Of a DNA stretch of 64,000 bases, positions 1 to 64,000 are shown piece by piece. The stretch is from Lysobacteraceae bacterium NML07-0707. Lineage in GTDB: Bacteria; Pseudomonadota; Gammaproteobacteria; Xanthomonadales; Xanthomonadaceae. The notes under the pieces are model-generated. The model was not told the DNA's origin. It made no database searches and saw nothing but the letters and a program-made list of their open reading frames with translations. Each line of letters starts with the position of its first letter. The first letter of the stretch is position 1. The stretch is taken from NCBI GenBank assembly GCA_002798295.1, contig NWQT01000007.1, positions 1-64,000 on the forward strand, read 5' to 3'. The position numbers were made by a program, and so were the translations under genes.

Positions 1-2158
1 ACTGGCCGCTCAGGCCGCCCTGGGCGGTGAGGAAGTTGTAGCGTTGTCCCAGGCCATATACGCCCGGCATGCGCACTGCCACCACGGTGCCGCCGTTCAG
101 GGTGGCAGTACCGGTGACTTCCAGCTTATCGGTGCTGTCCGGCGGCGCCATGTCCACGAAGAACCGCGTGCCGGCCTGCTGCACATAGTTGCCGTTGATG
201 GTCAGGGTGCCAATCGAGTTGCCCGGGGCGATGCTGCCGCCTTGGGCCAGATGGAAGTCGCCATGCAGTGCGCCTGCACCGGCATACAGGCCGCCATTGA
301 GGGTGACCTTGTTGCGCAGCGTGCCGTTATTACGCAGAACACCGCCATTGACCACCACGTCGCTGCCCAGGGTGTTGTCACCGGTCAGCTCCAGCGTGCC
401 GCTGTTGACGGTCAGGCCGGCAAAGCTGTTGTTGCCTGCAAGACGCAGCCAGCCACCAGCATCACTGTTGAAGCTGAAGGCGGCGCCGGAGATGTCATTG
501 GTCCACACATCCCAGACGCGGGCATCGTTCCACCAGTGGGTACCGCCGGCCTTGGCCACCATGTTGACATCGGTATCAACGCGGAACTGGCCATAGCCTT
601 CGATGGCTTTCTTCAGATTCACCATGCCCCAGCCGTAGACATCATCCACGCCCGGCGCACCCAGGTCGGTCGCGGTGGTCAGCAGCACATCGCGCACCTG
701 GGCGTTGGTCAGGTACGGATAGCGCTCGAACAGCAACGCCAAAGCGCCGGTGACGTGCGGCGCGGCCATTGAGGTGCCGGTGTAGTCGGCATAGCCAAAT
801 GAAGGACTGAACTGCGCCATGCCAGTCAGGTTCAATTGACCATTGGCATCGACTTCCGCATCCACGGCAAATTGGCCTTCTGCATAAACCGATGAGTTGA
901 TGGCAGTTCCCGGGGCTGCAATGCACCATTGCATGGACAGCCCGCACTTCATCGAGCTTCTGCTCAACACATAGCTGCCCTTGGCCGGGGTCAGATTGAC
1001 TACACTCAGCCAATACGGCTCCAGCTCGGCATAGTGGCGCGGCAGACTGGCATAGGCACCGGCACCGGGCGCGTCTTCGGGTCTGGGGCGTGCATTGGTA
1101 TTGCCGGCTGCCCATACCTGAATCAGCCCGCTGTCCAGCGAAGCCTGACGAATGGCCGACCAGCGCTCTGCGAGGCTTGGCGCTGCGTAAAAAGCATCAT
1201 GTGCCGCTTGGGTGCCCGGGTCCCTGGGAAAGCCCCAGCTATGGTTGATGGCGCGCACCCCGGCAGCACTCATCTGTTGGTACATATCGGCAAATGCACT
1301 GCCACTGGCTTCCGGGGTATGGCTCTTGCGGCAGATATCGTTGTACACGCAGTCCCATTCCAGAACCAGAAATTCATCTGCAGACAGGCGCGCGGAGCTG
1401 AAATTTGCCCCGAAAGCCACCCCGTGCATGCCGCTGCCATCACGATTGGCGGCCATGGTGCCGGCCACATGGGTACCGTGCGACTCAAAGCTGAAACTGG
1501 CCTTGCCGATGACCGGAATCAGCTCCGGCGCATCAATTTCAACCAGTTCACGAATGGACTCGTCCAGATAAACGATATCCATCGTGCCGCGACCGCCATC
1601 GGTGGCAAAGCAAGCATTCTCTGCACTGCTGTATTGGTATGGGTTCGACACGCAGCGGCTGCCATCTGCAAGCAAATCGCCAATCTTCAGGCCTTGATGT
1701 GCCTTGCCTGCAAATTCGCTGTGTCCCAGCCCCACACCCGAATCAAGCAGGCCGATGCGGATACCGCTGCCGGTCAGACCACGGGCATAGGCGTGATGGG
1801 CATTCATCGCCTCCAGCCCCCAGTCCTGCATGAATTCATCACTTTTCCAGCTCTCGGCATCGCCGAGCTTGGCGGCCTCGGTGTAATTGGCGCTCACCAG
1901 CGGCTTGTCCACAGCCGAGGCTGTGCCGGCAAGTCCGTGCTCGCTACCCGAAGTGAAATGGAAATGCGCCATCTGGCGTGCCTGACAGGCTTCGCGCTGC
2001 GCCGCAGTCGTTGCATTTGCACAGCTTGCCGAAGTATTTGCAGTATCGGCTACAGGCTGCGCAGCCAGCGCCATCGGAGCCGTGCTCGCCAACAGGCTAC
2101 AGGCTATGGCTTGATACAACTTGGAACGCACGCGGGTAAAACGGGCTTTGGATGTCAT
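1..2158 (-). CDS. S8 (subtilisin-like) serine peptidase autotransporter, 5' part (3' end outside window)
   Basis: 719 codons are open from ATG at 2158 to the window edge, so the C-terminus is missing. A signal peptide is visible (basic start, hydrophobic stretch, AxA near residue 32). The peptidase domain follows with a complete triad: Asp139 in LLDSGVG, His227 in HGTHVAG, Ser463 in GTSMAAPHV. After residue ~540 the sequence changes to Gly/Asn/Thr-rich beta-helix repeats with a passenger-associated repeat (LAQGGSIAPGNSIGTLTING), typical of autotransporter passengers just before the beta-barrel. The expected role is a secreted or surface-displayed protease; the outer-membrane barrel would lie to the left of base 1. 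An AGAGAGAA ribosome binding site precedes the ATG. Family call is firm; substrate unknown. Confidence 0.9.
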   Translation of the reverse strand, partial: MTSKARFTRVRSKLYQAIACSLLASTAPMALAAQPVADTANTSASCANATTAAQREACQARQMAHFHFTSGSEHGLAGTASAVDKPLVSANYTEAAKLGDAESWKSDEFMQDWGLEAMNAHHAYARGLTGSGIRIGLLDSGVGLGHSEFAGKAHQGLKIGDLLADGSRCVSNPYQYSSAENACFATDGGRGTMDIVYLDESIRELVEIDAPELIPVIGKASFSFESHGTHVAGTMAANRDGSGMHGVAFGANFSSARLSADEFLVLEWDCVYNDICRKSHTPEASGSAFADMYQQMSAAGVRAINHSWGFPRDPGTQAAHDAFYAAPSLAERWSAIRQASLDSGLIQVWAAGNTNARPRPEDAPGAGAYASLPRHYAELEPYWLSVVNLTPAKGSYVLSRSSMKCGLSMQWCIAAPGTAINSSVYAEGQFAVDAEVDANGQLNLTGMAQFSPSFGYADYTGTSMAAPHVTGALALLFERYPYLTNAQVRDVLLTTATDLGAPGVDDVYGWGMVNLKKAIEGYGQFRVDTDVNMVAKAGGTHWWNDARVWDVWTNDISGAAFSFNSDAGGWLRLAGNNSFAGLTVNSGTLELTGDNTLGSDVVVNGGVLRNNGTLRNKVTLNGGLYAGAGALHGDFHLAQGGSIAPGNSIGTLTINGNYVQQAGTRFFVDMAPPDSTDKLEVTGTATLNGGTVVAVRMPGVYGLGQRYNFLTAQGGLSGQ

Positions 2159-2436
2159 TCTGGTTCTCTCTTGAGTGGTGCCATGAGGCTACGGCAAGGT
2201 CGGCCTTGCAGCAGGACTTTCTAGCACAACATGCACCATTCGCTCAGCAGCATTTGCTGCAAACCGGCAAGCACCCTGAAAAACACGAATCCAATCAAAA
2301 TGTTGCAACATACGCCTGCGCATCCGACACAAAACATACAAGACTGCAATGCGATTCCGTGCGCGTTTTACCTGCAATACAGATGACTGCCAGTGCATAG
2401 CCACACCGGCAACCCCAGCTACAACGCAATTAATTT

Positions 2437-2475
2437 GGGTCTTAGGGATTTAAGAAGGGTCTTAGGAAGTTAAGG
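2437..2475. repeat. Two tandem IS1595-type terminal sequences
   Basis: gggtcttaggga starts at 2437 and gggtcttaggaagttaagg at 2457, 20 bp apart in the same orientation. Both resemble the ends of the neighbouring IS copy (ggggcttaggaggcaagca at 3020). The second lies next to the transposase stop and is the likely end of copy A. The first could be a remnant of an older element. Confidence 0.55.
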
Positions 2476-2477
2476 AT

Positions 2478-3019
2478 TTAGATAGGCTGCTCACGCAGCA
2501 TTTTCATCATGAGTTTGTAGAGGTTATCGCGTCGATGATTGAAACGGAACTCGGTTTCCTTGAGATGCAGGTAGAACATGTCTTTTCGAATCCCCTTCAT
2601 CTTGGCCAGGCGCAGCTTGGCATATGCCCAGAACGACTCGATACCGTTGATGTGCGTCTGGTCATTGGCGAACTCGTTGCTCGGGCGATTGACCCGCAAA
2701 TGCTTGGCATAGCCCACATCCACCAGCCCGTGATAGCCGCGCCAGCCGTCACTATGGATGACGCTATCCAGTGCCACTTTACCCCGGATAGCCTTTTGCA
2801 GCGTGGCTTTCTTGACATCAGGGACAATCTCTGTGGACACCAATCCGTTGCGCTTGTACAGGCCAAACACGATGGTCTTGCTCCCTGCGCCCCGTCCGCG
2901 CTTGCCGCGAACACGGCGAGGCCCAAAGTAGGATTCGTCTACTTCCACCTGCCCCGACCACGGGCTGTGTTTTTCACACTCAACAGCGATACGCTCACGC
3001 AGCTTGCTGTAAATGACAT
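2478..3019 (-). pseudogene. IS1595-family transposase fragment (C-terminal ~180 residues)
   Basis: The minus-strand frame carries the DDE-type ISXO2 domain: VEVDESYFG, then KTIVFGLYKRNG, VIHSDGWRGYHGLVD, HINGIESFWAYAKLRLAK and LHLKETEFRFNHR, ending at LREQPI. The frame stays open into copy B, but homology to the family starts only at VIYSKLRERI near 3014. The N-terminal zinc-binding and HTH region is therefore missing. The DDE core is intact but the gene is headless and probably inactive. Confidence 0.8.
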
Positions 3020-3765
3020 GGGGCTTAGGAGGCAAGCATGTGCAAACCAAATTCCAACTTACTGATATAAAAAGAAAAAATAAGTTCTGCCGCCATTCAA
3101 AAATCAGTGAGGCCAAGTTTCGACACCTTTTGCGCCTGTTTGCCATGGATTTGACCGCCACGGATGTCACACAGTTGTGTAGTCTCTCCGTGCGTTCGGT
3201 CAATGCGGTGTAGCAACGCATCCGTGTCCGCCTGCTCAGCAATGCGCTGCGCAGTCTCCGTTCTCGGGCGAGCTTGAAGCCGATGAATCCTATTTCGGCC
3301 CCAAGCGCATCCGGAGCAAACGTGGACGTGGCGCAGGTGGAAAAACCATCGTCTTTGGCCGACTCAAGCGCGGCGATTGTGTCTATACCGAAATCGTCCC
3401 CGATGCCTCCAAAACCACGTTGCAAGCCATCATCCGCGGTAAAGTGAACCCGAACAACATCATCCACACCGACAGCTGGCGAGGCTGCGATGGGCTGGTT
3501 GACTTGGGCTTGGACAAGCACTTTCGGGGCAATCACGGCAACAACGAGTTCGTCAAAGGCTCCAGGCACGTCAACGGTATCGAGTCTTTCTGGAATTATG
3601 CCAAACATCGACTGGCGCAGTTTCATGGGGTACGGCGCGACAAGTTCGAGCTGCATCTCAAGGAAACCGAATTTCGCTTCAACCATCGCCACCTTGATCT
3701 CTACAAGACCCTGCTTAAACTGCTCAGAGGCGACACCTCTTTGAGGTGTTTGCTTCCTAAGCCCC
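3020..3765 (+). mobile_element. IS1595-family (ISXO2-like) element, copy B, with both terminal inverted repeats
   Basis: The left end ggggcttaggaggcaagca (3020-3038) matches the right end read in reverse, ggggcttaggaagcaaaca (3747-3765), with two mismatches. This gives a 746 bp element. The 8 bp flanks differ (aatgacat versus ttggtaat), so no target duplication remains and the present context arose by deletion or recombination, not by simple insertion into copy A. Confidence 0.75.
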
Positions 3766-3854
3766 TTGGTAATCCTCGCTGTGAAGTGTCAAACGGTTGT
3801 TTCTCGGCGTGGGCAGTCGGCTCATGGGAGGTAGGCGGTCGGTGCCAGCTGTAG
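3040..3854 (+). pseudogene. IS1595-family transposase, nonsense codon and frameshift
   Basis: Translation from GTG at 3040 gives VQTKFQLTDIKRKNKFCRH and an HTH-like region, then an in-frame TAG at 3211 where homologues usually have Tyr (NAV*QRIRVRL). The catalytic part resumes in another frame: GELEADESYFGPKRIRSKRG, IIHTDSWRGCDGLVDLG, HVNGIESFWNYAKHRL, LHLKETEFRFNHR. The last frame runs through the right terminal repeat to 3854, so the original stop also seems lost. With a stop, a frameshift and read-through it cannot make an intact transposase. Confidence 0.85.
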
Positions 3855-4273
3855 TGGTGTTGTCAGCTGAGCAGCGCCTGGGTGCGTTGGGCTGAGTTCT
3901 GGTAGATCCAGCCGTATGCCCCCTCGCGCAAGGCCGACTGAATGAAGCGCTCGGCCTTGCCGTTGGTCTGGGGTCGGTAGGCTCTGGTGAACTTCTGTAC
4001 GATGCCATGCTGGGTGCAAGCAACCCGCAAGGCCTTGGAGCGAAACGCCGAGCCGTTGTCGGTCAGCACGTGCTTGATGTGCACACCCAGGCTTGCGTAG
4101 TAGGCCACTGCGTCATGCAGGAACTGCACCGCGCTTTCCTGGCGTTCGTTGAGGGGCATGCCGGTGAAGGCAATGCGCGTAGGATCGGAATCTTTGGGCA
4201 ACCAAAGCGCAGCCAAGACCTGCCTTGGACGGAAGTTGCACCAGGCCTCACCCTCAAGCGATAGGGTGGAGAT
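3766..4273 (-). pseudogene. IS481-family transposase remnant (integrase core, C-terminal part)
   Basis: The minus frame starts inside the protein (LEGEAWCNFRPRQVLAALWL) and continues with VHIKHVLTDNGSAFRS, HGIVQKFTRAYRPQTNGKAERFIQSAL, the rve-core signature with D and E catalytic positions. It is interrupted by TGA at 3863. Beyond the stop, HHYSWHRPP follows in the same frame, and the usual family end (SRLPTPRNNRLTLHS) continues in another frame to ~3766. The N-terminal half is absent. It ends 10 bp from the tRNA-Pro terminator and is cut off by IS copy B on its other side. Confidence 0.75.
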
Positions 4274-4282
4274 AGGGTGTAA

Positions 4283-4319
4283 ACAAAAAAAGCGACTTGG
4301 GACGCATCCACAAGCCGCT
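4283..4319 (-). terminator. Rho-independent terminator of tRNA-Pro(GGG)
   Basis: On the minus strand AGCGGCTTG and CAAGTCGCT form a 9 bp stem (one G-T pair), followed by seven T. It begins 18 bp past the tRNA 3' end. Confidence 0.75.
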
Positions 4320-4336
4320 GATTTTGTTGGTGTTTT

Positions 4337-4413
4337 TGGTCGGGGTAGCCGGATTCGAACCGACGACCACTTGTCCCCCAGACAAGTGCGCTACCAGGCT
4401 GCGCTATACCCCG
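4337..4413 (-). tRNA. tRNA-Pro(GGG)
   Basis: 77 nt with encoded CCA. Acceptor CGGGGTA pairs with TACCCCG, the anticodon loop CTGGGGG sits between CTTGT and ACAAG, and the T-arm carries GGTTCGAATCC. Its acceptor end matches that of tRNA-Pro(TGG) at 50545-50621. Confidence 0.95.
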
Positions 4414-4444
4414 GAAAGGTCGGGCATTATAGCCGAAGTTCGGC

Positions 4445-4801
4445 TTAACGCTGCAACAATTGCAAAACTTCTTCCAATTCCTGCCGCATCTGGCGAATCA
4501 GCTCGACCGGAAGCGTGGCCTCCTGCCTGCCTTCGCCATTTTCAAGCCGCTGTCTGGCGCCGCCTATGGTATAGCCTTGCTCATACAGCAAGCTGCGAAT
4601 CTGGCGAATTTTCAGGACATCATGACGCTGGTAATAGCGACGGTTGCCGCGGCGCTTGTCCGGCGAAAGGCTGGGGAATTCCGTCTCCCAGTAACGCAAG
4701 ACATGCGGCTTGACATCGCACAACTCGCTGACTTCACCAATGGTGAAGTAGCGTTTGGCCGGAATCGGCGGAAGCTCTTTGTTACTACCTGGGTCCAGCA
4801 T
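4445..4801 (-). CDS. MerR-family transcriptional regulator next to ihfA
   Basis: 118 residues. An N-terminal MerR winged helix-turn-helix ([20 protein letters not shown], then WETEF...RRGNRRYY, residues ~17-60) is followed by a short helix-rich tail ending in a leucine-rich coiled coil ([16 protein letters not shown]). There is no cysteine-based effector site as in metal-sensing MerR proteins, so the ligand is unknown. The start overlaps the 3' end of ihfA by 17 bp, indicating translational coupling at the end of the pheST-ihfA operon, a position where this small MerR protein is commonly found in Xanthomonas and Pseudomonas relatives. Confidence 0.88.
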
Positions 4802-5081
4802 AGGCTTCCACTCGCTCCTTCAGTTTCTGACCCGGACGGAATGTCACCACGGTACGGGCGCTGATGGGGACTTCTTCACCGGTTTTGGGGTTACGCCCCG
4901 GACGCGGGCTCTTGCGGCGCAAATCAAAATTGCCAAAGCCCGACAGCTTGACCTGACGACCGGCAGCCAGCCCATCGCCCAAGGTGTCGAAGAACGCATC
5001 CACAAACTCTTTTGCTTCGCGCTTGTTGAAGCCAACTTTCTCAAAGAGATGTTCGGCCATTTGAGCCTTGGTCAATGCCAT
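4785..5081 (-). CDS. ihfA: Integration host factor subunit alpha
   Basis: 98 residues, the family length. It is a histone-like DNA-bending protein that acts as a heterodimer with IhfB. The HU/IHF fold is clear: [17 protein letters not shown], then the DNA-contacting arm [20 protein letters not shown] near residues 54-73 with the invariant Pro that intercalates at the bend. The gene lies 5 bp downstream of pheT, the conserved pheST-ihfA arrangement, so it is probably co-transcribed with the tRNA synthetase. IHF may also act at the sigma-54 pilin promoter at 52361, though no binding site was identified there. Confidence 0.96.
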
Positions 5082-5086
5082 TACGG

Positions 5087-7462
5087 TTATTCCCTGATCT
5101 TGACGCCATGCGCTTTGGCAAGCGCCCCGGTGACGGCGGCCATGCTGGCATCCACATCCGAGTCGGTGAGAGTGCGCGATTCTTCCTGCAAAATCAAGCC
5201 CATGGCAAGACTCTTGAAGCCCGGCTCCACGCCTTTGCCGCGGTAAACGTCAAACAGCCGCAATTCACGCAGCAGCGCACCTGCGGCCTGGCGCACGGTA
5301 TCGGCAAGCACCTGCCATGCCAGGTGTTCTGGCACCAGCAGCGCCAAGTCGCGGCGCACCGACGGAAAGCGCGATGCCGTTTCCACCCGGGACACACCAT
5401 GCCGGGCGATGGCCGCCAGATTCAGTTCAAAACCCAGCACTCTGGTATCCAGATCCAGGGCGGCGAGCAGGCGTGGATGCAGCTCGCCCAGCCAACCGAT
5501 GCACTCGCCATCACGGCACACATCCGCCGAGCGTCCAGGGTGGCCGAAGCCGTGCGTGCTGCGACGGAACTCAAGATGCGCACCGGACAGGGCAGCCAGC
5601 GACGTCAGGTCGCCCTTCAGGTCGTGGAAGTCCACACTGCGGCTGGCCACGCCCCACTGCTCGGCGCTGGCGCTGCCGCAAACCACCGCGGCGATATGCG
5701 GGATTTCCTGCGGTGCTTCGCCTTCTTGTCCGGGTACGGCAAACACCCGTCCCATCTCGAACAATCGCACGCGGCTTTGCTGGCGTTGCACATTGCGCGC
5801 CAGTGCGGCAGTCAGACCCGGCAGTAGCATCGGCCGCATCACGCCTAGCTCGGCACTCAGCGGGTTGGCCAGTGCAATGCCGCCTTCAAGCCCCCATTTT
5901 TCAAGCAAGGCGGCATCGACAAAGGCGTAGTTGATGGCCTCCTGACACTCGCGCGCCAACAATTGACGGCGTAGCCCGGCATCACTGACCCGAGCGGCAT
6001 CGGGCGCCATGACCCGTGCAGCGCCCGAAGGCAGCTTCACCGGAATGCGCTCATAGCCATGAATACGGGCGATTTCTTCAATCAGGTCTTCTTCCAGGGC
6101 AATATCGAAGCGCCGCGCCGGCGGGGTGACATGCCAGCCATCGGCAACAGCGTCCACCCCAAACCCCAGCGCACGCATGATGCGCGCAACTTCTGCATCA
6201 TCCACTTCAATACCCAGCACCCGGGCAATGCGCGCGCGGCGCAGCAACAAGGTGGCAGGCTTGGGCAAATCCGCCTCGCGCACCGCCTCCACCACCGGGC
6301 CTGGCGTACCGCCTGCGATGTCCAGAATCAAAGCCGTGGCGCGCTCAATCGCTGCACGCGGCAATTCCGGGTCAACACCACGTTCAAAGCGGTGCGCAGC
6401 ATCGGTATGCAGGCCAAGTTTGCGGCTGCGGCCAATGATGGCCGCCGGGGCAAAATGCGCAGCCTCCAGAAATACATTACCGGTCGCTTCGCTCACGCGA
6501 CTGTCAAAGCCACCCATCACGCCTGCCAGCGCCACCGGGCGGTCGGCATCGGTAATCAGCAGGAAGTTTTCATCCAGCGACACCTCGCGGCCATCCAGCA
6601 GCGTCAGGCGCTCACCCGCGCGCGCATGGCGCACCGATATCGAGCCTTGCAGCAGGTCACGGTCAAAAGCGTGCATCGGCTGCCCCAGCTCCAGCATCAC
6701 GTACTGGGTAACGTCCACCAGAAAACTCAGCGGACGGATGCCGCTGCGGCGCAGACGCTCGGCCATCCACAGCGGCGTTTGCGCCGCGCCATTCACGCCT
6801 TCAATCACGCGCCCAAGGTAACGCGGCGCATCCGCTCCCGCATCCAGCGATACCTCGAGCGCAGCGTTGCTTTGCGCGGCCACGGCCGGGATTTCAAAAG
6901 CACTCACTTCACTACCGGTGGCAGCCGCCACATCAAAGGCGATACCACGGATGCCGAAGCAGTCAGCGCGGTTCGGGGTGAGCTTGAGCTCGATAGTGCT
7001 GTCAGGCAGCCCCAGATAGTCGGCCATCGGCATGCCGAGCGGCGCGTCTTCGGGCAGTTCCATCAGGCCACTGGCATCGGCATCCAGCCCCAGCTCCTTG
7101 GCCGAGCACAACATGCCGTTCGATTCCACGCCGCGCAATTTGGCCGCCTTGATTTTGATATCGCCCAACTGCGCGCCCAGCATCGCCAGCGGCGCTTTCA
7201 GACCCGCACGGGCATTGGGTGCGCCGCACACGATTTGCAGGCGGCCATGTTCGCCCGCATCCACTTCACATACTTGCAGGCGGTCGGCTTCCGGGTGCTT
7301 GACGGCGCTGACAATCTGCGCCACCACCACATGCGCCAAGCCTTCGCCCAGTACGGTGAGCTCTTCCACCTCCAGACCAATCGCGGTCAGCGCAGCGGCC
7401 AGCTGCTCGCGGCTGGCATCGGTATGGATATGTTCGCGCAGCCAGTTTTCAGAGAATTTCAT
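5087..7462 (-). CDS. pheT: Phenylalanine-tRNA ligase beta subunit
   Basis: 791 residues, the usual length. With PheS it forms the alpha2-beta2 enzyme that charges tRNA-Phe. Domains in order: N-terminal [12 protein letters not shown] and an EMAP/OB-type tRNA-binding domain (~residues 40-150), the B3/B4 editing module, B5, the catalytic-like core ([10 protein letters not shown]-type region near 490, written here [12 protein letters not shown]) and a C-terminal anticodon-binding FDX-ACB domain ([20 protein letters not shown] onward). It starts 15 bp after the pheS stop. No disruption seen. Confidence 0.97.
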
Positions 7463-7477
7463 GATGCTCTCTCACCC

Positions 7478-8590
<1,113 letters not shown>

Positions 8591-8950
8591 TCAGGCAGCA
8601 AGGGCGCTCTTGGCCTTTTCCACCAGTGCAGCAAAGCCGGCTGCATCGTGCACGGCGATATCGGCCAGCACCTTGCGATCCAGGGTGATACCGGCTTTCA
8701 ACAGGCCGTTCATGAAGCGGCTGTAGGACAGGCCGTTGGCGCGCGCACCGGCGTTGATACGGGCGATCCACAGGCTGCGGAACTGGCGCTTCTTCAGCTT
8801 GCGGCCGATATAGGCATACTGCTGCGCCTTGGTGACCGCCTGCTTGGCAACACGGAACACCTTGCGGCGGGCGTTGTAGTAGCCCTTGGCCTGAGAGATG
8901 ATTTTCTTGTGACGACGGCGTGCAGTAACGCCACGTTTGACTCGTGCCAT
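8591..8950 (-). CDS. rplT: 50S ribosomal protein L20
   Basis: 119 residues, very basic N-terminus ([20 protein letters not shown]) typical of L20, which binds 23S rRNA early in 50S assembly and in many bacteria represses its own operon. The following [20 protein letters not shown] and [13 protein letters not shown] are family hallmarks. It follows rpmI by 19 bp and is closed by the strong hairpin at 8505-8544. Confidence 0.97.
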
Positions 8951-8969
8951 GTTTCAGTTCTCCTCTGGC

Positions 8970-9167
8970 TCAGGCGTAGGGCAATTGGCGCTTGATGCGG
9001 CCTGCATCTTCAGCACGCACATAGGCGGGCTGACGCAGATCGCGTTTGCGCTTGGTGGCCTTCTTGGTGAGGATGTGGCTGCGGTTGGCGCTGCCACGCT
9101 TGAACTTGCCGCTGGCGGTCTTCTTGAACCGCTTGCCGGCAGCACGATGCGACTTGATCTTGGGCAT
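8970..9167 (-). CDS. rpmI: 50S ribosomal protein L35
   Basis: 65 residues, the normal L35 length, starting [20 protein letters not shown]. It is strongly basic and encodes a small 50S subunit protein. The ATG at 9167 is the family start; the upstream open frame is unrelated. A 226 bp untranslated gap separates it from infC, longer than the other spacings in this operon, and is where L20-mediated or other leader regulation would act if present. Confidence 0.97.
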
Positions 9168-9393
9168 GGTGATGTCCTGTCTTTGGTTTATGACTATCCA
9201 AGGCGGCAGGGCATGCGCTCTGCTCTTTCCATCCTGCCCTGAACGGTTTGTGGCCTGCAAGGCTGCAGGCGGGTCCAATCTCCCGACATGGCGGGAAGCG
9301 GCGCAGTATGCCGCAATTATCAATGCAACGCAATGGCGCAGCCAGAATATCCAGCTACCCGTCTTTGCAGGCAAGCATCTGGATATCCATTGC

Positions 9394-9918
9394 TTACTTC
9401 TTTTTGGGTGCGATCATCATCACCATCTGCCGGCCTTCAAGGCGCGGACGCGACTCGATGACCACATCTTCACCCAAATCGGCTTCGATGCGTGCGGCCA
9501 TTTCCCGACCCAGCTCCTGATGGCTCATTTCACGGCCACGGAAGCGGATGTTGACCTTGACCTTGTCGCCTTCTTCAAGGAAGCGGCGCATATTGCGCAG
9601 CTTGATCTGGTAATCACCCTCGTCAGTGACCGGGCGGAATTTCAGCTCCTTGATTTCGACCTGCTTCTGCTTTTTCTTGGCCTCGGCCGCTTTCTTTTGC
9701 TGTTCAAACTTGAACTTGCCAAAGTCCATGATTTTGCAGACCGGCGGCTCGGCATTGGGCTGGATTTCCACCAGATCCAAGTCTTCTTCCTCAGCGCGCG
9801 CCAAGGCTTCGTCACGGGAAAGAACGCCGATCATTTCCCCGTCGCTGCCAATCACCCGCACGCGGGGCACACGGATTTCGTGGTTGCGGCGGTTCTGTTT
9901 CGAGTCGAACGTACTGAT
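9394..9918 (-). CDS. infC: Translation initiation factor IF-3, AUC start codon
   Basis: 174 codons reading [20 protein letters not shown], the conserved IF-3 N-terminus. The only start consistent with the family is ATC at 9916-9918, preceded by GGAG 8 nt upstream; there is no ATG or GTG at this place. IF-3 genes classically use rare AUU/AUC starts so that IF-3, which rejects non-canonical starts, represses its own translation. The N-domain, the Lys-rich linker ([16 protein letters not shown]) and the C-domain ([12 protein letters not shown]) are all present. It lies 57 bp downstream of thrS. Confidence 0.96.
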
Positions 9919-9975
9919 GTTGCAATCTCCAAAGAGGGATGGGGTGGCGCGCGTTTTTCATGGCGCGCCACGGTT

Positions 9976-11898
9976 TCACACCGCGTGTTGCACCGCCGGG
10001 ACGTGCTCGATACGCAGACGTGCGATGAAATCCTGAAGGCTCATGCTGCCCAAGTCTTCCCCCCCACGGGTACGCACCGCGACCTGGCCGTTTTCCTTTT
10101 CGCGGTCGCCCACGACCAGGAGATACGGCACGCGCTGCAAGGTGTGCTCGCGAATCTTATAGCCGATCTTTTCATTGCGCAAATCAGAAGCCACGCGGAA
10201 GCCTTGGTCTGCAAGGGTTTTGCGCACTTCCTCGACATAATCGGCCTGCGCATCGGTGATATTGAGCACCATCGCCTGCACTGGCGCCAGCCAGGTCGGG
10301 AATACCCCGGCATGATGCTCGATAAGAATGCCGATGAAGCGCTCCATCGAGCCGACAATCGCCCGGTGCAGCATCACCGGATGGCGGCGCTGGCTATGCT
10401 CATCCACATATTCTGCGCCCAGGCGTCCCGGCATCATGAAGTCCACCTGCATGGTGCCGAGCTGCCAGGTGCGGCCGATGGCATCCTTCAGGTGATACTC
10501 GATTTTCGGCCCGTAGAACGCGCCTTCGCCGGGCAGTTCCTCCCATTCCACGCCGGCGCCGCGCAGCGCCGCGCGCAGGGCTTCTTCGGCCTTGTCCCAG
10601 GTGGCGTCATCGCCCAGCCGTGATTCCGGGCGCAGCGCGATCTTGATCTGGATGTCATCAAAGCCGAAATCGGCATAGACCTTCAGCGCCTGACGGTGGA
10701 AGGCGGCCACTTCCGATTCAATCTGCGCTTCGGTGCAGAAGATATGGCCATCATCCTGGGTAAAGCCGCGCACGCGCAGGATGCCATGCAGTGCGCCGGA
10801 GGGCTCGTTGCGGTGACAGGCGCCAAACTCACCATAGCGAATCGGCAAGTCACGGTAGCTGTGCAGCCCCTGATTGAACACCTGCACATGACCGGGACAG
10901 TTCATCGGCTTGACCGCATAGGTGCGCTTTTCCGACTCGGTAAAGAACATATTGTCCTGATAGTTGTCCCAGTGGCCGGACTTCTTCCACAAGGTCACAT
11001 CCAGAATCTGCGGGCAGCGCACCTCGCCATAGCCGGTGGCGCGATACACGCCACGCATGTACTGCTCCACCACCTGCCAGATGCTCCAGCCCTTGGGATG
11101 CCAGAACACCAGCCCCGGCCCTTCTTCCTGCAAGTGGAACAGCTCCTGCGCCTTGGCAATCTTGCGATGGTCGCGCTTTTCGGCTTCCTCGATGCGCTGG
11201 ATATAGGCCTTGAGCTGCTTGGCATCGGCCCAGGCGGTGCCATAGATGCGCTGCAATTGCTCGTTCTGCGAATCACCCCGCCAGTAGGCACCGGATACCC
11301 GGGTCAGCTTGAACGCTTTCAGAAAGCGGGTATTGGGCACATGCGGGCCGCGGCACATGTCCACATATTCCTGGTGGTAGTACAGCCCCATATGGCTGAC
11401 TTCCGGCTCCATGTCGTCAATCAGGCGCAGCTTGTAGTCCTCGCCACGCGCCTTGAACACTTCAATTACCTCGGCGCGCGGGGTCATTTTCTTGATGACG
11501 TCATAGTCCTGGGCAATCAGCTCGGCCATGCGCGCCTCGATGGCTGCCATATCCTCCGGCGTGAATGGCCGCTCGCTGTAGATGTCGTAATAGAAGCCGT
11601 CCTCAATCACCGGGCCGATCACCATCTTCACTTCGGGATAAAGCTGCTTGACAGCATGGCCAACCAGATGCGCGCAGGAATGGCGGATGATTTCCACGCC
11701 TTCCGGGTCTTTGGCGGTGATGATGCGCAAGCGGGCATCGGCCTCAATCACATCACTGGCATCGACCAGGCGGCCATCGACCTCACCGGCAATAGTGGCC
11801 TTGGCAAGCCCGGCGCCGATATTGGCGGCCACCTCCATCACTGAAACAGGCTGGGCGAACTCGCGCTGCGAGCCATCGGGTAGCGTAATCTTGATCAT
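9976..11898 (-). CDS. thrS: Threonine-tRNA ligase
   Basis: 640 residues. A TGS domain (residues 1-62, [20 protein letters not shown]), an editing domain with [16 protein letters not shown], and the class II core with [10 protein letters not shown] (zinc Cys), [20 protein letters not shown] (motif 2) and [20 protein letters not shown] (motif 3) are all present, followed by the anticodon-binding domain. It charges tRNA-Thr and removes Ser-tRNA-Thr. The ATG at 11898 has a GAGGGGAGAG ribosome binding site. It is first in the thrS-infC-rpmI-rplT operon. Confidence 0.97.
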
Positions 11899-12146
11899 GA
11901 TTCTCTCCCCTCCCCTCGACGGGAGGCTTGGCGGCAACACCGCCATTGGTCATTGGATATGCCCGCCTGCAAACGGGCAAAGCGCATCGCAGCATGGAGC
12001 TGCAGGTTCATTCAGGCGCAGATGCTAGTGCTCATGTCACACACTCGACCGGCGTTGCCGCGGGCCACCTTGCAGGTTTTCTTGATAAGGGGCTCCGGAT
12101 TTTAGAGTGCTGCAAGCGGCTTAACAAGATATTTATCACTACAGGC

Positions 12147-12175
12147 TTGACATATCCAGCTTAGGCGTTCAAGAT
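12147..12175 (+). promoter_or_regulatory. Candidate sigma-70 promoter of tRNA-Val(GAC)
   Basis: TTGACA at 12147-12152, 17 bp spacer, CAAGAT at 12170-12175, ending 11 bp before the tRNA. The -35 is perfect and the -10 weak. Confidence 0.5.
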
Positions 12176-12186
12176 GCGCAGCCTTC

Positions 12187-12261
12187 GGGCGGTTAGCTCA
12201 GCGGTAGAGCACTACCTTGACATGGTAGGGGTCACAGGTTCGAACCCTGTACCGCCCACCA
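12187..12261 (+). tRNA. tRNA-Val(GAC)
   Basis: 75 nt with encoded CCA. Acceptor GGGCGGT pairs with ACCGCCC, the anticodon loop TTGACAT is enclosed by CTACC/GGTAG, and the T-loop is GGTTCGAACCC. Followed by its own terminator. Confidence 0.95.
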
Positions 12262-12282
12262 CCTTATGTAGGTGGCAAGATC

Positions 12283-12309
12283 AAACCACAGTAGTGCTGT
12301 GGTTTTTTT
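12283..12309 (+). terminator. Terminator of tRNA-Val(GAC)
   Basis: AAACCACAG, loop TAGTG, CTGTGGTTT followed by four further T. Confidence 0.85.
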
Positions 12310-12372
12310 GTGCCTGCGCAATGGCAGGCAATATTTTTGTTGCCTCTAAAAAATTCCCTCATCCAAGCAAAA

Positions 12373-12611
12373 TCACCTTAACGACTGGGTATAGTTTTCC
12401 AACACGTTGCCCCCGCAAAGCCCAGCCGAATCACAGCTGGCAAGTGCCCAGTAGCCGAGTGAGATCGATGGAAGTTGTCGATGCATCCAGGGCGCCAGCT
12501 CATCCGCGTGATGCGCTGAGCCGGGATACCGATACACATAAGCCCATTCGTGCAACGCCGTTTGGATAAATCGCTCAGCCTTGCGCTCGTAGCGACACAG
12601 AGCCACGGCAC
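12373..12611 (-). pseudogene. IS481-family transposase C-terminal remnant, frameshifted
   Basis: On the minus strand KAERFIQTALHEWAYVYRYP and ELAPWMH match the end of IS481 transposases. The next segment, FHRSHSATGHLPAVIRLGFAG, lies in a second frame, and GGNVLENYT lies back in the first. Only about 75 codons survive, with two frame changes and no upstream core. It resembles, but is not identical to, the fragment at 3766-4273 and likewise sits just downstream of a tRNA terminator. Confidence 0.7.
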
Positions 12612-12962
12612 GCTAGATCTCGCACTGCATCAGTGTGCCCTGCTGGACAAAAGCCCACAAAAAGCGATCCATCGCATCAACCAACGGGTGTTGTAGATGA
12701 AGTAGCTTAGAGCTGCAAGAAAGCGGAGAGGAGATGATCGGGAACTGATAGCTGCCACACTCTGAATTGGAGACACGGATCAAAGCAGGACAAGGAATGA
12801 CAGGGTTTTGTAGGAGCGGCCAATTAGGCGTACTTTTCCAGCCTACTGTATATACATGGCTTGTTTTTCGGCAGCTTTTGCGCCTTTGTCAAGCTGTGCA
12901 AGCGGATGCATACAGGCGAAAATCGACGGGCGGCAGTTGCGCCGCGCTTTTCATATCGCCCC
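12612..12962. other. Intergenic region before tex
   Basis: No coding or RNA feature is supported. A half-site ttgtaggagcggc at ~12810 recalls the REP-type repeats common in gammaproteobacteria, but no partner arm is visible. The last ~100 bp should hold the tex promoter; none was convincing. Confidence 0.4.
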
Positions 12963-15308
12963 ATGCAAGACAAGCTCGCACAAAAAATCGCTGCCACCAT
13001 CGCCACTGAAATCACCGCGCAGCCGGCTCAGGTCGCCGCTGCCGTGGCCTTGCTGGATGAAGGCGCCACCGTGCCGTTCATCGCCCGCTACCGCAAGGAA
13101 GTCACCGGGGGGTTGGATGACACCCAGTTACGCACACTGGAAACACGCCTTGTCTATCTGCGTGAGATGGAAGCACGCCGTGCAGCGATTCTGGAGAGCA
13201 TTGCCGAGCAGGGCAAATTGAGCGATGAGCTGCGCGCCGAAATCGAGGCCGCCGACAGCAAGTCGCGGCTGGAAGACCTGTATCTGCCCTACAAGCCCAA
13301 GCGCCGCACCCGTGCGCAGATTGCCCGCGAGGCTGGGCTTGAGCCGCTGGCCGATGGCCTTGTGGCCGACCCGACGCAAGTACCCGAGGACTTTGCCACG
13401 CAATTTGTCGATGCCGAAAAAGGCGTGGCTGATGCCCGCGCCGCGCTGGAAGGCGCGCGTGCGATTTTGCTGGAGCGCTGGGGTGAAGATGCCACATTGC
13501 TGGGCGAGCTGCGGCAGTGGCTGCAAGCCGAGGGCATCATCCGCGCCCGCGTGGTGGAGGGCAAAGAGGCCGCCGGGGAGAAATACCGCGACTATTTCGA
13601 CCATGCCGAAAAGCTCGCCACGATCCCCTCGCACCGGCTGCTGGCGCTGTTCCGCGGTCGCCGCGAGGAGTTCCTGAACCTTGACCTTGAGCCAGGGCTG
13701 GATGTGGAACAGGGCAATGCCCATGCCCAAGCCCGTATCGCACTACACGCCGGCATCGCCCAGCAAGGCCGCGCTGCCGATGCCTGGCTTGGCAATGCCT
13801 GCCGCCTGGCCTGGCGCGCCAAGCTGCAACTGCATCTGATGCTGGAGCTGTTCAACGAGGCGCGCGAAAAAGCCGAGGCCGAAGCGATTGAAGTGTTCGG
13901 CAGCAATCTCAAAGACCTGCTGCTGGCCGCGCCTGCCGGTGCCAAAACCGTGCTTGGCATCGACCCGGGCATCCGCACCGGCTGCAAGGTGGCAGTGGTC
14001 GATGCGACCGGCAAACTGCTGGCCACCGATACGCTGTACCCGCATGAGCCCAAACGGCAGTGGACGCAATCGCTGGAGGCGCTGGGCAAACTCTGCCGCA
14101 CCCATGGCGTGGAGCTGATCGCCATCGGCAACGGCACTGCCAGCCGCGAAACCGACAAGCTGGTTGCCGATTTGATACGCCAATACCCGGATTTGCGCCT
14201 GCAAAAGATGGTGGTCAGCGAGGCCGGGGCATCGGTGTATTCGGCCTCGGAACTGGCCGCACGCGAGTTCCCCGAGCTGGATGTTTCGCTGCGCGGCGCA
14301 GTCTCGATCGCCCGCCGCCTGCAAGACCCGCTGGCCGAGCTGGTGAAAATCGAGCCCAAAGCCATTGGCGTGGGCCAGTACCAACACGATGTGGACCAGC
14401 TGCGGCTGGCACGCGCGCTGGATGCCAAGGTGGAAGACTGCGTGAACGCGGTCGGCGTATTCGTCAATACCGCCAGCAGCGCCCTGCTTGCCCGCGTGGC
14501 CGGTTTGTCACCCAGCGTGGCCGAGAACATCGTCATCCACCGTGATGCCCATGGCCCGTTCAAATCGCGCCGTGAGCTACTAAAAGTGCCGCGCCTGGGT
14601 GAAAAAACCTTTGAGCAGTGCGCCGGATTCTTGCGCATCGCCGATGGCGACGAGCCGCTGGATGCCTCCGGCGTACACCCGGAAAGCTATGCGGTGGTGG
14701 AAAAAATGCTGCGCCAAACGGGCCTCGACAGCCGCAGCCTGATTGGCGATGCCCGTGCCATCCGCGCACTGCGCGCCGAGGATTATGTCGATGCGCGCTT
14801 TGGCCTGCCCACCGTGCGCGACATCCTCAAAGAGCTGGAAAAACCCGGCCGCGACCCACGCCCGGAGTTTCGCGCCGCGCGCTTTGCCGAGGGCGTGGAA
14901 ACCATTGCCGACCTGCAACCGGGCATGGCGCTCGAAGGCGTGGTCAGCAACGTCGCCGCCTTTGGCGCTTTCGTGGATATTGGCGTGCATCAGGATGGCC
15001 TGATTCATATCTCGATGTTGGCCGACAAATTCGTCAAAGACCCGCGTGAAGTGGTCAAGGCCGGCGATATCGTCAAAGTGAAAGTGCTGGAAGTGGATGT
15101 GGCGCGCAAACGCATTGCCCTCACCCGCAGGCTGGATGAGACACCGGCCGCGCGTGAAGCGCGCAGCAGCCACGACGCCCCCAAACGCGAGGCCGGGGCA
15201 CGCAAGCCCGAGCGTCGCAACAGCGCTCCGCGTCCATCACAACGCCCGGCGCAGCCTCCGGCCAACAGCGCCCTGGCCGATGCCTTTGCCCGCGCCCGCA
15301 AGGGCTGA
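12963..15308 (+). CDS. tex: Tex-family transcription accessory / RNA-binding protein
   Basis: 781 residues from [14 protein letters not shown]. Order of domains: N-terminal helical Tex region, a YqgF/RNase H-like domain ([20 protein letters not shown], from ~residue 329), helix-hairpin-helix segments ([20 protein letters not shown]), and an S1 RNA-binding domain from ~653 ([20 protein letters not shown]). The tail after residue ~725 is basic and Pro/Ala-rich. Tex binds nucleic acid and influences transcription and stress tolerance. The ATG at 12963 was chosen because the upstream frame has no Tex similarity. Stop is 8 bp before nfi. Confidence 0.94.
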
Positions 15309-15316
15309 AAGCGCAC

Positions 15317-16006
15317 ATGGCCGTGACAAGCAGTAGCGCCCTGCCCGTCTGGAACGGCGATACCAATGCTGCCCGCAAATTGCAGGCAGCGCTGGCAAGG
15401 CAGGTGCTTCTGCGCGATGGCTTCAACACGCCCGTGCGCAGCATCGCCGGGTTTGATGTCGGCTTTGCCGATGGCGGCAACACCACCTGCGCCGCAGCGG
15501 TGTTGCTTGATGCCATAAGCCTTGAGCCGATTGCGCAAGTCACCACGCGGCTGCCCACGGTGATGCCCTACATCCCGGGGCTGCTGTCATTTCGGGAGCT
15601 GCCCGCATTACTGGCCGCACTGGAGGCGCTGCCGCAAACACCCGACTTGTGCCTGATTGACGGCCACGGCATTGCCCATCCGCGCCGCTTGGGCATTGCC
15701 GCGCACTTTGGCGTGGCCACCGGACTTGCCAGCATCGGCGTTGCCAAGAAAATCCTCATTGGCCAACACCGCCCGCTGCACGATATGCACGGCGCACATA
15801 CCCCGCTGCGCGTCGATGACGGCTCAGGGCTTGGCGAGCAAATTGGCTGGGCGCTGCGCAGCAAGGTGGGCTGCCTGCCACTGTATGTTTCCCCCGGCCA
15901 CCGGGTGTCGATGACATCCGCAGCCGAATGGGTGATTCACTGCCTGCGCGGCTATCGCCTACCCGAACCCACCCGGCTTGCCGATCGCCTGGCATCGCGC
16001 CGTTAA
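15317..16006 (+). CDS. nfi: Endonuclease V (deoxyinosine 3' endonuclease)
   Basis: 229 residues. It nicks DNA one base 3' of deaminated bases, chiefly deoxyinosine, to begin repair. Catalytic acidic residues expected for the family are present: Asp47 in [10 protein letters not shown], Glu94 in LLSFRELP and Asp115 in [23 protein letters not shown] near the C-terminus is also conserved. It starts 8 bp after tex and is probably co-transcribed with it. Confidence 0.92.
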
Positions 16007-16127
16007 ACCCCCATTCAGCCGTGACAACAATCACATATCAGGAATTTCCTATCCCGATGCCCTTTACACAGCGCTGAACACCCTTCTATAAACCCCATAC
16101 CCAAATCATCCGGCATGGGAGAACAAG

Positions 16128-16547
16128 TTGAATATTTTCAGGGCTTTGCTGACCTTGGCAGTGCTTGCCGCCACACCAGCATCGCAGGCACAACAAAGCA
16201 GCTGTCCGCAGCTTGCCGCAGAATTCTCCGCCCGCTGGGAAGAAAAACAAATGCCTGACCTGACCTTTTGCCGCGCCGTGGACGGCAGCGGTAATGAGCT
16301 ATTCAGCTTGAGTCTGGCGCGCAACTATCCTTTCAAGGGCAGCCGCAGCCGCCGCGCCGAAAGTGCCACCATCAATGGCAGCAATACCTATTGGTATCGC
16401 GCGGAAATCGCCACCCGCAGCGGCATCGAAGCGCGCGAAACCGCCATCCGGCTGACCGATGGTCGCGATGCCTATTTCAATGTGCAGGCAGAGTCTGCCG
16501 AAGCACTGGCGCCGATACTCAGCCTCATCAGCCGCCTGTCATTCTGA
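16128..16547 (+). CDS. Hypothetical exported protein, TTG start
   Basis: 139 residues. TTG at 16128 is preceded by GGGAGA at the right distance, and no in-frame ATG gives a full signal peptide. The product begins [23 protein letters not shown], a clear signal peptide with cleavage after SQA, so it is periplasmic. The mature part has two Cys (SSCPQL, LTFCRAV) that could form a disulfide, and no family was recognised. The last 9 bp overlap the end of rlmL tail-to-tail. Confidence 0.65.
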
Positions 16548-18710
16548 GCACCGCTCGCGCCGGGTTATCCGCCAGGCGCGGTGGATGCGGCTGTTGCGGG
16601 CAAAATCCGGCGGGATGGTGCTGGCGCTGATGTCCTCGATATGACAAACGCCTGCAAGCGCGGCCTCATCCAGCTTGAAGCGGCGGAAGTTATTGGAAAA
16701 ATACAAAACCCCACCCTCGGCAAGACAGGCCAGCGCCGCCCGGATCAGCCGCACATGGTCGCGCTGCACATCAAAATCATCGGCACGCTTGGAGTTTGAA
16801 AACGTCGGCGGGTCGCAAAAAATCAAATCGTACTGGCCCTGCTCGGCTTCCAGCCAGGCCAAGGCATCGGCCTGAATCAGCCGGTGCTGGCGACCGGAAA
16901 TGGCGTTTTCTTTCAGGTTGTCCAGCAGCCACTGCAAATAGGTGCCGGAAAGGTCAACGCTGGTGGTCGAAGCCGCCCCCGCCACCGCGGCCTGCACCGT
17001 AGCGACGCCGGTATAGCAGAACAGGTTGAGAAAACGCTTGCCGCGCGCCTCGCTCGCCATGCGCGCGCGCAATGGCCGGTGGTCGAGAAACAGCCCGGTA
17101 TCGAGGTAGTCAAACAGGTTGACCCGCAGCCGCGCGGCGCCTTCGCGCACCACCATGAAGCGCTCGGTATCGGCCATGCGGCCATACTTGCTGCCGCCCT
17201 TGCCGGTGGCGCGGGTTTTGGTGGCCACGCGCTCCCTGTGCACGGCAAAAACCTTGCGGGCAGCGGCCAGAATTTCACCAAACCGCTTGCGGGTGATGGA
17301 CTCGGGGATGGCCGCGGGCGCTGCGTATTCCTGCACATGCAGGTAAATCTCGCCACTGTCGGCCGCACGATAAACGTCGATGGCGGCAGCGTATTCGGGC
17401 AGGTCGGCATCATAGGCGCGGAAGCAGTCAATGCCTTCGCGGTTGAGCCAGTTTTTCAGTTTGCGCAGGTTTTTCTCCAGCCGGTTGGCCAGCATCTGCG
17501 CGCCTTCGCTCAGCGGCCGCTCGACGCTCTGTTGCAGGTGCTGGGGAAGGATTTCGTCCACTGCCAGCAGGCTGCATTCAATCGGGCCATTGAACAGCCG
17601 GTAGCGTTTGCGCGCATGCAGGCCGGTGGCGCGCGCCAAGGACTCGTCGCCGCACAGCAGGCTGGCGCGGGCTTCGGGCAGCTCGCGCTTGAGCGCATCG
17701 CCCAGCTGCCGATACAGTGCGGCATCGGCCGCAAGGCGCGCGTCATAGGGCGGGTTGCAGACCACCAGGGCGCTTTTCCGCAGCGCCGCATCAGGCGCTA
17801 ATGGCGGCTGCCAGGCCTGGATGTCCCGGGTATCCCAATGCAGGTATTCGGCCACGCCTGCGGCCTCGGCATTGCGGCGGGCGCTGGCGATGGCGCGCGG
17901 GTCGATGTCGTTGCCAAAAAACACCGGGCGCAAATTCTCCCGCCCCTGCCGCTCGCGGCTGAGCGCCTCGGTATGTAGCCGGTGCCAGCAGTCGCGGTCA
18001 AAACCTTTCCAATAACTTGGCAGGGCAAGACCGTGGCGCAACAGACCAGGCGCAACATCGGCCGCCATCAATGCGCCTTCAATCAGCAAGGTGCCGCTGC
18101 CGCACATCGGGTCGAACAAGGCAGCGCCTGCCTGATAGCGCGCCGGCCAGCCGCCTCGCGCCAGTACCGCTGCGGCGACATTCTCTTTCAGCGGCGCCTG
18201 ATGCTGCTCGCTGCGCCAGCCACGGCGGTGCATCGGCCCGCCGGAGAGGTCAACGGAAATCACTGCCCTGCCCTTGCGTATCACCAGATTCAGGCGCAAA
18301 TCCGGCTGCATGGCATCGACCGAAGGACGCTGGCCGGTGGCTTCGCGCAGGCTGTCCACCACCGCGTCTTTCAAGCGCTGGGCGGCAAAACGGGCATGGG
18401 TGATGTCTGCGCCGGAGACATGTGCATCCACGGCGAGTGTCATGTCTGCATCCAGATGCGCGCACCAGTCGATGGCACGGGCATACGCATACAGCTCGGC
18501 CTCACTCTGGCAGGCAAAATCCGCCAGCGGCCAGAGAATGCGGCTGGCAAAGCGCGACCACAGCACCGCGCGCTGCGCCAGCTCCAAACTGCCCTCGACA
18601 TTCACCCCGGCCTGGGTGGCCGTGGCCTGCACCGCGCCCAGCGCCTGCAATTCATCGGCCAGAAGATATTCCAGCCCCTTGCCGCAACTGGCAAAAAAAC
18701 GCGAAGTCAT
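16539..18710 (-). CDS. rlmL: Bifunctional 23S rRNA (guanine-N2)-methyltransferase RlmL / m7G2069 methyltransferase RlmK
   Basis: 723 residues, the size of the fused enzyme. A THUMP RNA-binding domain (residues ~45-155) is followed by the RlmL module ([16 protein letters not shown] and [11 protein letters not shown]) making m2G2445, then the RlmK module ([16 protein letters not shown] and [14 protein letters not shown]) making m7G2069. Both SAM-binding and NPPY/DPPT catalytic motifs are intact. Its ATG overlaps the upstream hydrolase stop by one base (TAATG), so the two are translationally coupled. Confidence 0.95.
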
Positions 18711-19240
18711 TACAAGCCCGCCAGCAATGCAGCAAAAGCAAGCTTGCTGGTTTCCACATGCTCGGTCAGGCGATGGGCATCATCCACCAACAACAGGCGG
18801 TCACGTCGCGCCTGTGCCCACATCACCACTTCATCAGCCGCAATCAGCTCATCGCGCCAGCCGTGGATGATGGAGGTCGGCACCTCCGCCGCCTGCAAGG
18901 GTTGCGCCTGCCCCATGCGAATCGGCGGCGCCATCAGAAACAGCCCGGCCACCGGCACTTGCAGCGATACCAGGCCGGAGATGTAAGCGCCAAGACTGGA
19001 GCCTGCCAACACCACCGGACCCCGTTGGGCGGCATCCAGCGCCAGGGCGTGCAGGCGCTCAATGCGCGCTGGCACATTGCCCAACGGGCTGACATCGCGC
19101 TGCGCGTCCAGGTCGGTATAGTCCGGGCGCTCGTGTGTCCAGCCCAGCGCCTCGGCCGCTTCGGCCAGTGCAGTGACCTTGGTGGCATCCGGGCCGCTTT
19201 CAAAGCCGTGGGAAAGAATGCAGTGACCGATATTCATCAT
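18710..19240 (-). CDS. Small alpha/beta-hydrolase (YqiA/RBBP9-like)
   Basis: 176 residues with the hydrolase triad visible: nucleophile Ser82 in AGSSLGAY, Asp130 in [10 protein letters not shown] and His156 in DDAHRL, plus the N-terminal [15 protein letters not shown] that marks this short esterase group. It is cytoplasmic, with no signal peptide. The start at 19240 fits the family; the longer upstream frame does not. It is coupled to rlmL (TAATG) and divergent from the ampD-like gene, only 23 bp apart. Natural substrate unknown. Confidence 0.8.
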
Positions 19241-19263
19241 GCCGACAATGCTAGCATCCGCGC

Positions 19264-19833
19264 ATGATTTCGCCCGAATTTTCCATCGTCCAGCGCCCGC
19301 TTTCCTATGTGCAAAACCTGCAGCCTCGTGCGCTTTCCGACATCCGCCTGGTGGTAGTGCATTGCACAGAGCTGCCTGACCTTGCCATGGCGCGCGAATA
19401 TGGTGAGCGCATCCTGTACCCGCAGTCGCAAACCGGCAACAGCGGGCATTTCTATATCGACCGTGATGGCCGGGTGGAACAATGGGTGCCGGAAGACCGC
19501 ATCGCCCACCATGTGCGCGGCCACAATGCCCATTCCATCGGCATCGAGCTGTGCAATATCGGCCGCTATCCCGACTGGCTGGACTCACGTCATCAAAACA
19601 TGAATGCGCCCTATGCCGATGCGCAAATCAGGGCGCTGATAGCGCTAGTGGCGCAGCTTGAGCAGCGCCTGCCCAGCCTTGTCCATATCAGCGGCCATGA
19701 AATGCTCGATACCGAGCACATCCCGGCCAGCGACAACCCGCAGATACGGGTGCGGCGCAAACGCGATCCCGGCCCGATGTTCCCCTGGGACAGACTGCTT
19801 GCCGCCTGTGACTTGCGGTTTGTCACGGAGTGA
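19264..19833 (+). CDS. N-acetylmuramoyl-L-alanine amidase, AmpD-like (amidase_2)
   Basis: 189 residues with no signal peptide, so a cytoplasmic AmpD-type enzyme is expected; these cleave anhydro-muropeptides during cell-wall recycling. Zinc-ligand motifs are seen at His33 (VVVHCTEL) and in the C-terminal RRKRDPGPMFPWDRL, with GHFYIDRDGRVEQWVPED and HNAHSIGIELCNIG between them. Loss of AmpD often derepresses AmpC in relatives, but no ampC is in this window. It shares a 23 bp divergent start region with the hydrolase gene. AmpD versus another amidase_2 paralogue is not settled. Confidence 0.82.
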   Translation: MISPEFSIVQRPLSYVQNLQPRALSDIRLVVVHCTELPDLAMAREYGERILYPQSQTGNSGHFYIDRDGRVEQWVPEDRIAHHVRGHNAHSIGIELCNIGRYPDWLDSRHQNMNAPYADAQIRALIALVAQLEQRLPSLVHISGHEMLDTEHIPASDNPQIRVRRKRDPGPMFPWDRLLAACDLRFVTE

Positions 19834-19881
19834 ATTGCCCTCCATCGCTATAATCAGCCGCCGCATCAGTATTGCTGCCCC

Positions 19882-20748
19882 ATGTCCCCCCCCGTATCTG
19901 AACTGGTCGAGCTGCTCACCCTGGAGCGCCTTGAAGACAATCTGTTCCGCGGCCAAAGCCGTGACATCGGCACCAAATATGTATTTGGCGGCCAGGTGCT
20001 GGGGCAAGCGCTGTCTGCGGCGCAGGCCACCATGCAGTCCCCGCGCGAAGCGCATTCGCTGCATGCCTATTTTTTGCGCGCCGGTGATATCGACGCGCCC
20101 ATTATTTATGAAGTCGATCGCAGCCGTGACGGCGGCAGTTTCTCGGTGCGCCGGGTCAGCGCCATCCAGCATGGCCAGGTGATTTTTTTCTGTGCGGCCT
20201 CCTTTCACCAGCACGAAGACGGCGCCACCCACCAGCTTTCCATGCCGGAAGTGCCACGCCCGGAAGATATCGCCCTTGAGCCGGCCGTACCCGCCGAAGT
20301 ACTGGATACGCTGCCCATCAAAATCCAGCGCTGGCTGGATCGCTCCGGCCCGTTCGAGTTTCGCCATGTGTATCCGCGCGACGAGCTGAACCCGCCCAAG
20401 CGCCCGCCCTACCAGCAAGTCTGGTTCCGGCTGGCCGAAAGAGTCGGCGATGCCCCGGCGCTGCACCGCGCACTGCTGGCCTATGCCAGCGATTTCCATT
20501 TGCTCGGCACCGCCAATTTTCCGCATGGCATCAGCTATTACCAACCGAATGTGCAGATGGCCTCGCTCGACCATGCGCTATGGTTCCACCGCCCGTTTCG
20601 TGCCGACCAATGGCTGCTGTATTCGATTGACAGCCCTAGCGCACAAAACTCGCGTGGCCTCGCGCGCGGGCAGATTTTCGATACCCAGGGGCGGCTGGTG
20701 GCAAGCACCGTGCAAGAAGGCATGGTGCGGGTATTGAAGGACACCTGA
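19882..20748 (+). CDS. tesB: Acyl-CoA thioesterase II
   Basis: 288 residues, double hot-dog fold. It hydrolyses medium- and long-chain acyl-CoA to free fatty acid and CoA. The N-terminal hot-dog contains YVFGGQVLGQALSAAQATM and SVRRVSAIQHG; the second contains HALWFHRPFRADQWLLYSID and the catalytic Gln/Ser region (SAQNSRGLARGQIFDTQG). The length equals that of TesB. The next gene starts 1 bp after its stop codon. Confidence 0.93.
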   Translation: MSPPVSELVELLTLERLEDNLFRGQSRDIGTKYVFGGQVLGQALSAAQATMQSPREAHSLHAYFLRAGDIDAPIIYEVDRSRDGGSFSVRRVSAIQHGQVIFFCAASFHQHEDGATHQLSMPEVPRPEDIALEPAVPAEVLDTLPIKIQRWLDRSGPFEFRHVYPRDELNPPKRPPYQQVWFRLAERVGDAPALHRALLAYASDFHLLGTANFPHGISYYQPNVQMASLDHALWFHRPFRADQWLLYSIDSPSAQNSRGLARGQIFDTQGRLVASTVQEGMVRVLKDT

Positions 20749-20749
20749 A

Positions 20750-21511
20750 ATGCGGCAGATATTTACCAGTGCGCGGCTGGAAACCGTAGAAGGCGTGGCA
20801 AAGTTGCTGGAAGATGCCGGCATTGCCACCCGCATCCGCAATGGCCGCTCCTACAAGGGCGGCTACTCGCGGGGCTTCAGCTATCGCGATGCCCCCAGCG
20901 CCAGCCAGCCCTCAGTCTGGGTGGTGCACCCGGATGATTATGCTAACGCGCGCCAGCTGCTGCGCGAGGCCGGACTGCTGGAGCCAGGCCCGCAGAGCCT
21001 GGGCAGTTTTGTATCCGGCGGATATGCCGCTACCGCTGAGCAGCCCCCTGCGAAAAAGGCCAGCACCCCGGCGCGTATCCGGGCCGGGGTGCTGGTCGGC
21101 ATTGCTGCGGTACTGTTGATGAGTGCCTTCTGGCAGCAGCAGGAAAAGCCGGCCATGACCCCGACATCCCGCAGCGCGCCGCAGCCTGCTGCCGACACGA
21201 AAATCGTTGAGCCAGCCACCACCTATATCGTGGAAACCCCGCCAGCACTGGCTCGCACCCTGGCTGCACACATCACCGCAGAGCATGGCCTTGAAAACGT
21301 CTGCCTGCTGCGTGATGGCCAACCGATGCCCGATGAAAACCGCGAAACCTCCCATTGCGATGACAGCAGCGATCACATCCATATCCGCAACTACCGCACC
21401 GATGGCAGCGGCAGCGGCGAGGTGGAGGCCACCTGGCAGCGCGATGGCAAGCCCCAGCACGCCCACTACCGGGTACGCCGTGAAGGCTATGACTGGCAAG
21501 TATTGAAATAA
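20750..21511 (+). CDS. DUF2007-domain membrane-anchored protein, function unknown
   Basis: 253 residues. An N-terminal DUF2007-like fold (residues 1-75: IFTSARLETVEGVAKLLEDA, then VWVVHPDDYANARQLL) precedes a Pro/Ala linker, one transmembrane helix (VLVGIAAVLLMSAFW, ~105-120) and a C-terminal domain with two Cys (VCLLRDGQ, SHCDDS). Orientation suggests the N-domain is cytoplasmic and the C-domain periplasmic, so signal passing or scaffold roles are possible. It starts 1 bp after tesB. Similar genes in xanthomonads carry vague pathogenicity labels that give no function. Confidence 0.7.
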   Translation: MRQIFTSARLETVEGVAKLLEDAGIATRIRNGRSYKGGYSRGFSYRDAPSASQPSVWVVHPDDYANARQLLREAGLLEPGPQSLGSFVSGGYAATAEQPPAKKASTPARIRAGVLVGIAAVLLMSAFWQQQEKPAMTPTSRSAPQPAADTKIVEPATTYIVETPPALARTLAAHITAEHGLENVCLLRDGQPMPDENRETSHCDDSSDHIHIRNYRTDGSGSGEVEATWQRDGKPQHAHYRVRREGYDWQVLK

Positions 21512-22108
21512 CTACGGCATCTGGCTACGGCTGCCGAAGGCATGCAGCAAGGTGCCGCGATCGACGTATTCCAGCTCACCGCCAATGGGCACGCCATGCG
21601 CCAGTCGGCTGGGCTGGACTCCGGCAGCGCGCGCCAATTGCGCCAGATAGTGCGCGGTGGCCTCGCCTTCCACGGTGGGATTGGTGGCGATGATGAGCTC
21701 GCGCACCTCCCCTTCGGCCAGGCGCGCGGCCAACTGCTCCAGCCCCAGCTCCGCAGGGCCAATGCCATCGAGCGGGCTTAGGCGGCCTTGCAGCACAAAG
21801 TACAGGCCACGAAAGCCGGTGGCCTGCTCAATCGCCAGCCGGTCAGCCGGGGTTTCCACCACGCACAATTCGCTGCCATCGCGGCTAGCACTGGCGCAGG
21901 TGGGGCAGATGTCGGTTTCGCTGAAATCCCGGCAACGCTGGCAATGACCGATTTTCTCCATCGCATCACTCAATACCTGCGCCAGCCTTGCCCCACCCTC
22001 CCGGCTTCTTTCCAGCAGGTGATAGGCCATGCGCTGCGCGGATTTCTGACCGACACCCGGCAAAACCCGCAGGGCATCGATCAGCTGCTCCAGCAAAGGC
22101 GCACTCAC
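21512..22108 (-). CDS. recR: Recombination mediator RecR
   Basis: 198 residues. It acts with RecF and RecO to load RecA at gaps. The helix-hairpin-helix ([20 protein letters not shown]), the four-Cys zinc finger ([16 protein letters not shown]), the TOPRIM core ([19 protein letters not shown]) and the C-terminal Walker-B-like region ([17 protein letters not shown]) are all intact. Order dnaX-ybaB-recR is conserved across many bacteria; here recR ends at the convergent DUF2007 gene with no spacer. Confidence 0.97.
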
Positions 22109-22121
22109 GGCTGCCGGCTCA

Positions 22122-22448
22122 TCAGAACAGGCCGGGAATCTTCATACCGGGCGGAATCGGCATCCCGGCCGTGGCGGCACTCATTTTTTCGCCGCTGGCG
22201 GCATTGGCCTTGTTGACTGCATCGTTGAAGGCCGCAGCAATCAGGTCTTCGAGCATCTCGGCATCATCCAGCACGCTCGGGTCGATCCGCACCTTGCGGC
22301 ACTCCATCTTGCCGGTCAGGGTGACCGTGACCATCCCCGCACCGGCATTGCCGGTGACTTCCAGATTGGCCAGTTCTTCCTGCGCACGTTGCAGGTTTTC
22401 CTGCATTTTCTGCGCCTGCTGCATCAATTGGGCGATATTGCCACGCAT
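22122..22448 (-). CDS. YbaB/EbfC-family nucleoid-associated protein
   Basis: 108 residues, starting [21 protein letters not shown] long helix is followed by the beta-rich core ([20 protein letters not shown]) and a C-terminal helix ([17 protein letters not shown]). The dimer binds DNA non-specifically in relatives. It sits between dnaX (26 bp) and recR (13 bp) in the usual operon. Confidence 0.95.
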
Positions 22449-22474
22449 TTTTGACTCCTTGGAGGTTTACACAT

Positions 22475-24157
22475 TCATTCTTGCAACGGACGAATCGAGC
22501 CGGGCACCAGTTCTGCCCCCTGCGCAATCAGCCGCTGCACTTCGGGATGTTGCCCGAACAATTGCTCCGCCGTGCCATAGCGTGCCTGTTTTTCCTGCTC
22601 CTGGCGCTGTTGCAGGGTCTCCGTGGCCGCTTCGGCCTCCTCAAAGCGCAGCTTGGGAGTTATCCCAAGAACGCCGCCCAGCGCATCGGCAAGCTGGCGG
22701 GTAGCCGCTGGCCCTTTCAAAAAGCCCTGCTCGGGCGTTAGCGACAGGCATAGCACGCCTTCGGCATAGCGGACAAAGCCTGCATTCAGGGCCAGTTGCC
22801 GCGCAGGCCCGGACAAAGCCAAATCAGGCACGATTTTCAGCCATTGCTCCTTGTTCAGATCAGCCAGTACCGGTGCCGGGCTTGGCGGCACGCTTGGCGC
22901 AGGCGTTGGCGACGGCGTGGGGACAGCAGCCATGGGCTCTGCCCTGGATGGAGCCGGCGCCGGTTGCGCGGCCGGTTTTGCTGGCACATCCGCCACAGCG
23001 GCCTGTGCGGAAGTGCGAACGGTATTTGCAGGTTTTGCCGCCGGCGCTGCTGGCATCGGCAAGGCATCGGCACTGCTGTGCGGGCGAAATGCCAGCATGC
23101 GCAGCAGGCTCATTTCAAACCCGGCGCGGGGGCTGGGTGCCAGCGGCAAATCACGCCGCCCGGCAATCGCCATCTGATACCAAAGCTGCACCAGTTCCGG
23201 GCGAATCGCGCCCGCCAATGCCGGCACATCCAGTCCGGGCGATGCCTCCTGCATCACGCCCGGCACCAGTTGCTGCAACTGGATGCGGTGCAATGCCTCG
23301 GCAAGCGCTTCCAGCACCTGTCCCCAGTCCGGGGAAAGCTCGGCCAAGGCCGCCACCTCACTCATCAACTGCTCGCCATCGGCAGCAGCCAATGCCGCCA
23401 GCATCGCGCCCACGCGGCTGCGATCCACCGTACCCAGCATCGCTGCGACCGCAGCATCGGCCACCTCACCCCCGCTATAGGCGATGGCCTGATCGAGCAA
23501 AGACAGGCCATCGCGCAGGCTGCCATCGGCCGCGCGCGCCAGCTGGCGCAGTGCGGCGTCTTCAAAGTCGATGCCTTCGGCATTCAGAATCTTGCGCATC
23601 TGCCCTTCGATCTGCGCAATATCCAGACGCTTGAGATTGAATTGCAGGCAGCGCGAGAGCACTGTCACTGGCAGCTTCTGCGGGTCGGTGGTCGCCAGCA
23701 GGAACTTGACGTGCGCGGGCGGCTCTTCCAGCGTTTTCAGCAGTGCATTAAAGGCCGACTTGGACAGCATATGCACTTCGTCGATCAGATAGACCTTGAC
23801 CTGGCCGCGGCTTGGCATGTACTGGGCATTGTCAATCAACTCACGCACATCATCCACGCCGGTATTGCTGGCCGCGTCGATTTCCAAAAGGTCGATGAAG
23901 CGCCCGGCATCAATATCCTGGCAAGTACGACATTCACCGCAAGGCTCGGCAGAAGCCCCGCGCTCGCAGTTCAGCGACTTGGCAAAAATCCGGGCGATGG
24001 TGGTTTTGCCCACGCCACGGGTGCCGGTAAACAGGAAGGCATGGTGGACGCGCCCCGAATCCAGGGCATTGGACAGGGCGCGTACCACATGCTCCTGCCC
24101 GACCAGCTCGGCAAAACGCTTGGGGCGCCATTTGCGCGCAAGAACGAGATAACTCAT
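22475..24157 (-). CDS. dnaX: DNA polymerase III subunit tau
   Basis: 560 residues, the clamp-loader ATPase. Start MSYLVLARKWRPKRFAELVG at 24157. Walker A is GTRGVGKTTIARIFAKSLNC, the zinc module is CERGASAEPCGECRTC, and Walker B/DEAH-like is VYLIDEVHMLS. A Pro/Ala-rich linker (residues ~360-440) leads to the tau C-domain that contacts the polymerase and helicase. No A-AAA-AAG slippery heptamer was seen, so a gamma product by the E. coli frameshift mechanism is not predicted. Confidence 0.96.
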   Translation of the reverse strand: MSYLVLARKWRPKRFAELVGQEHVVRALSNALDSGRVHHAFLFTGTRGVGKTTIARIFAKSLNCERGASAEPCGECRTCQDIDAGRFIDLLEIDAASNTGVDDVRELIDNAQYMPSRGQVKVYLIDEVHMLSKSAFNALLKTLEEPPAHVKFLLATTDPQKLPVTVLSRCLQFNLKRLDIAQIEGQMRKILNAEGIDFEDAALRQLARAADGSLRDGLSLLDQAIAYSGGEVADAAVAAMLGTVDRSRVGAMLAALAAADGEQLMSEVAALAELSPDWGQVLEALAEALHRIQLQQLVPGVMQEASPGLDVPALAGAIRPELVQLWYQMAIAGRRDLPLAPSPRAGFEMSLLRMLAFRPHSSADALPMPAAPAAKPANTVRTSAQAAVADVPAKPAAQPAPAPSRAEPMAAVPTPSPTPAPSVPPSPAPVLADLNKEQWLKIVPDLALSGPARQLALNAGFVRYAEGVLCLSLTPEQGFLKGPAATRQLADALGGVLGITPKLRFEEAEAATETLQQRQEQEKQARYGTAEQLFGQHPEVQRLIAQGAELVPGSIRPLQE

Positions 24158-24275
24158 CCGGGCATTTTGCCATGTCAGGCTATCGGCTTGGCGCCTGCGC
24201 TGACATGACCTTGATGTCCATACCACTACCCTTCTGGCAGATATGCCCATCCAGCCAACGCCAGAGGAGGCCGCC

Positions 24276-24734
24276 ATGTCCGAAACCATTTATGACGCTT
24301 TGCGCGAGAGCCATGACATACAACGCTCACTTTGTCGTCGCCTGCTACGCTCGCCACCACATAGTGAAAAGCGGGTCAGCCTGTTTACCGAATTGCGCAT
24401 TGAACTGGCCGCCCATGCAGCCGCCGAGGAGCGGTTTTTGTATGCACCGATGCTGATGCATGATGCCGGACTGGATACCTCACGCCACGCCCTGCACGAG
24501 CATCATCAACTCGATGAGCTGATTGAAGAACTGCAACAACCCTCCAAAAATGGCAGCGCCTGGATGGCCAAAGCCCGCAAGCTTTCAGAAAAAGTGCATC
24601 ACCATCTGCGCGAGGAAGAAAAGAAATTCTTTCAAGTTTCCGGCAAGCTGCTAAGCGATGCGCAAAAAACACGCCTTGCCAAGCAATACCGCCGTGATTA
24701 CGAGCGCATGCTCAAGCAATTGCGCGCAGCCTGA
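24276..24734 (+). CDS. Hemerythrin-like HHE-domain protein
   Basis: 152 residues from ATG at 24276, which has AGAGGAGG 6 bp upstream; an ATG 33 bp earlier is less likely. Histidine/glutamate motifs of the HHE four-helix bundle are in order: RESHDIQRSL, ELAAHAAAEERFLYAP, HALHEHHQLDELIEEL and HHHLREEEKKFFQVSGKLL. This fold binds a di-iron centre and senses or stores O2 or protects Fe-S proteins. Cytoplasmic; its exact role is unknown. Confidence 0.85.
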   Translation: MSETIYDALRESHDIQRSLCRRLLRSPPHSEKRVSLFTELRIELAAHAAAEERFLYAPMLMHDAGLDTSRHALHEHHQLDELIEELQQPSKNGSAWMAKARKLSEKVHHHLREEEKKFFQVSGKLLSDAQKTRLAKQYRRDYERMLKQLRAA

Positions 24735-24822
24735 GCGGCCTGAAACGCCGCGCAGGCACCCTTTGCTTTACCGCCATGACAAACGCTATAATGATCAGCT
24801 CGCACGGTGAGCCGCGCGATTC

Positions 24823-24915
24823 GGAGAGGTGTCCGAGTGGTTGAAGGAGCACGCCTGGAAAGTGTGTAAGCGTCTAAACCGCGCTTCGGGGGTTCGAATC
24901 CCCCTCTCTCCGCCA
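24823..24915 (+). tRNA. tRNA-Ser(GGA)
   Basis: 93 nt class II tRNA with encoded CCA. Acceptor GGAGAGG pairs with CCTCTCC, the anticodon loop CTGGAAA lies between CACGC and GTGTG, there is a long variable arm, and the T-arm carries GGTTCGAATCC. Confidence 0.95.
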
Positions 24916-24922
24916 GACTATG

Positions 24923-24956
24923 ACAAGGCCGCGCAATGCGCGGCCTTGTGTTTTTT
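24923..24956. terminator. Terminator after tRNA-Ser(GGA), shared with the convergent MBL gene
   Basis: ACAAGGCCGCGC, loop AAT, GCGCGGCCTTGT forms a 12 bp stem followed by a T-rich run. The MBL gene stop is 3 bp further on the other strand. Confidence 0.85.
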
Positions 24957-24958
24957 AC

Positions 24959-25693
24959 TCACGGCGATGCCAATTCAACCACCATGCCCGGTTCGGCCAC
25001 GCGCATGCCAAGCTGGCGCAGGGCAGCGGCATCCTGACTGCCGTAGTGGTAGAGCAGGCAGCGTTCAAGCAAGTCTTGCGGATATTCGCGTTGCAAATCG
25101 TCTATACCGCTGTGTGAGGGGTTGCCATGCAGGGCGCAATCATGGGCAATCAGTTCGCCTTTGTCGGCGTATTTGCCCAGCATTTCCGGGATGGGGCGGG
25201 TGTCGCCAGTCCATACCAGGCTGCCCGGCAGACGCAGGCCGAAGGCGCTGTCCGGCCAGTGATGGCGTACCGGAAATACCTCAAGGCGCAGACCCAGATG
25301 CCAAAAATGCTCGCCTACGACAATCAACTGGAAGGCATCCCAAAAGTTGGCGCCACCTTCGGCCAGCACATTGGGGTATTCGGCCACCCGGCGCTGTAGC
25401 CAGGGCAGCACGCCGGTGGGGCAGTAAATGCGTACCTTGCCGCGCCGGGCAGGGTTGAAATAGCTGCCGATAAACAGCCGCTCAAGGCCGCTGACATGGT
25501 CAAGATGGGCATGGGTGATGAATACCGCATCCGGATAATCGTCATAACAGGCGATGAAGTCGCTCAAGCCCTCCGAGCCGCAGTCGATGGCAAGCCAAGG
25601 GTGCCCCTGATGCTCGATGGTCGCCATCGCATTGCCCAGTTCGGCCACTGCCGAAGCGCTGCCGACACCATGAAAACGCAAGCTCCAGCTCAT
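24959..25693 (-). CDS. Metallo-beta-lactamase-fold hydrolase
   Basis: 244 residues. The metal-binding signature HAHLDHVSG is preceded by LAIDCGSEGLSDFIA and followed by WTGDTRPIPEML, the RNase Z-like pattern for a phosphodiesterase-type MBL enzyme. A terminal HYGSQ replaces the usual HxS region. It has no signal peptide. The stop overlaps the start region of nothing downstream, while its own ATG overlaps the kdkA stop by 4 bp, so it is coupled to LPS-core synthesis genes. Substrate not predictable; tRNA or nucleotide-phosphodiester substrates are possible. Confidence 0.8.
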   Translation of the reverse strand: MSWSLRFHGVGSASAVAELGNAMATIEHQGHPWLAIDCGSEGLSDFIACYDDYPDAVFITHAHLDHVSGLERLFIGSYFNPARRGKVRIYCPTGVLPWLQRRVAEYPNVLAEGGANFWDAFQLIVVGEHFWHLGLRLEVFPVRHHWPDSAFGLRLPGSLVWTGDTRPIPEMLGKYADKGELIAHDCALHGNPSHSGIDDLQREYPQDLLERCLLYHYGSQDAAALRQLGMRVAEPGMVVELASP

Positions 25694-26430
25694 GCGCCCC
25701 TCATTTCCGACTCATAAGCCGCTTGCAGGCGTGCAAAGCCCGGTGCCGCAATGTCTTCACCCGCCACTTTGACCAGCGAGCGCCGCAGTCGCGCCAGATT
25801 GGCGGCCTGCCAGGTGGTCTTGGGTGTTTGCAGGCGGCTCTTGTCAAAATCAATCATCCAGGCCTTGCCCGCATCATCAAATAACAGGTTGTAGGCATTG
25901 AGGTCGGCATGGTTCAGACCGGCACGGTGAAAGCGGGCAATCAAGCGCCCGGCTGCTTGCCAGGGCGCGGTATTACCCTGGTGCGCAACCAGATGTGCGA
26001 ACGTCTGCACACCTGCCAGCCGTTGCAACAAAATGGCGGCGCGATAACCAAGACCATGACGGCGATAGAACGCCGCAATCGGGCGTGGCACCGGTAGCCC
26101 CAGCGTCAGCAGGCGTTGCAATAACCGGAACTCGGCAAAGCTGCGCACGCTCTCGCGCCCCTGCCAGACAAATGTATCCCGGCTCAATTTCGCCACCAGC
26201 CCGCCACGCAGGTAATGACGTAATACCAGCTGTCCGCAGTCGCTATCGACAAACCAGGCGGCGCCACGCCCCCCCTGGTCAACTGGCTGCGCGGTCTTGT
26301 CCCAATGCGATGCGTAAAACCAGTCGGCGGTGGGGGTTTGCCCGCAAGCCTCCATGTCGAACACAATGGCGCCTTCGCCCTGCGGATCACGGAATGGCTG
26401 CAATATTTCGTTGAGTTCGCGCCTTGACAT
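25690..26430 (-). CDS. kdkA: 3-deoxy-D-manno-octulosonic acid (KDO) kinase
   Basis: 246 residues. KdkA phosphorylates the inner-core KDO of lipopolysaccharide at the inner membrane face. Family signatures are GGRGAAWFVDSD, LVLRHYLRGGLVAKLS and SFAEFRLLQRLLTLGLPVPRP, plus the kinase catalytic loop HADLNAYNLLFDD and the metal-binding MIDFDKSRL. The use of a KDO kinase is typical of organisms with a reduced KDO core such as Xanthomonadaceae. It is divergent from the adjacent glycosyltransferase with 16 bp between the starts. Confidence 0.9.
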   Translation of the reverse strand: MSRRELNEILQPFRDPQGEGAIVFDMEACGQTPTADWFYASHWDKTAQPVDQGGRGAAWFVDSDCGQLVLRHYLRGGLVAKLSRDTFVWQGRESVRSFAEFRLLQRLLTLGLPVPRPIAAFYRRHGLGYRAAILLQRLAGVQTFAHLVAHQGNTAPWQAAGRLIARFHRAGLNHADLNAYNLLFDDAGKAWMIDFDKSRLQTPKTTWQAANLARLRRSLVKVAGEDIAAPGFARLQAAYESEMRGA

Positions 26431-26446
26431 GCCATGAGTCTAACAA

Positions 26447-27505
26447 GTGAATCTTTCGCCTTCTGCCCCCCAGTCCATCTGCCTGCTGCGCCTGTCCGCG
26501 CTGGGTGATGTCACCCATGTGCTGCCGCTGCTGCACACTTTGCGCAGCGCTTTTGCAGCAGCCGAAATCACCTGGGTCATTGGCAAGGGCGAGCACCGCT
26601 TGCTGGCCGGGCTGTCTGGCGTGCGCTTTATCGAATACGACAAAAAAACCGGGCTGGCCGGAATGCGCGCGCTGCGCCGTGAAATTGGCCGAGAAAAATT
26701 CGATGTCCTGCTGCAAATGCAGGTGGCCGCACGCGCCAATTTGCTCTCGGCCTTTATCCCGGCACGGCGGCGCATTGGCTATGACAAATCGCGCTCCAAA
26801 GACTTGCATGGCCTGTTCATCAACGAACGGATTGCCGACCGCCCCGGCATCCATGTACTTGATGCCATCGGCAGTTTCTGCGAGCCGCTGGGGCTAAAGC
26901 CGTTGCCGCCAGTCTGGGATTTGGCCGTGCCGCAAGCGGCCTTTGACTGGGCGGCCGAACAATGGCCGGATGATGGCCGCCCAGTGCTGATGATTTCGCC
27001 TTGCTCCAGTCATGCCCGGCGCAACTGGCGTGCCGAGCGTTATGCGGCGCTGGCTGAGCACGCTGCCGGACAGGGCTGGCGCATCGTATTGTGCGGCGGC
27101 CGCAGCGAACTGGAGCGGCAAACCGGCGATGCCATCATCGCCCAGTGCCAGGCACCGATTCTGGATTTGATTGGCAAAGACACGCTGAAACAATTGCCCG
27201 CCCTGCTGGCGCGCGCCAACCTGTTGGTAACCCCCGACTCTGGCCCCATGCATATCGCCAATGCGATGGGCACCAAGGTGCTGGGACTGCACGCGGCCAG
27301 CAACCCGCGGCGCAGCGGCCCATATTCGGATATCCGCTACTGCGTTGACCGCTACGACGATGCCGCCCGTGCGCATCTGGGCAAACCGGCCAGCGCACTG
27401 AAATGGGGCACCAAGATTGAATATGACGGCGTAATGGATCTGGTGACAGTGGACGATGCCATCGCCGCCTTTGAGCGCTATCGCGCCGACCACGCCAGCA
27501 GCTGA
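26447..27505 (+). CDS. Glycosyltransferase family 9 (heptosyltransferase-like)
   Basis: 352 residues from GTG at 26447. N-terminal ICLLRLSALGDVTHVLPLL and C-terminal LVTPDSGPMHIANAMGTKVL are the GT9 nucleotide-sugar binding signatures, as in WaaC/WaaF. Such enzymes add heptose to the KDO-lipid A core on the cytoplasmic side. The neighbouring kdkA supports a core-oligosaccharide role. Whether it acts as HepI or another heptosyltransferase is open. No ATG is available at the conserved start. Confidence 0.85.
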   Translation: MNLSPSAPQSICLLRLSALGDVTHVLPLLHTLRSAFAAAEITWVIGKGEHRLLAGLSGVRFIEYDKKTGLAGMRALRREIGREKFDVLLQMQVAARANLLSAFIPARRRIGYDKSRSKDLHGLFINERIADRPGIHVLDAIGSFCEPLGLKPLPPVWDLAVPQAAFDWAAEQWPDDGRPVLMISPCSSHARRNWRAERYAALAEHAAGQGWRIVLCGGRSELERQTGDAIIAQCQAPILDLIGKDTLKQLPALLARANLLVTPDSGPMHIANAMGTKVLGLHAASNPRRSGPYSDIRYCVDRYDDAARAHLGKPASALKWGTKIEYDGVMDLVTVDDAIAAFERYRADHASS

Positions 27506-27514
27506 TTGCGCCCG

Positions 27515-27910
27515 TCAGGCGCGGTAATCCTGATAGGACTTTTCTTCAACATAAGTCGAGCCCAGCGCCAGATTGATGGCTTTCTTGATGCGGGCGCGCT
27601 CATCGTTTTCAAAGTAAACGCTACGGGCGAGCTTGATGAACTCATCATCGAAGGCCTGCGCTTTCTCCTTCAGGCGGATGTCGTCCTCAATCACCCAAAG
27701 GCGTTCATTGACCGCCTTGAGCGCTGCGCGAAGCTCGGCAATATCCTGTGCCGAGGCTGGATGCGCATCCCAAGTTTTGTTGAGCGCGGCAAGCTCGGTG
27801 CGCACATTGGCCAGTTTCGCCTCATCACGCATGCGCTCGGACTTGATTTCAAGAATGGCGATTTTGTCGAGCAGCTCGCCAAAGGAAACGGGGACGGAAA
27901 TTTCGGACAT
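27515..27910 (-). CDS. DUF6165-family protein
   Basis: 131 residues from MSEISVPVSFGELLDKIAIL. It is almost wholly helical with many Glu/Lys and no membrane segment. The motif ILEIKSERMRDEAKLANVRTEL and the end FENDERARIKKAINLALGS suggest a compact bundle. Proteins of this type occur beside LPS-core or glycosyl-transfer genes, as here (9 bp convergent to the GT9 gene), but a function is not established. Confidence 0.7.
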   Translation of the reverse strand: MSEISVPVSFGELLDKIAILEIKSERMRDEAKLANVRTELAALNKTWDAHPASAQDIAELRAALKAVNERLWVIEDDIRLKEKAQAFDDEFIKLARSVYFENDERARIKKAINLALGSTYVEEKSYQDYRA

Positions 27911-27952
27911 CGCAAGGCTCCTGAGTCTGTCACAAGTGCGGCGGCACAAAAG

Positions 27953-28063
27953 GCGGCGGCTCCGCCGACGATCCTCGGCGCCCGCATCATCCGATACCGT
28001 TGCTGCCTTCCGGCCCTGGCGGGGTTTTCGAACTAGCGTCGCGAGGGGCCAACGGAGCCGCCA
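27953..28063 (-). ncRNA. ffs: Signal recognition particle RNA (4.5S)
   Basis: On the minus strand the RNA starts GGCGGCTCCGTTGGCCC and ends GTCGGCGGAGCCGCC, so the ends pair as a long hairpin. The conserved domain IV is present: CCAGGGCCGGAAGGCAGCAACGG with the GGAA tetraloop that binds Ffh. Ends are approximate to a few bases. It targets nascent inner-membrane proteins. Confidence 0.93.
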
Positions 28064-28086
28064 TAGCTACAGCAACATCATGAATC

Positions 28087-28177
28087 TGGCGGAGAGGGGG
28101 GGATTCGAACCCCCGAGGCGCTATAAACGCCTGCCTGATTTCGAGTCAGGTACATTCAACCACTCTGCCACCTCTCC
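28087..28177 (-). tRNA. tRNA-Ser(CGA)
   Basis: 91 nt class II tRNA with encoded CCA. Acceptor GGAGAGG/CCTCTCC, anticodon loop CTCGAAA between CCTGA and TCAGG, long variable arm. It shares its acceptor and T-arm with tRNA-Ser(GGA) at 24823. It lies just upstream of the SRP RNA gene on the same strand. Confidence 0.95.
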
Positions 28178-28298
28178 GGGTGCAGTGAGCCGTGCATGAT
28201 ACGGGGTGTTCGCTACGCACACAAGTCCATCTCTATCGGGGCTTGCTGATAAGCCACAGTACGGCGATGATGCGCCCTCCATCCCTGATGTCATCATC

Positions 28299-29003
28299 AT
28301 GATTGAATTTGGTCACCTGACCCATTGCGGCCTGCGCCGTGCGCTCAACGAGGATACCTATTATGGTGATGCCACACTTGGCCTGTGGCTGGTGGCCGAT
28401 GGTATGGGTGGGCATGATTATGGTGAGGTCGCCAGCGCCATCGCGCGTGAGGTCATTGTCAATGAAACCCGCGCCGGTACGCCACTGACCCAGGCCATTG
28501 CCATGGCCGGTGAGGAAATCATGCGTAACTCACGCCGTCGCGGCGAACAGCTTCCCATGGGCACCACGGTGGTTGCAGCACGCATTGTCGATCACCAGTT
28601 CGAGCTTGCCTGGGTGGGGGATAGTCGTGCCTATTTGTGGCATCAGGGCAAGCTCGCCCAACTCTCGCATGACCATAGCTATGTGCAGGATTTGATTTCG
28701 CAGGGCACGCTAACCAGCGAAGAAGCCCGCAATCATCCGCAACGCAAAATGGTGACCCAGGCGTTGGGCGTCACCGCGCCGGGACAGCTGGATGTGGCGC
28801 ATATCAGCGGCCAGTTCAAGCCCGGCATGCAGTTGCTGCTATGCAGCGACGGCCTGACCGAAGACGTAGATGATGCCGTGATTGCAGAAATCCTGGCTCG
28901 CCCCGGCATCAGTGCCCAGGAATGTACCGATACCCTGGTAGCCGCCGCACTCGATGGCGGCGGCAGCGACAATATCACCGTGCTGGTGCTACGCCAGCAT
29001 TAA
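28299..29003 (+). CDS. PP2C-type Ser/Thr protein phosphatase
   Basis: 234 residues. The PPM metal-binding motifs occur in order: GLRRALNEDTYY, LWLVADGMGGHDYGE, LPMGTTVVAAR, LAWVGDSRAYLWH, LLCSDGLTEDV and GGGSDNITVLVL. It is a cytoplasmic single-domain enzyme without TM or sensor domain. The ATG at 28299 was chosen because family homology starts there, though no good ribosome binding site is seen; the frame is open another 93 bp upstream. No partner kinase lies in the window. Ends overlap dnaQ tail-to-tail by 4 bp. Confidence 0.88.
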   Translation: MIEFGHLTHCGLRRALNEDTYYGDATLGLWLVADGMGGHDYGEVASAIAREVIVNETRAGTPLTQAIAMAGEEIMRNSRRRGEQLPMGTTVVAARIVDHQFELAWVGDSRAYLWHQGKLAQLSHDHSYVQDLISQGTLTSEEARNHPQRKMVTQALGVTAPGQLDVAHISGQFKPGMQLLLCSDGLTEDVDDAVIAEILARPGISAQECTDTLVAAALDGGGSDNITVLVLRQH

Positions 29004-29719
29004 TTTTCCTGAAGCCACAGGCATTGTCCGGCTTTTTTTTCGATGGCGGCCAGCCGTGCCTGATGGGCGGCCTTCTCTTCATCACTCACCAACACCCGCG
29101 GGCGCGGGCCTTGTGGCATGTCAAAGCTCATCGTCGCAGCGGCCGGACGGGACTCGCTCAAGGTATTGATATCCGTGGGCAGGTCAAACCCCAACTCACT
29201 CTGCCCGCCGGTCATGGCCAGATACACATCGGCCAGAATCTGGGCATCGAGCAAGGCGCCGTGATAGCTGCGATCGCGCACTTCCACGCCCAGGCGCTTC
29301 ACCAGGGCATCGAGTGAATTGCGCTGCCCCGGCCAGCGCTTGCGCGCCATTTCCAGGGTATCGAACACGTCGGCGTAATCGCTGATGGTGCCCAGCTGCG
29401 GGCCGATACCGGCAAGCTCGGCGTTCAAAAAGCCCACGTCGAACTTGGCGTTGTGAATGATGAGTTCAGCGCCACGGATATATTCGACAAACGATTCGGC
29501 CACATCGGCAAACAGCGGTTTGTCGGCCAGAAACTCCAGGCTAAGGCCAGTGACCTCACGCGCGCCCTCTTCAAAGTCACGCTCGGGGTTCAGGTACACA
29601 TGGAAGTTATTGCCGGTCAGGCGGCGCTCTATCAGCTCCACACAGCCGATTTCCACCACGCGGTTGCCCGCGCGCCACTCAAGCCCGGTGGTTTCGGTAT
29701 CCAGTACGATTTGTCGCAT
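29000..29719 (-). CDS. dnaQ: DNA polymerase III subunit epsilon
   Basis: 239 residues, the 3'-5' proofreading exonuclease. Exo I (IVLDTETTGLEW), Exo II (IIHNAKFDVGFL) and Exo III (HGALLDAQILADVY) are intact, including the catalytic DEDD/H residues. The C-terminal linker (residues ~190-239) contacts the alpha subunit. It is transcribed after rnhA, sharing one base (the rnhA stop overlaps its ATG), the usual rnhA-dnaQ pair. Confidence 0.96.
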   Translation of the reverse strand: MRQIVLDTETTGLEWRAGNRVVEIGCVELIERRLTGNNFHVYLNPERDFEEGAREVTGLSLEFLADKPLFADVAESFVEYIRGAELIIHNAKFDVGFLNAELAGIGPQLGTISDYADVFDTLEMARKRWPGQRNSLDALVKRLGVEVRDRSYHGALLDAQILADVYLAMTGGQSELGFDLPTDINTLSESRPAAATMSFDMPQGPRPRVLVSDEEKAAHQARLAAIEKKAGQCLWLQEN

Positions 29720-30174
29720 CAGCCGTTTTCCTGTTTGATTTTGGCAGCCTCGGCGCGTGCCAGCTGGTCAACGCGCTCATTGTCCGGGTGGCCGGCATGG
29801 CCTTTGACCCAGCGCCAGTCCACCTGATGACGGCGCGCAGCCTCATCCAGTCGCTGCCACAGATCCTGATTCTTGACCGCATCGCCACCGCTGGTTTTCC
29901 AGCCGCGCCGCTTCCAGCCGGGCAGCCATTCGCTAATCCCCTGCTGCACATAACGCGAGTCGGTATGCAGCAGCACTTCGCACGGCTCGGTCAAGGCGTC
30001 CAGTGCGCAAATGGCAGCCATCAGCTCCATGCGGTTATTGGTGGTATTGGCCTCGCCACCGGAAAGGGTTTTCTCGCGGCTGCCATAGCGCAGTAATACG
30101 CCCCAGCCACCGGGGCCGGGATTGCCGAGGCAAGCGCCATCGGTATGCACTTCCACCTGTTTCAAGGCGCTCAT
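29719..30174 (-). CDS. rnhA: Ribonuclease HI
   Basis: 151 residues. Degrades the RNA strand of RNA:DNA hybrids. Catalytic residues are visible in [41 protein letters not shown] and [18 protein letters not shown], giving Asp, Glu, Asp and a C-terminal Asp plus His. Size matches E. coli RNase HI. It overlaps the upstream methyltransferase stop by 4 bp. Confidence 0.96.
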
Positions 30175-30830
30175 GCCACCACATCCATGGCCGGGCGCAT
30201 CCCTCTGGCCGGGATGCGGGTCAGGGGGATGCGGCGTTTTTCTGCCTGCAATACATAGGCCGCACGAATCCCGGCGCCGTGCTGCAGGCGTGCGTCCTCC
30301 CGAGGATGCCAGCGTGCGCCAAGCCCCAGGGTCAGGGCATCGGTCTGCAGCTGCGCCCGACGCAGGCTGCGCCGCCAGCTGAACGGCTCATGGGCCTGGA
30401 CATCCGCACCCAGCCAGTGTCGCCGGTAGGGCGAGAGCGGATTGAGCGCAAACAGCCACAATTTGCCGCCGGGCAAAAGCACCCGTGCGCATTCCGAAAG
30501 CCATGGCAAGGCACTGGCCGGGCTGCCCACATGCTGTACCACGATGGTCGCGATGGATTCGCTCTGCAGCGGCAACACATCTTGCGGGCAATGCAATTCG
30601 CCTCCCCAGCCCTGCCGCCGTGGCGATAGCCACACGCCCAGCGGCGCGCTGATTTGGGCAGGTCTTGCCGCTGCCGAGAACACCAGCCAGGGCAATCCAG
30701 GACGCGCTTCCAGCGCCTGTGCCAGCAGCCCGGTTTCACTTGCCAGCAACATCGCTGCGGCCTGACTGGCAAACCAGTCGGCAGGCGGTTCAGGTTGACG
30801 GCGGGCAGTCAGGACAGGCATCTTCGCCAT
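30171..30830 (-). CDS. Predicted SAM-dependent methyltransferase
   Basis: 219 residues. The fold of a class I methyltransferase is inferred from the central [20 protein letters not shown] followed by [20 protein letters not shown], the post-II/III region of the family. The N-terminal glycine-rich SAM loop is weak ([20 protein letters not shown]), so binding is not certain. Members of this group next to rnhA and gloB are common in xanthomonads. It is divergent from gloB, with only 5 bp between their start codons. Confidence 0.7.
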
Positions 30831-30835
30831 TCTAC

Positions 30836-31627
30836 GTGGACTTGCCCAATCTCCAAACCGTGTTGCCCCCTGCTCCGCTGCCCTTTGCCCATGACAACTA
30901 TCTGTGGTGGCTGCCCAACCGCGATACCGGCCCTGTGCTGGTTGATCCCGGCGAGGCCGCGCCGGTACTGGCGCGTTTTGGCGATGGCCCGGCGCCCTGT
31001 GCCATCTTGCTGACCCATCACCACGGCGACCATATCGGCGGCGTTCCGGCGCTGCTGGCGCATTGGCCGGAGATTGAAGTATTCGCCCCGCATGATGCGC
31101 GCATCCCCCATGCCAGCAGGCGCGTGGCCGCAGGCGATGTGTTGCAGGCCGGGGATTACCGCTTTGAAGTGATTGAAGTCCACGGCCATACCCGCAGCCA
31201 TGTCGCCTATTACGGGCATGGTTTGCTGTTCTGTGGCGATGCCCTGTTCAGCCTGGGTTGCGGACGGATGTTTGAAGGTGACGCGCCCACCATGCTGGCT
31301 TCGCTGGAGCGACTTGCGGCACTGCCCGCTGATACGCAGGTGTGTTGCGCGCATGAATACACGCTGGCCAACGCTGCCTTTGCCCGCACCGTCATGCCGC
31401 ACAATGCCGCATTGGCCGCGCGCATGGAAGCGGCCAAGGTGCAGCGTCAGGCCAACCAGCCGACGCTGCCGGTGCCGCTCTCAAGCGAGCTTGAGAGCAA
31501 CCCGTTTCTGCGCCTGGATGATGCCGAGGTACGCGCTGCCATCGCGGCCCATCAAGGCCAGCCCGCCACCAGCCGAATCGAGGCTTTTGCCTGCCTGCGC
31601 GGCTGGAAGGATGATTTTCGTGCATGA
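30836..31627 (+). CDS. gloB: Hydroxyacylglutathione hydrolase (glyoxalase II)
   Basis: 263 residues from GTG at 30836 (a TTG six bases later is an alternative). Converts S-lactoylglutathione to D-lactate in methylglyoxal detoxification. Metal ligands are in LLTHHHGDHIGG, EVHGHTRSHVAYYGHG, LFCGDALFSLGCGRMFEG and CCAHEYTLANAAFA; the C-terminal substrate-binding helix region ends with ESNPFLRLDD. No ATG is available near the family start. mltD begins inside its stop (ATGA). Confidence 0.92.
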   Translation: MDLPNLQTVLPPAPLPFAHDNYLWWLPNRDTGPVLVDPGEAAPVLARFGDGPAPCAILLTHHHGDHIGGVPALLAHWPEIEVFAPHDARIPHASRRVAAGDVLQAGDYRFEVIEVHGHTRSHVAYYGHGLLFCGDALFSLGCGRMFEGDAPTMLASLERLAALPADTQVCCAHEYTLANAAFARTVMPHNAALAARMEAAKVQRQANQPTLPVPLSSELESNPFLRLDDAEVRAAIAAHQGQPATSRIEAFACLRGWKDDFRA

Positions 31628-32922
31628 AAACTTTGCGATTTGCCCCACTGCTGTTATGCCTTGGCGCTTGGCCGTTGAAAGCCACGCCGCCTGCCAACGA
31701 AAACCCGCAGCCGGAAGCACCAGCGGCAGTATCGTCCCCCCAGACCGCAGCTGCGACTACCGCTGAAGCCGCCCTTGAGCCTGTTGCTCCAGTAGCTGAC
31801 GACATCCCTGTGGCGGAAAACACCGAAGTCGCAGTGCCGCCTGTCAAGGCAACCACGACCGCCGCCCCCGAGATGCGCAACGGTCTGGAAATCCATCAGC
31901 AACTGCTGGATAACCTCTCCGGCTCGGGCTGCGAAGCGGCCAATACGCGCTGGCGCAGCCATTACGCACGCGCACCGCAACGCCTGGCCAATCCCGACGA
32001 CGAACTGCTGGCGCTGCTTGGCTACGTCGTCGATGAAATCGTCAAGGCCGGCCTGCCCAGCGAATACGCACTGATCCCGTTTATCGAAAGCCGCTATAAC
32101 CCTTCAGCCAGAAGCGGCGCAGGCCCTGCCGGAATGTGGCAGTTCATCGGCACTACCGCCCGCAACCAGGGCATCACCATGAGCGGCAGTTACGACGGGC
32201 GTTATTCGGTCATCGAATCCACCCGTGCCGCCGTGCGTTATCTGCAGAACCTGCACAAGATGTTCGGTGGCAACTGGCAACTGGCGATGATGGGCTATAA
32301 CGCCGGTGAATATCGCATACTCGGCGCCATTCGACAGAGCGGGCAATCGCCGCGCAATGCCGACCTTGGCAAAATCAACAGTGGCATCCCCGCCATCAGC
32401 CGTGCTTATGTGGAAAAACTCCACTCCATTTCCTGCCTGATGAAGCAGGCCGGACGGCAAGCCGACTGGCGTGCCAAACTCGATCGGCCAGTGCCGCGTC
32501 TTGTCGCCAGCGAAGCGGGCAACGCCACCAGCCTGCAACAATGGGCGCAAACGCGCGCGCTCAACCCCGCCATGCTGGCACGCCTCAATCCCGCACTTGC
32601 CAGCGGCGCCTTGCGCACTGGCCAGCACGCGCCACAACTCCTGGCTCCGGCTGTCAGCCCGTCAGCGGCCGTGGCGGCGGCAACGGCTCGCCGCGCGTTG
32701 GGCAGCAGCGTCATCGCCAGCGGCAGTGCCGCAGGCCAACTTGCAAGTAATGGTCAACACGCCCGCCCAGTCACCTACACCGTCAAGCCCGGTGATTCCC
32801 TGTGGAGCATCACCCGCCGCCATGGCATCAGCAGCATGGAGCTGATGCGCCTGAACGGCCTGCGGCCGACTTCCACACTACGCCCAGGTATGGTTTTGAA
32901 GCTCGACGAAACCCGTCCGTAA
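31624..32922 (+). CDS. mltD: Membrane-bound lytic transglycosylase D
   Basis: 432 residues. A signal sequence ([20 protein letters not shown]) is followed by a low-complexity Ala/Pro/Glu linker (residues ~20-85), a SLT goose-lysozyme domain with catalytic Glu155 ([10 protein letters not shown], then [10 protein letters not shown] and [11 protein letters not shown]), a second Ala-rich linker and one C-terminal LysM ([19 protein letters not shown], residues ~385-430). It cleaves peptidoglycan glycan strands to 1,6-anhydro products. A single LysM is fewer than the two in E. coli. No lipobox Cys is seen, unlike E. coli MltD. Confidence 0.9.
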
Positions 32923-32968
32923 CGGGCAAACTACAGGCTTTCAACCAACCGCAAACGGAGCAGCAAGC

Positions 32969-33757
32969 ATGGGTTTCCTGCAAGGCAAGCGCGCACTCAT
33001 CACCGGCATCGCCAGTGAGCGCTCCATCGCCAACGGCATCGCCGAGGCCATGCGCCGCGAAGGCGCAGAACTGGCATTCACCTACCAAAACGACAAGCTC
33101 AAATCGCGTGTCGAGGCCGCCGCCAAAGAATACGGCAGCAATATCGTCATCCCCCTGGATGTTTCATCCGATGCGCAAATCGCCGATTGTTTTGCCGAGC
33201 TTGGCAAACACTGGGACGGCTTTGACATCCTGATTCATGCCATCGCCTATGCCCCGCGCGAAGCCATCGCCGGGCAGTTCCTCGATGGCCTCACCCGCGA
33301 AAACTTCGCCATCGCCCATGATATTTCCGCCTATTCGCTGGCGGCATTGGCCGCTGCAGCGCGTCCGATGATGGCCGGTCGCAACGCTGCGGTGCTGACG
33401 CTCTCCTATCTTGGTGCCGAGCGCGCCTTGCAGGGCTATAACGTGATGGGGGTCGCCAAGGCCAGCCTGGAAGCCACGGTGCGCTACCTGGCCTATAACC
33501 TTGGCCCCGAAGGCATCCGCGTCAATGCCGTGTCCGCAGGCCCCATCAAGACCCTGGCCGCCGCCGGCATCGGCGGCTTCCGCAAAATTCTGGGGCATGT
33601 GGAAGAAAACGCGCCACTGCGCCGCACGGTTACCATCGAAGAAGTCGGCAATGTCGCCGCCTTCCTGTGCTCGGATCTTGCCAGCGCCGTCACCGGCGAA
33701 GTCACCTATGTCGACTCCGGCTACAACATCCTGGGCATGACGGGTCTCAACGACTGA
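32969..33757 (+). CDS. fabI: Enoyl-[acyl-carrier-protein] reductase (NADH)
   Basis: 262 residues. Catalyses the last step of fatty-acid elongation. The NAD site is [20 protein letters not shown]; the catalytic pair is Tyr157 and Lys164 in [20 protein letters not shown]. Length and motifs match the triclosan-target FabI family. A possible terminator hairpin follows at 33784. A clean ribosome binding site (GGAGCAGC) precedes the ATG. Confidence 0.95.
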
Positions 33758-33783
33758 GCCACGCGCTCAAACTCGGCAAAACG

Positions 33784-33809
33784 AAAGCCCCCGAAAAATC
33801 GGGGGCTTT
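33784..33809. terminator. Bidirectional hairpin between convergent fabI and ppiD
   Basis: AAAGCCCCCGA, loop AAAA, TCGGGGGCTTT: 11 bp stem. T-runs on either side are short, so efficiency is uncertain. Confidence 0.65.
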
Positions 33810-33828
33810 GCTTTGCTGCTGGCTTCAA

Positions 33829-35799
33829 TCAAAGCTGGCTTTCGGCCACATCTATCTTGACTTGCTTGCGCAGCTGCGCCACCAGGCTCATCGCTGCCTG
33901 ATTGCCACTGCCAACTGCCAGCTGCTGACGCAAGAGCTCACGCTCGGCAGGCGGCATGGTCTGGTCATCCTTGCCATCGTGCACTGCACGCACCTGGAAC
34001 ACCATCCAGCTGCCATCGGGCAGCTGCACATGCCCGGCCGAAGGTGCAGCCTCAGTAGGCTTGGGCGCTTCAAAAATGGCTTTCATCGCATCGGCAGTCA
34101 GCACCGGCAGATGCCGCATGATGCCCGGCAAGTCGCGCAGCTGTGCGCCCACTGCCGCAGCCTGAGCTGCCAGCGGCTCACCCTTGCGCAGCGCAGCCAG
34201 CATATCGTCAGCCGTCTTTTGAGCCGCCTTGGAAGCACGGTCGGCACGCACAGCGGCGACCACCTGGTCACGCACCTTGTCCAGCGCCAGCGGCTGTTGT
34301 CCCTGATGCGAAACCACGCGCAGCAGCACACTGTGATCGGCAGTGATATTCACCGGGTCACTCACGCCACCACTTTGAATGCGGCTATCGGAGAACGCCT
34401 CGCGCTGTACCGCCGGCAAGGCCAGGATGCCCTGCCCTGCGCCCTTGGCAAGCGTTGCCTTCTCTACAGTCAGACCATGCTTTGCCGCAGCCTCGGCAAA
34501 GCCTGCCGGGTTTTTCATCAAATCATCCACCAGGGTGCCCAAAAGCGTGTTATAGGCGCGCTCACGGCCATTGGCCTGCTCTTCGCGCAGCAGCTCCTCA
34601 CGCACTTCTCCAAAGCTGCGGGTGGTACCGCCACGCACCTCACGCACCTGGATGACATGCCAGCCAAAATCGCTCTTCACCGGGCCGGCAATCGCCACGC
34701 CATCGGTGGCAAACACCGCGTCTTCAAACGGTTTGACCATCATGCCATTGCGCTCAATCCAGCCCAGGTCACCGCCATTGGGCGCAGAGCCAGCATCCGC
34801 CGAATTGGCCTTGGCAAGTGCGGCAAAATCAGCCCCGGCACGCGCCTGGGCGGCCAGTTGGGCGGCTTTTTCCTGTGCCGCTTTCTGCGCATCGGCGCCC
34901 GCAGCGGCATCGGCCTCAATCAGGATATGCGACACCAAACGCTGCTCGGCCGTCCCAAAGCGGGATTTCTGCGCCTCATAGCGGGCACGCAGTTGTGCCT
35001 CATCGGTGCCTGGCTCGGGCAGATTGGCTGCATTGACCTCGACATATTCCAGCGTGACCGTTTCCGGCGACTGGTAATCATCGCCATGCCCCTTGTACCA
35101 GGCCTCGACTTCGGCTGCGCTGACCTCGGCGGTGTCCGGCTTCAATTCAATATGCAGTGCAGAGACATCCCGCTTTTCCAGCAGCAAGGACAGCAAGCGC
35201 TCGCCGTAGGGCTTGGAAACAAAGGCCGAGCGCGCCAAGGCGCCAGTGAGCGCCACTGTCATCAAATCATCGCGCACCGTGGCTTCAAACATCCGCGGCG
35301 TCATCGGCGGATTGGCGCCAGAAAGCATCGCCTGATAGCGCTGCGCATTGAACTTGCCGTCCACCTGGAACTGCGGATAGCTCTGGATGCTGCGCCGCAC
35401 CAGTTCATCGGGAATCACCATGCCCGCTTCACGCGCCGCGATCTGAGCCAGGCGCTCGTCCACCATCATGTCCAGAATGCGGCGCTTGTTCTCGGCCGAC
35501 TCAAAGGCACGGCTATCGAATTGCTCGCCCTGCGCCTGACGCGCCTGATTGCGTTCGACATCAAGCCGGATGCGGAAATCCTGAAGGCTGATTTCCTCCT
35601 CGTCCCAGAGTTTGGATAGCGGCCAGATGGACGGTGCCGACTGCCACCAGCCAGGCGGCGTCTTGATCTTGGCAGCATAGTTTTCCATCCGTCCGGTCAT
35701 GTAGTCGCCAATGCCAAACAGGGCAAATGGCACAATCAAAAGACCCAAAATAACCGTGGCGACCCAGCCACTGGATTTTTCACGAAGTGCTTGCAGCAT
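33829..35799 (-). CDS. ppiD: Peptidyl-prolyl cis-trans isomerase / periplasmic chaperone PpiD
   Basis: 656 residues. A short cytoplasmic N-terminus and one transmembrane helix (VATVILGLLIVPFALFGIGDY, ~residues 13-33) anchor a large periplasmic SurA-like region. A parvulin domain (RLVSHILIEADA, then GGDLGWIERNGMMVKPFEDA and SDFGWHVIQVREV) is near the middle. PpiD sits at the SecYEG exit and assists folding of secreted proteins. Start at 35799 matches the family (MLQALREKSSGW); the upstream open frame has no similarity. Confidence 0.92.
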   Translation of the reverse strand: MLQALREKSSGWVATVILGLLIVPFALFGIGDYMTGRMENYAAKIKTPPGWWQSAPSIWPLSKLWDEEEISLQDFRIRLDVERNQARQAQGEQFDSRAFESAENKRRILDMMVDERLAQIAAREAGMVIPDELVRRSIQSYPQFQVDGKFNAQRYQAMLSGANPPMTPRMFEATVRDDLMTVALTGALARSAFVSKPYGERLLSLLLEKRDVSALHIELKPDTAEVSAAEVEAWYKGHGDDYQSPETVTLEYVEVNAANLPEPGTDEAQLRARYEAQKSRFGTAEQRLVSHILIEADAAAGADAQKAAQEKAAQLAAQARAGADFAALAKANSADAGSAPNGGDLGWIERNGMMVKPFEDAVFATDGVAIAGPVKSDFGWHVIQVREVRGGTTRSFGEVREELLREEQANGRERAYNTLLGTLVDDLMKNPAGFAEAAAKHGLTVEKATLAKGAGQGILALPAVQREAFSDSRIQSGGVSDPVNITADHSVLLRVVSHQGQQPLALDKVRDQVVAAVRADRASKAAQKTADDMLAALRKGEPLAAQAAAVGAQLRDLPGIMRHLPVLTADAMKAIFEAPKPTEAAPSAGHVQLPDGSWMVFQVRAVHDGKDDQTMPPAERELLRQQLAVGSGNQAAMSLVAQLRKQVKIDVAESQL

Positions 35800-35899
35800 G
35801 TGATTTCCGTAAACGCAAAACGTAGCCGGGCAGTTTAACCTGCCTCCGGGCGACTTGCTTGCCCTCTTGCTGCCACTCAGGCAATGAGCCACCACTTAC

Positions 35900-35931
35900 G
35901 AAAACAAAAAACCCCGCATTGCTGCGAGGTT
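35900..35931 (-). terminator. Terminator of tRNA-Asp
   Basis: Minus strand AACCTCGCA, loop GCAA, TGCGGGGTT (G-T pair) followed by TTTTTGTTTTC. Confidence 0.8.
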
Positions 35932-35943
35932 TCATGCATCAAA

Positions 35944-36020
35944 TGGCGGAGCGGACGGGACTCGAACCCGCGACCTCCGGCGTGACAGGCCAGCATTCTA
36001 ACCAGCTGAACTACCGCTCC
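35944..36020 (-). tRNA. tRNA-Asp(GTC)
   Basis: 77 nt with encoded CCA. Acceptor GGAGCGG/CCGCTCC, anticodon loop CTGTCAC between CTGGC and GCCGG, T-arm GGTTCGAGTCC. Confidence 0.95.
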
Positions 36021-36033
36021 GCGAAGAATTGAA

Positions 36034-36062
36034 ACTATACAACCAAGTTTTGAATCTTGCAA
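36034..36062 (-). promoter_or_regulatory. Sigma-70-type promoter of tRNA-Asp
   Basis: On the minus strand TTGCAA (36062-36057), 17 bp spacer, TATAGT (36039-36034), 13 bp upstream of the tRNA. Confidence 0.6.
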
Positions 36063-36142
36063 CAACTTTTTATCGATTTTTTGCCTGAATGCTTACATTC
36101 ACTGCAAACTGCCGATCTTTGCCATTGCCAGACCTGCCAAGT

Positions 36143-36164
36143 TTTAGGGAGTGATTTAGGGAGT
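36143..36164. repeat. Direct repeat tttagggagt x2 downstream of tRNA-Val
   Basis: tttagggagt at 36143-36152 and 36155-36164, 12 bp apart, 36 bp past the tRNA-Val 3' end. Possible leftover of an integrative element (see findings). Confidence 0.5.
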
Positions 36165-36199
36165 ACCCCTTTCCACAACACCTAACCCTCTGATCTATA

Positions 36200-36274
36200 T
36201 GGTGGGAGCTGAGGGGATCGAACCCCCGACCCTCTCCTTGTAAGGGAGACGCTCTACCGCTGAGCTAAGCTCCC
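36200..36274 (-). tRNA. tRNA-Val(TAC)
   Basis: 75 nt with encoded CCA. Acceptor GGGAGCT pairs with AGCTCCC, anticodon loop CTTACAA between TCTCC and GGAGA, T-arm GGTTCGATCCC. Confidence 0.95.
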
Positions 36275-36330
36275 GTCACAAAGGCTCAAAGCCCGTGCGG
36301 GCGCGCATCATAACCTTGTTTTTCGGATAC

Positions 36331-36364
36331 TGCAAACAAAAGCCCGGCACACTGGCCGGGCTTT
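36331..36364 (-). terminator. Terminator of hupB
   Basis: Minus strand AAAGCCCGGC, loop CAGTGT, GCCGGGCTTT followed by TGTTTGC. Lies between hupB and tRNA-Val. Confidence 0.8.
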
Positions 36365-36382
36365 GCACAACGCCTTGGCGGA

Positions 36383-36655
36383 TCAGTTGACCGCGTCTTT
36401 CAGCGCCTTGCCAGCCTTGAAGGCCGGCGCCTTGGAAGCGGCGATGGTCAGGGCTTCACCGGTCTTGGGGTTACGGCCAGTGCGCTCGGCGCGCTCGCGC
36501 ACTTCAAAGCTGCCAAAGCCGGCGATGGCAACGGTGTCGCCCGAGCTCAGCGCATTGCTAACAGCACTAATGAAGCCATCCAGTGCACGGCCGGCATCGG
36601 CCTTGGTCAGGTTGGCGTGCTGGGCGATGGCTTCGATCAGATCAGCCTTGTTCAT
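36383..36655 (-). CDS. hupB: DNA-binding protein HU-beta
   Basis: 90 residues, start [20 protein letters not shown] with AAGGAG 8 bp upstream. Histone-like dimer that bends and wraps DNA. Arm region [20 protein letters not shown] carries the intercalating Pro. The C-terminus [16 protein letters not shown] is typical of HU-beta. lon-hupB order, 268 bp apart, with its own promoter at 36763 and a terminator just after. Confidence 0.96.
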
Positions 36656-36762
36656 TCTTGGACTCCTTGGGGTTTGTAGTTGACAGCATCCGCTGCCTTG
36701 TGGTGAACCGCGCCGGGACTCGCCGCGGGGTAAGGATTTTGCAGCTTGGCCGCGAACTGCCT

Positions 36763-36791
36763 TTTATACAACCAGCCGCCAACAGGGGCAA
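36763..36791 (-). promoter_or_regulatory. Sigma-70-type promoter of hupB
   Basis: Minus strand TTGCCC (36791-36786), 17 bp spacer, TATAAA (36768-36763). Leaves a ~100 nt leader before the ATG at 36655. Confidence 0.6.
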
Positions 36792-36923
36792 GGAAAATGC
36801 GACGCTTGCCACCCTTTGTTGCGCCTGCCGAGCCTATGCACGCCTGTATGGCTGGCCAAACAGCTTAAGACTGGCAAGTGGCCAAACGCCGTGCACAGGC
36901 AGCGCCGGTAGCCTTCAAAGGCT

Positions 36924-39395
<2,472 letters not shown>

Positions 39396-39446
39396 TGTTT
39401 TCTCCATAGCTGGCGCAGCAAGTCGCGCACTTGGTTGACAGGGCAT

Positions 39447-39475
39447 GTATGGGGGCAGGCCGCCCCGCATACAAG
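39447..39475 (-). promoter_or_regulatory. Sigma-32 (heat-shock) type promoter of lon
   Basis: Minus strand CTTGTAT (39475-39469), 14 bp spacer, CCCCATAC (39454-39447); compare CTTGAAA and CCCCATNT. It lies 51 bp before the lon ATG and after the clpX terminator. Confidence 0.6.
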
Positions 39476-39485
39476 CACTTTGGCA

Positions 39486-39513
39486 TAAAAAACCCCGGCT
39501 GCCTGCCGGGGTT
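39486..39513 (-). terminator. Terminator of clpX
   Basis: Minus strand AACCCCGGC, loop AGGCA, GCCGGGGTT followed by TTTT. 14 bp after the clpX stop. Confidence 0.85.
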
Positions 39514-39527
39514 TTGCGACATCCGGA

Positions 39528-40820
39528 TTATTGGCCTGAAGCCTTGGGCAAAGCCTCGTCCTCGGCCTTGGGCTGATAAATCAGGAACGGCTCGGTCTTG
39601 TGCTCAATCACTGACTCATCCACCACCACCTTGCTGACATTCTCTGCCGAAGGCAGGTCATACATGGTGTCGAGCAATGCGCTTTCGACAATGGTGCGCA
39701 GGCCACGCGCGCCGGTCTTGCGCTTGAGCGCCTTGCGGGCGATGGCTTGCAGGGCATCCTGACGGAACTCCAGCTCCACGCCTTCCATTTCAAACAGCTT
39801 CTTGAACTGCTTGGTGATGGCGTTCCTGGGTTCGGTGAGAATCTTCACCAGCGCTGCTTCATCCAGTTCTTCGAGTGTAGCGACCACCGGCAGGCGACCG
39901 ACAAATTCCGGAATCAGGCCAAACTTGACCAGGTCTTCAGGCTCGACATCGGCCAGCAGCTTGCTGACATCAGCCTTGCGTTCGCTGGATTTGACCTTGG
40001 CGCTGAAGCCAATGCCACCGGCTTCGGTGCTGCGCTGCTGAATCACCTTGTCAAGGCCGGCAAACGCGCCGCCAACGATGAACAGGATATTGCGGGTATC
40101 GACCTGCAAGAAGTCCTGCTGCGGGTGCTTGCGACCGCCCTGCGGCGGCACACTGGCGATGGTGCCTTCAATCAGCTTCAAAAGCGCCTGCTGTACGCCT
40201 TCGCCGGAAACATCGCGGGTAATCGACGGGTTTTCACTCTTGCGGCTGATTTTGTCGATTTCATCGATATAGACGATACCCTGCTGCGCTCTTTCCACAT
40301 CGTAATCGCATTTTTGCAGCAGCTTCTGGATGATGTTTTCCACGTCCTCGCCGACATAGCCCGCTTCGGTCAGGGTGGTGGCATCGGCCATGGTGAAGGG
40401 CACATTGAGCATCCGCGCCAGCGTTTCGGCCAACAAAGTCTTGCCCGAGCCGGTGGGGCCGACCAGCAGGATATTGCTCTTGGCAAGCTCGACATCATCG
40501 GACTTTTGCCGGCTTTCGATACGCTTGTAGTGGTTGTAAACCGCCACTGCCAGGGTTTTCTTGGCACGCGCCTGACCAATCACGTACTGGTCAAGCACCT
40601 CAAGGATTTCCTTGGGCTTGGGCAGTGAGCTGCGCGCACTTTGGGGCTTTTCGGCCAACTCATCACGGATGATGTCATTGCACAGTTCCACGCACTCATT
40701 GCAAATATAGGCGTTGGGCCCGGCAATCAGCTTGCGTACGTCTTTCTGGCTCTTGTCGCAAAAATTGCAGTAAAGCGTCTGTTTGCCCTCACCCGGAGGA
40801 ATCTGGCTGTTGTCAGTCAT
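39528..40820 (-). CDS. clpX: ATP-dependent Clp protease ATP-binding subunit ClpX
   Basis: 430 residues from [20 protein letters not shown]. The N-terminal zinc-binding domain has Cys18, Cys21, Cys40, Cys43. AAA+ motifs: Walker [21 protein letters not shown], Walker [15 protein letters not shown], sensor R region [13 protein letters not shown], and IGFSAKV within the IGF loop-like region for ClpP docking. It unfolds substrates into ClpP. It follows clpP after 113 bp that holds a GC-rich inverted repeat (~40885-40915) lacking a T-run. Confidence 0.97.
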
Positions 40821-40933
40821 TTCGTGCGGTTTCCGTATACATTGCAACCTGCCCGGCACCAGCGCGCAGGCTGTTACCGAGAATAGCACAGGCCGGAGGA
40901 TGCCCCCGGCCTGTAGCATCCGCCTTCTGCGGC

Positions 40934-41563
40934 TTAATTGGCCTGGATGGTTTCATCCGGGCGCTGGCTCAGCACCTCGTCAATCAGGCCGTATTCACGC
41001 GCAGCTTCGGCACTCAGGAAGCGATCGCGCTCCATGTCCTGGGCGATGCGCTCCACCGGCTGGCCGGTGTGATGGGCATACAGCTCGTTGAGGCGTTGGC
41101 GCAGGTAGAGGATTTCCCGCGCCTGGATTTCAATATCCGTCGCCTGCCCCTGTGCCCCGCCGGAAGGCTGGTGAATCATCACCCGCGAATTGGGCAGGGC
41201 ATAACGCTTGCCCTTGGCGCCGGCCATCAGCAGCATCGACCCGGCACTGGCGGCCTGGCCGATGCAGATGGTGCTGACATCGGGCTTGATGAATTGCATG
41301 GTGTCGTAAATCGCAAGCCCGGCCGTCACCACCCCGCCGGGGGAGTTGATATACAGGCTGATGTCCTTTTCCGGGTTTTCCGCTTCCAGGAACAGCAGCT
41401 GCGCGACCACCAGATTGGCGACCTGATCGTCGATCGGCCCTACGAGAAAAATCACCCGCTCTTTCAAAAGGCGCGAATAGATATCGAAGGCACGCTCGCC
41501 GCGGCTGGTCTGCTCGACCACCATCGGCACCAGGTTCAGGGCTTTGGTTTCAAGACTCATCAA
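40934..41563 (-). CDS. clpP: ATP-dependent Clp protease proteolytic subunit
   Basis: 209 residues. Catalytic Ser106 in [10 protein letters not shown] and His131 in [12 protein letters not shown], with Asp near residue 180. A short N-terminal propeptide is likely, as in E. coli ClpP. Two Met codons begin the frame (41563 or 41560). It forms the tetradecameric barrel fed by ClpX. Start is 30 bp after the tig stop, the standard tig-clpP spacing in gammaproteobacteria. Confidence 0.97.
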
Positions 41564-41593
41564 ATTCTCTCAAGCTCGATGGCAATGGCCGGA

Positions 41594-42892
41594 TTACTCG
41601 GCGCGGATGGCGTCCTGGAAGGACATCGGCACTTCGGTGTGCTCGGCCTTTTCGGCAATCCAGTCGGTGACCTGCTCTTCCATCACCCGGTACTGCAACT
41701 GGCCCAGCAATTGCGGGTCATTGCGGTACAGCTCGAACACCTGCTCCGGCTCCTCATAAGTGGAGGCAATCAGGCGCATGGTTTCCATCAGGCGGTTGCG
41801 GTCAAGCTGCAGCTTGTTGCGACGCGCCACTTCGCCAGTGAACAGGCCAATCAGCACGCGCTTGCCAGCGGCGTCCATGAACTGCTGCGCATCCACCTGC
41901 AGCTGCTGGCCACGCGCCTGCGCTTCCTGCTGGGCATTGGCGGCCATCGCCTGGGCTTCTTGCTCCACCAGCTTGGGCGGCATGGTGATATGGCCGTATT
42001 TTTCGATGATTTGCTCGCCCACCGCACGGCGCAGGCGGAACATCAGCGCACCCTTCAGCTCGCGCTCAAGGTTGCTGCGGATTTCTTCGCGGAACTGCTC
42101 GGCTTCGCCGCTTTTCACGCCAAAGCTGCGGATAAAGGCATGGTCAACCTCCGGGCGCTTGAGTTCGGCCACCTGCAAGGCTTTGACAGTGACATCGGCA
42201 GACTTGCCAGCCAGCTGTTCCACCCGCCAGTCAGCCGGGAAGTCCACCTTGACGGTTTTGCTCTCACCCGCAGCCAGGCCGGCCACGGCTTCTTCAATCG
42301 GTGCAAACAGCGCGCCGCTGCCCAGCACGGTCTGGCCGCGCTCGGCGCCTTCGGCCGGCAGGCGCACGCCATCGACTTCGGAGAACATTTCCACTTCCAC
42401 CAAATCGCCGTTGGCCGAAGCACGCTCCACGGCCGACCAGCTGCTGCGCTGCTCACGCAGGTTTTCAATCATGGTGTCGATATCGGCCTCTTCCACCGTG
42501 GCGGTATTGCGCACCACATTCAGCGCAGCCAAATCGATTTCGCCAAATTCCGGCACCACTTCGAAGTCGGCCACATAGGCCAGCTCGCCTTCGCTGCTGT
42601 TGTCCTTGTCTTCCTCGATGCGCGGATTGCCGGCAATCTGGAAGGTTTCATCCTTGAGCGCATTGCCAAAGCCCTCGCGCAGCAAGCCGTCGAGGATTTC
42701 GGCACGCACCTGGGCGCCAAAGCGCTTGGCAATCACGCTGGTCGGCACCTTGCCGGGACGGAAGCCCTTGATGCGCGCATCACGCGCGATTTCGCGCAGG
42801 CGGGTATTGAGCTTGCCTTCCACTTCAGCCGAAGGCACACGGAACAGTACGCGGCGACCCAAATCGCCGGTGGACTCGATGGAAACTTGCAT
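41594..42892 (-). CDS. tig: Trigger factor
   Basis: 432 residues. Ribosome-associated chaperone and prolyl isomerase acting on nascent chains. N-domain with the ribosome-binding signature GFRPGKVP ([20 protein letters not shown] start), FKBP-type PPIase domain near 150-245 and the C-terminal helical arms. The ATG at 42892 fits the family; the open frame continues upstream to 43138 into the mobile element end, which shows that region is not native coding sequence. The 160 bp ahead of it separate it from the element's left end. Confidence 0.96.
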
Positions 42893-43055
42893 GATGAACT
42901 CCTGCCCGCCAGGTACCGCGACGGGATATACATTGGGGAAATGGCTGAAAAATCTCGCCCGCGCCATTTCGTAAACGGAACGAGCCGGCAAGTTTGGCTG
43001 ATTTGCGCGCAGGATGCCAGCGCCGCGCGGGCTTGAAGCACGGAGAGCACCGATA

Positions 43056-43076
43056 TGGTGAAGGGGGGACTCGAAC
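43056..43076. repeat. Left attachment site of the element (attL)
   Basis: tggtg (43056-43060) directly followed by aaggggggactcgaac (43061-43076). The 16 bp core is identical to 50051-50066 inside tRNA-Leu; three bases (cgg) present in the tRNA are missing here, as expected for a displaced tRNA end no longer under selection. Confidence 0.8.
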
Positions 43077-43128
43077 AACTCAATGAAGGCCTTGCACAGC
43101 AAGGAATCCAGATTCCACACCTTCGGAA

Positions 43129-43151
43129 TTGCCCCCAAAATTGCCCCCTGA
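43129..43151. repeat. TTGCCCCC direct repeats, left arm
   Basis: Two TTGCCCCC units 12 bp apart; the 23 bp block recurs exactly at 49908-49930 in the right arm. Candidate integrase arm-type binding sites. Confidence 0.7.
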
Positions 43152-43153
43152 TT

Positions 43154-43404
43154 TGCTTCGCTTGCCCGGATGTTGGGGGCAATCGCAGCCTGTCACCACC
43201 CCTGCAAACTGCCCAGCATCAGGTGCGCCCTATGGCAAGCGGCCATGCTTTCCAGTAGCAGGCTTTGTGCGCTCACCTACCCCTTGCGATTCTTGCGATT
43301 TCTGCGATTCGGGCAGGCCGTCCTATCAAGGATGCTGGCCTGCCCATCAGGCTTCTTTTACCCACTCAAAGAAGCAGTAGCCACCACTACTTTAGTGAGC
43401 CCCC
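43154..43404. other. Non-coding left arm of the element
   Basis: 250 bp past the cysteine-rich gene. Apart from repeat array 1 (43284-43310), nothing supported was seen. Confidence 0.45.
43284..43310. repeat. Iteron-like array 1: three 9-bp units
   Basis: ttgcgattc, ttgcgattt, ctgcgattc; exactly 27 bp, non-coding left arm of the element. Same unit as arrays 2-4. Confidence 0.85.
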
Positions 43405-44052
43405 CTATTCAGCTTTGTTATTACCCGCCTTATCCAAGACCTTCGGCCAGAACTCTTGGCACGCATGTAACTGCATTGCCCATCTGGAGCGGTGGCCGAC
43501 ACTGCATTGACCAGTGCCAGCCGCAGGGTTGCCGGGGTAAGGAAGGAAGAATACGCAGTCACCACAGGGCACCATCGGCCTTGGGAGGCTTACCCCGGCC
43601 AGCCGATGCAGGCACCAAGGGCAGGCCTGCAAATGGTCAGGGTGTCCCTCTGGCATCCATACAGCGCCGCAGCCATCGCAATAGGCTTTCTTGGTAAACC
43701 CTTCTGGCAGTCTGCCCATCGCCATCTGCCTTCCTTCTGCCACTGTATGCAGGTATCGCCTGCGGTCATAGAGGGGCAAATCCTCTGCCGCTTCAAGGTC
43801 TGCATCACTCAAGCCGTGGACTGTCTCCAGTGGCAGCCACTCATCGGCACACAAGGCCAGCCAGCGCGCGCGTCGCAGGGCTGGGTTCGCCTCATTGCAA
43901 ACCATCCCCCCCTGCGATTCTTGCGATTCTTGCGATTTTGCCCCCGTGGTTTGAAGTGTTCCCCCCTGCGATTCTTGCGATTCTTGCGATTCGCCCCGGG
44001 CTTCAGTGGCTTCCCGGGGCGAGTTCTTCAACAGGTTGGCAAGCGCGCCCAT
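43405..44052 (-). CDS. Element-encoded cysteine-rich protein with ESQ repeats
   Basis: 215 residues, start at 44052 overlapping the upstream stop by one base (TAATG). Residues 21-29 and 40-47 are tandem ESQ units encoded by the 9-bp repeat arrays. The C-terminal half has paired cysteines at 125/128, 144/147, 163/166, 183 and 198 (CDGCG, CPWC, CGDC), suggesting one or two zinc sites. No family was recognised. As last gene of the replication operon it may bind DNA or modify replication, but that is inference. Confidence 0.7.
   Translation of the reverse strand: MGALANLLKNSPREATEARGESQESQESQGGTLQTTGAKSQESQESQGGMVCNEANPALRRARWLALCADEWLPLETVHGLSDADLEAAEDLPLYDRRRYLHTVAEGRQMAMGRLPEGFTKKAYCDGCGAVWMPEGHPDHLQACPWCLHRLAGVSLPRPMVPCGDCVFFLPYPGNPAAGTGQCSVGHRSRWAMQLHACQEFWPKVLDKAGNNKAE
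43912..43938. repeat. Iteron-like array 2: three 9-bp units (inside the cysteine-rich gene)
   Basis: ctgcgattc, ttgcgattc, ttgcgattt; 27 bp, 54 bp from array 3. The two arrays lie in a partial duplication of ~54 bp. Confidence 0.85.
43966..43992. repeat. Iteron-like array 3: three 9-bp units
   Basis: ctgcgattc, ttgcgattc, ttgcgattc; 27 bp, coding for ESQESQESQ of the cysteine-rich protein. Confidence 0.85.
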
Positions 44053-46112
44053 TACTGTTCGGCTTCCAGATTCATGCGCCAGACGCGCGCGCGGTTCCTG
44101 CCATCCACATCTGCACCGCCCTCTATGTATTCCGCCCATCCCGTAGCTTCCAGCACGGACATGGCTTCATTGAATGCGGCTGCCGTGCGGATGCAGCTTG
44201 GTCCTTTGTTCATGGCTACCGTGGAGTAGAGCAAATCCCGGCCTGTCTCCCGGCACCAGCCAAGCAACGCTTCCGCGTGGCGAATCTTGGCCGGTACGCT
44301 GGCCGTCCCCACGATGCGCGCGGCCTCGGTCAAGTAATAGTCCATCAGCACCAGCGCCCGGTTCAGCGTGTCACGGTTGATGGTGGTGGCGCCTGGCTTT
44401 TCCACCAAGGCCAGCACGCCCGCAATGCGCAGCGCTTGGTGAGAACCTTTGCTTGCCCATGCTTTGACGTGTGCATATTCATCACGCATGGCGAACTCAA
44501 TGGCGTTATGCGCCTCCACCCATAGCGCCTTTGCCTCTGGCTCCAAGGTCAGCGCGCGCGGCTCCAGCTCGTTCACCGAACCATCACGCACCGGCAGCGG
44601 CAGGTTCAGCAGCTCATCGATGCGCAGCCAGTAGCGGCACAAGGCCGGGTCTTGTGTCAGGTCGGTTGCCACATATAAGCGCGTCCCTACAGTGCTTTGC
44701 GGCCATGCCATCAGGCATCGGGGCAGAAAGCCTTGCCCGGTCAGCAGGTCATCGGACAACACGCCCTCGGCAATCACGGGCTGCACCATCACATGCAAGG
44801 CAAAGCGCCGCCCGTAGAACTTGGCCGCGCCATCCCCTGCCCTTACGCGGGAGAACTGCCCGCTGTCCCATAGCTTGGACATGCCCGCCGCAGTTTTGGC
44901 GCGATTGTCCCGGTTCATTGCATTGCCCCCCAGAAAATCGCCCGCGTCATCATTGAACAAGCCAAGGCTTGGCTTGCCGATTTGAAACAGCTTGTGCAGT
45001 CCTTCAAGGGTCGGCTCGTCCAGCAGCAGCCACGGCGCCAAGGGCGCGCGCGGTTCATCCTCCAAGCGCATCAGCGCCTCGCGCAGGTTGCCCGCTTTCT
45101 TTTGCTCTGCCTCTTTGACCTTGCCCTTGTAGATGCGTTCCTCTATCTCAAACGCCTTCTTGTCGGCTTGGTACTGTTCCAACTGCAAGCGTTCATGCGC
45201 CCGGTGCGCTTGCAAGGCGTAACGCTCCACCCCAGTTTTCCGCTCGCCTGAATCCCCCACGGTCACAAGCCACAGGCTCAAGGGTTCCCGCCTGCCGTCG
45301 ATATGCACGTCTGCCAGCGCCTGCACTGCCAAGCTGGCAGCGGCAAGGATGGACTGCCCGGCCAGCGCCGCCGGGCATTGAATCACCTCATGCAAACGCT
45401 TGGCCGCTGCGCCCAAGACTTCGCCCAAGGCATCCAGTGGGTATGGCTCCCCCGGTGGCAGCGCACGCCGCAGCGGTTCAGGTGCAAAGCCAGCCAGCCT
45501 TGCTTCTGGCGCATTCATCTCCGCGCGCGGCAGGGCTTCCACCTCTGCCGACGTTGCGTCCGGGTTCGCGGTCAGCCAGTCCACGCAATCGCCCTTGTCC
45601 GGCAAATCAAGGCTTGCCACCTCGACTGCTTCCACCGTGCAGCCAATGGCGGCAAGGCGCGCGCGCAGGGCTTCGGCATACTTCCCGCCCGGCTTGTCAT
45701 TGTCAGGCCAGATAATGACGTGACGGCCTGCCAGTGGCGATAGGTCAGCCGTGCCCGCGCTGTCTGCCGCTCCGGTGGTGGTGACGGTCACGGCCAGCTT
45801 GGCAAGGGCATCAGCGCAGCTTTCGCCCTCCACCATCCAGACAGGCCGGGCAGGGTCAGCGGCCAGCAACTCCGGCAGCCGGTACAGCAGCTTGCCCGCC
45901 TCTGATGCTGGCGGTTCTCCAATGGCGAAGCCGCCCCCATTGCGCTTCATTGGCCGTATCCACTTCCGGCCATCCGCGTGCTTGCAGCGGATGCGCCAAA
46001 AAACCGGAACGCCATCAGCGCTCCGGTACTCGTGCAGGGCTTGTAGCTGGAAGCCATCCTTAATGGCAGGGGCAGCCAATCGGCGCGCGACTTCTTTGGG
46101 GGATTCAGTCAT
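44052..46112 (-). CDS. TOPRIM / DUF3987-type replication protein (primase-helicase-like)
   Basis: 686 residues. Residues ~85-180 form a TOPRIM domain with Glu95 (VWMVEGESCADAL) and the DxD pair Asp137/Asp139 (HVIIWPDNDKPGG). Residues ~230-680 resemble DUF3987/YfjI with a P-loop at 286-293 (GDSGERKT; the usual second Gly is replaced), helical insert 300-350 and an ATPase-like core. Together with the CHC2 protein upstream (4 bp overlap) it forms a split version of the P4 alpha-like or phage-type primase-helicase. It probably starts replication of the excised element. No Walker B was assigned with confidence. Confidence 0.8.
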   Translation of the reverse strand: MTESPKEVARRLAAPAIKDGFQLQALHEYRSADGVPVFWRIRCKHADGRKWIRPMKRNGGGFAIGEPPASEAGKLLYRLPELLAADPARPVWMVEGESCADALAKLAVTVTTTGAADSAGTADLSPLAGRHVIIWPDNDKPGGKYAEALRARLAAIGCTVEAVEVASLDLPDKGDCVDWLTANPDATSAEVEALPRAEMNAPEARLAGFAPEPLRRALPPGEPYPLDALGEVLGAAAKRLHEVIQCPAALAGQSILAAASLAVQALADVHIDGRREPLSLWLVTVGDSGERKTGVERYALQAHRAHERLQLEQYQADKKAFEIEERIYKGKVKEAEQKKAGNLREALMRLEDEPRAPLAPWLLLDEPTLEGLHKLFQIGKPSLGLFNDDAGDFLGGNAMNRDNRAKTAAGMSKLWDSGQFSRVRAGDGAAKFYGRRFALHVMVQPVIAEGVLSDDLLTGQGFLPRCLMAWPQSTVGTRLYVATDLTQDPALCRYWLRIDELLNLPLPVRDGSVNELEPRALTLEPEAKALWVEAHNAIEFAMRDEYAHVKAWASKGSHQALRIAGVLALVEKPGATTINRDTLNRALVLMDYYLTEAARIVGTASVPAKIRHAEALLGWCRETGRDLLYSTVAMNKGPSCIRTAAAFNEAMSVLEATGWAEYIEGGADVDGRNRARVWRMNLEAEQ

Positions 46113-46477
46113 TGCCTGCCCTCCACCAAGTCGCGCGCCGCTTCGGCAAACCCTTTGCCGGTCAGGCGCTCATGAAAGCTCACCATGTCGCCACAGCCAC
46201 AGCCAGCAAAGCAGCGCCAGCCGCCATGCTGGAAGTTCACGCTCAAGCTTTCGTGCGAATCATCGTGCAGCGGGCAGCGGCCTTGTGCCCAGCCTTTCCC
46301 GTTCGGCTTGCCCAGCCGATCGACACGCGCGCGGTAGTAGCGTTCAGGTGAAGGCAGCCACCGCCGCCAGTCGCTGGGCAACTTGCCCGGACGGCGATAA
46401 ACTCCCCACATACCAAGGCCGCCCGCTTTGGAATACTGCCCCCGGTCTCGCCCGGGGGTTTTTCTTGCCTGCTTCAT
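46109..46477 (-). CDS. CHC2-type zinc-finger (primase-like) protein
   Basis: 122 residues from ATG at 46477. The zinc finger is CPLHDDSHESLSVN (Cys68, His71) followed by WRCFAGCGCGDMVSF (Cys89, Cys93/95), the DNA-binding module found at the front of DnaG. The TOPRIM part lies on the next gene, whose ATG overlaps this stop by 4 bp. Upstream sequence up to 46621 stays open but is outside the family. Primer-site recognition for the element is the likely role. Confidence 0.78.
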   Translation of the reverse strand: MKQARKTPGRDRGQYSKAGGLGMWGVYRRPGKLPSDWRRWLPSPERYYRARVDRLGKPNGKGWAQGRCPLHDDSHESLSVNFQHGGWRCFAGCGCGDMVSFHERLTGKGFAEAARDLVEGRQ

Positions 46478-46568
46478 GCCTCGCCCTCCATTGCATCGCC
46501 GCGCTTCGGTCGACGGGGCAAGGTGCAAACCGCGCGCGTAACGGCATATTCGTTTGCAGGTTGCATGC

Positions 46569-46826
46569 TCATGCACTGCCCCCCATTGTCTCGTCACGCT
46601 TCGGCCAGCGGGGCAAAGCATTTGCTGCGCGCGCGAAGGCCGTCAGCGGCACCGCCCCTTTGTCCATATAAAAGCCAAGGTGGTGCAGCTCGTCCATGAT
46701 GGCGCGCACACCATCACCATATCCACCACAAAGCTCAACCATCCAAGCGCGACCGCCTGCCCGGGTCATCTGCAATACCGTGCCATCAGGCATCAGCATC
46801 TTCGGGGTTTCGGTATTCAGTTTCAT
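46569..46826 (-). CDS. Small element protein, function unknown
   Basis: 85 residues, start at 46826 overlapping the upstream AlpA-like gene by 4 bp. The sequence MVELCGGYGDGVRAIMDELH and FYMDKGAVPLTAFARAANAL suggests a small alpha/beta protein. No family was recognised. It lies between the AlpA-like regulator and the CHC2 gene in the same operon. Confidence 0.6.
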   Translation of the reverse strand: MKLNTETPKMLMPDGTVLQMTRAGGRAWMVELCGGYGDGVRAIMDELHHLGFYMDKGAVPLTAFARAANALPRWPKRDETMGGSA

Positions 46827-47149
46827 GCCTGCACCTCCTTGGTATCGCGCGCGGCAATGCGCGCAGTAATCCACGCCTGCACTTCAGACAGCGGCCATGC
46901 GCTCGCCTTGCTTCCGACCTTGACCGGCTTCGGGAACCTGCCAAGGCGAACAAGCCGATAAATCCCACTGCGAGACAGGCCAGCAAGGCTTTGCACTTCC
47001 GGCAATCGAAGCAGCGCATCCCCTTGACCGATGACCGTTTGCAAGGTGTCGGCCTTGGCTTGGCCTGCATCTTGTGCAGCCGATGCGCCGCCGGTTACAA
47101 GACGGAGCTTCCCCTTCCCGTTGTGCCGGGCTTCGGTATTCACGTTCAT
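46823..47149 (-). CDS. AlpA-family transcriptional regulator
   Basis: 108 residues. A ~45-residue N-terminal tail precedes the AlpA HTH (LLRLPEVQSLAGLSRSGIYRL, then RLGRFPKPVKVGSKASAWPL and EVQAWITARIAARD). AlpA/Vis-type proteins regulate or assist excision by integrases of P4-like elements. It starts 15 bp downstream of the second HTH gene. Position before the replication genes fits a switch role. Confidence 0.85.
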   Translation of the reverse strand: MNVNTEARHNGKGKLRLVTGGASAAQDAGQAKADTLQTVIGQGDALLRLPEVQSLAGLSRSGIYRLVRLGRFPKPVKVGSKASAWPLSEVQAWITARIAARDTKEVQA

Positions 47150-47164
47150 GGTGCCTGCCTCCCC

Positions 47165-47386
47165 TTAAGCAGCGTTATGGCGCGCGGCCAGACGTTCAGC
47201 CAGCCAGCTTTCAAGGCTGGCTGCCGGATAGCGAACGCTTCGCCCGACATGAACGAAGGTCGGACCACTGCCTTCCTTGCGCATGTTCAGCAGCGTGCTG
47301 GCGCTCACGCGCAGCCGTGCGGCCACCTCCTTGACGGTCAACATCCCGTCGTGCGCCTCCGGTTTTTGGGGTGTCTCTTGCTTCAT
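47165..47386 (-). CDS. Small helix-turn-helix (excisionase-type) protein
   Basis: 73 residues. The MerR-like winged HTH (MLTVKEVAARLRVSASTLLN, then RKEGSGPTFVHVGRSVRYPA and LESWLAERL) is typical of excisionases and phage regulators of the helix_turn_helix_17 type. It could be the Xis partner of the integrase or a second regulator beside AlpA. A GGAG ribosome binding site lies 9 bp upstream. It starts the second block of the operon after a 239 bp gap. Confidence 0.8.
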   Translation of the reverse strand: MKQETPQKPEAHDGMLTVKEVAARLRVSASTLLNMRKEGSGPTFVHVGRSVRYPAASLESWLAERLAARHNAA

Positions 47387-47625
47387 GGAACATCTCCTAC
47401 AAAGAGACCGGGGCTTGGGCTTACCGCTTGTGATAACTTGACGGTGCGAATCGCCAGCCCCGGCGGGTTACAAATAAGGGGCAACCACCCCCGGTCACTG
47501 TTGCAGCAGTACCGGGGGTTTCTACATCTTGCCCCCACGGGTTACCCGGAGCACAACATCTTGTGTTTCGATGCACCGGATAGGGGCACGTTACACAAGC
47601 TGCGACTACAATCAACCCCCTTGCA
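47387..47625. promoter_or_regulatory. Intergenic segment between early small genes and the HTH-replication block
   Basis: 239 bp without supported coding. It contains GC-rich inverted repeat fragments (cccccggt / accggggg around 47490-47520). An internal promoter or terminator is likely, but no clear -35/-10 was identified. Confidence 0.35.
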
Positions 47626-47976
47626 TCAGGTGCGAGCGGATTGCACTTTGGCAGGCGTGATTGCCATGCACTCCAGCCTTTCGCTGATGTTCTGGATTTC
47701 ATCCAGACAAACCTTCAGCGCCATGCGCAGGCCAAAGGCAATGTCTGCCGTAAAAGGCGCGGGCAGTGTTTCCGGGTTGTCATCCCATGCCCTCTCTTCA
47801 GTAAGGTTCAGGTCTGCATGAATCAAGCGGAAAAGTTCACCTGCCCCGGTTGATGCTTCCAGCAGGCAGGCGACCAAGTGATGCGCGCCAATGTTGTGCG
47901 GCCATTGCGGTTCGCAGTGCGGGTTCACGACAGGGCGCGCGCTTGGTGCGGGGCTGGCTTTGGCTTTGACTTTCAT
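47626..47976 (-). CDS. Small element protein, function unknown
   Basis: 116 residues, start overlapping the upstream gene stop by 4 bp. Helical and acidic middle (TGAGELFRLIHADLNLTEERAW) and a C-terminal helix (RMALKVCLDEIQNISERLEC). It carries His/Cys but no clear zinc motif. Similar small acidic genes often follow the leader of P4-like elements. Function unknown. Confidence 0.6.
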   Translation of the reverse strand: MKVKAKASPAPSARPVVNPHCEPQWPHNIGAHHLVACLLEASTGAGELFRLIHADLNLTEERAWDDNPETLPAPFTADIAFGLRMALKVCLDEIQNISERLECMAITPAKVQSART

Positions 47977-48263
47977 TCCAAACCCTCCAAGTGTTCGGCC
48001 ATATCCTCACGGTCACAGTTGGTCAGGCAACAAAACTCACAGGCCAGATAGCTCGCGGCCTCGGCCAGCGAAACAATGCGCAGCGCGCCCGGTGCGTTCA
48101 ACGCGCGCGCTTCCTCGGCAATGATTCGGCACAGCTCGCGCAGCCACTCCAGCGCCTCGCTGGCGCTTTGCAGTGACGAAAGCACATCTTCAGGGGGACG
48201 GCCAAACAGCGCCGTGCAGGCGTCGGCAGGGGCGCACTTGGGCGCGGTAGCGGTCTTGCTCAT
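47973..48263 (-). CDS. First gene of the element operon, small helical protein under leader-hairpin control
   Basis: 96 residues, with three clustered Cys (LACEFCCLTNC). Its ribosome binding site AAGGA is buried in the 9 bp hairpin at 48267-48293, three bases before the ATG. In P1 and P4 the first open frame behind the antisense leader plays the role of translational gate; this gene occupies that place. No family was recognised. Confidence 0.6.
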   Translation of the reverse strand: MSKTATAPKCAPADACTALFGRPPEDVLSSLQSASEALEWLRELCRIIAEEARALNAPGALRIVSLAEAASYLACEFCCLTNCDREDMAEHLEGLE

Positions 48264-48266
48264 GTT

Positions 48267-48293
48267 GGATTCCTTGTACGAGTTAAGGAATCC
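48267..48293 (-). promoter_or_regulatory. Hairpin sequestering the ribosome binding site of the first operon gene
   Basis: Minus strand GGATTCCTT, 9 nt loop AACTCGTAC, AAGGAATCC: perfect 9 bp stem. The 3' arm contains AAGGA, the Shine-Dalgarno for the ATG at 48263. Opening or pairing with the antisense RNA would change translation. Confidence 0.75.
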
Positions 48294-48299
48294 GCCACG

Positions 48300-48524
48300 C
48301 CGCTGCTAAACGAGGTGGCGGACGACGCGGGGTTAGCAGACCGGGTACAAGGAACCGGCAGGGCGTGCCGCCCTCCCCGCGCCGCCCGCCATTGAAGGGG
48401 CTGCGCTGCGCAACAGGTCGCCGCCGATGGGCGGACAAAGAAAAAGCGCCAGGCATCGGAAGGATGGGCGCTGCTGCGCCTTGTACATCGGGCTGCTAAA
48501 CCCGGCAGTGGGATTCACCACTGC
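48300..48524 (-). ncRNA. C4/CI-type antisense immunity RNA region of the P4-like element
   Basis: On the minus strand three related sites occur: A (48505-48479), B (48352-48326) and C (split: 48311-48303 and 48281-48272). B contains CCTTGTAC then CTGCTAACC and is the reverse complement of A (GTTTAGCAG then GTACAAGG) over ~25 nt with few mismatches, and of both C blocks. The second C block covers the ribosome binding site of the first gene. GC-rich hairpins lie between A and B. This is the A-B-C plan of phage P4 CI RNA (seqA, seqB, seqC) and P1 C4. RNA ends are estimates. Confidence 0.65.
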
Positions 48525-48530
48525 ACCATA

Positions 48531-48559
48531 AGTAAATCACACTTATTCTATGCAGTCAA
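48531..48559 (-). promoter_or_regulatory. Promoter of the element leader operon
   Basis: Minus strand TTGACT (48559-48554), 17 bp spacer, TTTACT (48536-48531). Predicted start ~48524, just ahead of site A. Confidence 0.6.
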
Positions 48560-48593
48560 GTCCCATATCGTCCCAATACATCCCATATCATCC
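48560..48593. repeat. 10-bp periodic tandem repeats upstream of the leader promoter
   Basis: tcccatatcg, tcccaataca, tcccatatca begin at 48561, 48571 and 48581, in phase with the DNA helix and abutting the -35. Likely operator. The reverse complement TGGGAC recurs near the integrase start. Confidence 0.75.
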
Positions 48594-48618
48594 AGTAGCA
48601 TGGGGTGCTGCCTACCCA

Positions 48619-48645
48619 GAATCGCAGGAATCGCAGGAATCGCAG
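48619..48645. repeat. Iteron-like array 4: three 9-bp units, inverted
   Basis: gaatcgcag three times, exactly 27 bp; reverse complement of the unit in arrays 1-3. Lies between the integrase stop and the leader operator. Confidence 0.85.
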
Positions 48646-48649
48646 CCCC

Positions 48650-49855
48650 TTACCCAGCAAGATTGAACGCCACCACGTTACCCACCCCTGCCCGCAGGCT
48701 GTCCAGATAATCCGCCCATGCCTGCATAGCCTTGTGCCGTTCCATGATGAACGCCGTTCGGTCATAGGCTTTCTGGACTTCATCCTTCTTGGCATGGGCA
48801 AGCTGTGCCTCCAGTACATCAGCAGGCACGCCCAGCCGCTCCCGCGCCACTGTTCGGAACATCCCACGGAAACCATGTGTGGCGTGCGTGCCCTGCAATC
48901 CTCTATCGCGTAACGCCTTGCTCAAAGCATCCCGGTGCAGGTGTGGCGTGGTCTGCCGTGCCAAGGGCGGGAATACGTACTGGCTTCCGTAGGTGTATGC
49001 CTGCATCTGTCGCAACGTGTCCACCGCCTGCCGGGACAGGGGCACGATATGCGCATGGCGGGTTTTCATCTTGGCAGCCGGGATAGACCATTCAGCGGCC
49101 TGCAAGTCCACCTCTGCCCATTCCATCGCCACCACGTTACCCGGCCGCTGCGCGGTCAGCATGGCAATACGCAAGGCCGCGCGCGTGACAGGGGTCGGGT
49201 AGCTTTCCACCGCCTCCACTACACGCCTTACGTCTACCAAGTCCACCGCCGCCGGGATATGTCCCTTGGTAGCTTTCGGAACTGCCCCGCGCAATGACAG
49301 CACGCGCCCATCTTCCCGCAAGCCTTCCTGCATGGCATAGGTCATGATGCGCTGTAAGTAGCTGCGCGCCAGAACAGCAAGCGCTGGAGGAATCTTGCCA
49401 AGCGCATTGCTTGCTGTCTTGCTTGTCAGTGTGGCAACAGACTGCCCTCGCAAGGCCGGGACAAGATAGCCATCGATGATATAGCTCGCCTTCTTCAAGG
49501 TCGCCGGTGCCCATGACTGCCGATGCCTTGCCATCCATGCCCCCGCCACCAAATGAAAGGCGGCCTCCGCTTCCTGTTTCGCTTTCGCCTTGCGCTCCGC
49601 CTTCAGCAGTGCAGGGTCTAGACCATCCCGAATCAGGGCGCGCGCGCTGTCAGCCCTGGCACGCGCATCAGACAAAGACAGCCCAGCCCCCAGCGATAGC
49701 CGATTCTCCCGGCCATCAGGCCGCCGATATTTCAGATACCAGCGCTTGCCCCCTTTGGCTGTCACCTCGACATAAAGCCCGCCGCCGTCAAAGTGCTTTC
49801 CCGGCTTGGCATTCTTCACCGCCAAGACTGTCAGGCGTTGCGTGATTGCCCCCAT
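48650..49855 (-). CDS. Tyrosine-type site-specific integrase
   Basis: 401 residues, start at 49855 with a GGGAGG ribosome binding site. The N-terminal DUF4102/arm-binding region (LTVLAVKNAKPGKHFDGGGL) marks the P4/prophage-type integrase. Catalytic residues: Arg237 (LTAQRPGNVV), His327-x-x-Arg330 (THGFRGMFRT) and nucleophile Tyr364 (KAYDRTAF). It inserted the element in tRNA-Leu. The gene reads away from the tRNA, with the attP arm repeats in front of it. Confidence 0.95.
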   Translation of the reverse strand: MGAITQRLTVLAVKNAKPGKHFDGGGLYVEVTAKGGKRWYLKYRRPDGRENRLSLGAGLSLSDARARADSARALIRDGLDPALLKAERKAKAKQEAEAAFHLVAGAWMARHRQSWAPATLKKASYIIDGYLVPALRGQSVATLTSKTASNALGKIPPALAVLARSYLQRIMTYAMQEGLREDGRVLSLRGAVPKATKGHIPAAVDLVDVRRVVEAVESYPTPVTRAALRIAMLTAQRPGNVVAMEWAEVDLQAAEWSIPAAKMKTRHAHIVPLSRQAVDTLRQMQAYTYGSQYVFPPLARQTTPHLHRDALSKALRDRGLQGTHATHGFRGMFRTVARERLGVPADVLEAQLAHAKKDEVQKAYDRTAFIMERHKAMQAWADYLDSLRAGVGNVVAFNLAG

Positions 49856-49876
49856 GTCAGAACCTCCCAAAGCTGA

Positions 49877-49930
49877 TTGCCCCAAATTGCCCCAAATTGC
49901 CCCCACGTTGCCCCCAAAATTGCCCCCTGA
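49877..49930. repeat. Five TTGCCCC repeats, right arm of the attachment region
   Basis: Units start at 49877, 49887, 49897, 49908 and 49920 (spacing 10, 10, 11, 12 bp). The last two equal 43129-43151 in the left arm. They lie between integrase and tRNA-Leu. Confidence 0.8.
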
Positions 49931-49945
49931 AATGGCTGGCTTTAA

Positions 49946-50035
49946 TGGGACGTACTGGGACTATACTGCACAAAAAAATCCAGTAAACCCTTGCTTTCAC
50001 TGGGTGTTACTGGACTTGCTGGGACTTCTTGGGAC
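49946..50035. repeat. TGGGAC repeats between integrase and tRNA-Leu
   Basis: TGGGAC at 49946, 49956, 50020 and 50030, with weaker units at 50001 and 50011; pairs are 10 bp apart. The same motif, inverted, forms the operator-like repeats at 48560-48593. Confidence 0.7.
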
Positions 50036-50042
50036 TATAAGT

Positions 50043-50127
50043 TGGTGCGGAAGGGGGGACTCGAACCCCCACGCCTTGCGGCACTGGAACCTAAATCCAG
50101 GGCGTCTACCAATTCCGCCACTTCCGC
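50043..50127 (-). tRNA. tRNA-Leu(TAG), integration target
   Basis: 85 nt class II tRNA with encoded CCA. Acceptor GCGGAAG pairs with CTTCCGC, anticodon loop TTTAGGT between CTGGA and TCCAG, T-arm GGTTCGAGTCC. Its 3' end supplies the 16 bp attachment core at 50051-50066. The tRNA is intact. Confidence 0.95.
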
Positions 50128-50156
50128 TTGAGTGCACCCGCTCAGGGCGCACGTTT

Positions 50157-50188
50157 GATAACAAAACACCCAGCTTGCGGCTGGGTGT
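50157..50188 (-). terminator. Terminator between tRNA-Lys and tRNA-Leu
   Basis: Minus strand ACACCCAGC, loop CGCAA, GCTGGGTGT followed by TTTGTTATC. tRNA-Leu is therefore either read through or separately transcribed. Confidence 0.75.
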
Positions 50189-50195
50189 CGAAAGA

Positions 50196-50271
50196 TGGTG
50201 GGCCGTCAAGGATTCGAACCTTGGACCTACTGATTAAGAGTCAGCTGCTCTACCAACTGAGCTAACGGCCC
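50196..50271 (-). tRNA. tRNA-Lys(CTT)
   Basis: 76 nt with encoded CCA. Acceptor GGGCCGT pairs with ACGGCCC, anticodon loop CTCTTAA inside CTGA/TCAG, T-arm GGTTCGAATCC. Confidence 0.95.
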
Positions 50272-50327
50272 GGAGCGCGGCATTCTAACATGCAGTTTCT
50301 GCATTGCAAGCCTGCGCTTTACAACAA

Positions 50328-50404
50328 TGGGGTGGCTGAGGGGATTCGAACCCCCGACCACTGGAATCACAATCCAGTACTCTAACCAACTGAGCTACAG
50401 CCAC
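50328..50404 (-). tRNA. tRNA-His(GTG)
   Basis: 77 nt with encoded CCA. Acceptor GTGGCTG/CAGCCAC, anticodon loop TTGTGAT between CTGGA and TCCAG, T-arm GGTTCGAATCC. Confidence 0.95.
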
Positions 50405-50436
50405 CACAAAACTCTTGATTCTCGCCGACCCGCAAA

Positions 50437-50513
50437 TGGCGCGCCCGGCAGGAATCGAACCTGCAACCACCGGCTTAGAAGGCCGGTGCTCTATCCGATT
50501 GAGCTACGGGCGC
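50437..50513 (-). tRNA. tRNA-Arg(TCT)
   Basis: 77 nt with encoded CCA. Acceptor GCGCCCG/CGGGCGC, anticodon loop CTTCTAA between CCGGC and GCCGG, T-arm GGTTCGATTCC. Confidence 0.95.
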
Positions 50514-50544
50514 CCATGACGGAGTCGCATTACCGTTTGCCGAA

Positions 50545-50621
50545 TGGTCGGGGTAGAGGGATTCGAACCCCCGACATCCTGCTCCCAAAGCAGGCGCGCT
50601 ACCAGACTGCGCTATACCCCG
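50545..50621 (-). tRNA. tRNA-Pro(TGG)
   Basis: 77 nt with encoded CCA. Acceptor CGGGGTA/TACCCCG, anticodon loop TTTGGGA between CCTGC and GCAGG. First of five minus-strand tRNAs (Pro, Arg, His, Lys, Leu). Confidence 0.95.
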
Positions 50622-50726
50622 CCGGTGAACGGTTGGCAAAACACCGGGGTGCTTTGCCGTAAAGCGGTGCGCATTGTCCGGCCTTGCGCGCGCGCTGTCA
50701 AACAATTTATTGCAGTGCTGGCAAAT

Positions 50727-52037
50727 TCAACCCGCTGCGGCACGGCGCGGCCACAGCATGAAGCCCAGTGCAATACCGCCGAGCAACCAGCAATACCAGA
50801 CTTTCCCGGCAATCTCCAAGGGCGACTGCCCGGACTGCGATGCCGCCAGCAGGATTTGCGCACCCCACGGAATCAGCCCCTGCACCACACAGCTGTAGAT
50901 GTCCAGAATGCTGGCCGCGCGGCGTGGGCTGACCCCATGCTGACTGGCGATATCGCGCGCCAGCGGGCCACTGACCAGAATCGCCACGGTATTGTTGGCG
51001 ATGAATACGTCCGTTGCTGCCGACAGCCCGGCAATACTCAATTCCCCGCTGCGCTGCCCTGACCGGCCGCGCGCCAGCCGCGCAATCCTGGCAGAAATCC
51101 AGGCCAGCCCGCCACTGGCGCGCATCAGCCCGGCGAGTCCGCCCACCAGCATCGACAGCAGCACGATTTCACTCATGCCGGAAAAGCCCGTCCAGATGTC
51201 ATTCATCCATTCCTCGATGCCATAGCCATTGCTGGCATACAGCGCGCCTATCAAGCCGGCCGCGACAATCCCAAAGCCCAGCACCACCAGTACATTCACC
51301 CCCAGCACGGCCAGCAGCAGCACCAGCGCATACGGCAGCACCAGCCAGGGCGATGCCGAACTACCCACCTCAGGCGGCTGGCTTGTGCCCGGCTGCAATG
51401 CCAGCAGCACGATGGTCAGCACGGCTGCGGGCAGCGCAATCTTGAAGTTTTCGCGGAACTTGTCCTTCATTTCCGCGCCTTGAGTGCGGGTCGCGGCGAT
51501 GGTGGTATCGGAAATCACCGAAAGGTTATCGCCAAACATCGCCCCGCCAACCGCACTTGCCACCCCCAGTGCCGGAGAAATGCCGGCCGCCTCGGCGATA
51601 CCCAGCGCAATCGGCGCCAAGGCCGCCAGGGTGCTCATCGAGCTGCCGGTGGCCAGCGAAATCAGCGCCGCCGTCACAAACAAGCCCGGCAATATCAGCG
51701 ATGGCGAGAGATGCCCCACCCCCAGCGCCACCACCGCATCCACGCCGCCAATGGCCCGCGTCACCGCCGCAAAGCCACCTGCCAGCAAAAAGATGAGACA
51801 CATCAGCATGATGTTGGCATCGCCCATGCCACCATACAGGGCACGCCCCACATCCACCCCGCGCCTGCGCGCCCACCAGGCGGCCACCGCCAGCGCCGGG
51901 ATGATGGCCACCGGCGCATGCAGGATATAGAAGCCGTTGGGCTCCCCCCGATAAGTGAAATACACCCCGGCGCCAAAGAACAGCGCTACGAACAACAACA
52001 AGGGAAGCAGTGCGATACCGCTGGGCGAAACCTTCAT
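50727..52037 (-). CDS. Na+/H+ antiporter of the NhaC family
   Basis: 436 residues, about 11-12 transmembrane helices, no signal peptide (starts MKVSPSGIALLPLLLFVALF). Core segments LATGSSMSTLAALAPIALGI, VASAVGGAMFGDNLSVISDT and ATDVFIANNTVAILVSGPLA are the NhaC-type duplicated discontinuous-helix pattern. It likely exchanges Na+ or an organic acid for protons; YuiF/NhaC-like proteins vary in substrate. Divergent from pilA across a 433 bp region; the start at 52037 was chosen over an upstream Met because the transmembrane pattern begins there. Confidence 0.85.
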   Translation of the reverse strand: MKVSPSGIALLPLLLFVALFFGAGVYFTYRGEPNGFYILHAPVAIIPALAVAAWWARRRGVDVGRALYGGMGDANIMLMCLIFLLAGGFAAVTRAIGGVDAVVALGVGHLSPSLILPGLFVTAALISLATGSSMSTLAALAPIALGIAEAAGISPALGVASAVGGAMFGDNLSVISDTTIAATRTQGAEMKDKFRENFKIALPAAVLTIVLLALQPGTSQPPEVGSSASPWLVLPYALVLLLAVLGVNVLVVLGFGIVAAGLIGALYASNGYGIEEWMNDIWTGFSGMSEIVLLSMLVGGLAGLMRASGGLAWISARIARLARGRSGQRSGELSIAGLSAATDVFIANNTVAILVSGPLARDIASQHGVSPRRAASILDIYSCVVQGLIPWGAQILLAASQSGQSPLEIAGKVWYCWLLGGIALGFMLWPRRAAAG

Positions 52038-52470
52038 CGCAATATCATGATGAAAAGATGAATATTCATTGTGACTACTGTCATGCAGAAAGTCCATAGG
52101 CGCAGGGAGGGGGCAACAAACATCTACGAACATTGCCACACTGCAAGTGTTACCCCGCCCTCAGCCATCAAAGCAGCAACCCATGATTTGCCACAGGCGC
52201 AACACATCAAGACTCGATCGTCTGCCATGCCAAGCCCAATTTGGCATGGCGCACACAAAACTTGACGCGCATCACGGAAAAAAGTGACGCAACACGTCAC
52301 ACATTTAGCTTTGCGGCAGTTGGCATGCTATCTAAAGCGCCGAAAAATCAAGGTATTTCGCTGGCACGCCCCCTGCATTAATCCCAATGCAGGCGAAGCA
52401 CGCCGGCACCGACCGGGGGACCGGTACGGCGAACTTAAACCACCTAACTCACCTATCAAAGGAGTTCACC
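52038..52470. promoter_or_regulatory. Divergent regulatory region between nhaC-type gene and pilA
   Basis: 433 bp with no supported coding. Holds the sigma-54 site at 52361-52377 for pilA. The middle (52100-52330) contains short AT-rich tracts (catcacggaaaaaagtgacg) where activator or IHF binding would be expected. Confidence 0.6.
52361..52377 (+). promoter_or_regulatory. Sigma-54 promoter of the first pilin gene
   Basis: CTGGCACGCCCCCTGCAT: GG at 52363-52364 and GC at 52375-52376 separated by exactly 10 bp, matching TGGCACN5TTGCW apart from CTGC for TTGC. Predicted start ~52388, 83 nt before the pilA ATG. In relatives PilR-RpoN activates pilA. Confidence 0.85.
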
Positions 52471-52899
52471 ATGAACAAGCAACAAGGTTTTACCCTGATC
52501 GAACTGATGATCGTGGTCGCGATCATCGCCATCCTCGCCGCCATCGCCCTGCCGGCTTATCAGGACTACACTGCTCGTGCGCAGATGTCGGAAGCCTTCA
52601 ACCTGGCTGGCGGCCAGAAGGCCACCATGTCTGAATACTATTCCGACAAGGGCAAGTGGCCGGCCGACAACACCGCTGCCGGCGCTGCATCCGCCACCGA
52701 CATCAAGGGCAACTATGTTGCTAGCGTGACCATTGCAGGCGACACCGTGACCGCCAAGATGAAGACTACCGATGTTAACAAGGGCATCCAGGGCAAGAGC
52801 CTGAGCCTGAAGGGCACAGCCGGCACCACCCTGGGTTCGTTCAGCTGGGCTTGCACCTCCGACGCCGACAAGAAATTCCTGCCTTCGGCCTGCCGTTAA
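52471..52899 (+). CDS. pilA: Type IV pilin (major subunit, PilA-like), first of two
   Basis: 142 residues. Class IVa pre-pilin with a 6-residue leader MNKQQG, cleaved before Phe7, followed by [20 protein letters not shown] with Glu5 of the mature form. The C-terminus holds a Cys pair (WACTSDA...LPSACR) for the D-region disulfide. Strong GGAG ribosome binding site, sigma-54 promoter and a terminator just behind it (52931). This is the expected major pilin of twitching pili. Confidence 0.92.
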
Positions 52900-52930
52900 T
52901 CGCTACACTCCAGCCCTTGCAGGTTGGGAT

Positions 52931-52963
52931 AACAAGGGCACCCTCGGGTGCCCTTGTTTTGTT
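52931..52963 (+). terminator. Terminator between the two pilin genes
   Basis: AACAAGGGCACC, loop CTCG, GGTGCCCTTGTT followed by TTGTTTG. Reads through partly if the second pilin lacks its own promoter. Confidence 0.85.
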
Positions 52964-52986
52964 TGAATCTACTTCTGGTTTCTATC

Positions 52987-53442
52987 ATGAAAACGCATAG
53001 CATCATGTTGCCGCGCCAAACCGGCTTTACCCTGATCGAGCTGATGATCGTGGTGGCCATCATGGCCATTCTCGCCGCCATTGCCCTGCCGGCCTATCAG
53101 GACTATACCGCCCGCGCGCAGATGAGCGAGGCGCTGAGCCTGGCTGCGGGCAGCAAGGTCAGCGTGGCCGAATACTGGTGGAATCACGGCAAGGCGCCTG
53201 CCGACAATCTCCAGGCGGGGATTGCGGCCAATGCCGCCGACACCCACGGCAATTATGTTCAAGAAGTCAGCATCAACAATGGCGTCATTACCGCCAAGAT
53301 GCGCGCCAAGGATGTCGCCGCGCCGATCCGCGGCAAGACCCTGAGCCTCACCCCGACCTTCCCGACCGCGTCGACCGGCTCGGTGATCTGGACATGCAGC
53401 AGCGATGCCGCATCACGCTATCTGCCCAGCAGCTGCCGCTGA
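52987..53442 (+). CDS. Type IV pilin (PilA-like), second of two
   Basis: 151 residues from [13 protein letters not shown], a 13-residue leader longer than that of pilA; cleavage before Phe14 leaves [20 protein letters not shown]. An internal Met7 start would give a 7-residue leader. The mature part is ~60% similar to pilA by eye and keeps the terminal Cys pair ([17 protein letters not shown]). No sigma-54 site is seen in the 87 bp before it, so expression may depend on read-through or another promoter. It could be a minor or alternate major pilin. Confidence 0.88.
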
Positions 53443-53466
53443 TCGAGCAGGCAAAAGGGGGGGAAC

Positions 53467-54240
53467 ATGGCAGACGCTTCACTTCTGCACCAAAAACTCA
53501 AGGCATCCAGCCTGCATGTCCTCGTCAGCATCCTGGTGCTGGCAAGCTGCAGTTATTTGCTGCTGTGGCTTTGGTACCCCTACCCGTACCGGGCGCTTTC
53601 CGGCGGCAGCGCTCTGCTCAAACTGATATTGGGCATTGATATCGTCGCCGGCCCACTACTTACCCTGTTTGTTTACCATCCAGCCAAGCGCCGCGCGGCG
53701 CTGTGGCTGGATTTTTCCGTAATCGGCCTGTTGCAAATAGCCGCATTGGGCTATGGTCTTTCCATTGCCGCCAGCGCCCGACCCGTGCATCTGGTTTTCG
53801 AAAAAGACCTGTTCCGCATTGCCCATGCCAATGAGGTGCGCACGCCCAGTGACGAGCCCGTGGCCTTGCCTTGGACCGGCCCAACCCTGAAAACCGCAAA
53901 ACTGCCGGATGATGTGGCCGCCCGCAACCAAATACTGGATGACGCCCTCAACAAGGGTGTGTTCGAGGCTTACCGCAGTGAACTGTGGCAGCCCTATGAA
54001 AGTGCCCGCGAGCAAGTGCTGGCAGCCGCACAGCCGGTGGCAAGGCTGACGGCGGCATCGCCTGCGGCGGCACTGTCATTGTCCGAGCTGCAAGCCGATG
54101 GCGTGGATATCCGCAGGCTGCGCTATCTGCCGGTTGTCGGGCGTGATTTTGCAACCTGGACGGTATTGCTTGACCCCGACACGGCGTTGCCAGTGATCTG
54201 GTTACCGCTTGATCCCAGTGCCACACTTTCCAATGAGTAA
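53467..54240 (+). CDS. TfpX/TfpZ-type pilin accessory protein
   Basis: 257 residues with transmembrane segments at ~15-37 (LVSILVLASCSYLLLWLW), ~48-68 (LLKLILGIDIVAGPLLTLFV) and ~80-100, then a periplasmic helical domain. TfpX/Y/Z proteins follow the pilin gene they serve and affect its assembly or stability in the inner membrane. It begins 24 bp after the second pilin, so it is tied to that cassette. The last 8 bp overlap the next gene. Confidence 0.82.
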   Translation: MADASLLHQKLKASSLHVLVSILVLASCSYLLLWLWYPYPYRALSGGSALLKLILGIDIVAGPLLTLFVYHPAKRRAALWLDFSVIGLLQIAALGYGLSIAASARPVHLVFEKDLFRIAHANEVRTPSDEPVALPWTGPTLKTAKLPDDVAARNQILDDALNKGVFEAYRSELWQPYESAREQVLAAAQPVARLTAASPAAALSLSELQADGVDIRRLRYLPVVGRDFATWTVLLDPDTALPVIWLPLDPSATLSNE

Positions 54241-57200
54241 ACCCATGTCTACAGCCCCCGCAGCCGCCACACCTTCTGCCAGCAGCCGCAGCCTCCTTTT
54301 GGGAGTTTTTGTGCTCTCCGGTTTTGCCGGCCTGATTTATCAATCCATCTGGTCGCATTACCTGGGAATTTTTCTTGGCCACGCCGCCTATGCCCAGGCG
54401 CTGGTGCTGGCCATTTTCATGGGCGGCATGGCCGCCGGGGCGATGTGGATTGCCCGCAGTGGCGAGCGCTGGCGCAATCTGATACGCAGCTATGCCCTGA
54501 TCGAGGCAGCCATTGGTGTCCTGGGTCTGGGCTTTCATTGGATCTTTACCCAGGTCGCCGGAATCAGCTATGACGTGCTGATTCCCGCAGCAGGCTCGCC
54601 CGTGCTTGCCAATTTGCTGCGCTGGGCCGTGGCCGCAGCCTTGATCATCCCGCAGACGGTTTTACTGGGCATGACCTTTCCGTTGATGAGCGGGGGGCTG
54701 ATCCGCCGTTTTCCCAAACAGGATGGCAATCTGCTGGGCGGCCTGTATTTCACCAACAGTATCGGTGCGGCCATTGGCGCACTGGCGGCAGCCTTCATCC
54801 TGTTGCCGCAGGTGGGCTTGCCAGGCGCCATGCTGGTAGCTGGTGTCTTGAACCTGCTGGTGGCGGCCTTAGCACTGTGGCTGGCACGCGCACCGGAACC
54901 TGCGCCACTGACGGAGAGCAAGGCCAAAACAGATAGCGACAAGGCCACGCTGCAGCCGTTGTTGCGGCTGGTTTTGCTTTCCACGGCATTGTCCGGGGCA
55001 GCTTCATTTGCCTATGAAATCATCTGGATCCGCATGCTGGGCATGGCGGTGGGCAGTACTTTGCATGCCTTCGAGCTGATGCTGGCATCTTTCATTGCCG
55101 GTATCGCCTTTGGCGGGCTGTGGGTGCGCAAGCATGCCGATCATGCGGCCTCGCCATTGCGCCTGGTGGCCTGGATGCAAGTAGGCATGGGGCTGGCAGC
55201 ATTGTTTTCGCTACTGGTGTACAGCAATTCGTTCTCCTGGGTCAGCTTTTTGATGCGGGTACTCGAGCACAATGCCGAGGGCTATGCGCTTTACACCCTG
55301 GGCACTGCCGTCATTGCCATCTTGATCATGCTGCCAGCGGCATTTTTTGCCGGCACCACTCTGCCCTTGTTCACCCTGACACTGTTGCGCGCTGGACACG
55401 GCGAGCGCGCCATCGGTCAGGTGTATGCCTGGAACACCATCGGCTCCATCGTGGGCGTGTTTGCCGCCATGCATCTTCTGATCCCGGCACTGGGGCTCAA
55501 AATCGCATTGATCGCGGCGGCTGCAGTGGATATGGGGATTGGCGTATACCTGCTGCGCCGCGAGGCCGACGGCCGCGAACATATGCGCCGTCCACTGCTT
55601 ACGGCACTGGCCACACTGGCTGCCGTGGCGCTGGCCATGCAGGTGAATTTTGACCCAGCCAAGCTTGCCAGCGGCGTGTTCCGCTATGGCAATACCTCCA
55701 TCGGTAAAGACACACAGGTGGTTTTTTACCGGGATGGCAAGACCGCCAGTGTTTCGGTGCGCTACAACGCGGGAAGCAAGCATCTGAGCATTGCCACCAA
55801 TGGCAAGCCGGATGCGGCTGTCATCATGGATGATGCGCTGTCAGCGGCAGGCGATGAGCCGACCATGGCGCTGCTGGCGGCATTGCCGCTGGCCATGCAT
55901 GCCAACCCGAAGGAAATAGGCGTCATCGGCTTTGGCTCCGGCATGAGCAGCCATACCCTGCTGGGCGATGCCCGCGTGCAGCGGGTGGATACCATCGAGA
56001 TCGAGCCGGTCATGGCCAAGGCGGCACGGGCATTTGGCAAGCGCGTGGAGCGCGCCTTCAACGACCCGCGCTCCAATATCATTTTTGATGATGCCAAGGC
56101 GTATTTCTCCGGCCAGCAGGCGCGCTATGACATCATTATTTCCGAGCCGTCCAACCCGTGGATCAGTGGCATTGGCGCCCTGTTTGCCAAGGAGTTTTAC
56201 CAATTCATTCCGCGCCATTTGAAACCCGACGGGCTGTTTGTGCAGTGGGTGCAGCTGTACGAGATCGATGACCGGCTGGTGTCCTCCATCATGCAGAGCT
56301 TGACCCCGGCGTTCTCCGATTACCAGGCCTATCTCAGCAATAGCCATGACCTGATCATCATCGCCACTCCAGCGGGCACATTGCCGCCTTTGAATGCCGA
56401 GCGCATCTTGAGCGGCACGCTTGGCAAGGAGCTGGCACGCCTCGGCTTTACCGATGCGGCGCATTTGCAATTCCGCCGGGTGGCGGATGCCCGAGTGCTG
56501 CGCGCCCAGGCCGGCCTGTTCAATATCCAGCCCAACTCCTATTACTACCCGGTATTGAGCCTCGAGGCGCCCAAGACCCGCTTCATCGGTACAGAAGCCA
56601 AGTCACTGACCATGCTTGGACATGCATCGCCACTGCTGCTGGAGGCGCTGGACATTCGCCAGCCGCTGCCGTCTGCGGTGGAACCCTCCGCGCTCGAGCA
56701 TTTCCCCGGAGAAATGCACAGCCGCTGGGCGCGCCTCTATGCACGACTGATGCGCGAGGGCGAGGCTGGCGATACCGGCAATATATCCGGCAATCGCGCC
56801 ATGCAGGCGATGCAGGCGCTGCGCATGCGAATGTCAGCACAATGTGGCAAGCCTCTCGGCAATGGTAATGAGGCGCTGCCCACTGAACTGCGTCAATTGC
56901 TGGACTACACCCTGCCGTTTCTTGATGTCGCCGGACAGCAAGGGGTGCTGATTGGGCCGCAATGGTTGGGCTGCAACATGGCCGAATTGCCGCAGGAGAT
57001 ACAGCATGCCCTGGCCTTGAGCGAGGCGCTGGCCAAGCGTGACTGGCTCGCAGCCAGCGCGCTTGGTCGCCAATGGCTGCAAACCCCGTCACAACATGCG
57101 CAATGGCGGCAGGCATTTGATGATGTAGCCTTGTCTGCCGTGCTGCTGAATCTGGCGCGCCAGTCGAAATGGCATGAGTTGCAGCAAGCCGAAGAAACCC

Positions 57201-57286
57201 TGGGAAGGCAAGTTCAGTCAGCGGGAGAATACATGCAGATACGCATCCTACTGCTTTCCATGGCCGAAAACGAACAAAACAGGTAG
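54233..57286 (+). CDS. Fused MFS-type membrane domain and spermidine-synthase-like protein
   Basis: 1017 residues. The N-terminal ~470 residues hold about twelve hydrophobic helices (MFS/SpeE N-terminal family, LLGVFVLSGFAGLIYQSIWS). The C-terminal ~500 resemble a polyamine aminopropyltransferase Rossmann domain (KEIGVIGFGSGMSSHTLLGD, TIEIEPVMAKAARAFGKRVE, DIIISEPSNPWISGIGALFA); the acid usually in the DxxP position is Glu here. Substrate unknown; polyamine synthesis is not assured. Start overlaps tfpZ. A second ATG lies 12 bp in. Confidence 0.75.
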   Translation: MSKPMSTAPAAATPSASSRSLLLGVFVLSGFAGLIYQSIWSHYLGIFLGHAAYAQALVLAIFMGGMAAGAMWIARSGERWRNLIRSYALIEAAIGVLGLGFHWIFTQVAGISYDVLIPAAGSPVLANLLRWAVAAALIIPQTVLLGMTFPLMSGGLIRRFPKQDGNLLGGLYFTNSIGAAIGALAAAFILLPQVGLPGAMLVAGVLNLLVAALALWLARAPEPAPLTESKAKTDSDKATLQPLLRLVLLSTALSGAASFAYEIIWIRMLGMAVGSTLHAFELMLASFIAGIAFGGLWVRKHADHAASPLRLVAWMQVGMGLAALFSLLVYSNSFSWVSFLMRVLEHNAEGYALYTLGTAVIAILIMLPAAFFAGTTLPLFTLTLLRAGHGERAIGQVYAWNTIGSIVGVFAAMHLLIPALGLKIALIAAAAVDMGIGVYLLRREADGREHMRRPLLTALATLAAVALAMQVNFDPAKLASGVFRYGNTSIGKDTQVVFYRDGKTASVSVRYNAGSKHLSIATNGKPDAAVIMDDALSAAGDEPTMALLAALPLAMHANPKEIGVIGFGSGMSSHTLLGDARVQRVDTIEIEPVMAKAARAFGKRVERAFNDPRSNIIFDDAKAYFSGQQARYDIIISEPSNPWISGIGALFAKEFYQFIPRHLKPDGLFVQWVQLYEIDDRLVSSIMQSLTPAFSDYQAYLSNSHDLIIIATPAGTLPPLNAERILSGTLGKELARLGFTDAAHLQFRRVADARVLRAQAGLFNIQPNSYYYPVLSLEAPKTRFIGTEAKSLTMLGHASPLLLEALDIRQPLPSAVEPSALEHFPGEMHSRWARLYARLMREGEAGDTGNISGNRAMQAMQALRMRMSAQCGKPLGNGNEALPTELRQLLDYTLPFLDVAGQQGVLIGPQWLGCNMAELPQEIQHALALSEALAKRDWLAASALGRQWLQTPSQHAQWRQAFDDVALSAVLLNLARQSKWHELQQAEETLGRQVQSAGEYMQIRILLLSMAENEQNR

Positions 57287-57296
57287 TGACTTCACC

Positions 57297-57923
57297 ATGA
57301 GCCATTTCCATGCCGAGGATGTGATCAATGCCTATCGCCGAATTGCCCCGTATTACTACTGGGTATTTGGCTGGGTGTTCGAGCATGGCCGCATCCGCAT
57401 GGGCAAACAGATAGGCTCGCTGCAGCCGCAACGCTTGCTGGAAGTGGGCGTGGGCACCGGCATCATGCTGCACCGCTATCCGCAGTGCTGCGAAATCCAC
57501 GGCATCGACATGAGCCAGGAGATGCTGCAACTGGCAGCCCGGCGCGCCAGCGAGCTGGACTCGCACAATATCCAGCTCAGACAAATGAATGCCGAAGCGC
57601 TGGAGTACCCTGACGACCATTTTGACTGCGTGACCTTGCCGCATGTGCTTTCGGTGACACCGGATGCCTCACGCCTGATTGCCGAAGCGCGGCGTGTCTG
57701 CCGCCCGGATGGGCATATCATCATTCTCAACTATTTCAGCGACAAAGGCCCTTGGCGTTTCCTGAAATGGCTGCCCAAGGTGATTGGCACTTCGTCCGGT
57801 TTCGACCCGGATTTTTCCTATGCGTGCAATATCCCCTGCCATGACTGGAAGGTCATTACCGAGCAGGGCGTCAACATGTTCAATCTGTCGCGGATGATAG
57901 TCATAAAGAATGAAAAAAAATAG
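57297..57923 (+). CDS. Class I SAM-dependent methyltransferase (PmtA-like)
   Basis: 208 residues. Motif I LLEVGVGTGIMLHRYP, motif II GIDMSQEMLQLAARRA and post-motif HFDCVTLPHVLSVTPDASRL are clear. The start AYRRIAPYYYWVFGWVFEHGR recalls bacterial phosphatidylethanolamine N-methyltransferases, so a lipid or head-group substrate is possible. It starts 10 bp after the fused protein and overlaps the next gene by 14 bp. Confidence 0.78.
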   Translation: MSHFHAEDVINAYRRIAPYYYWVFGWVFEHGRIRMGKQIGSLQPQRLLEVGVGTGIMLHRYPQCCEIHGIDMSQEMLQLAARRASELDSHNIQLRQMNAEALEYPDDHFDCVTLPHVLSVTPDASRLIAEARRVCRPDGHIIILNYFSDKGPWRFLKWLPKVIGTSSGFDPDFSYACNIPCHDWKVITEQGVNMFNLSRMIVIKNEKK

Positions 57924-59772
57924 TTCCCGCATATTTCCCATGACAATTGAAGCCATGGCGGTATTCGCCCCTGCCGTGGCTTTCATGCTGTATTACCAGA
58001 AGATCTCCGACATTGACATTGATGCATGGAAAGCGCACCTGGGCTTTGTGCTGGCGCTTTGGGGAGGGGTACTGCTGCTGCGCGCAGCTGCTTTCAGAAT
58101 CCTGCCTGCTTGGGGCTGGAGCATCTCCATCATTGCCTGTTCGGCAGTCTCCCTGGCGATGTGGTTGTATTACTCAGTCGCAACCATTGGGCTTGCCAGC
58201 TGGGGGAAAATAATTACCTGGAAAATATTGCATCCGTATGTTTCCAATGCTGCCCAGTTCATTGATTACACGGAAACACCCCGATCATTGGCACTGATCC
58301 TGGCTCTGCTGGCAGTCGGCGCAGTACTGCTGCTCTGGTGGTTTGCCACCGGAAAGCATGACTTTCTGCGGCTTTTCTCGGAAAAAACCGGCGCCCCGGT
58401 ATTTTACAGTACCCTGCTGGGCGGCGTCCTGGCTGTTTTCATTTATTTTTTCACCTTCCTCGATAGCCCGAATACCTACAGGAAAGAGCCGGTCAGTCTG
58501 ACATTCATTCAGGAAGCCGACTCAAACGACGCCCTGAAGCACCTGGCCGACACCCCGGAAGCTGCACAGAAGGAAGCGGAAGCACGCGCCATGCTTGCCA
58601 GCATTCCTGCCCCGGAAAATCGCCCCAACGTCATTCTCATCGTCAGTGACGGCTTGCGCGCCGATCGCATGACGCCTTACGGTTATCATCGGAATACCAC
58701 CCCAAAGATAGCGCGAAGAATCGGTGAAGCAGCAGCAGCAGAGCCGATGCGAGCGATCTCGGTTTGTGCGGAAACATTCTGCGGCATGCCAGGACTTCTA
58801 CATTCCAAGCCGGCAGAACGGATGAATGCCAGGGCGCTTGGCTTCTCCGAAGCCCTGCAGGGAATTGGTTACAAGTCTTATGTCTTGCTGGCAGGCGATC
58901 ACAGCAACTATTACGGACTGGCAGAGTTGTACAAGCCGGCCGACATATTTTTTGATTCCAGTACGCAGGACAAGCGCTTCGTCAATGACGACATCATGCT
59001 GATGGATGCGGTGACTTCACTACCTGTGCATATGGCAGAACAGCCGGTTTTCATCCAGCTGCACATGCAGTCCAATCATCCGCTGGGCTTGCGCTGGAAA
59101 ACCTCAAACTGGTATCAACCTTCGGAAAACTATGCGCGCTGGTCGATAAGCGGTCGTTACGAGGCCAACCTGAGCTTGAAGCAACAGGAGTTGGCCGGCA
59201 ATTACTATGACAATGGCCTGAGGCAGATGGACGCGCTGCTGGATGACCTGCTCAATGTACTGAAAGAGAAGGGCTATCTTGAAAATACACTCGTGCTGAT
59301 TACTGGCGATCATGGCGAGATGCTGGGGGAGCACAATGTGCTTTCCCATACCTACGGGCTTTATCAGCCGGTGCTTGAGGTACCGGTGATATTTCTGCAC
59401 TATGGCTACCGGGCAAAAAAAATACCTTCCCGCCGCTGGATTTCACAAACAGACCTGGTTCCCACGTTGTGGCATGAAATTACCGGCTCTCAACTCCCCT
59501 CCTGGTTGGGCGTGCCGCTGCATGAAAGTGAAACACGAGAGTTCCTTACTTTCCAGCAAAAAGCGGCCTCCGGGCTGCTGGTGGTTTCAGGCAAGTTCAA
59601 GGGCTACAAGTACTGGATTGACAGTGAACGCAAGCTCGAGCAGGTCTTCAACCTGGAAGATGATCCGGGGGAGAAAACCAATCTGCTATTCTCCATTCCG
59701 GCAGAGCAGCTCAACCATTGGCGCGATGTTTCCTTGCGCAATCTGGCGGCAACCCAAGGGCTGACTCACTAG
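57910..59772 (+). CDS. Membrane sulfatase-family enzyme (phosphoethanolamine/LTA-synthase-like)
   Basis: 620 residues. About five N-terminal transmembrane helices (residues 10-190) precede a periplasmic alkaline-phosphatase/sulfatase domain from ~235: PNVILIVSDGLRADRMTPYG (metal Asp), SVCAETFCGMPGLL (Thr nucleophile in place of formylglycine Cys), LITGDHGEMLGEHNVLSHTY. Such enzymes transfer phosphoethanolamine or phosphoglycerol to lipid A or surface glycans. Base composition is visibly AT-richer than its neighbours, suggesting later acquisition. It ends 32 bp before pilB. Confidence 0.78.
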   Translation: MKKNSSRIFPMTIEAMAVFAPAVAFMLYYQKISDIDIDAWKAHLGFVLALWGGVLLLRAAAFRILPAWGWSISIIACSAVSLAMWLYYSVATIGLASWGKIITWKILHPYVSNAAQFIDYTETPRSLALILALLAVGAVLLLWWFATGKHDFLRLFSEKTGAPVFYSTLLGGVLAVFIYFFTFLDSPNTYRKEPVSLTFIQEADSNDALKHLADTPEAAQKEAEARAMLASIPAPENRPNVILIVSDGLRADRMTPYGYHRNTTPKIARRIGEAAAAEPMRAISVCAETFCGMPGLLHSKPAERMNARALGFSEALQGIGYKSYVLLAGDHSNYYGLAELYKPADIFFDSSTQDKRFVNDDIMLMDAVTSLPVHMAEQPVFIQLHMQSNHPLGLRWKTSNWYQPSENYARWSISGRYEANLSLKQQELAGNYYDNGLRQMDALLDDLLNVLKEKGYLENTLVLITGDHGEMLGEHNVLSHTYGLYQPVLEVPVIFLHYGYRAKKIPSRRWISQTDLVPTLWHEITGSQLPSWLGVPLHESETREFLTFQQKAASGLLVVSGKFKGYKYWIDSERKLEQVFNLEDDPGEKTNLLFSIPAEQLNHWRDVSLRNLAATQGLTH

Positions 59773-59804
59773 ACTTCTTCAATGAACTTCCGATACTTGC
59801 ACTG

Positions 59805-61535
59805 ATGAACACAGGAACTCCAAGCCTCATCGGCATTGCCGGCATCACCCGCCGTCTGGTGATGGATGGCGTATTGTCGGTCGATGCCGCCCGCAAAGCG
59901 CAGGACGATGCCACAGCTGCGCGCACACCGATTGCCAACTTCCTACTGGAAAACCGCTTAGTCAACTCTGCACAATTGGCTGCCGCCAATGCAGTGGAGT
60001 TTGGTCTACCGCTGTTTGATATTGTTAGTCTGACCGTCAGCCCTGAAGTACTGAAACTGGTATCTGAAGAGCTGATCCAAAAACACCAGATTTTGCCCTT
60101 GTTCAAGCGTGACAATCGGCTGTTCGTAGGCGTGGCTGACCCGGTCAATCAAACCGGCCTCAGTGAAGTCAAATTTCAGACCGGACTAAATGTGGAACCG
60201 GTACTGGTAGAAGCCTCGCTGTTGCTGCGTACTTATGAAGTCTGGCAGGCTGCATCATCAACTGATTTGGATAACATATTGGATGATGGTGAAGACCTTG
60301 CAGGTCTCAGCCTTGCTGAGGATAACAATGAATCCAACAGCAAAAAGGGCGTGCCCGCCAAGGGTGATGAAGATACGCCAGTGGTCAAATTCGTCAACAA
60401 GTCTCTGGTGAACGCCATCCGCCGCGGCGCTTCGGATATCCACTTTGAGCCTTACGAAGACACTTACCGGGTGCGGTATCGCATTGACGGCGTGCTACGC
60501 ACAGTCGGCCGTGTCTCACAGAAACTACATTCACGTATCGCCGCCCGCCTGAAAGTGATGGCGCAGTTGGATATTGCCGAAAAACGTATCCCCCAGGATG
60601 GCCGCATCAAACTCAATATCTCCAAAACCAAGCAAATGGACTTTCGTGTCAGCACATTGCCCACATTGTTTGGTGAAAAAATCGTGCTGCGTCTTTTGGA
60701 TGGTGGCACAGCCAAGCTCGGCATCGACAAGCTAGGCTATGAAGAAGACCAACAGCAACTGTTTCTGGAGGCCATCCACAAGCCTTATGGCATGGTGCTG
60801 GTTACCGGCCCGACCGGCTCGGGTAAAACTGTGTCGCTATATACTGCGCTTGGCATCCTCAACGATGACAGCCGCAACATTTCCACCGTGGAAGACCCGG
60901 TGGAAATCCGCCTGCCGGGTGTCAATCAGGTGCAGCAAAACAACAAGACCGGCATGACCTTTGCGGCTGCCTTGCGCAGCTTTCTACGTCAAGACCCGGA
61001 TGTCATCATGGTAGGTGAAATCCGTGACCTGGAAACGGCAGAAATCGCCATCAAGGCCGCGCAGACCGGCCATATGGTGCTCTCCACCCTGCATACCAAT
61101 GACGGCCCGCAGACTATTTCGCGCTTGATGAATATGGGCATTGCGCCTTACAACATCACCAGCTCGGTCACGCTAGTGATTGCCCAGCGCTTGGCGCGCA
61201 GGCTCTGCCCTGCCTGCAAAAAGCCCGTTACACTGCCAGAAAACGCCCTACTGGCAGAAGGCTTTACTCATGACGAAATCGCCGCCGGGCTGAAAATTTA
61301 TGAGTCTGTGGGTTGCAGTGAATGCTCAGAAGGGTATAAAGGACGTACCGGGATCTATCAGGTGATGCCCATGACTGAAGAAATCCAGGCCATCGTACTG
61401 GAAGGGGGAAATGCCATGCAGATTGCAGAAGCCGCACAGCGCTCGGGCGTCCGTGATTTGCGGCAATCCGCCCTGCTCAAGGTCAAACAAGGCATCACCA
61501 GCCTGACCGAAATTAACCGCGTTACCAAGGACTAG
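59805..61535 (+). CDS. pilB: Type IV pilus extension ATPase
   Basis: 576 residues. N-terminal MshEN-type domain (MNTGTPSLIGIAGITRRLVM) to ~160, then the GspE core with Walker A at 335-342 (GPTGSGKT), Asp box FEPYEDTYRVRYRIDGVL, Walker B region DPDVIMVGEIRDLETAEIA, and a tetra-Cys zinc motif (CPAC...CSEC). It powers pilus assembly at the inner membrane together with PilC. ATG chosen at 59805 where family similarity starts. Confidence 0.95.
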   Translation: MNTGTPSLIGIAGITRRLVMDGVLSVDAARKAQDDATAARTPIANFLLENRLVNSAQLAAANAVEFGLPLFDIVSLTVSPEVLKLVSEELIQKHQILPLFKRDNRLFVGVADPVNQTGLSEVKFQTGLNVEPVLVEASLLLRTYEVWQAASSTDLDNILDDGEDLAGLSLAEDNNESNSKKGVPAKGDEDTPVVKFVNKSLVNAIRRGASDIHFEPYEDTYRVRYRIDGVLRTVGRVSQKLHSRIAARLKVMAQLDIAEKRIPQDGRIKLNISKTKQMDFRVSTLPTLFGEKIVLRLLDGGTAKLGIDKLGYEEDQQQLFLEAIHKPYGMVLVTGPTGSGKTVSLYTALGILNDDSRNISTVEDPVEIRLPGVNQVQQNNKTGMTFAAALRSFLRQDPDVIMVGEIRDLETAEIAIKAAQTGHMVLSTLHTNDGPQTISRLMNMGIAPYNITSSVTLVIAQRLARRLCPACKKPVTLPENALLAEGFTHDEIAAGLKIYESVGCSECSEGYKGRTGIYQVMPMTEEIQAIVLEGGNAMQIAEAAQRSGVRDLRQSALLKVKQGITSLTEINRVTKD

Positions 61536-61540
61536 CCATC

Positions 61541-62809
61541 ATGTCAGCTCCCCGTTCCGCCGTGTCCAATACCGCTACCGCCACCCGTGGCGTCCAGCAG
61601 GCGCCAATGCCTATCTTTGTCTGGAAGGGCAAGGACAAGCGTGGCGTAATCATGAAAGGCGAGCAGCAAGCCAAAAGCGAGGCGCTGGTACGCGCCGAGC
61701 TGCGCCGCCAGGGCATTATTGCCGATAGCGTTAAGCTCAAGCCCAAGCCACTGTTCGGCAAGGCTGGAAAGCCCATCAAGCCCAAAGAAATTGCGGTATT
61801 CAGCCGCCAAATCGCCACCATGATGAAATCTGGTGTACCAATCGTGCAGTCACTGGAAATCATTGGTGGCGGTCAAAAGAATCCGCGCATGGCCGATATG
61901 ATCAACAATTTGCGCGCCGATATCGCTGGTGGCTCATCCATTTACGAAGCGATGAAGAAATACCCGGTGCAGTTTGACGAGCTATATCGCAATCTGGTGC
62001 ACGCAGGTGAATCTGCCGGCGTGCTGGAAACCGTGCTCGACACCATTGCCACCTACAAGGAAAACCTAGAAGCGCTCAAAGGCAAGATCAAAAAAGCCAT
62101 GTTCTATCCGATCATGGTGATTGCGGTGGCACTTATCGTCAGTGCCATCCTGCTGATTTTTGTAGTGCCGCAGTTTGAAGAAGTCTTCAAGGGCTTTGGG
62201 GCTGATTTGCCTGCCTTTACCCAGATGATTGTTAACTTAAGCCGCTTTATGGTGGCTTGGTGGTGGCTGATCCTGTTTGTGCTAGTCGGCGCCATTATCG
62301 GCTTTATCTTTGCCTATAAACGCTCTTTGAAAATGCAGCATTTCCTTGACCGGCTAGTTCTGAAATTACCGGTAATCGGCAAGATCATGAACGACTCGGC
62401 TGTGGCACGCTTCTCCCGAACCCTGGCCGTGACCTTTGCTGCTGGCGTACCCTTGGTGGAGGCCCTAGGCACCGTGGCAGGCGCCACTGGCAACAGGGTT
62501 TATACCGATGCCGTACTGCGTATCCGTGACGATGTCGCCGTAGGCCATCAGGTCAACTTTGCCATGAAGCAGACCAATCTGTTTCCGCATATGGTGGTGC
62601 AAATGGCCGCCATCGGCGAAGAAGCCGGCGCGCTCGATACCATGCTGTTCAAGGTGGCTGAATTTTACGAGCAAGAAGTCAATAACGCCGTGGATGCGCT
62701 CTCCAGCCTGATTGAGCCATTCGTGATGGTCATCATCGGTATTTTGGTCGGTAGCATGGTGATTGGTATGTATCTGCCCATCTTCAAACTGGCTGCAGTG
62801 GTCGGTTAA
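61541..62809 (+). CDS. pilC: Type IV pilus inner-membrane platform protein
   Basis: 422 residues. Two T2SSF domains (~residues 85-210 and 290-415) with three or four transmembrane helices: AMFYPIMVIAVALIVSAILL, WWLILFVLVGAIIGFIFAYK and FVMVIIGILVGSMVIGMYLP. PilC couples the ATPases to pilin insertion. It begins 5 bp after pilB, ends 3 bp before pilD. Confidence 0.95.
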   Translation: MSAPRSAVSNTATATRGVQQAPMPIFVWKGKDKRGVIMKGEQQAKSEALVRAELRRQGIIADSVKLKPKPLFGKAGKPIKPKEIAVFSRQIATMMKSGVPIVQSLEIIGGGQKNPRMADMINNLRADIAGGSSIYEAMKKYPVQFDELYRNLVHAGESAGVLETVLDTIATYKENLEALKGKIKKAMFYPIMVIAVALIVSAILLIFVVPQFEEVFKGFGADLPAFTQMIVNLSRFMVAWWWLILFVLVGAIIGFIFAYKRSLKMQHFLDRLVLKLPVIGKIMNDSAVARFSRTLAVTFAAGVPLVEALGTVAGATGNRVYTDAVLRIRDDVAVGHQVNFAMKQTNLFPHMVVQMAAIGEEAGALDTMLFKVAEFYEQEVNNAVDALSSLIEPFVMVIIGILVGSMVIGMYLPIFKLAAVVG

Positions 62810-62812
62810 GCC

Positions 62813-63679
62813 ATGGCCTTTCTTGACCAAAACCCGCTGCTGGGCTATCCGGCAGCGGCGATGCTGGGGCTTGCCGTTGGCAGCTTTTTGAATGTAGTCA
62901 TCCTGCGCCTGCCACGGCGCATGGAGTGGCAGTGGAAGCGTGATGCGCGTGAGATCCTGGAGCTGCCGGAGATCTATGACCCTCCACCGCCCGGTGTGGC
63001 GGTGGAGCCATCTCACTGCCCAAGCTGTAAAAATCGCTTGCGCTGGTTTGAAAACATTCCGCTTTTCAGCTGGCTGATTCAGGGCGGCAAGTGCCGTCAC
63101 TGCAAAACTACGATTTCTGCACAGTATCCGCTGGTAGAGTTCATCACGATGCTGCTGTCGCTGGCCTGCGTTTGGCAATTTGGCTTTGGCTGGCAAGGGT
63201 TTGGTGCGCTGCTATTCACTTGGTTCCTGATAGCAGCCTCGGGCATTGATTTTCGCACCACACTACTGCCCGATGTACTGACCTTAAGTCTGTTATGGCT
63301 AGGCATGATTGCTGCCCATGAGAGTCTCTATATCACCCCCAAAGCCGCCATCGCCGGCGCGGTAGTAGGCTATCTCAGCCTATGGGTAGTGTGGTGGACA
63401 TTCAAGCAAATCACCGGCAAAGAAGGCATGGGGCATGGGGATTTTAAGCTGCTCGCCGCCATTGGCGCCTGGTGCGGCATCCAGGCGATTTTGCCCACCA
63501 TCCTGATTTCCTCATTGGTGGGCGCGATTATCGGCTCCATCTGGTTGGCCGTCAAAGGCCGTGACAAGGCCACGCCACTGCCGTTTGGCCCCTATCTGGC
63601 TATCGCTGGCTGGATTGTTTTCATGTGGGGAGATCGGTTGATTGACACCTATTTGCGTCTTAGTGGCCTGGCAGGTTAA
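62813..63679 (+). CDS. pilD: Prepilin leader peptidase / N-methyltransferase
   Basis: 288 residues. Cytoplasmic zinc-binding loop CPSCKNRLRW and CRHCKTTIS, then aspartic-protease residues in ASGIDFRTTLLPDVL and GHGDFKLLAAIGAWCG. It cuts pilin leaders before Phe and methylates the new N-terminus. Substrates in this window are the two pilins at 52471 and 52987. About 7-8 transmembrane helices. Confidence 0.95.
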   Translation: MAFLDQNPLLGYPAAAMLGLAVGSFLNVVILRLPRRMEWQWKRDAREILELPEIYDPPPPGVAVEPSHCPSCKNRLRWFENIPLFSWLIQGGKCRHCKTTISAQYPLVEFITMLLSLACVWQFGFGWQGFGALLFTWFLIAASGIDFRTTLLPDVLTLSLLWLGMIAAHESLYITPKAAIAGAVVGYLSLWVVWWTFKQITGKEGMGHGDFKLLAAIGAWCGIQAILPTILISSLVGAIIGSIWLAVKGRDKATPLPFGPYLAIAGWIVFMWGDRLIDTYLRLSGLAG

Positions 63680-63685
63680 ATCAGC

Positions 63686-64000
63686 ATGGACATGCAGGCG
63701 GGCTCGGTTTTTGCCATTGGCCTGACCGGCGGCATTGCCTCTGGCAAAAGCGCTGCAGAGGCTGTTTTTGTGCGGCTGGGCATTACCGTGGTGGATGCCG
63801 ACCGCGTTGCCCGCGAATTGGTTGAGCCCGGCCAGCCTGCACTTGCCGAAATCGTCCAGCATTTTGGCACCGGCATACTGGATGCTGATGGCCGACTCGA
63901 CCGCCCCGCCCTGCGCCAGCGGGTTTTTGCCGATTCTGCGCAGCGCTCCGCACTGGAAGCCATTCTGCATCCGCGTATCCGTACAGAAATACGGCAGCGC
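63686..64000 (+). CDS. coaE: Dephospho-CoA kinase, 5' part (3' end outside window)
   Basis: 105 codons open to the window edge. P-loop [11 protein letters not shown] at residues 12-22 and [13 protein letters not shown] near 38-50 identify CoaE, the last enzyme of coenzyme A synthesis. It starts 6 bp after pilD, the usual pilD-coaE order. Confidence 0.93.

Follow-up and report, generated by a model that had tools for sequence, protein, structure and literature searches.

A C4-type antisense RNA circuit ahead of the replication operon of a small tRNA-Leu-borne element

The element and its C4 RNA

The locus lies in a 64,000-nucleotide stretch of DNA from Lysobacteraceae bacterium NML07-0707 (contig NWQT01000007.1; hereafter the window), inside an element that, judged by its sequence, is a satellite-like tRNA-Leu integrant of about 7.0 kb (Table 1). 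The size follows from the att cores at both ends and from empty sites in the sister genomes G012, G001 and G009, where tRNA-Leu directly adjoins tig; att repeats together with an empty site in relatives identify the element as one of the class that integrates in tRNA genes. At 43060 the attR side, CTTCACCATATCGG, is three bases short of the tRNA end present in the empty sites (L030/L031), CTTCCGCACCATACG. The genes run in the order integrase, C4 region, ORF1, ORF2, HTH_17 protein, AlpA-like protein, zinc-ribbon protein, DUF3987 protein and ORF7. The nearest named integrase, from a Lysobacteraceae bacterium, is 55% identical, and ORF1 has homologues in three sister elements (63–72%). Related elements with integrase, C4, ORF1 and ORF2 occur in three genomes of the same genus, the one at L144 being the most complete.

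Table 1. Features of the element in the window, in minus-strand order
Feature	Position	Strand	Evidence or remark
attL core GTTCGAGTCCCCCCTTC (17 nt)	50050..50066	-	3′ end of tRNA-Leu(TAG)
Tyrosine integrase, arm-type domain (Pfam)	48650..49906	-	Pfam, PHROGs
-35-like TTGACT, 5/6 consensus bases	48554..48559	-	same place as TTGACA in sister elements
-10-like TTTACT, weak, 4/6 consensus bases	48531..48536	-	TGTACT, TGTACT, CCTACT in L012, L016, L021
Site A	48479..48502	-	complementary to a′ and b′; sub-threshold c4-a1b1; shuffles
a1 TTTAGCAG (site A)	48500-48493	-	sequence
b1 GTACAAGG (site A)	48486-48479	-	sequence
Candidate antiterminator hairpin GGCGC-AGCA-GCGCC	48467..48480	-	three-part motif in homologues; first GG is the end of b1
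Candidate intrinsic terminator AGCGCC...GGCGCT and T tract	48437..48472	-	motif, folding; sub-threshold isrK match
C4 antisense RNA	48311..48396	-	RF01695 match; fold
b′ seed CCTTGTAC	48352-48345	-	loop of GCCGG/CCGGT inside C4 fold
a′ seed CTGCTAA	48339-48333	-	inside C4 fold
a2 TTTAGCAG, first half of split site C	48310-48303	-	seed match, shuffles
b2 GTACAAGG(AA), second half of site C	48279-48272	-	overlaps Shine-Dalgarno; seed match, shuffles
Hairpin GGATTCCTT/AAGGAATCC	48267..48293	-	fold; 3′ arm holds Shine-Dalgarno, loop holds part of b2
ORF1, 96 aa, first operon gene, ATG 48263	47973..48263	-	no family match
ORF2, 116 aa	47626..47976	-	no family match
HTH_17 protein	47165..47386	-	PHROGs, Pfam
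AlpA-like protein (PF05930)	46823..47149	-	PHROGs, Pfam
Primase zinc-ribbon protein (PF01807)	46109..46621	-	Pfam
DUF3987 primase/helicase	44052..46112	-	Pfam, PHROGs
attR core GTTCGAGTCCCCCCTTC, identical 17 nt	43060..43076	-	repeat of attL core

None of the ten element ORFs scanned with PHROGs had a structural phage protein as its best match. The HTH_17 protein has a further match to a small-terminase family (2e-6), ranked behind an excisionase family and probably due to its helix-turn-helix. The scans of the element proteins named no C1-like repressor, neither ORF1 nor ORF2 had an antirepressor match in Pfam or PHROGs, and general scans of the element named no homologue of orf45, anrP or antQ. 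The AlpA-like and HTH_17 proteins are encoded downstream of the C4 RNA, which bears on the suggestion of the original prediction, made from the DNA letters and their open reading frames, that this circuit needs no repressor protein of the usual kind.

Several further sequence features accompany these genes. In sister elements an int-alpA RNA (RF02996) lies 3′ of ORF2 (L142:10322-10391, L143:9459-9525, L144:8230-8296); the window gave no match to it between 46700 and 47900. Direct repeats of the TGGGAC type, 10 bp apart, are found at 48560-48600, by the C4 promoter, and at 49936-50039, by attL; the copies at the promoter are kept in the sister elements L012, L016 and L021, and either the integrase or the AlpA-like protein may bind these repeats. 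Clusters of the repeat TGCGATTCT(T) at 43280-43322, 43908-44004 and, inverted, 48616-48645 flank the replication operon at both ends and form a candidate replication origin, recalling the annotated ori/crr repeats of P4.

The Rfam search named in the original prediction gave a match to the C4 antisense RNA family (RF01695) of 72.9 bits against a gathering threshold of 45 (E 2.7e-12 for the whole window), spanning the complete model (positions 1-87 of 87). The segment folds at -53.4 kcal/mol (z -4.4), and 0 of 200 shuffles were as stable. It is the only C4 copy found in the host genome, with GGC at its expected 5′ end. In P1 and P7, C4 is processed from a longer transcript by RNase P.

The predicted series of promoter, site A, RNA, site B and split site C on the minus strand was recovered in full, with a weak promoter that escaped the promoter scan. 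Complementarity between B and A had been put at about 25 nt; the two are indeed complementary, in an interrupted duplex of 8 bp, CCGG/CCCG and 7 bp rather than a continuous one. Complementarity of B to both halves of C was borne out by a2 and b2. Exact a and b cores in the right order and spacing arose in 0 of 20,000 dinucleotide shuffles upstream and 0 of 20,000 downstream, and each of the four pairing sites in the window (L001) outscored every decoy site tested. The c4-a1b1 model (RF03163) aligned to site A below its gathering threshold (36.3 versus 46.7 bits, E 2e-7), as did the isrK model (RF01394) to the leader at 48524-48439 (44.6 versus 50 bits). At the downstream end, b2 continues into the Shine-Dalgarno sequence AAGGA, which is spaced 7 nt from the ORF1 start codon.

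Seeds, partners and a candidate attenuator

Searches for C4 RNAs were positive in 15 of 120 relatives' genomes and, across the order, in 73 of 398, the host genome being counted in both. The first comparison set contained 114 C4 records with 92 distinct seed sets: 28 loci, 25 new loci and 60 fetched regions, one of which has two C4s, with L074 a sequence duplicate; the 60 regions and the 25 new loci are a part of the order-wide matches listed. The larger set contained 157 records, P1 and P7 included, with 111 distinct seed sets.

To assess the b seeds we used anchors chosen without use of the seed, which could be parsed for A in 51 of 92 records and for C in 73 of 92. By this test b1 fitted its own loop at 5/6 positions or better in 39 of the 51 parsed records (non-cognate pairs 2.9%) and b2 in 36 of the 73 (2.6%), and the b seed was concordant at A, B and C in 30 of 92 records, which carry 21 different b seeds. 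For the a seed, with decoys restricted to seeds that differ in at least two positions, 92 of the 111 seed sets had a match at A (non-cognate pairs 3.5%), 62 at C (1.3%) and 61 at both, and a types agreed at A, B and C in 13 of 37. Compensatory changes among A, B and C, on which the original prediction had staked itself, are thus abundant in homologues, and the window RNA, by its sequence and by this covariation, is a member of the C4 family. Since a2 is absent from 49 of 111 seed sets and A is matched in 92, the C half appears to be optional and A mostly kept.

Whole-duplex energies ranked the cognate pair first in only 32/97 (over Bs) and 29/97 (over targets) at A, and in only 11/97 and 3/97, respectively, at C. 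Unanchored best-match tests, with the same restriction on decoys, reached p ≤ 0.05 for b1 in 46, b2 in 35, a1 in 70 and a2 in 48 of 92 records. Both kinds of test separate cognates poorly because of the shared conserved GC and AAGG, and the anchored tests were used instead.

The hairpin over the Shine-Dalgarno sequence is present in 50 of the 62 seed sets with a C site; it is conserved and covaries little, a swapped 5′ arm still pairing in 333 of 739 cases, and by itself would be expected to reduce translation. A second hairpin, joining the 3′ arm of C4 to the sequence after a2, was considered and set aside: at least 6 bp form in 53 of the 62 C-site seed sets, compared with 27% of shuffles and 76% of swapped partners, so it is conserved and does not covary. 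The idea that co-resident elements must differ in seed was likewise dropped. None of 87 within-genome pairs shared a seed where 2.3 were expected (P 0.08), and in one genus (70 loci listed, 35 genomes; the count includes two or three misparsed or sub-threshold loops of the 70) sharing was seen in 1 of 80 pairs where 3.3 would be expected (P 0.14), which amounts to a non-significant trend towards avoidance.

Some genomes are rich in C4 loci. In the genera g30, g64 and g90 (L078, L090, L095, L108, L111) several genomes have at least 10 C4 matches with different loops, many of them at loci where the A site is kept and the next gene lacks a2/b2; one such next-gene product (start MNTSDFRSLHAQ) had no Pfam match. 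Tandem C4 cassettes with different seeds share a single locus at L141 (8637-8720 and 9001-9085) and likewise at L087, each cassette preceding a frame with a similar start.

Upstream of site A, the promoter is the weakest part of the window circuit: the promoter scan called none at the leader at its thresholds. The candidate is backed by TTGACA-17-NNTACT at the equivalent place in the sister elements L012, L016 and L021. Directly 3′ of b1, a three-part motif of GGCGC, GCGCC and GGCGC followed by T residues, which could form either an antiterminator or a terminator hairpin, was found in 67 of the 92 distinct records and in 0 of 1840 mononucleotide shuffles; the strict pattern is missing in the other 25. 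In the larger set the motif is present in 79 of 111 seed sets: 52 of the 62 that have a C site and 27 of the 49 that lack one. The terminator scan, limited to loops of 3–8 nt, did not report the candidate terminator of the window.

Equilibrium folding of the 67 records gave a mean terminator probability of 0.53 for the free leader, 0.96 when the stretch from a1 to the GG was blocked and 0.62 when a block of like size spared the GG. Blocking A through the GG raised the probability by more than 0.05 in 53 of 67 records and lowered it by more than 0.05 in 2. For the window it rose from 0.59 to 1.00, a modest predicted switch, since the free leader already forms the terminator at 0.59. The P1 and P7 leaders have TGCGG/CCGCA/TGCGG in place of the GGCGC triple, and the same block took them from 0.54 to 0.98 (P1) and from 0.18 to 0.96 (P7); in the P4 leader a terminator is present and, by eye, there is no clear GGCGC triple. 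Termination at A has a precedent in the P4 CI RNA, which, according to the accessible text of PMC4825925, causes premature termination via seqA and seqC. We did not find the three-part motif described in the accessible parts of the open-licence literature, and it may well be in print.

These observations suggest a model in which a single transcript from about 48525 would carry site A, C4 and site C, and from which the C4 segment would be excised as a stable RNA, as the P1 and Acinetobacter precedents imply. The RNA would then pair in trans with new transcripts at two points, A and C. At A, its loop is predicted to capture the GG that starts GGCGC, leaving no antiterminator, upon which the terminator would form and transcription would end before the operon. 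On mRNA that has been read through, a′ and b′ would pair with a2 and b2 and mask the ORF1 Shine-Dalgarno sequence, as annotated for P1. The conserved CC of the loop could in this way read two GGs, one in the antiterminator and the other in the ribosome binding site, and the immunity type would be defined by the a and b seeds together, by analogy with P1 and P7. We put the probability that the C4 circuit silences this operon, via A, C or both, at roughly 0.85; in the integrated state it would keep the element's replication operon shut off. Attenuation at A, taken alone, we consider slightly more likely than not.

An action solely at the ribosome binding site, with ORF1 translation blocked, downstream transcription lost by polarity and A left as a titrating decoy or a relic, seems to us rather unlikely. 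It would suit the fully concordant C site of the window, the 61 seed sets in which C is matched together with A, and the P1 annotation, where a2/b2 repress icd ant translation and a1/b1 are merely putative. However, A is the better conserved partner across the 111 seed sets, a2 being the one so often absent, and the attenuator motif lies 3′ of A in 79 of them. We prefer silencing through A, C or both.

A near-identical cassette in a sister prophage

A sister species (genome G012) carries a C4 cassette, L004, that differs from that of the window at 16 of 243 columns (93% identity). Six of the 16 differences are one and the same AG/GA change (or its complement) at a1, a′ and a2. L012 and L021 form another such pair, with 8 differences in 196 columns, 6 of which are the same triple change. 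The a sites of P1 and P7 (TTTGACAG/CTGTCAA/TTTGACAG versus TTTAGCAG/CTGCTAA/TTTAGCAG) differ by this change as well, P1 and P7 differing also in b. A 4-nt deviation between the P1 and P7 C4 RNAs and targets is, in the accessible part of PMC5320573, stated to be enough to restrict cross-action. Between the window and L004 the AG/GA change weakens the predicted duplex at A by 4.1–4.6 kcal/mol and hardly alters that at C; with almost no energy cost at C, full heteroimmunity from this change alone is doubtful. The 4-nt statement on P1 and P7 reportedly goes back to the work of Citron and Schuster in 1990.

That the complementarities reflect palindromic DNA bound by proteins rather than RNA pairing is hardly credible. 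In its favour are the many inverted repeats of the region and the self-complementary GTAC; against it stand the Rfam match, the strand-consistent C4 fold and the concerted seed changes at three sites. Template switching between the inverted repeats A, B and C could be the source of a concerted change at three sites.

The likeness to L004 is confined to the cassette. By segment, the window and L004 are 92% identical in A, 93% in terminator and spacer, 97% in C4 and 90% in C. Identity drops to 50% in the 5′ leader hairpin (20 nt, just ahead of A) and to 40% and 34% in the first and second half of ORF1. Against the satellite relatives L012/L016 the pattern is reversed, with 85% in the 5′ hairpin, 62–80% in ORF1 and 33–77% in the cassette. 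Farther upstream the contrast is smaller, the interval 48720-48506 being 49–52% identical to L012/L016 versus 41% to L004 and 30-nt windows over 48600-48511 being 60–70% versus 37–43%, which makes the upstream border of the cassette soft. These values are from pairwise alignments, in which low identities carry alignment noise, and L021 aligned poorly upstream. The gene directly after the L004 C4 is an antirepressor (PF10547, 1e-35; phrog_524, 3.5e-52), and the contig also carries RecE/RecT. Some 9 to 21 kb farther along come a terminase large subunit, a replication protein and a match to tail fibres. These genes place L004 in a prophage-like region.

The segment identities thus place a prophage-type cassette between a satellite-type leader start and ORF1, and the stretch from A to the start codon may behave as an exchangeable unit. 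Exchange of the cassette between phage and satellite, in some direction, is likely on this comparison. Transfer from satellite to phage, or descent of both copies from a third element, is compatible with that claim, and we rate it only a little below even. Nothing polarises the transfer, since among the C4 loci found in the genus (5 of 17 genomes) only the window and L004 share the b seed. Nothing decisive weighs against this reading either, and a related cassette in the genus, L002 (78–92% by segment), makes a third source possible. An exact pattern of the B seed region had 0 matches in viral contigs, and named phages gave partial matches only (17 records, none covering 80%).

Recent transfer could also have left an inactive relic. 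The near-identity to the prophage cassette indeed suggests a recent common origin, and the genome has a single C4 copy, but neutral decay would not be expected to produce the same change at all three a sites, and the seeds and frames are intact. We consider a relic very improbable and retain a working circuit as the preferred reading.

The presence of nearly one and the same module in this element and in a prophage of a sister species suggests that phages and smaller mobile elements trade such immunity switches. As a more tentative proposal, which we hold to be possible rather than likely, C4 cassettes would be portable immunity keys passed between phages and satellites and acting on a two-point lock, the type of which changes when one pair of bases is altered in concert at all three pairing sites, AG/GA recurring in P1/P7, in the window and L004, and in L012/L021. 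Were the cassette indeed exchangeable, such a two-base change, made at each of the three sites, could determine whether the RNA of a resident phage silences a satellite. The conserved attenuator motif, in turn, would assign a defined job to site A, merely a putative target in the P1 annotation. With this case a small element carried in a tRNA gene joins the P1/P4 class of RNA immunity, and the rise and movement of immunity types can be put into a form open to test.

Comparison with known C4 systems

The circuit as such is already known, and the window is a further C4 case; what may be added is the likely phage-satellite exchange, the joint change of seed type at three sites and the attenuator motif common to many C4 leaders, as they appear in alignments and folding models. 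The RNA and the target upstream of it were listed as conserved structures as early as 2010: the motif table of Weinberg et al. 2010 (PMC2864571, accessible text) includes c4-a1b1 and the c4 antisense RNA, the latter for Proteobacteria and phages. The accessible main text of that paper describes no such carrier element, seed exchange or attenuator.

Each of the two analogies drawn in the original prediction holds for a part of the circuit, the window being P1-like in having C on the ribosome binding site and P4-like in lying before a satellite-like replication operon. RF01695 also matches the P4 CI RNA region (74.9 bits) and P1 C4 (68.8 bits). The P4 leader scores 44.1 bits with c4-a1b1 (gathering 46.7) and 60.8 bits with isrK (gathering 50), and the P1 leader 51 and 35.1 bits, respectively. 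The immI regions of P1 and P7 share with the window the order promoter, a1, b1, C4, a2, b2 and gene (by the P1 annotation), seeds at equivalent places with b2 on the ribosome binding site, and a predicted antiterminator/terminator logic; their a sequences, CTGTCAA in P1 and CTGCTAA in P7, are the two types seen in L004 and the window. They differ from the window in the b seed of the loop and in the first gene, icd/ant there and here ORF1, which has no family match. The arrangement typical of P1 immI, C4 before an antirepressor operon, is found at L004 and not in the window.

As in the window element, the C4 RNA of P4 shares its strand with a primase gene and a regulator of the AlpA/Vis type, and the P4 integrase is annotated with an arm-type domain, as Pfam finds for that of the window. 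Unlike P4, the window element has a replication protein of DUF3987 type with a separate zinc-ribbon protein, and no psu, sid, delta or alpha gene, of the kind that marks P4-like satellites, was named among its ORFs (10 scanned with PHROGs, 8 with Pfam).

The isrK RNA of Gifsy-1 has been compared with the P4 seqA RNA (PMC4825925, accessible text); the window leader aligns to the isrK model, below the family cut-off. For Acinetobacter baumannii, the accessible text of PMC5320573 reports C4-derived multicopy RNAs that are strongly expressed, undergo processing at GGW (or GGC) and have the fold of the window RNA with variable a′ and b′. Those RNAs occur as many chromosomal copies, whereas the window has one copy, in a mobile element that carries its own targets.
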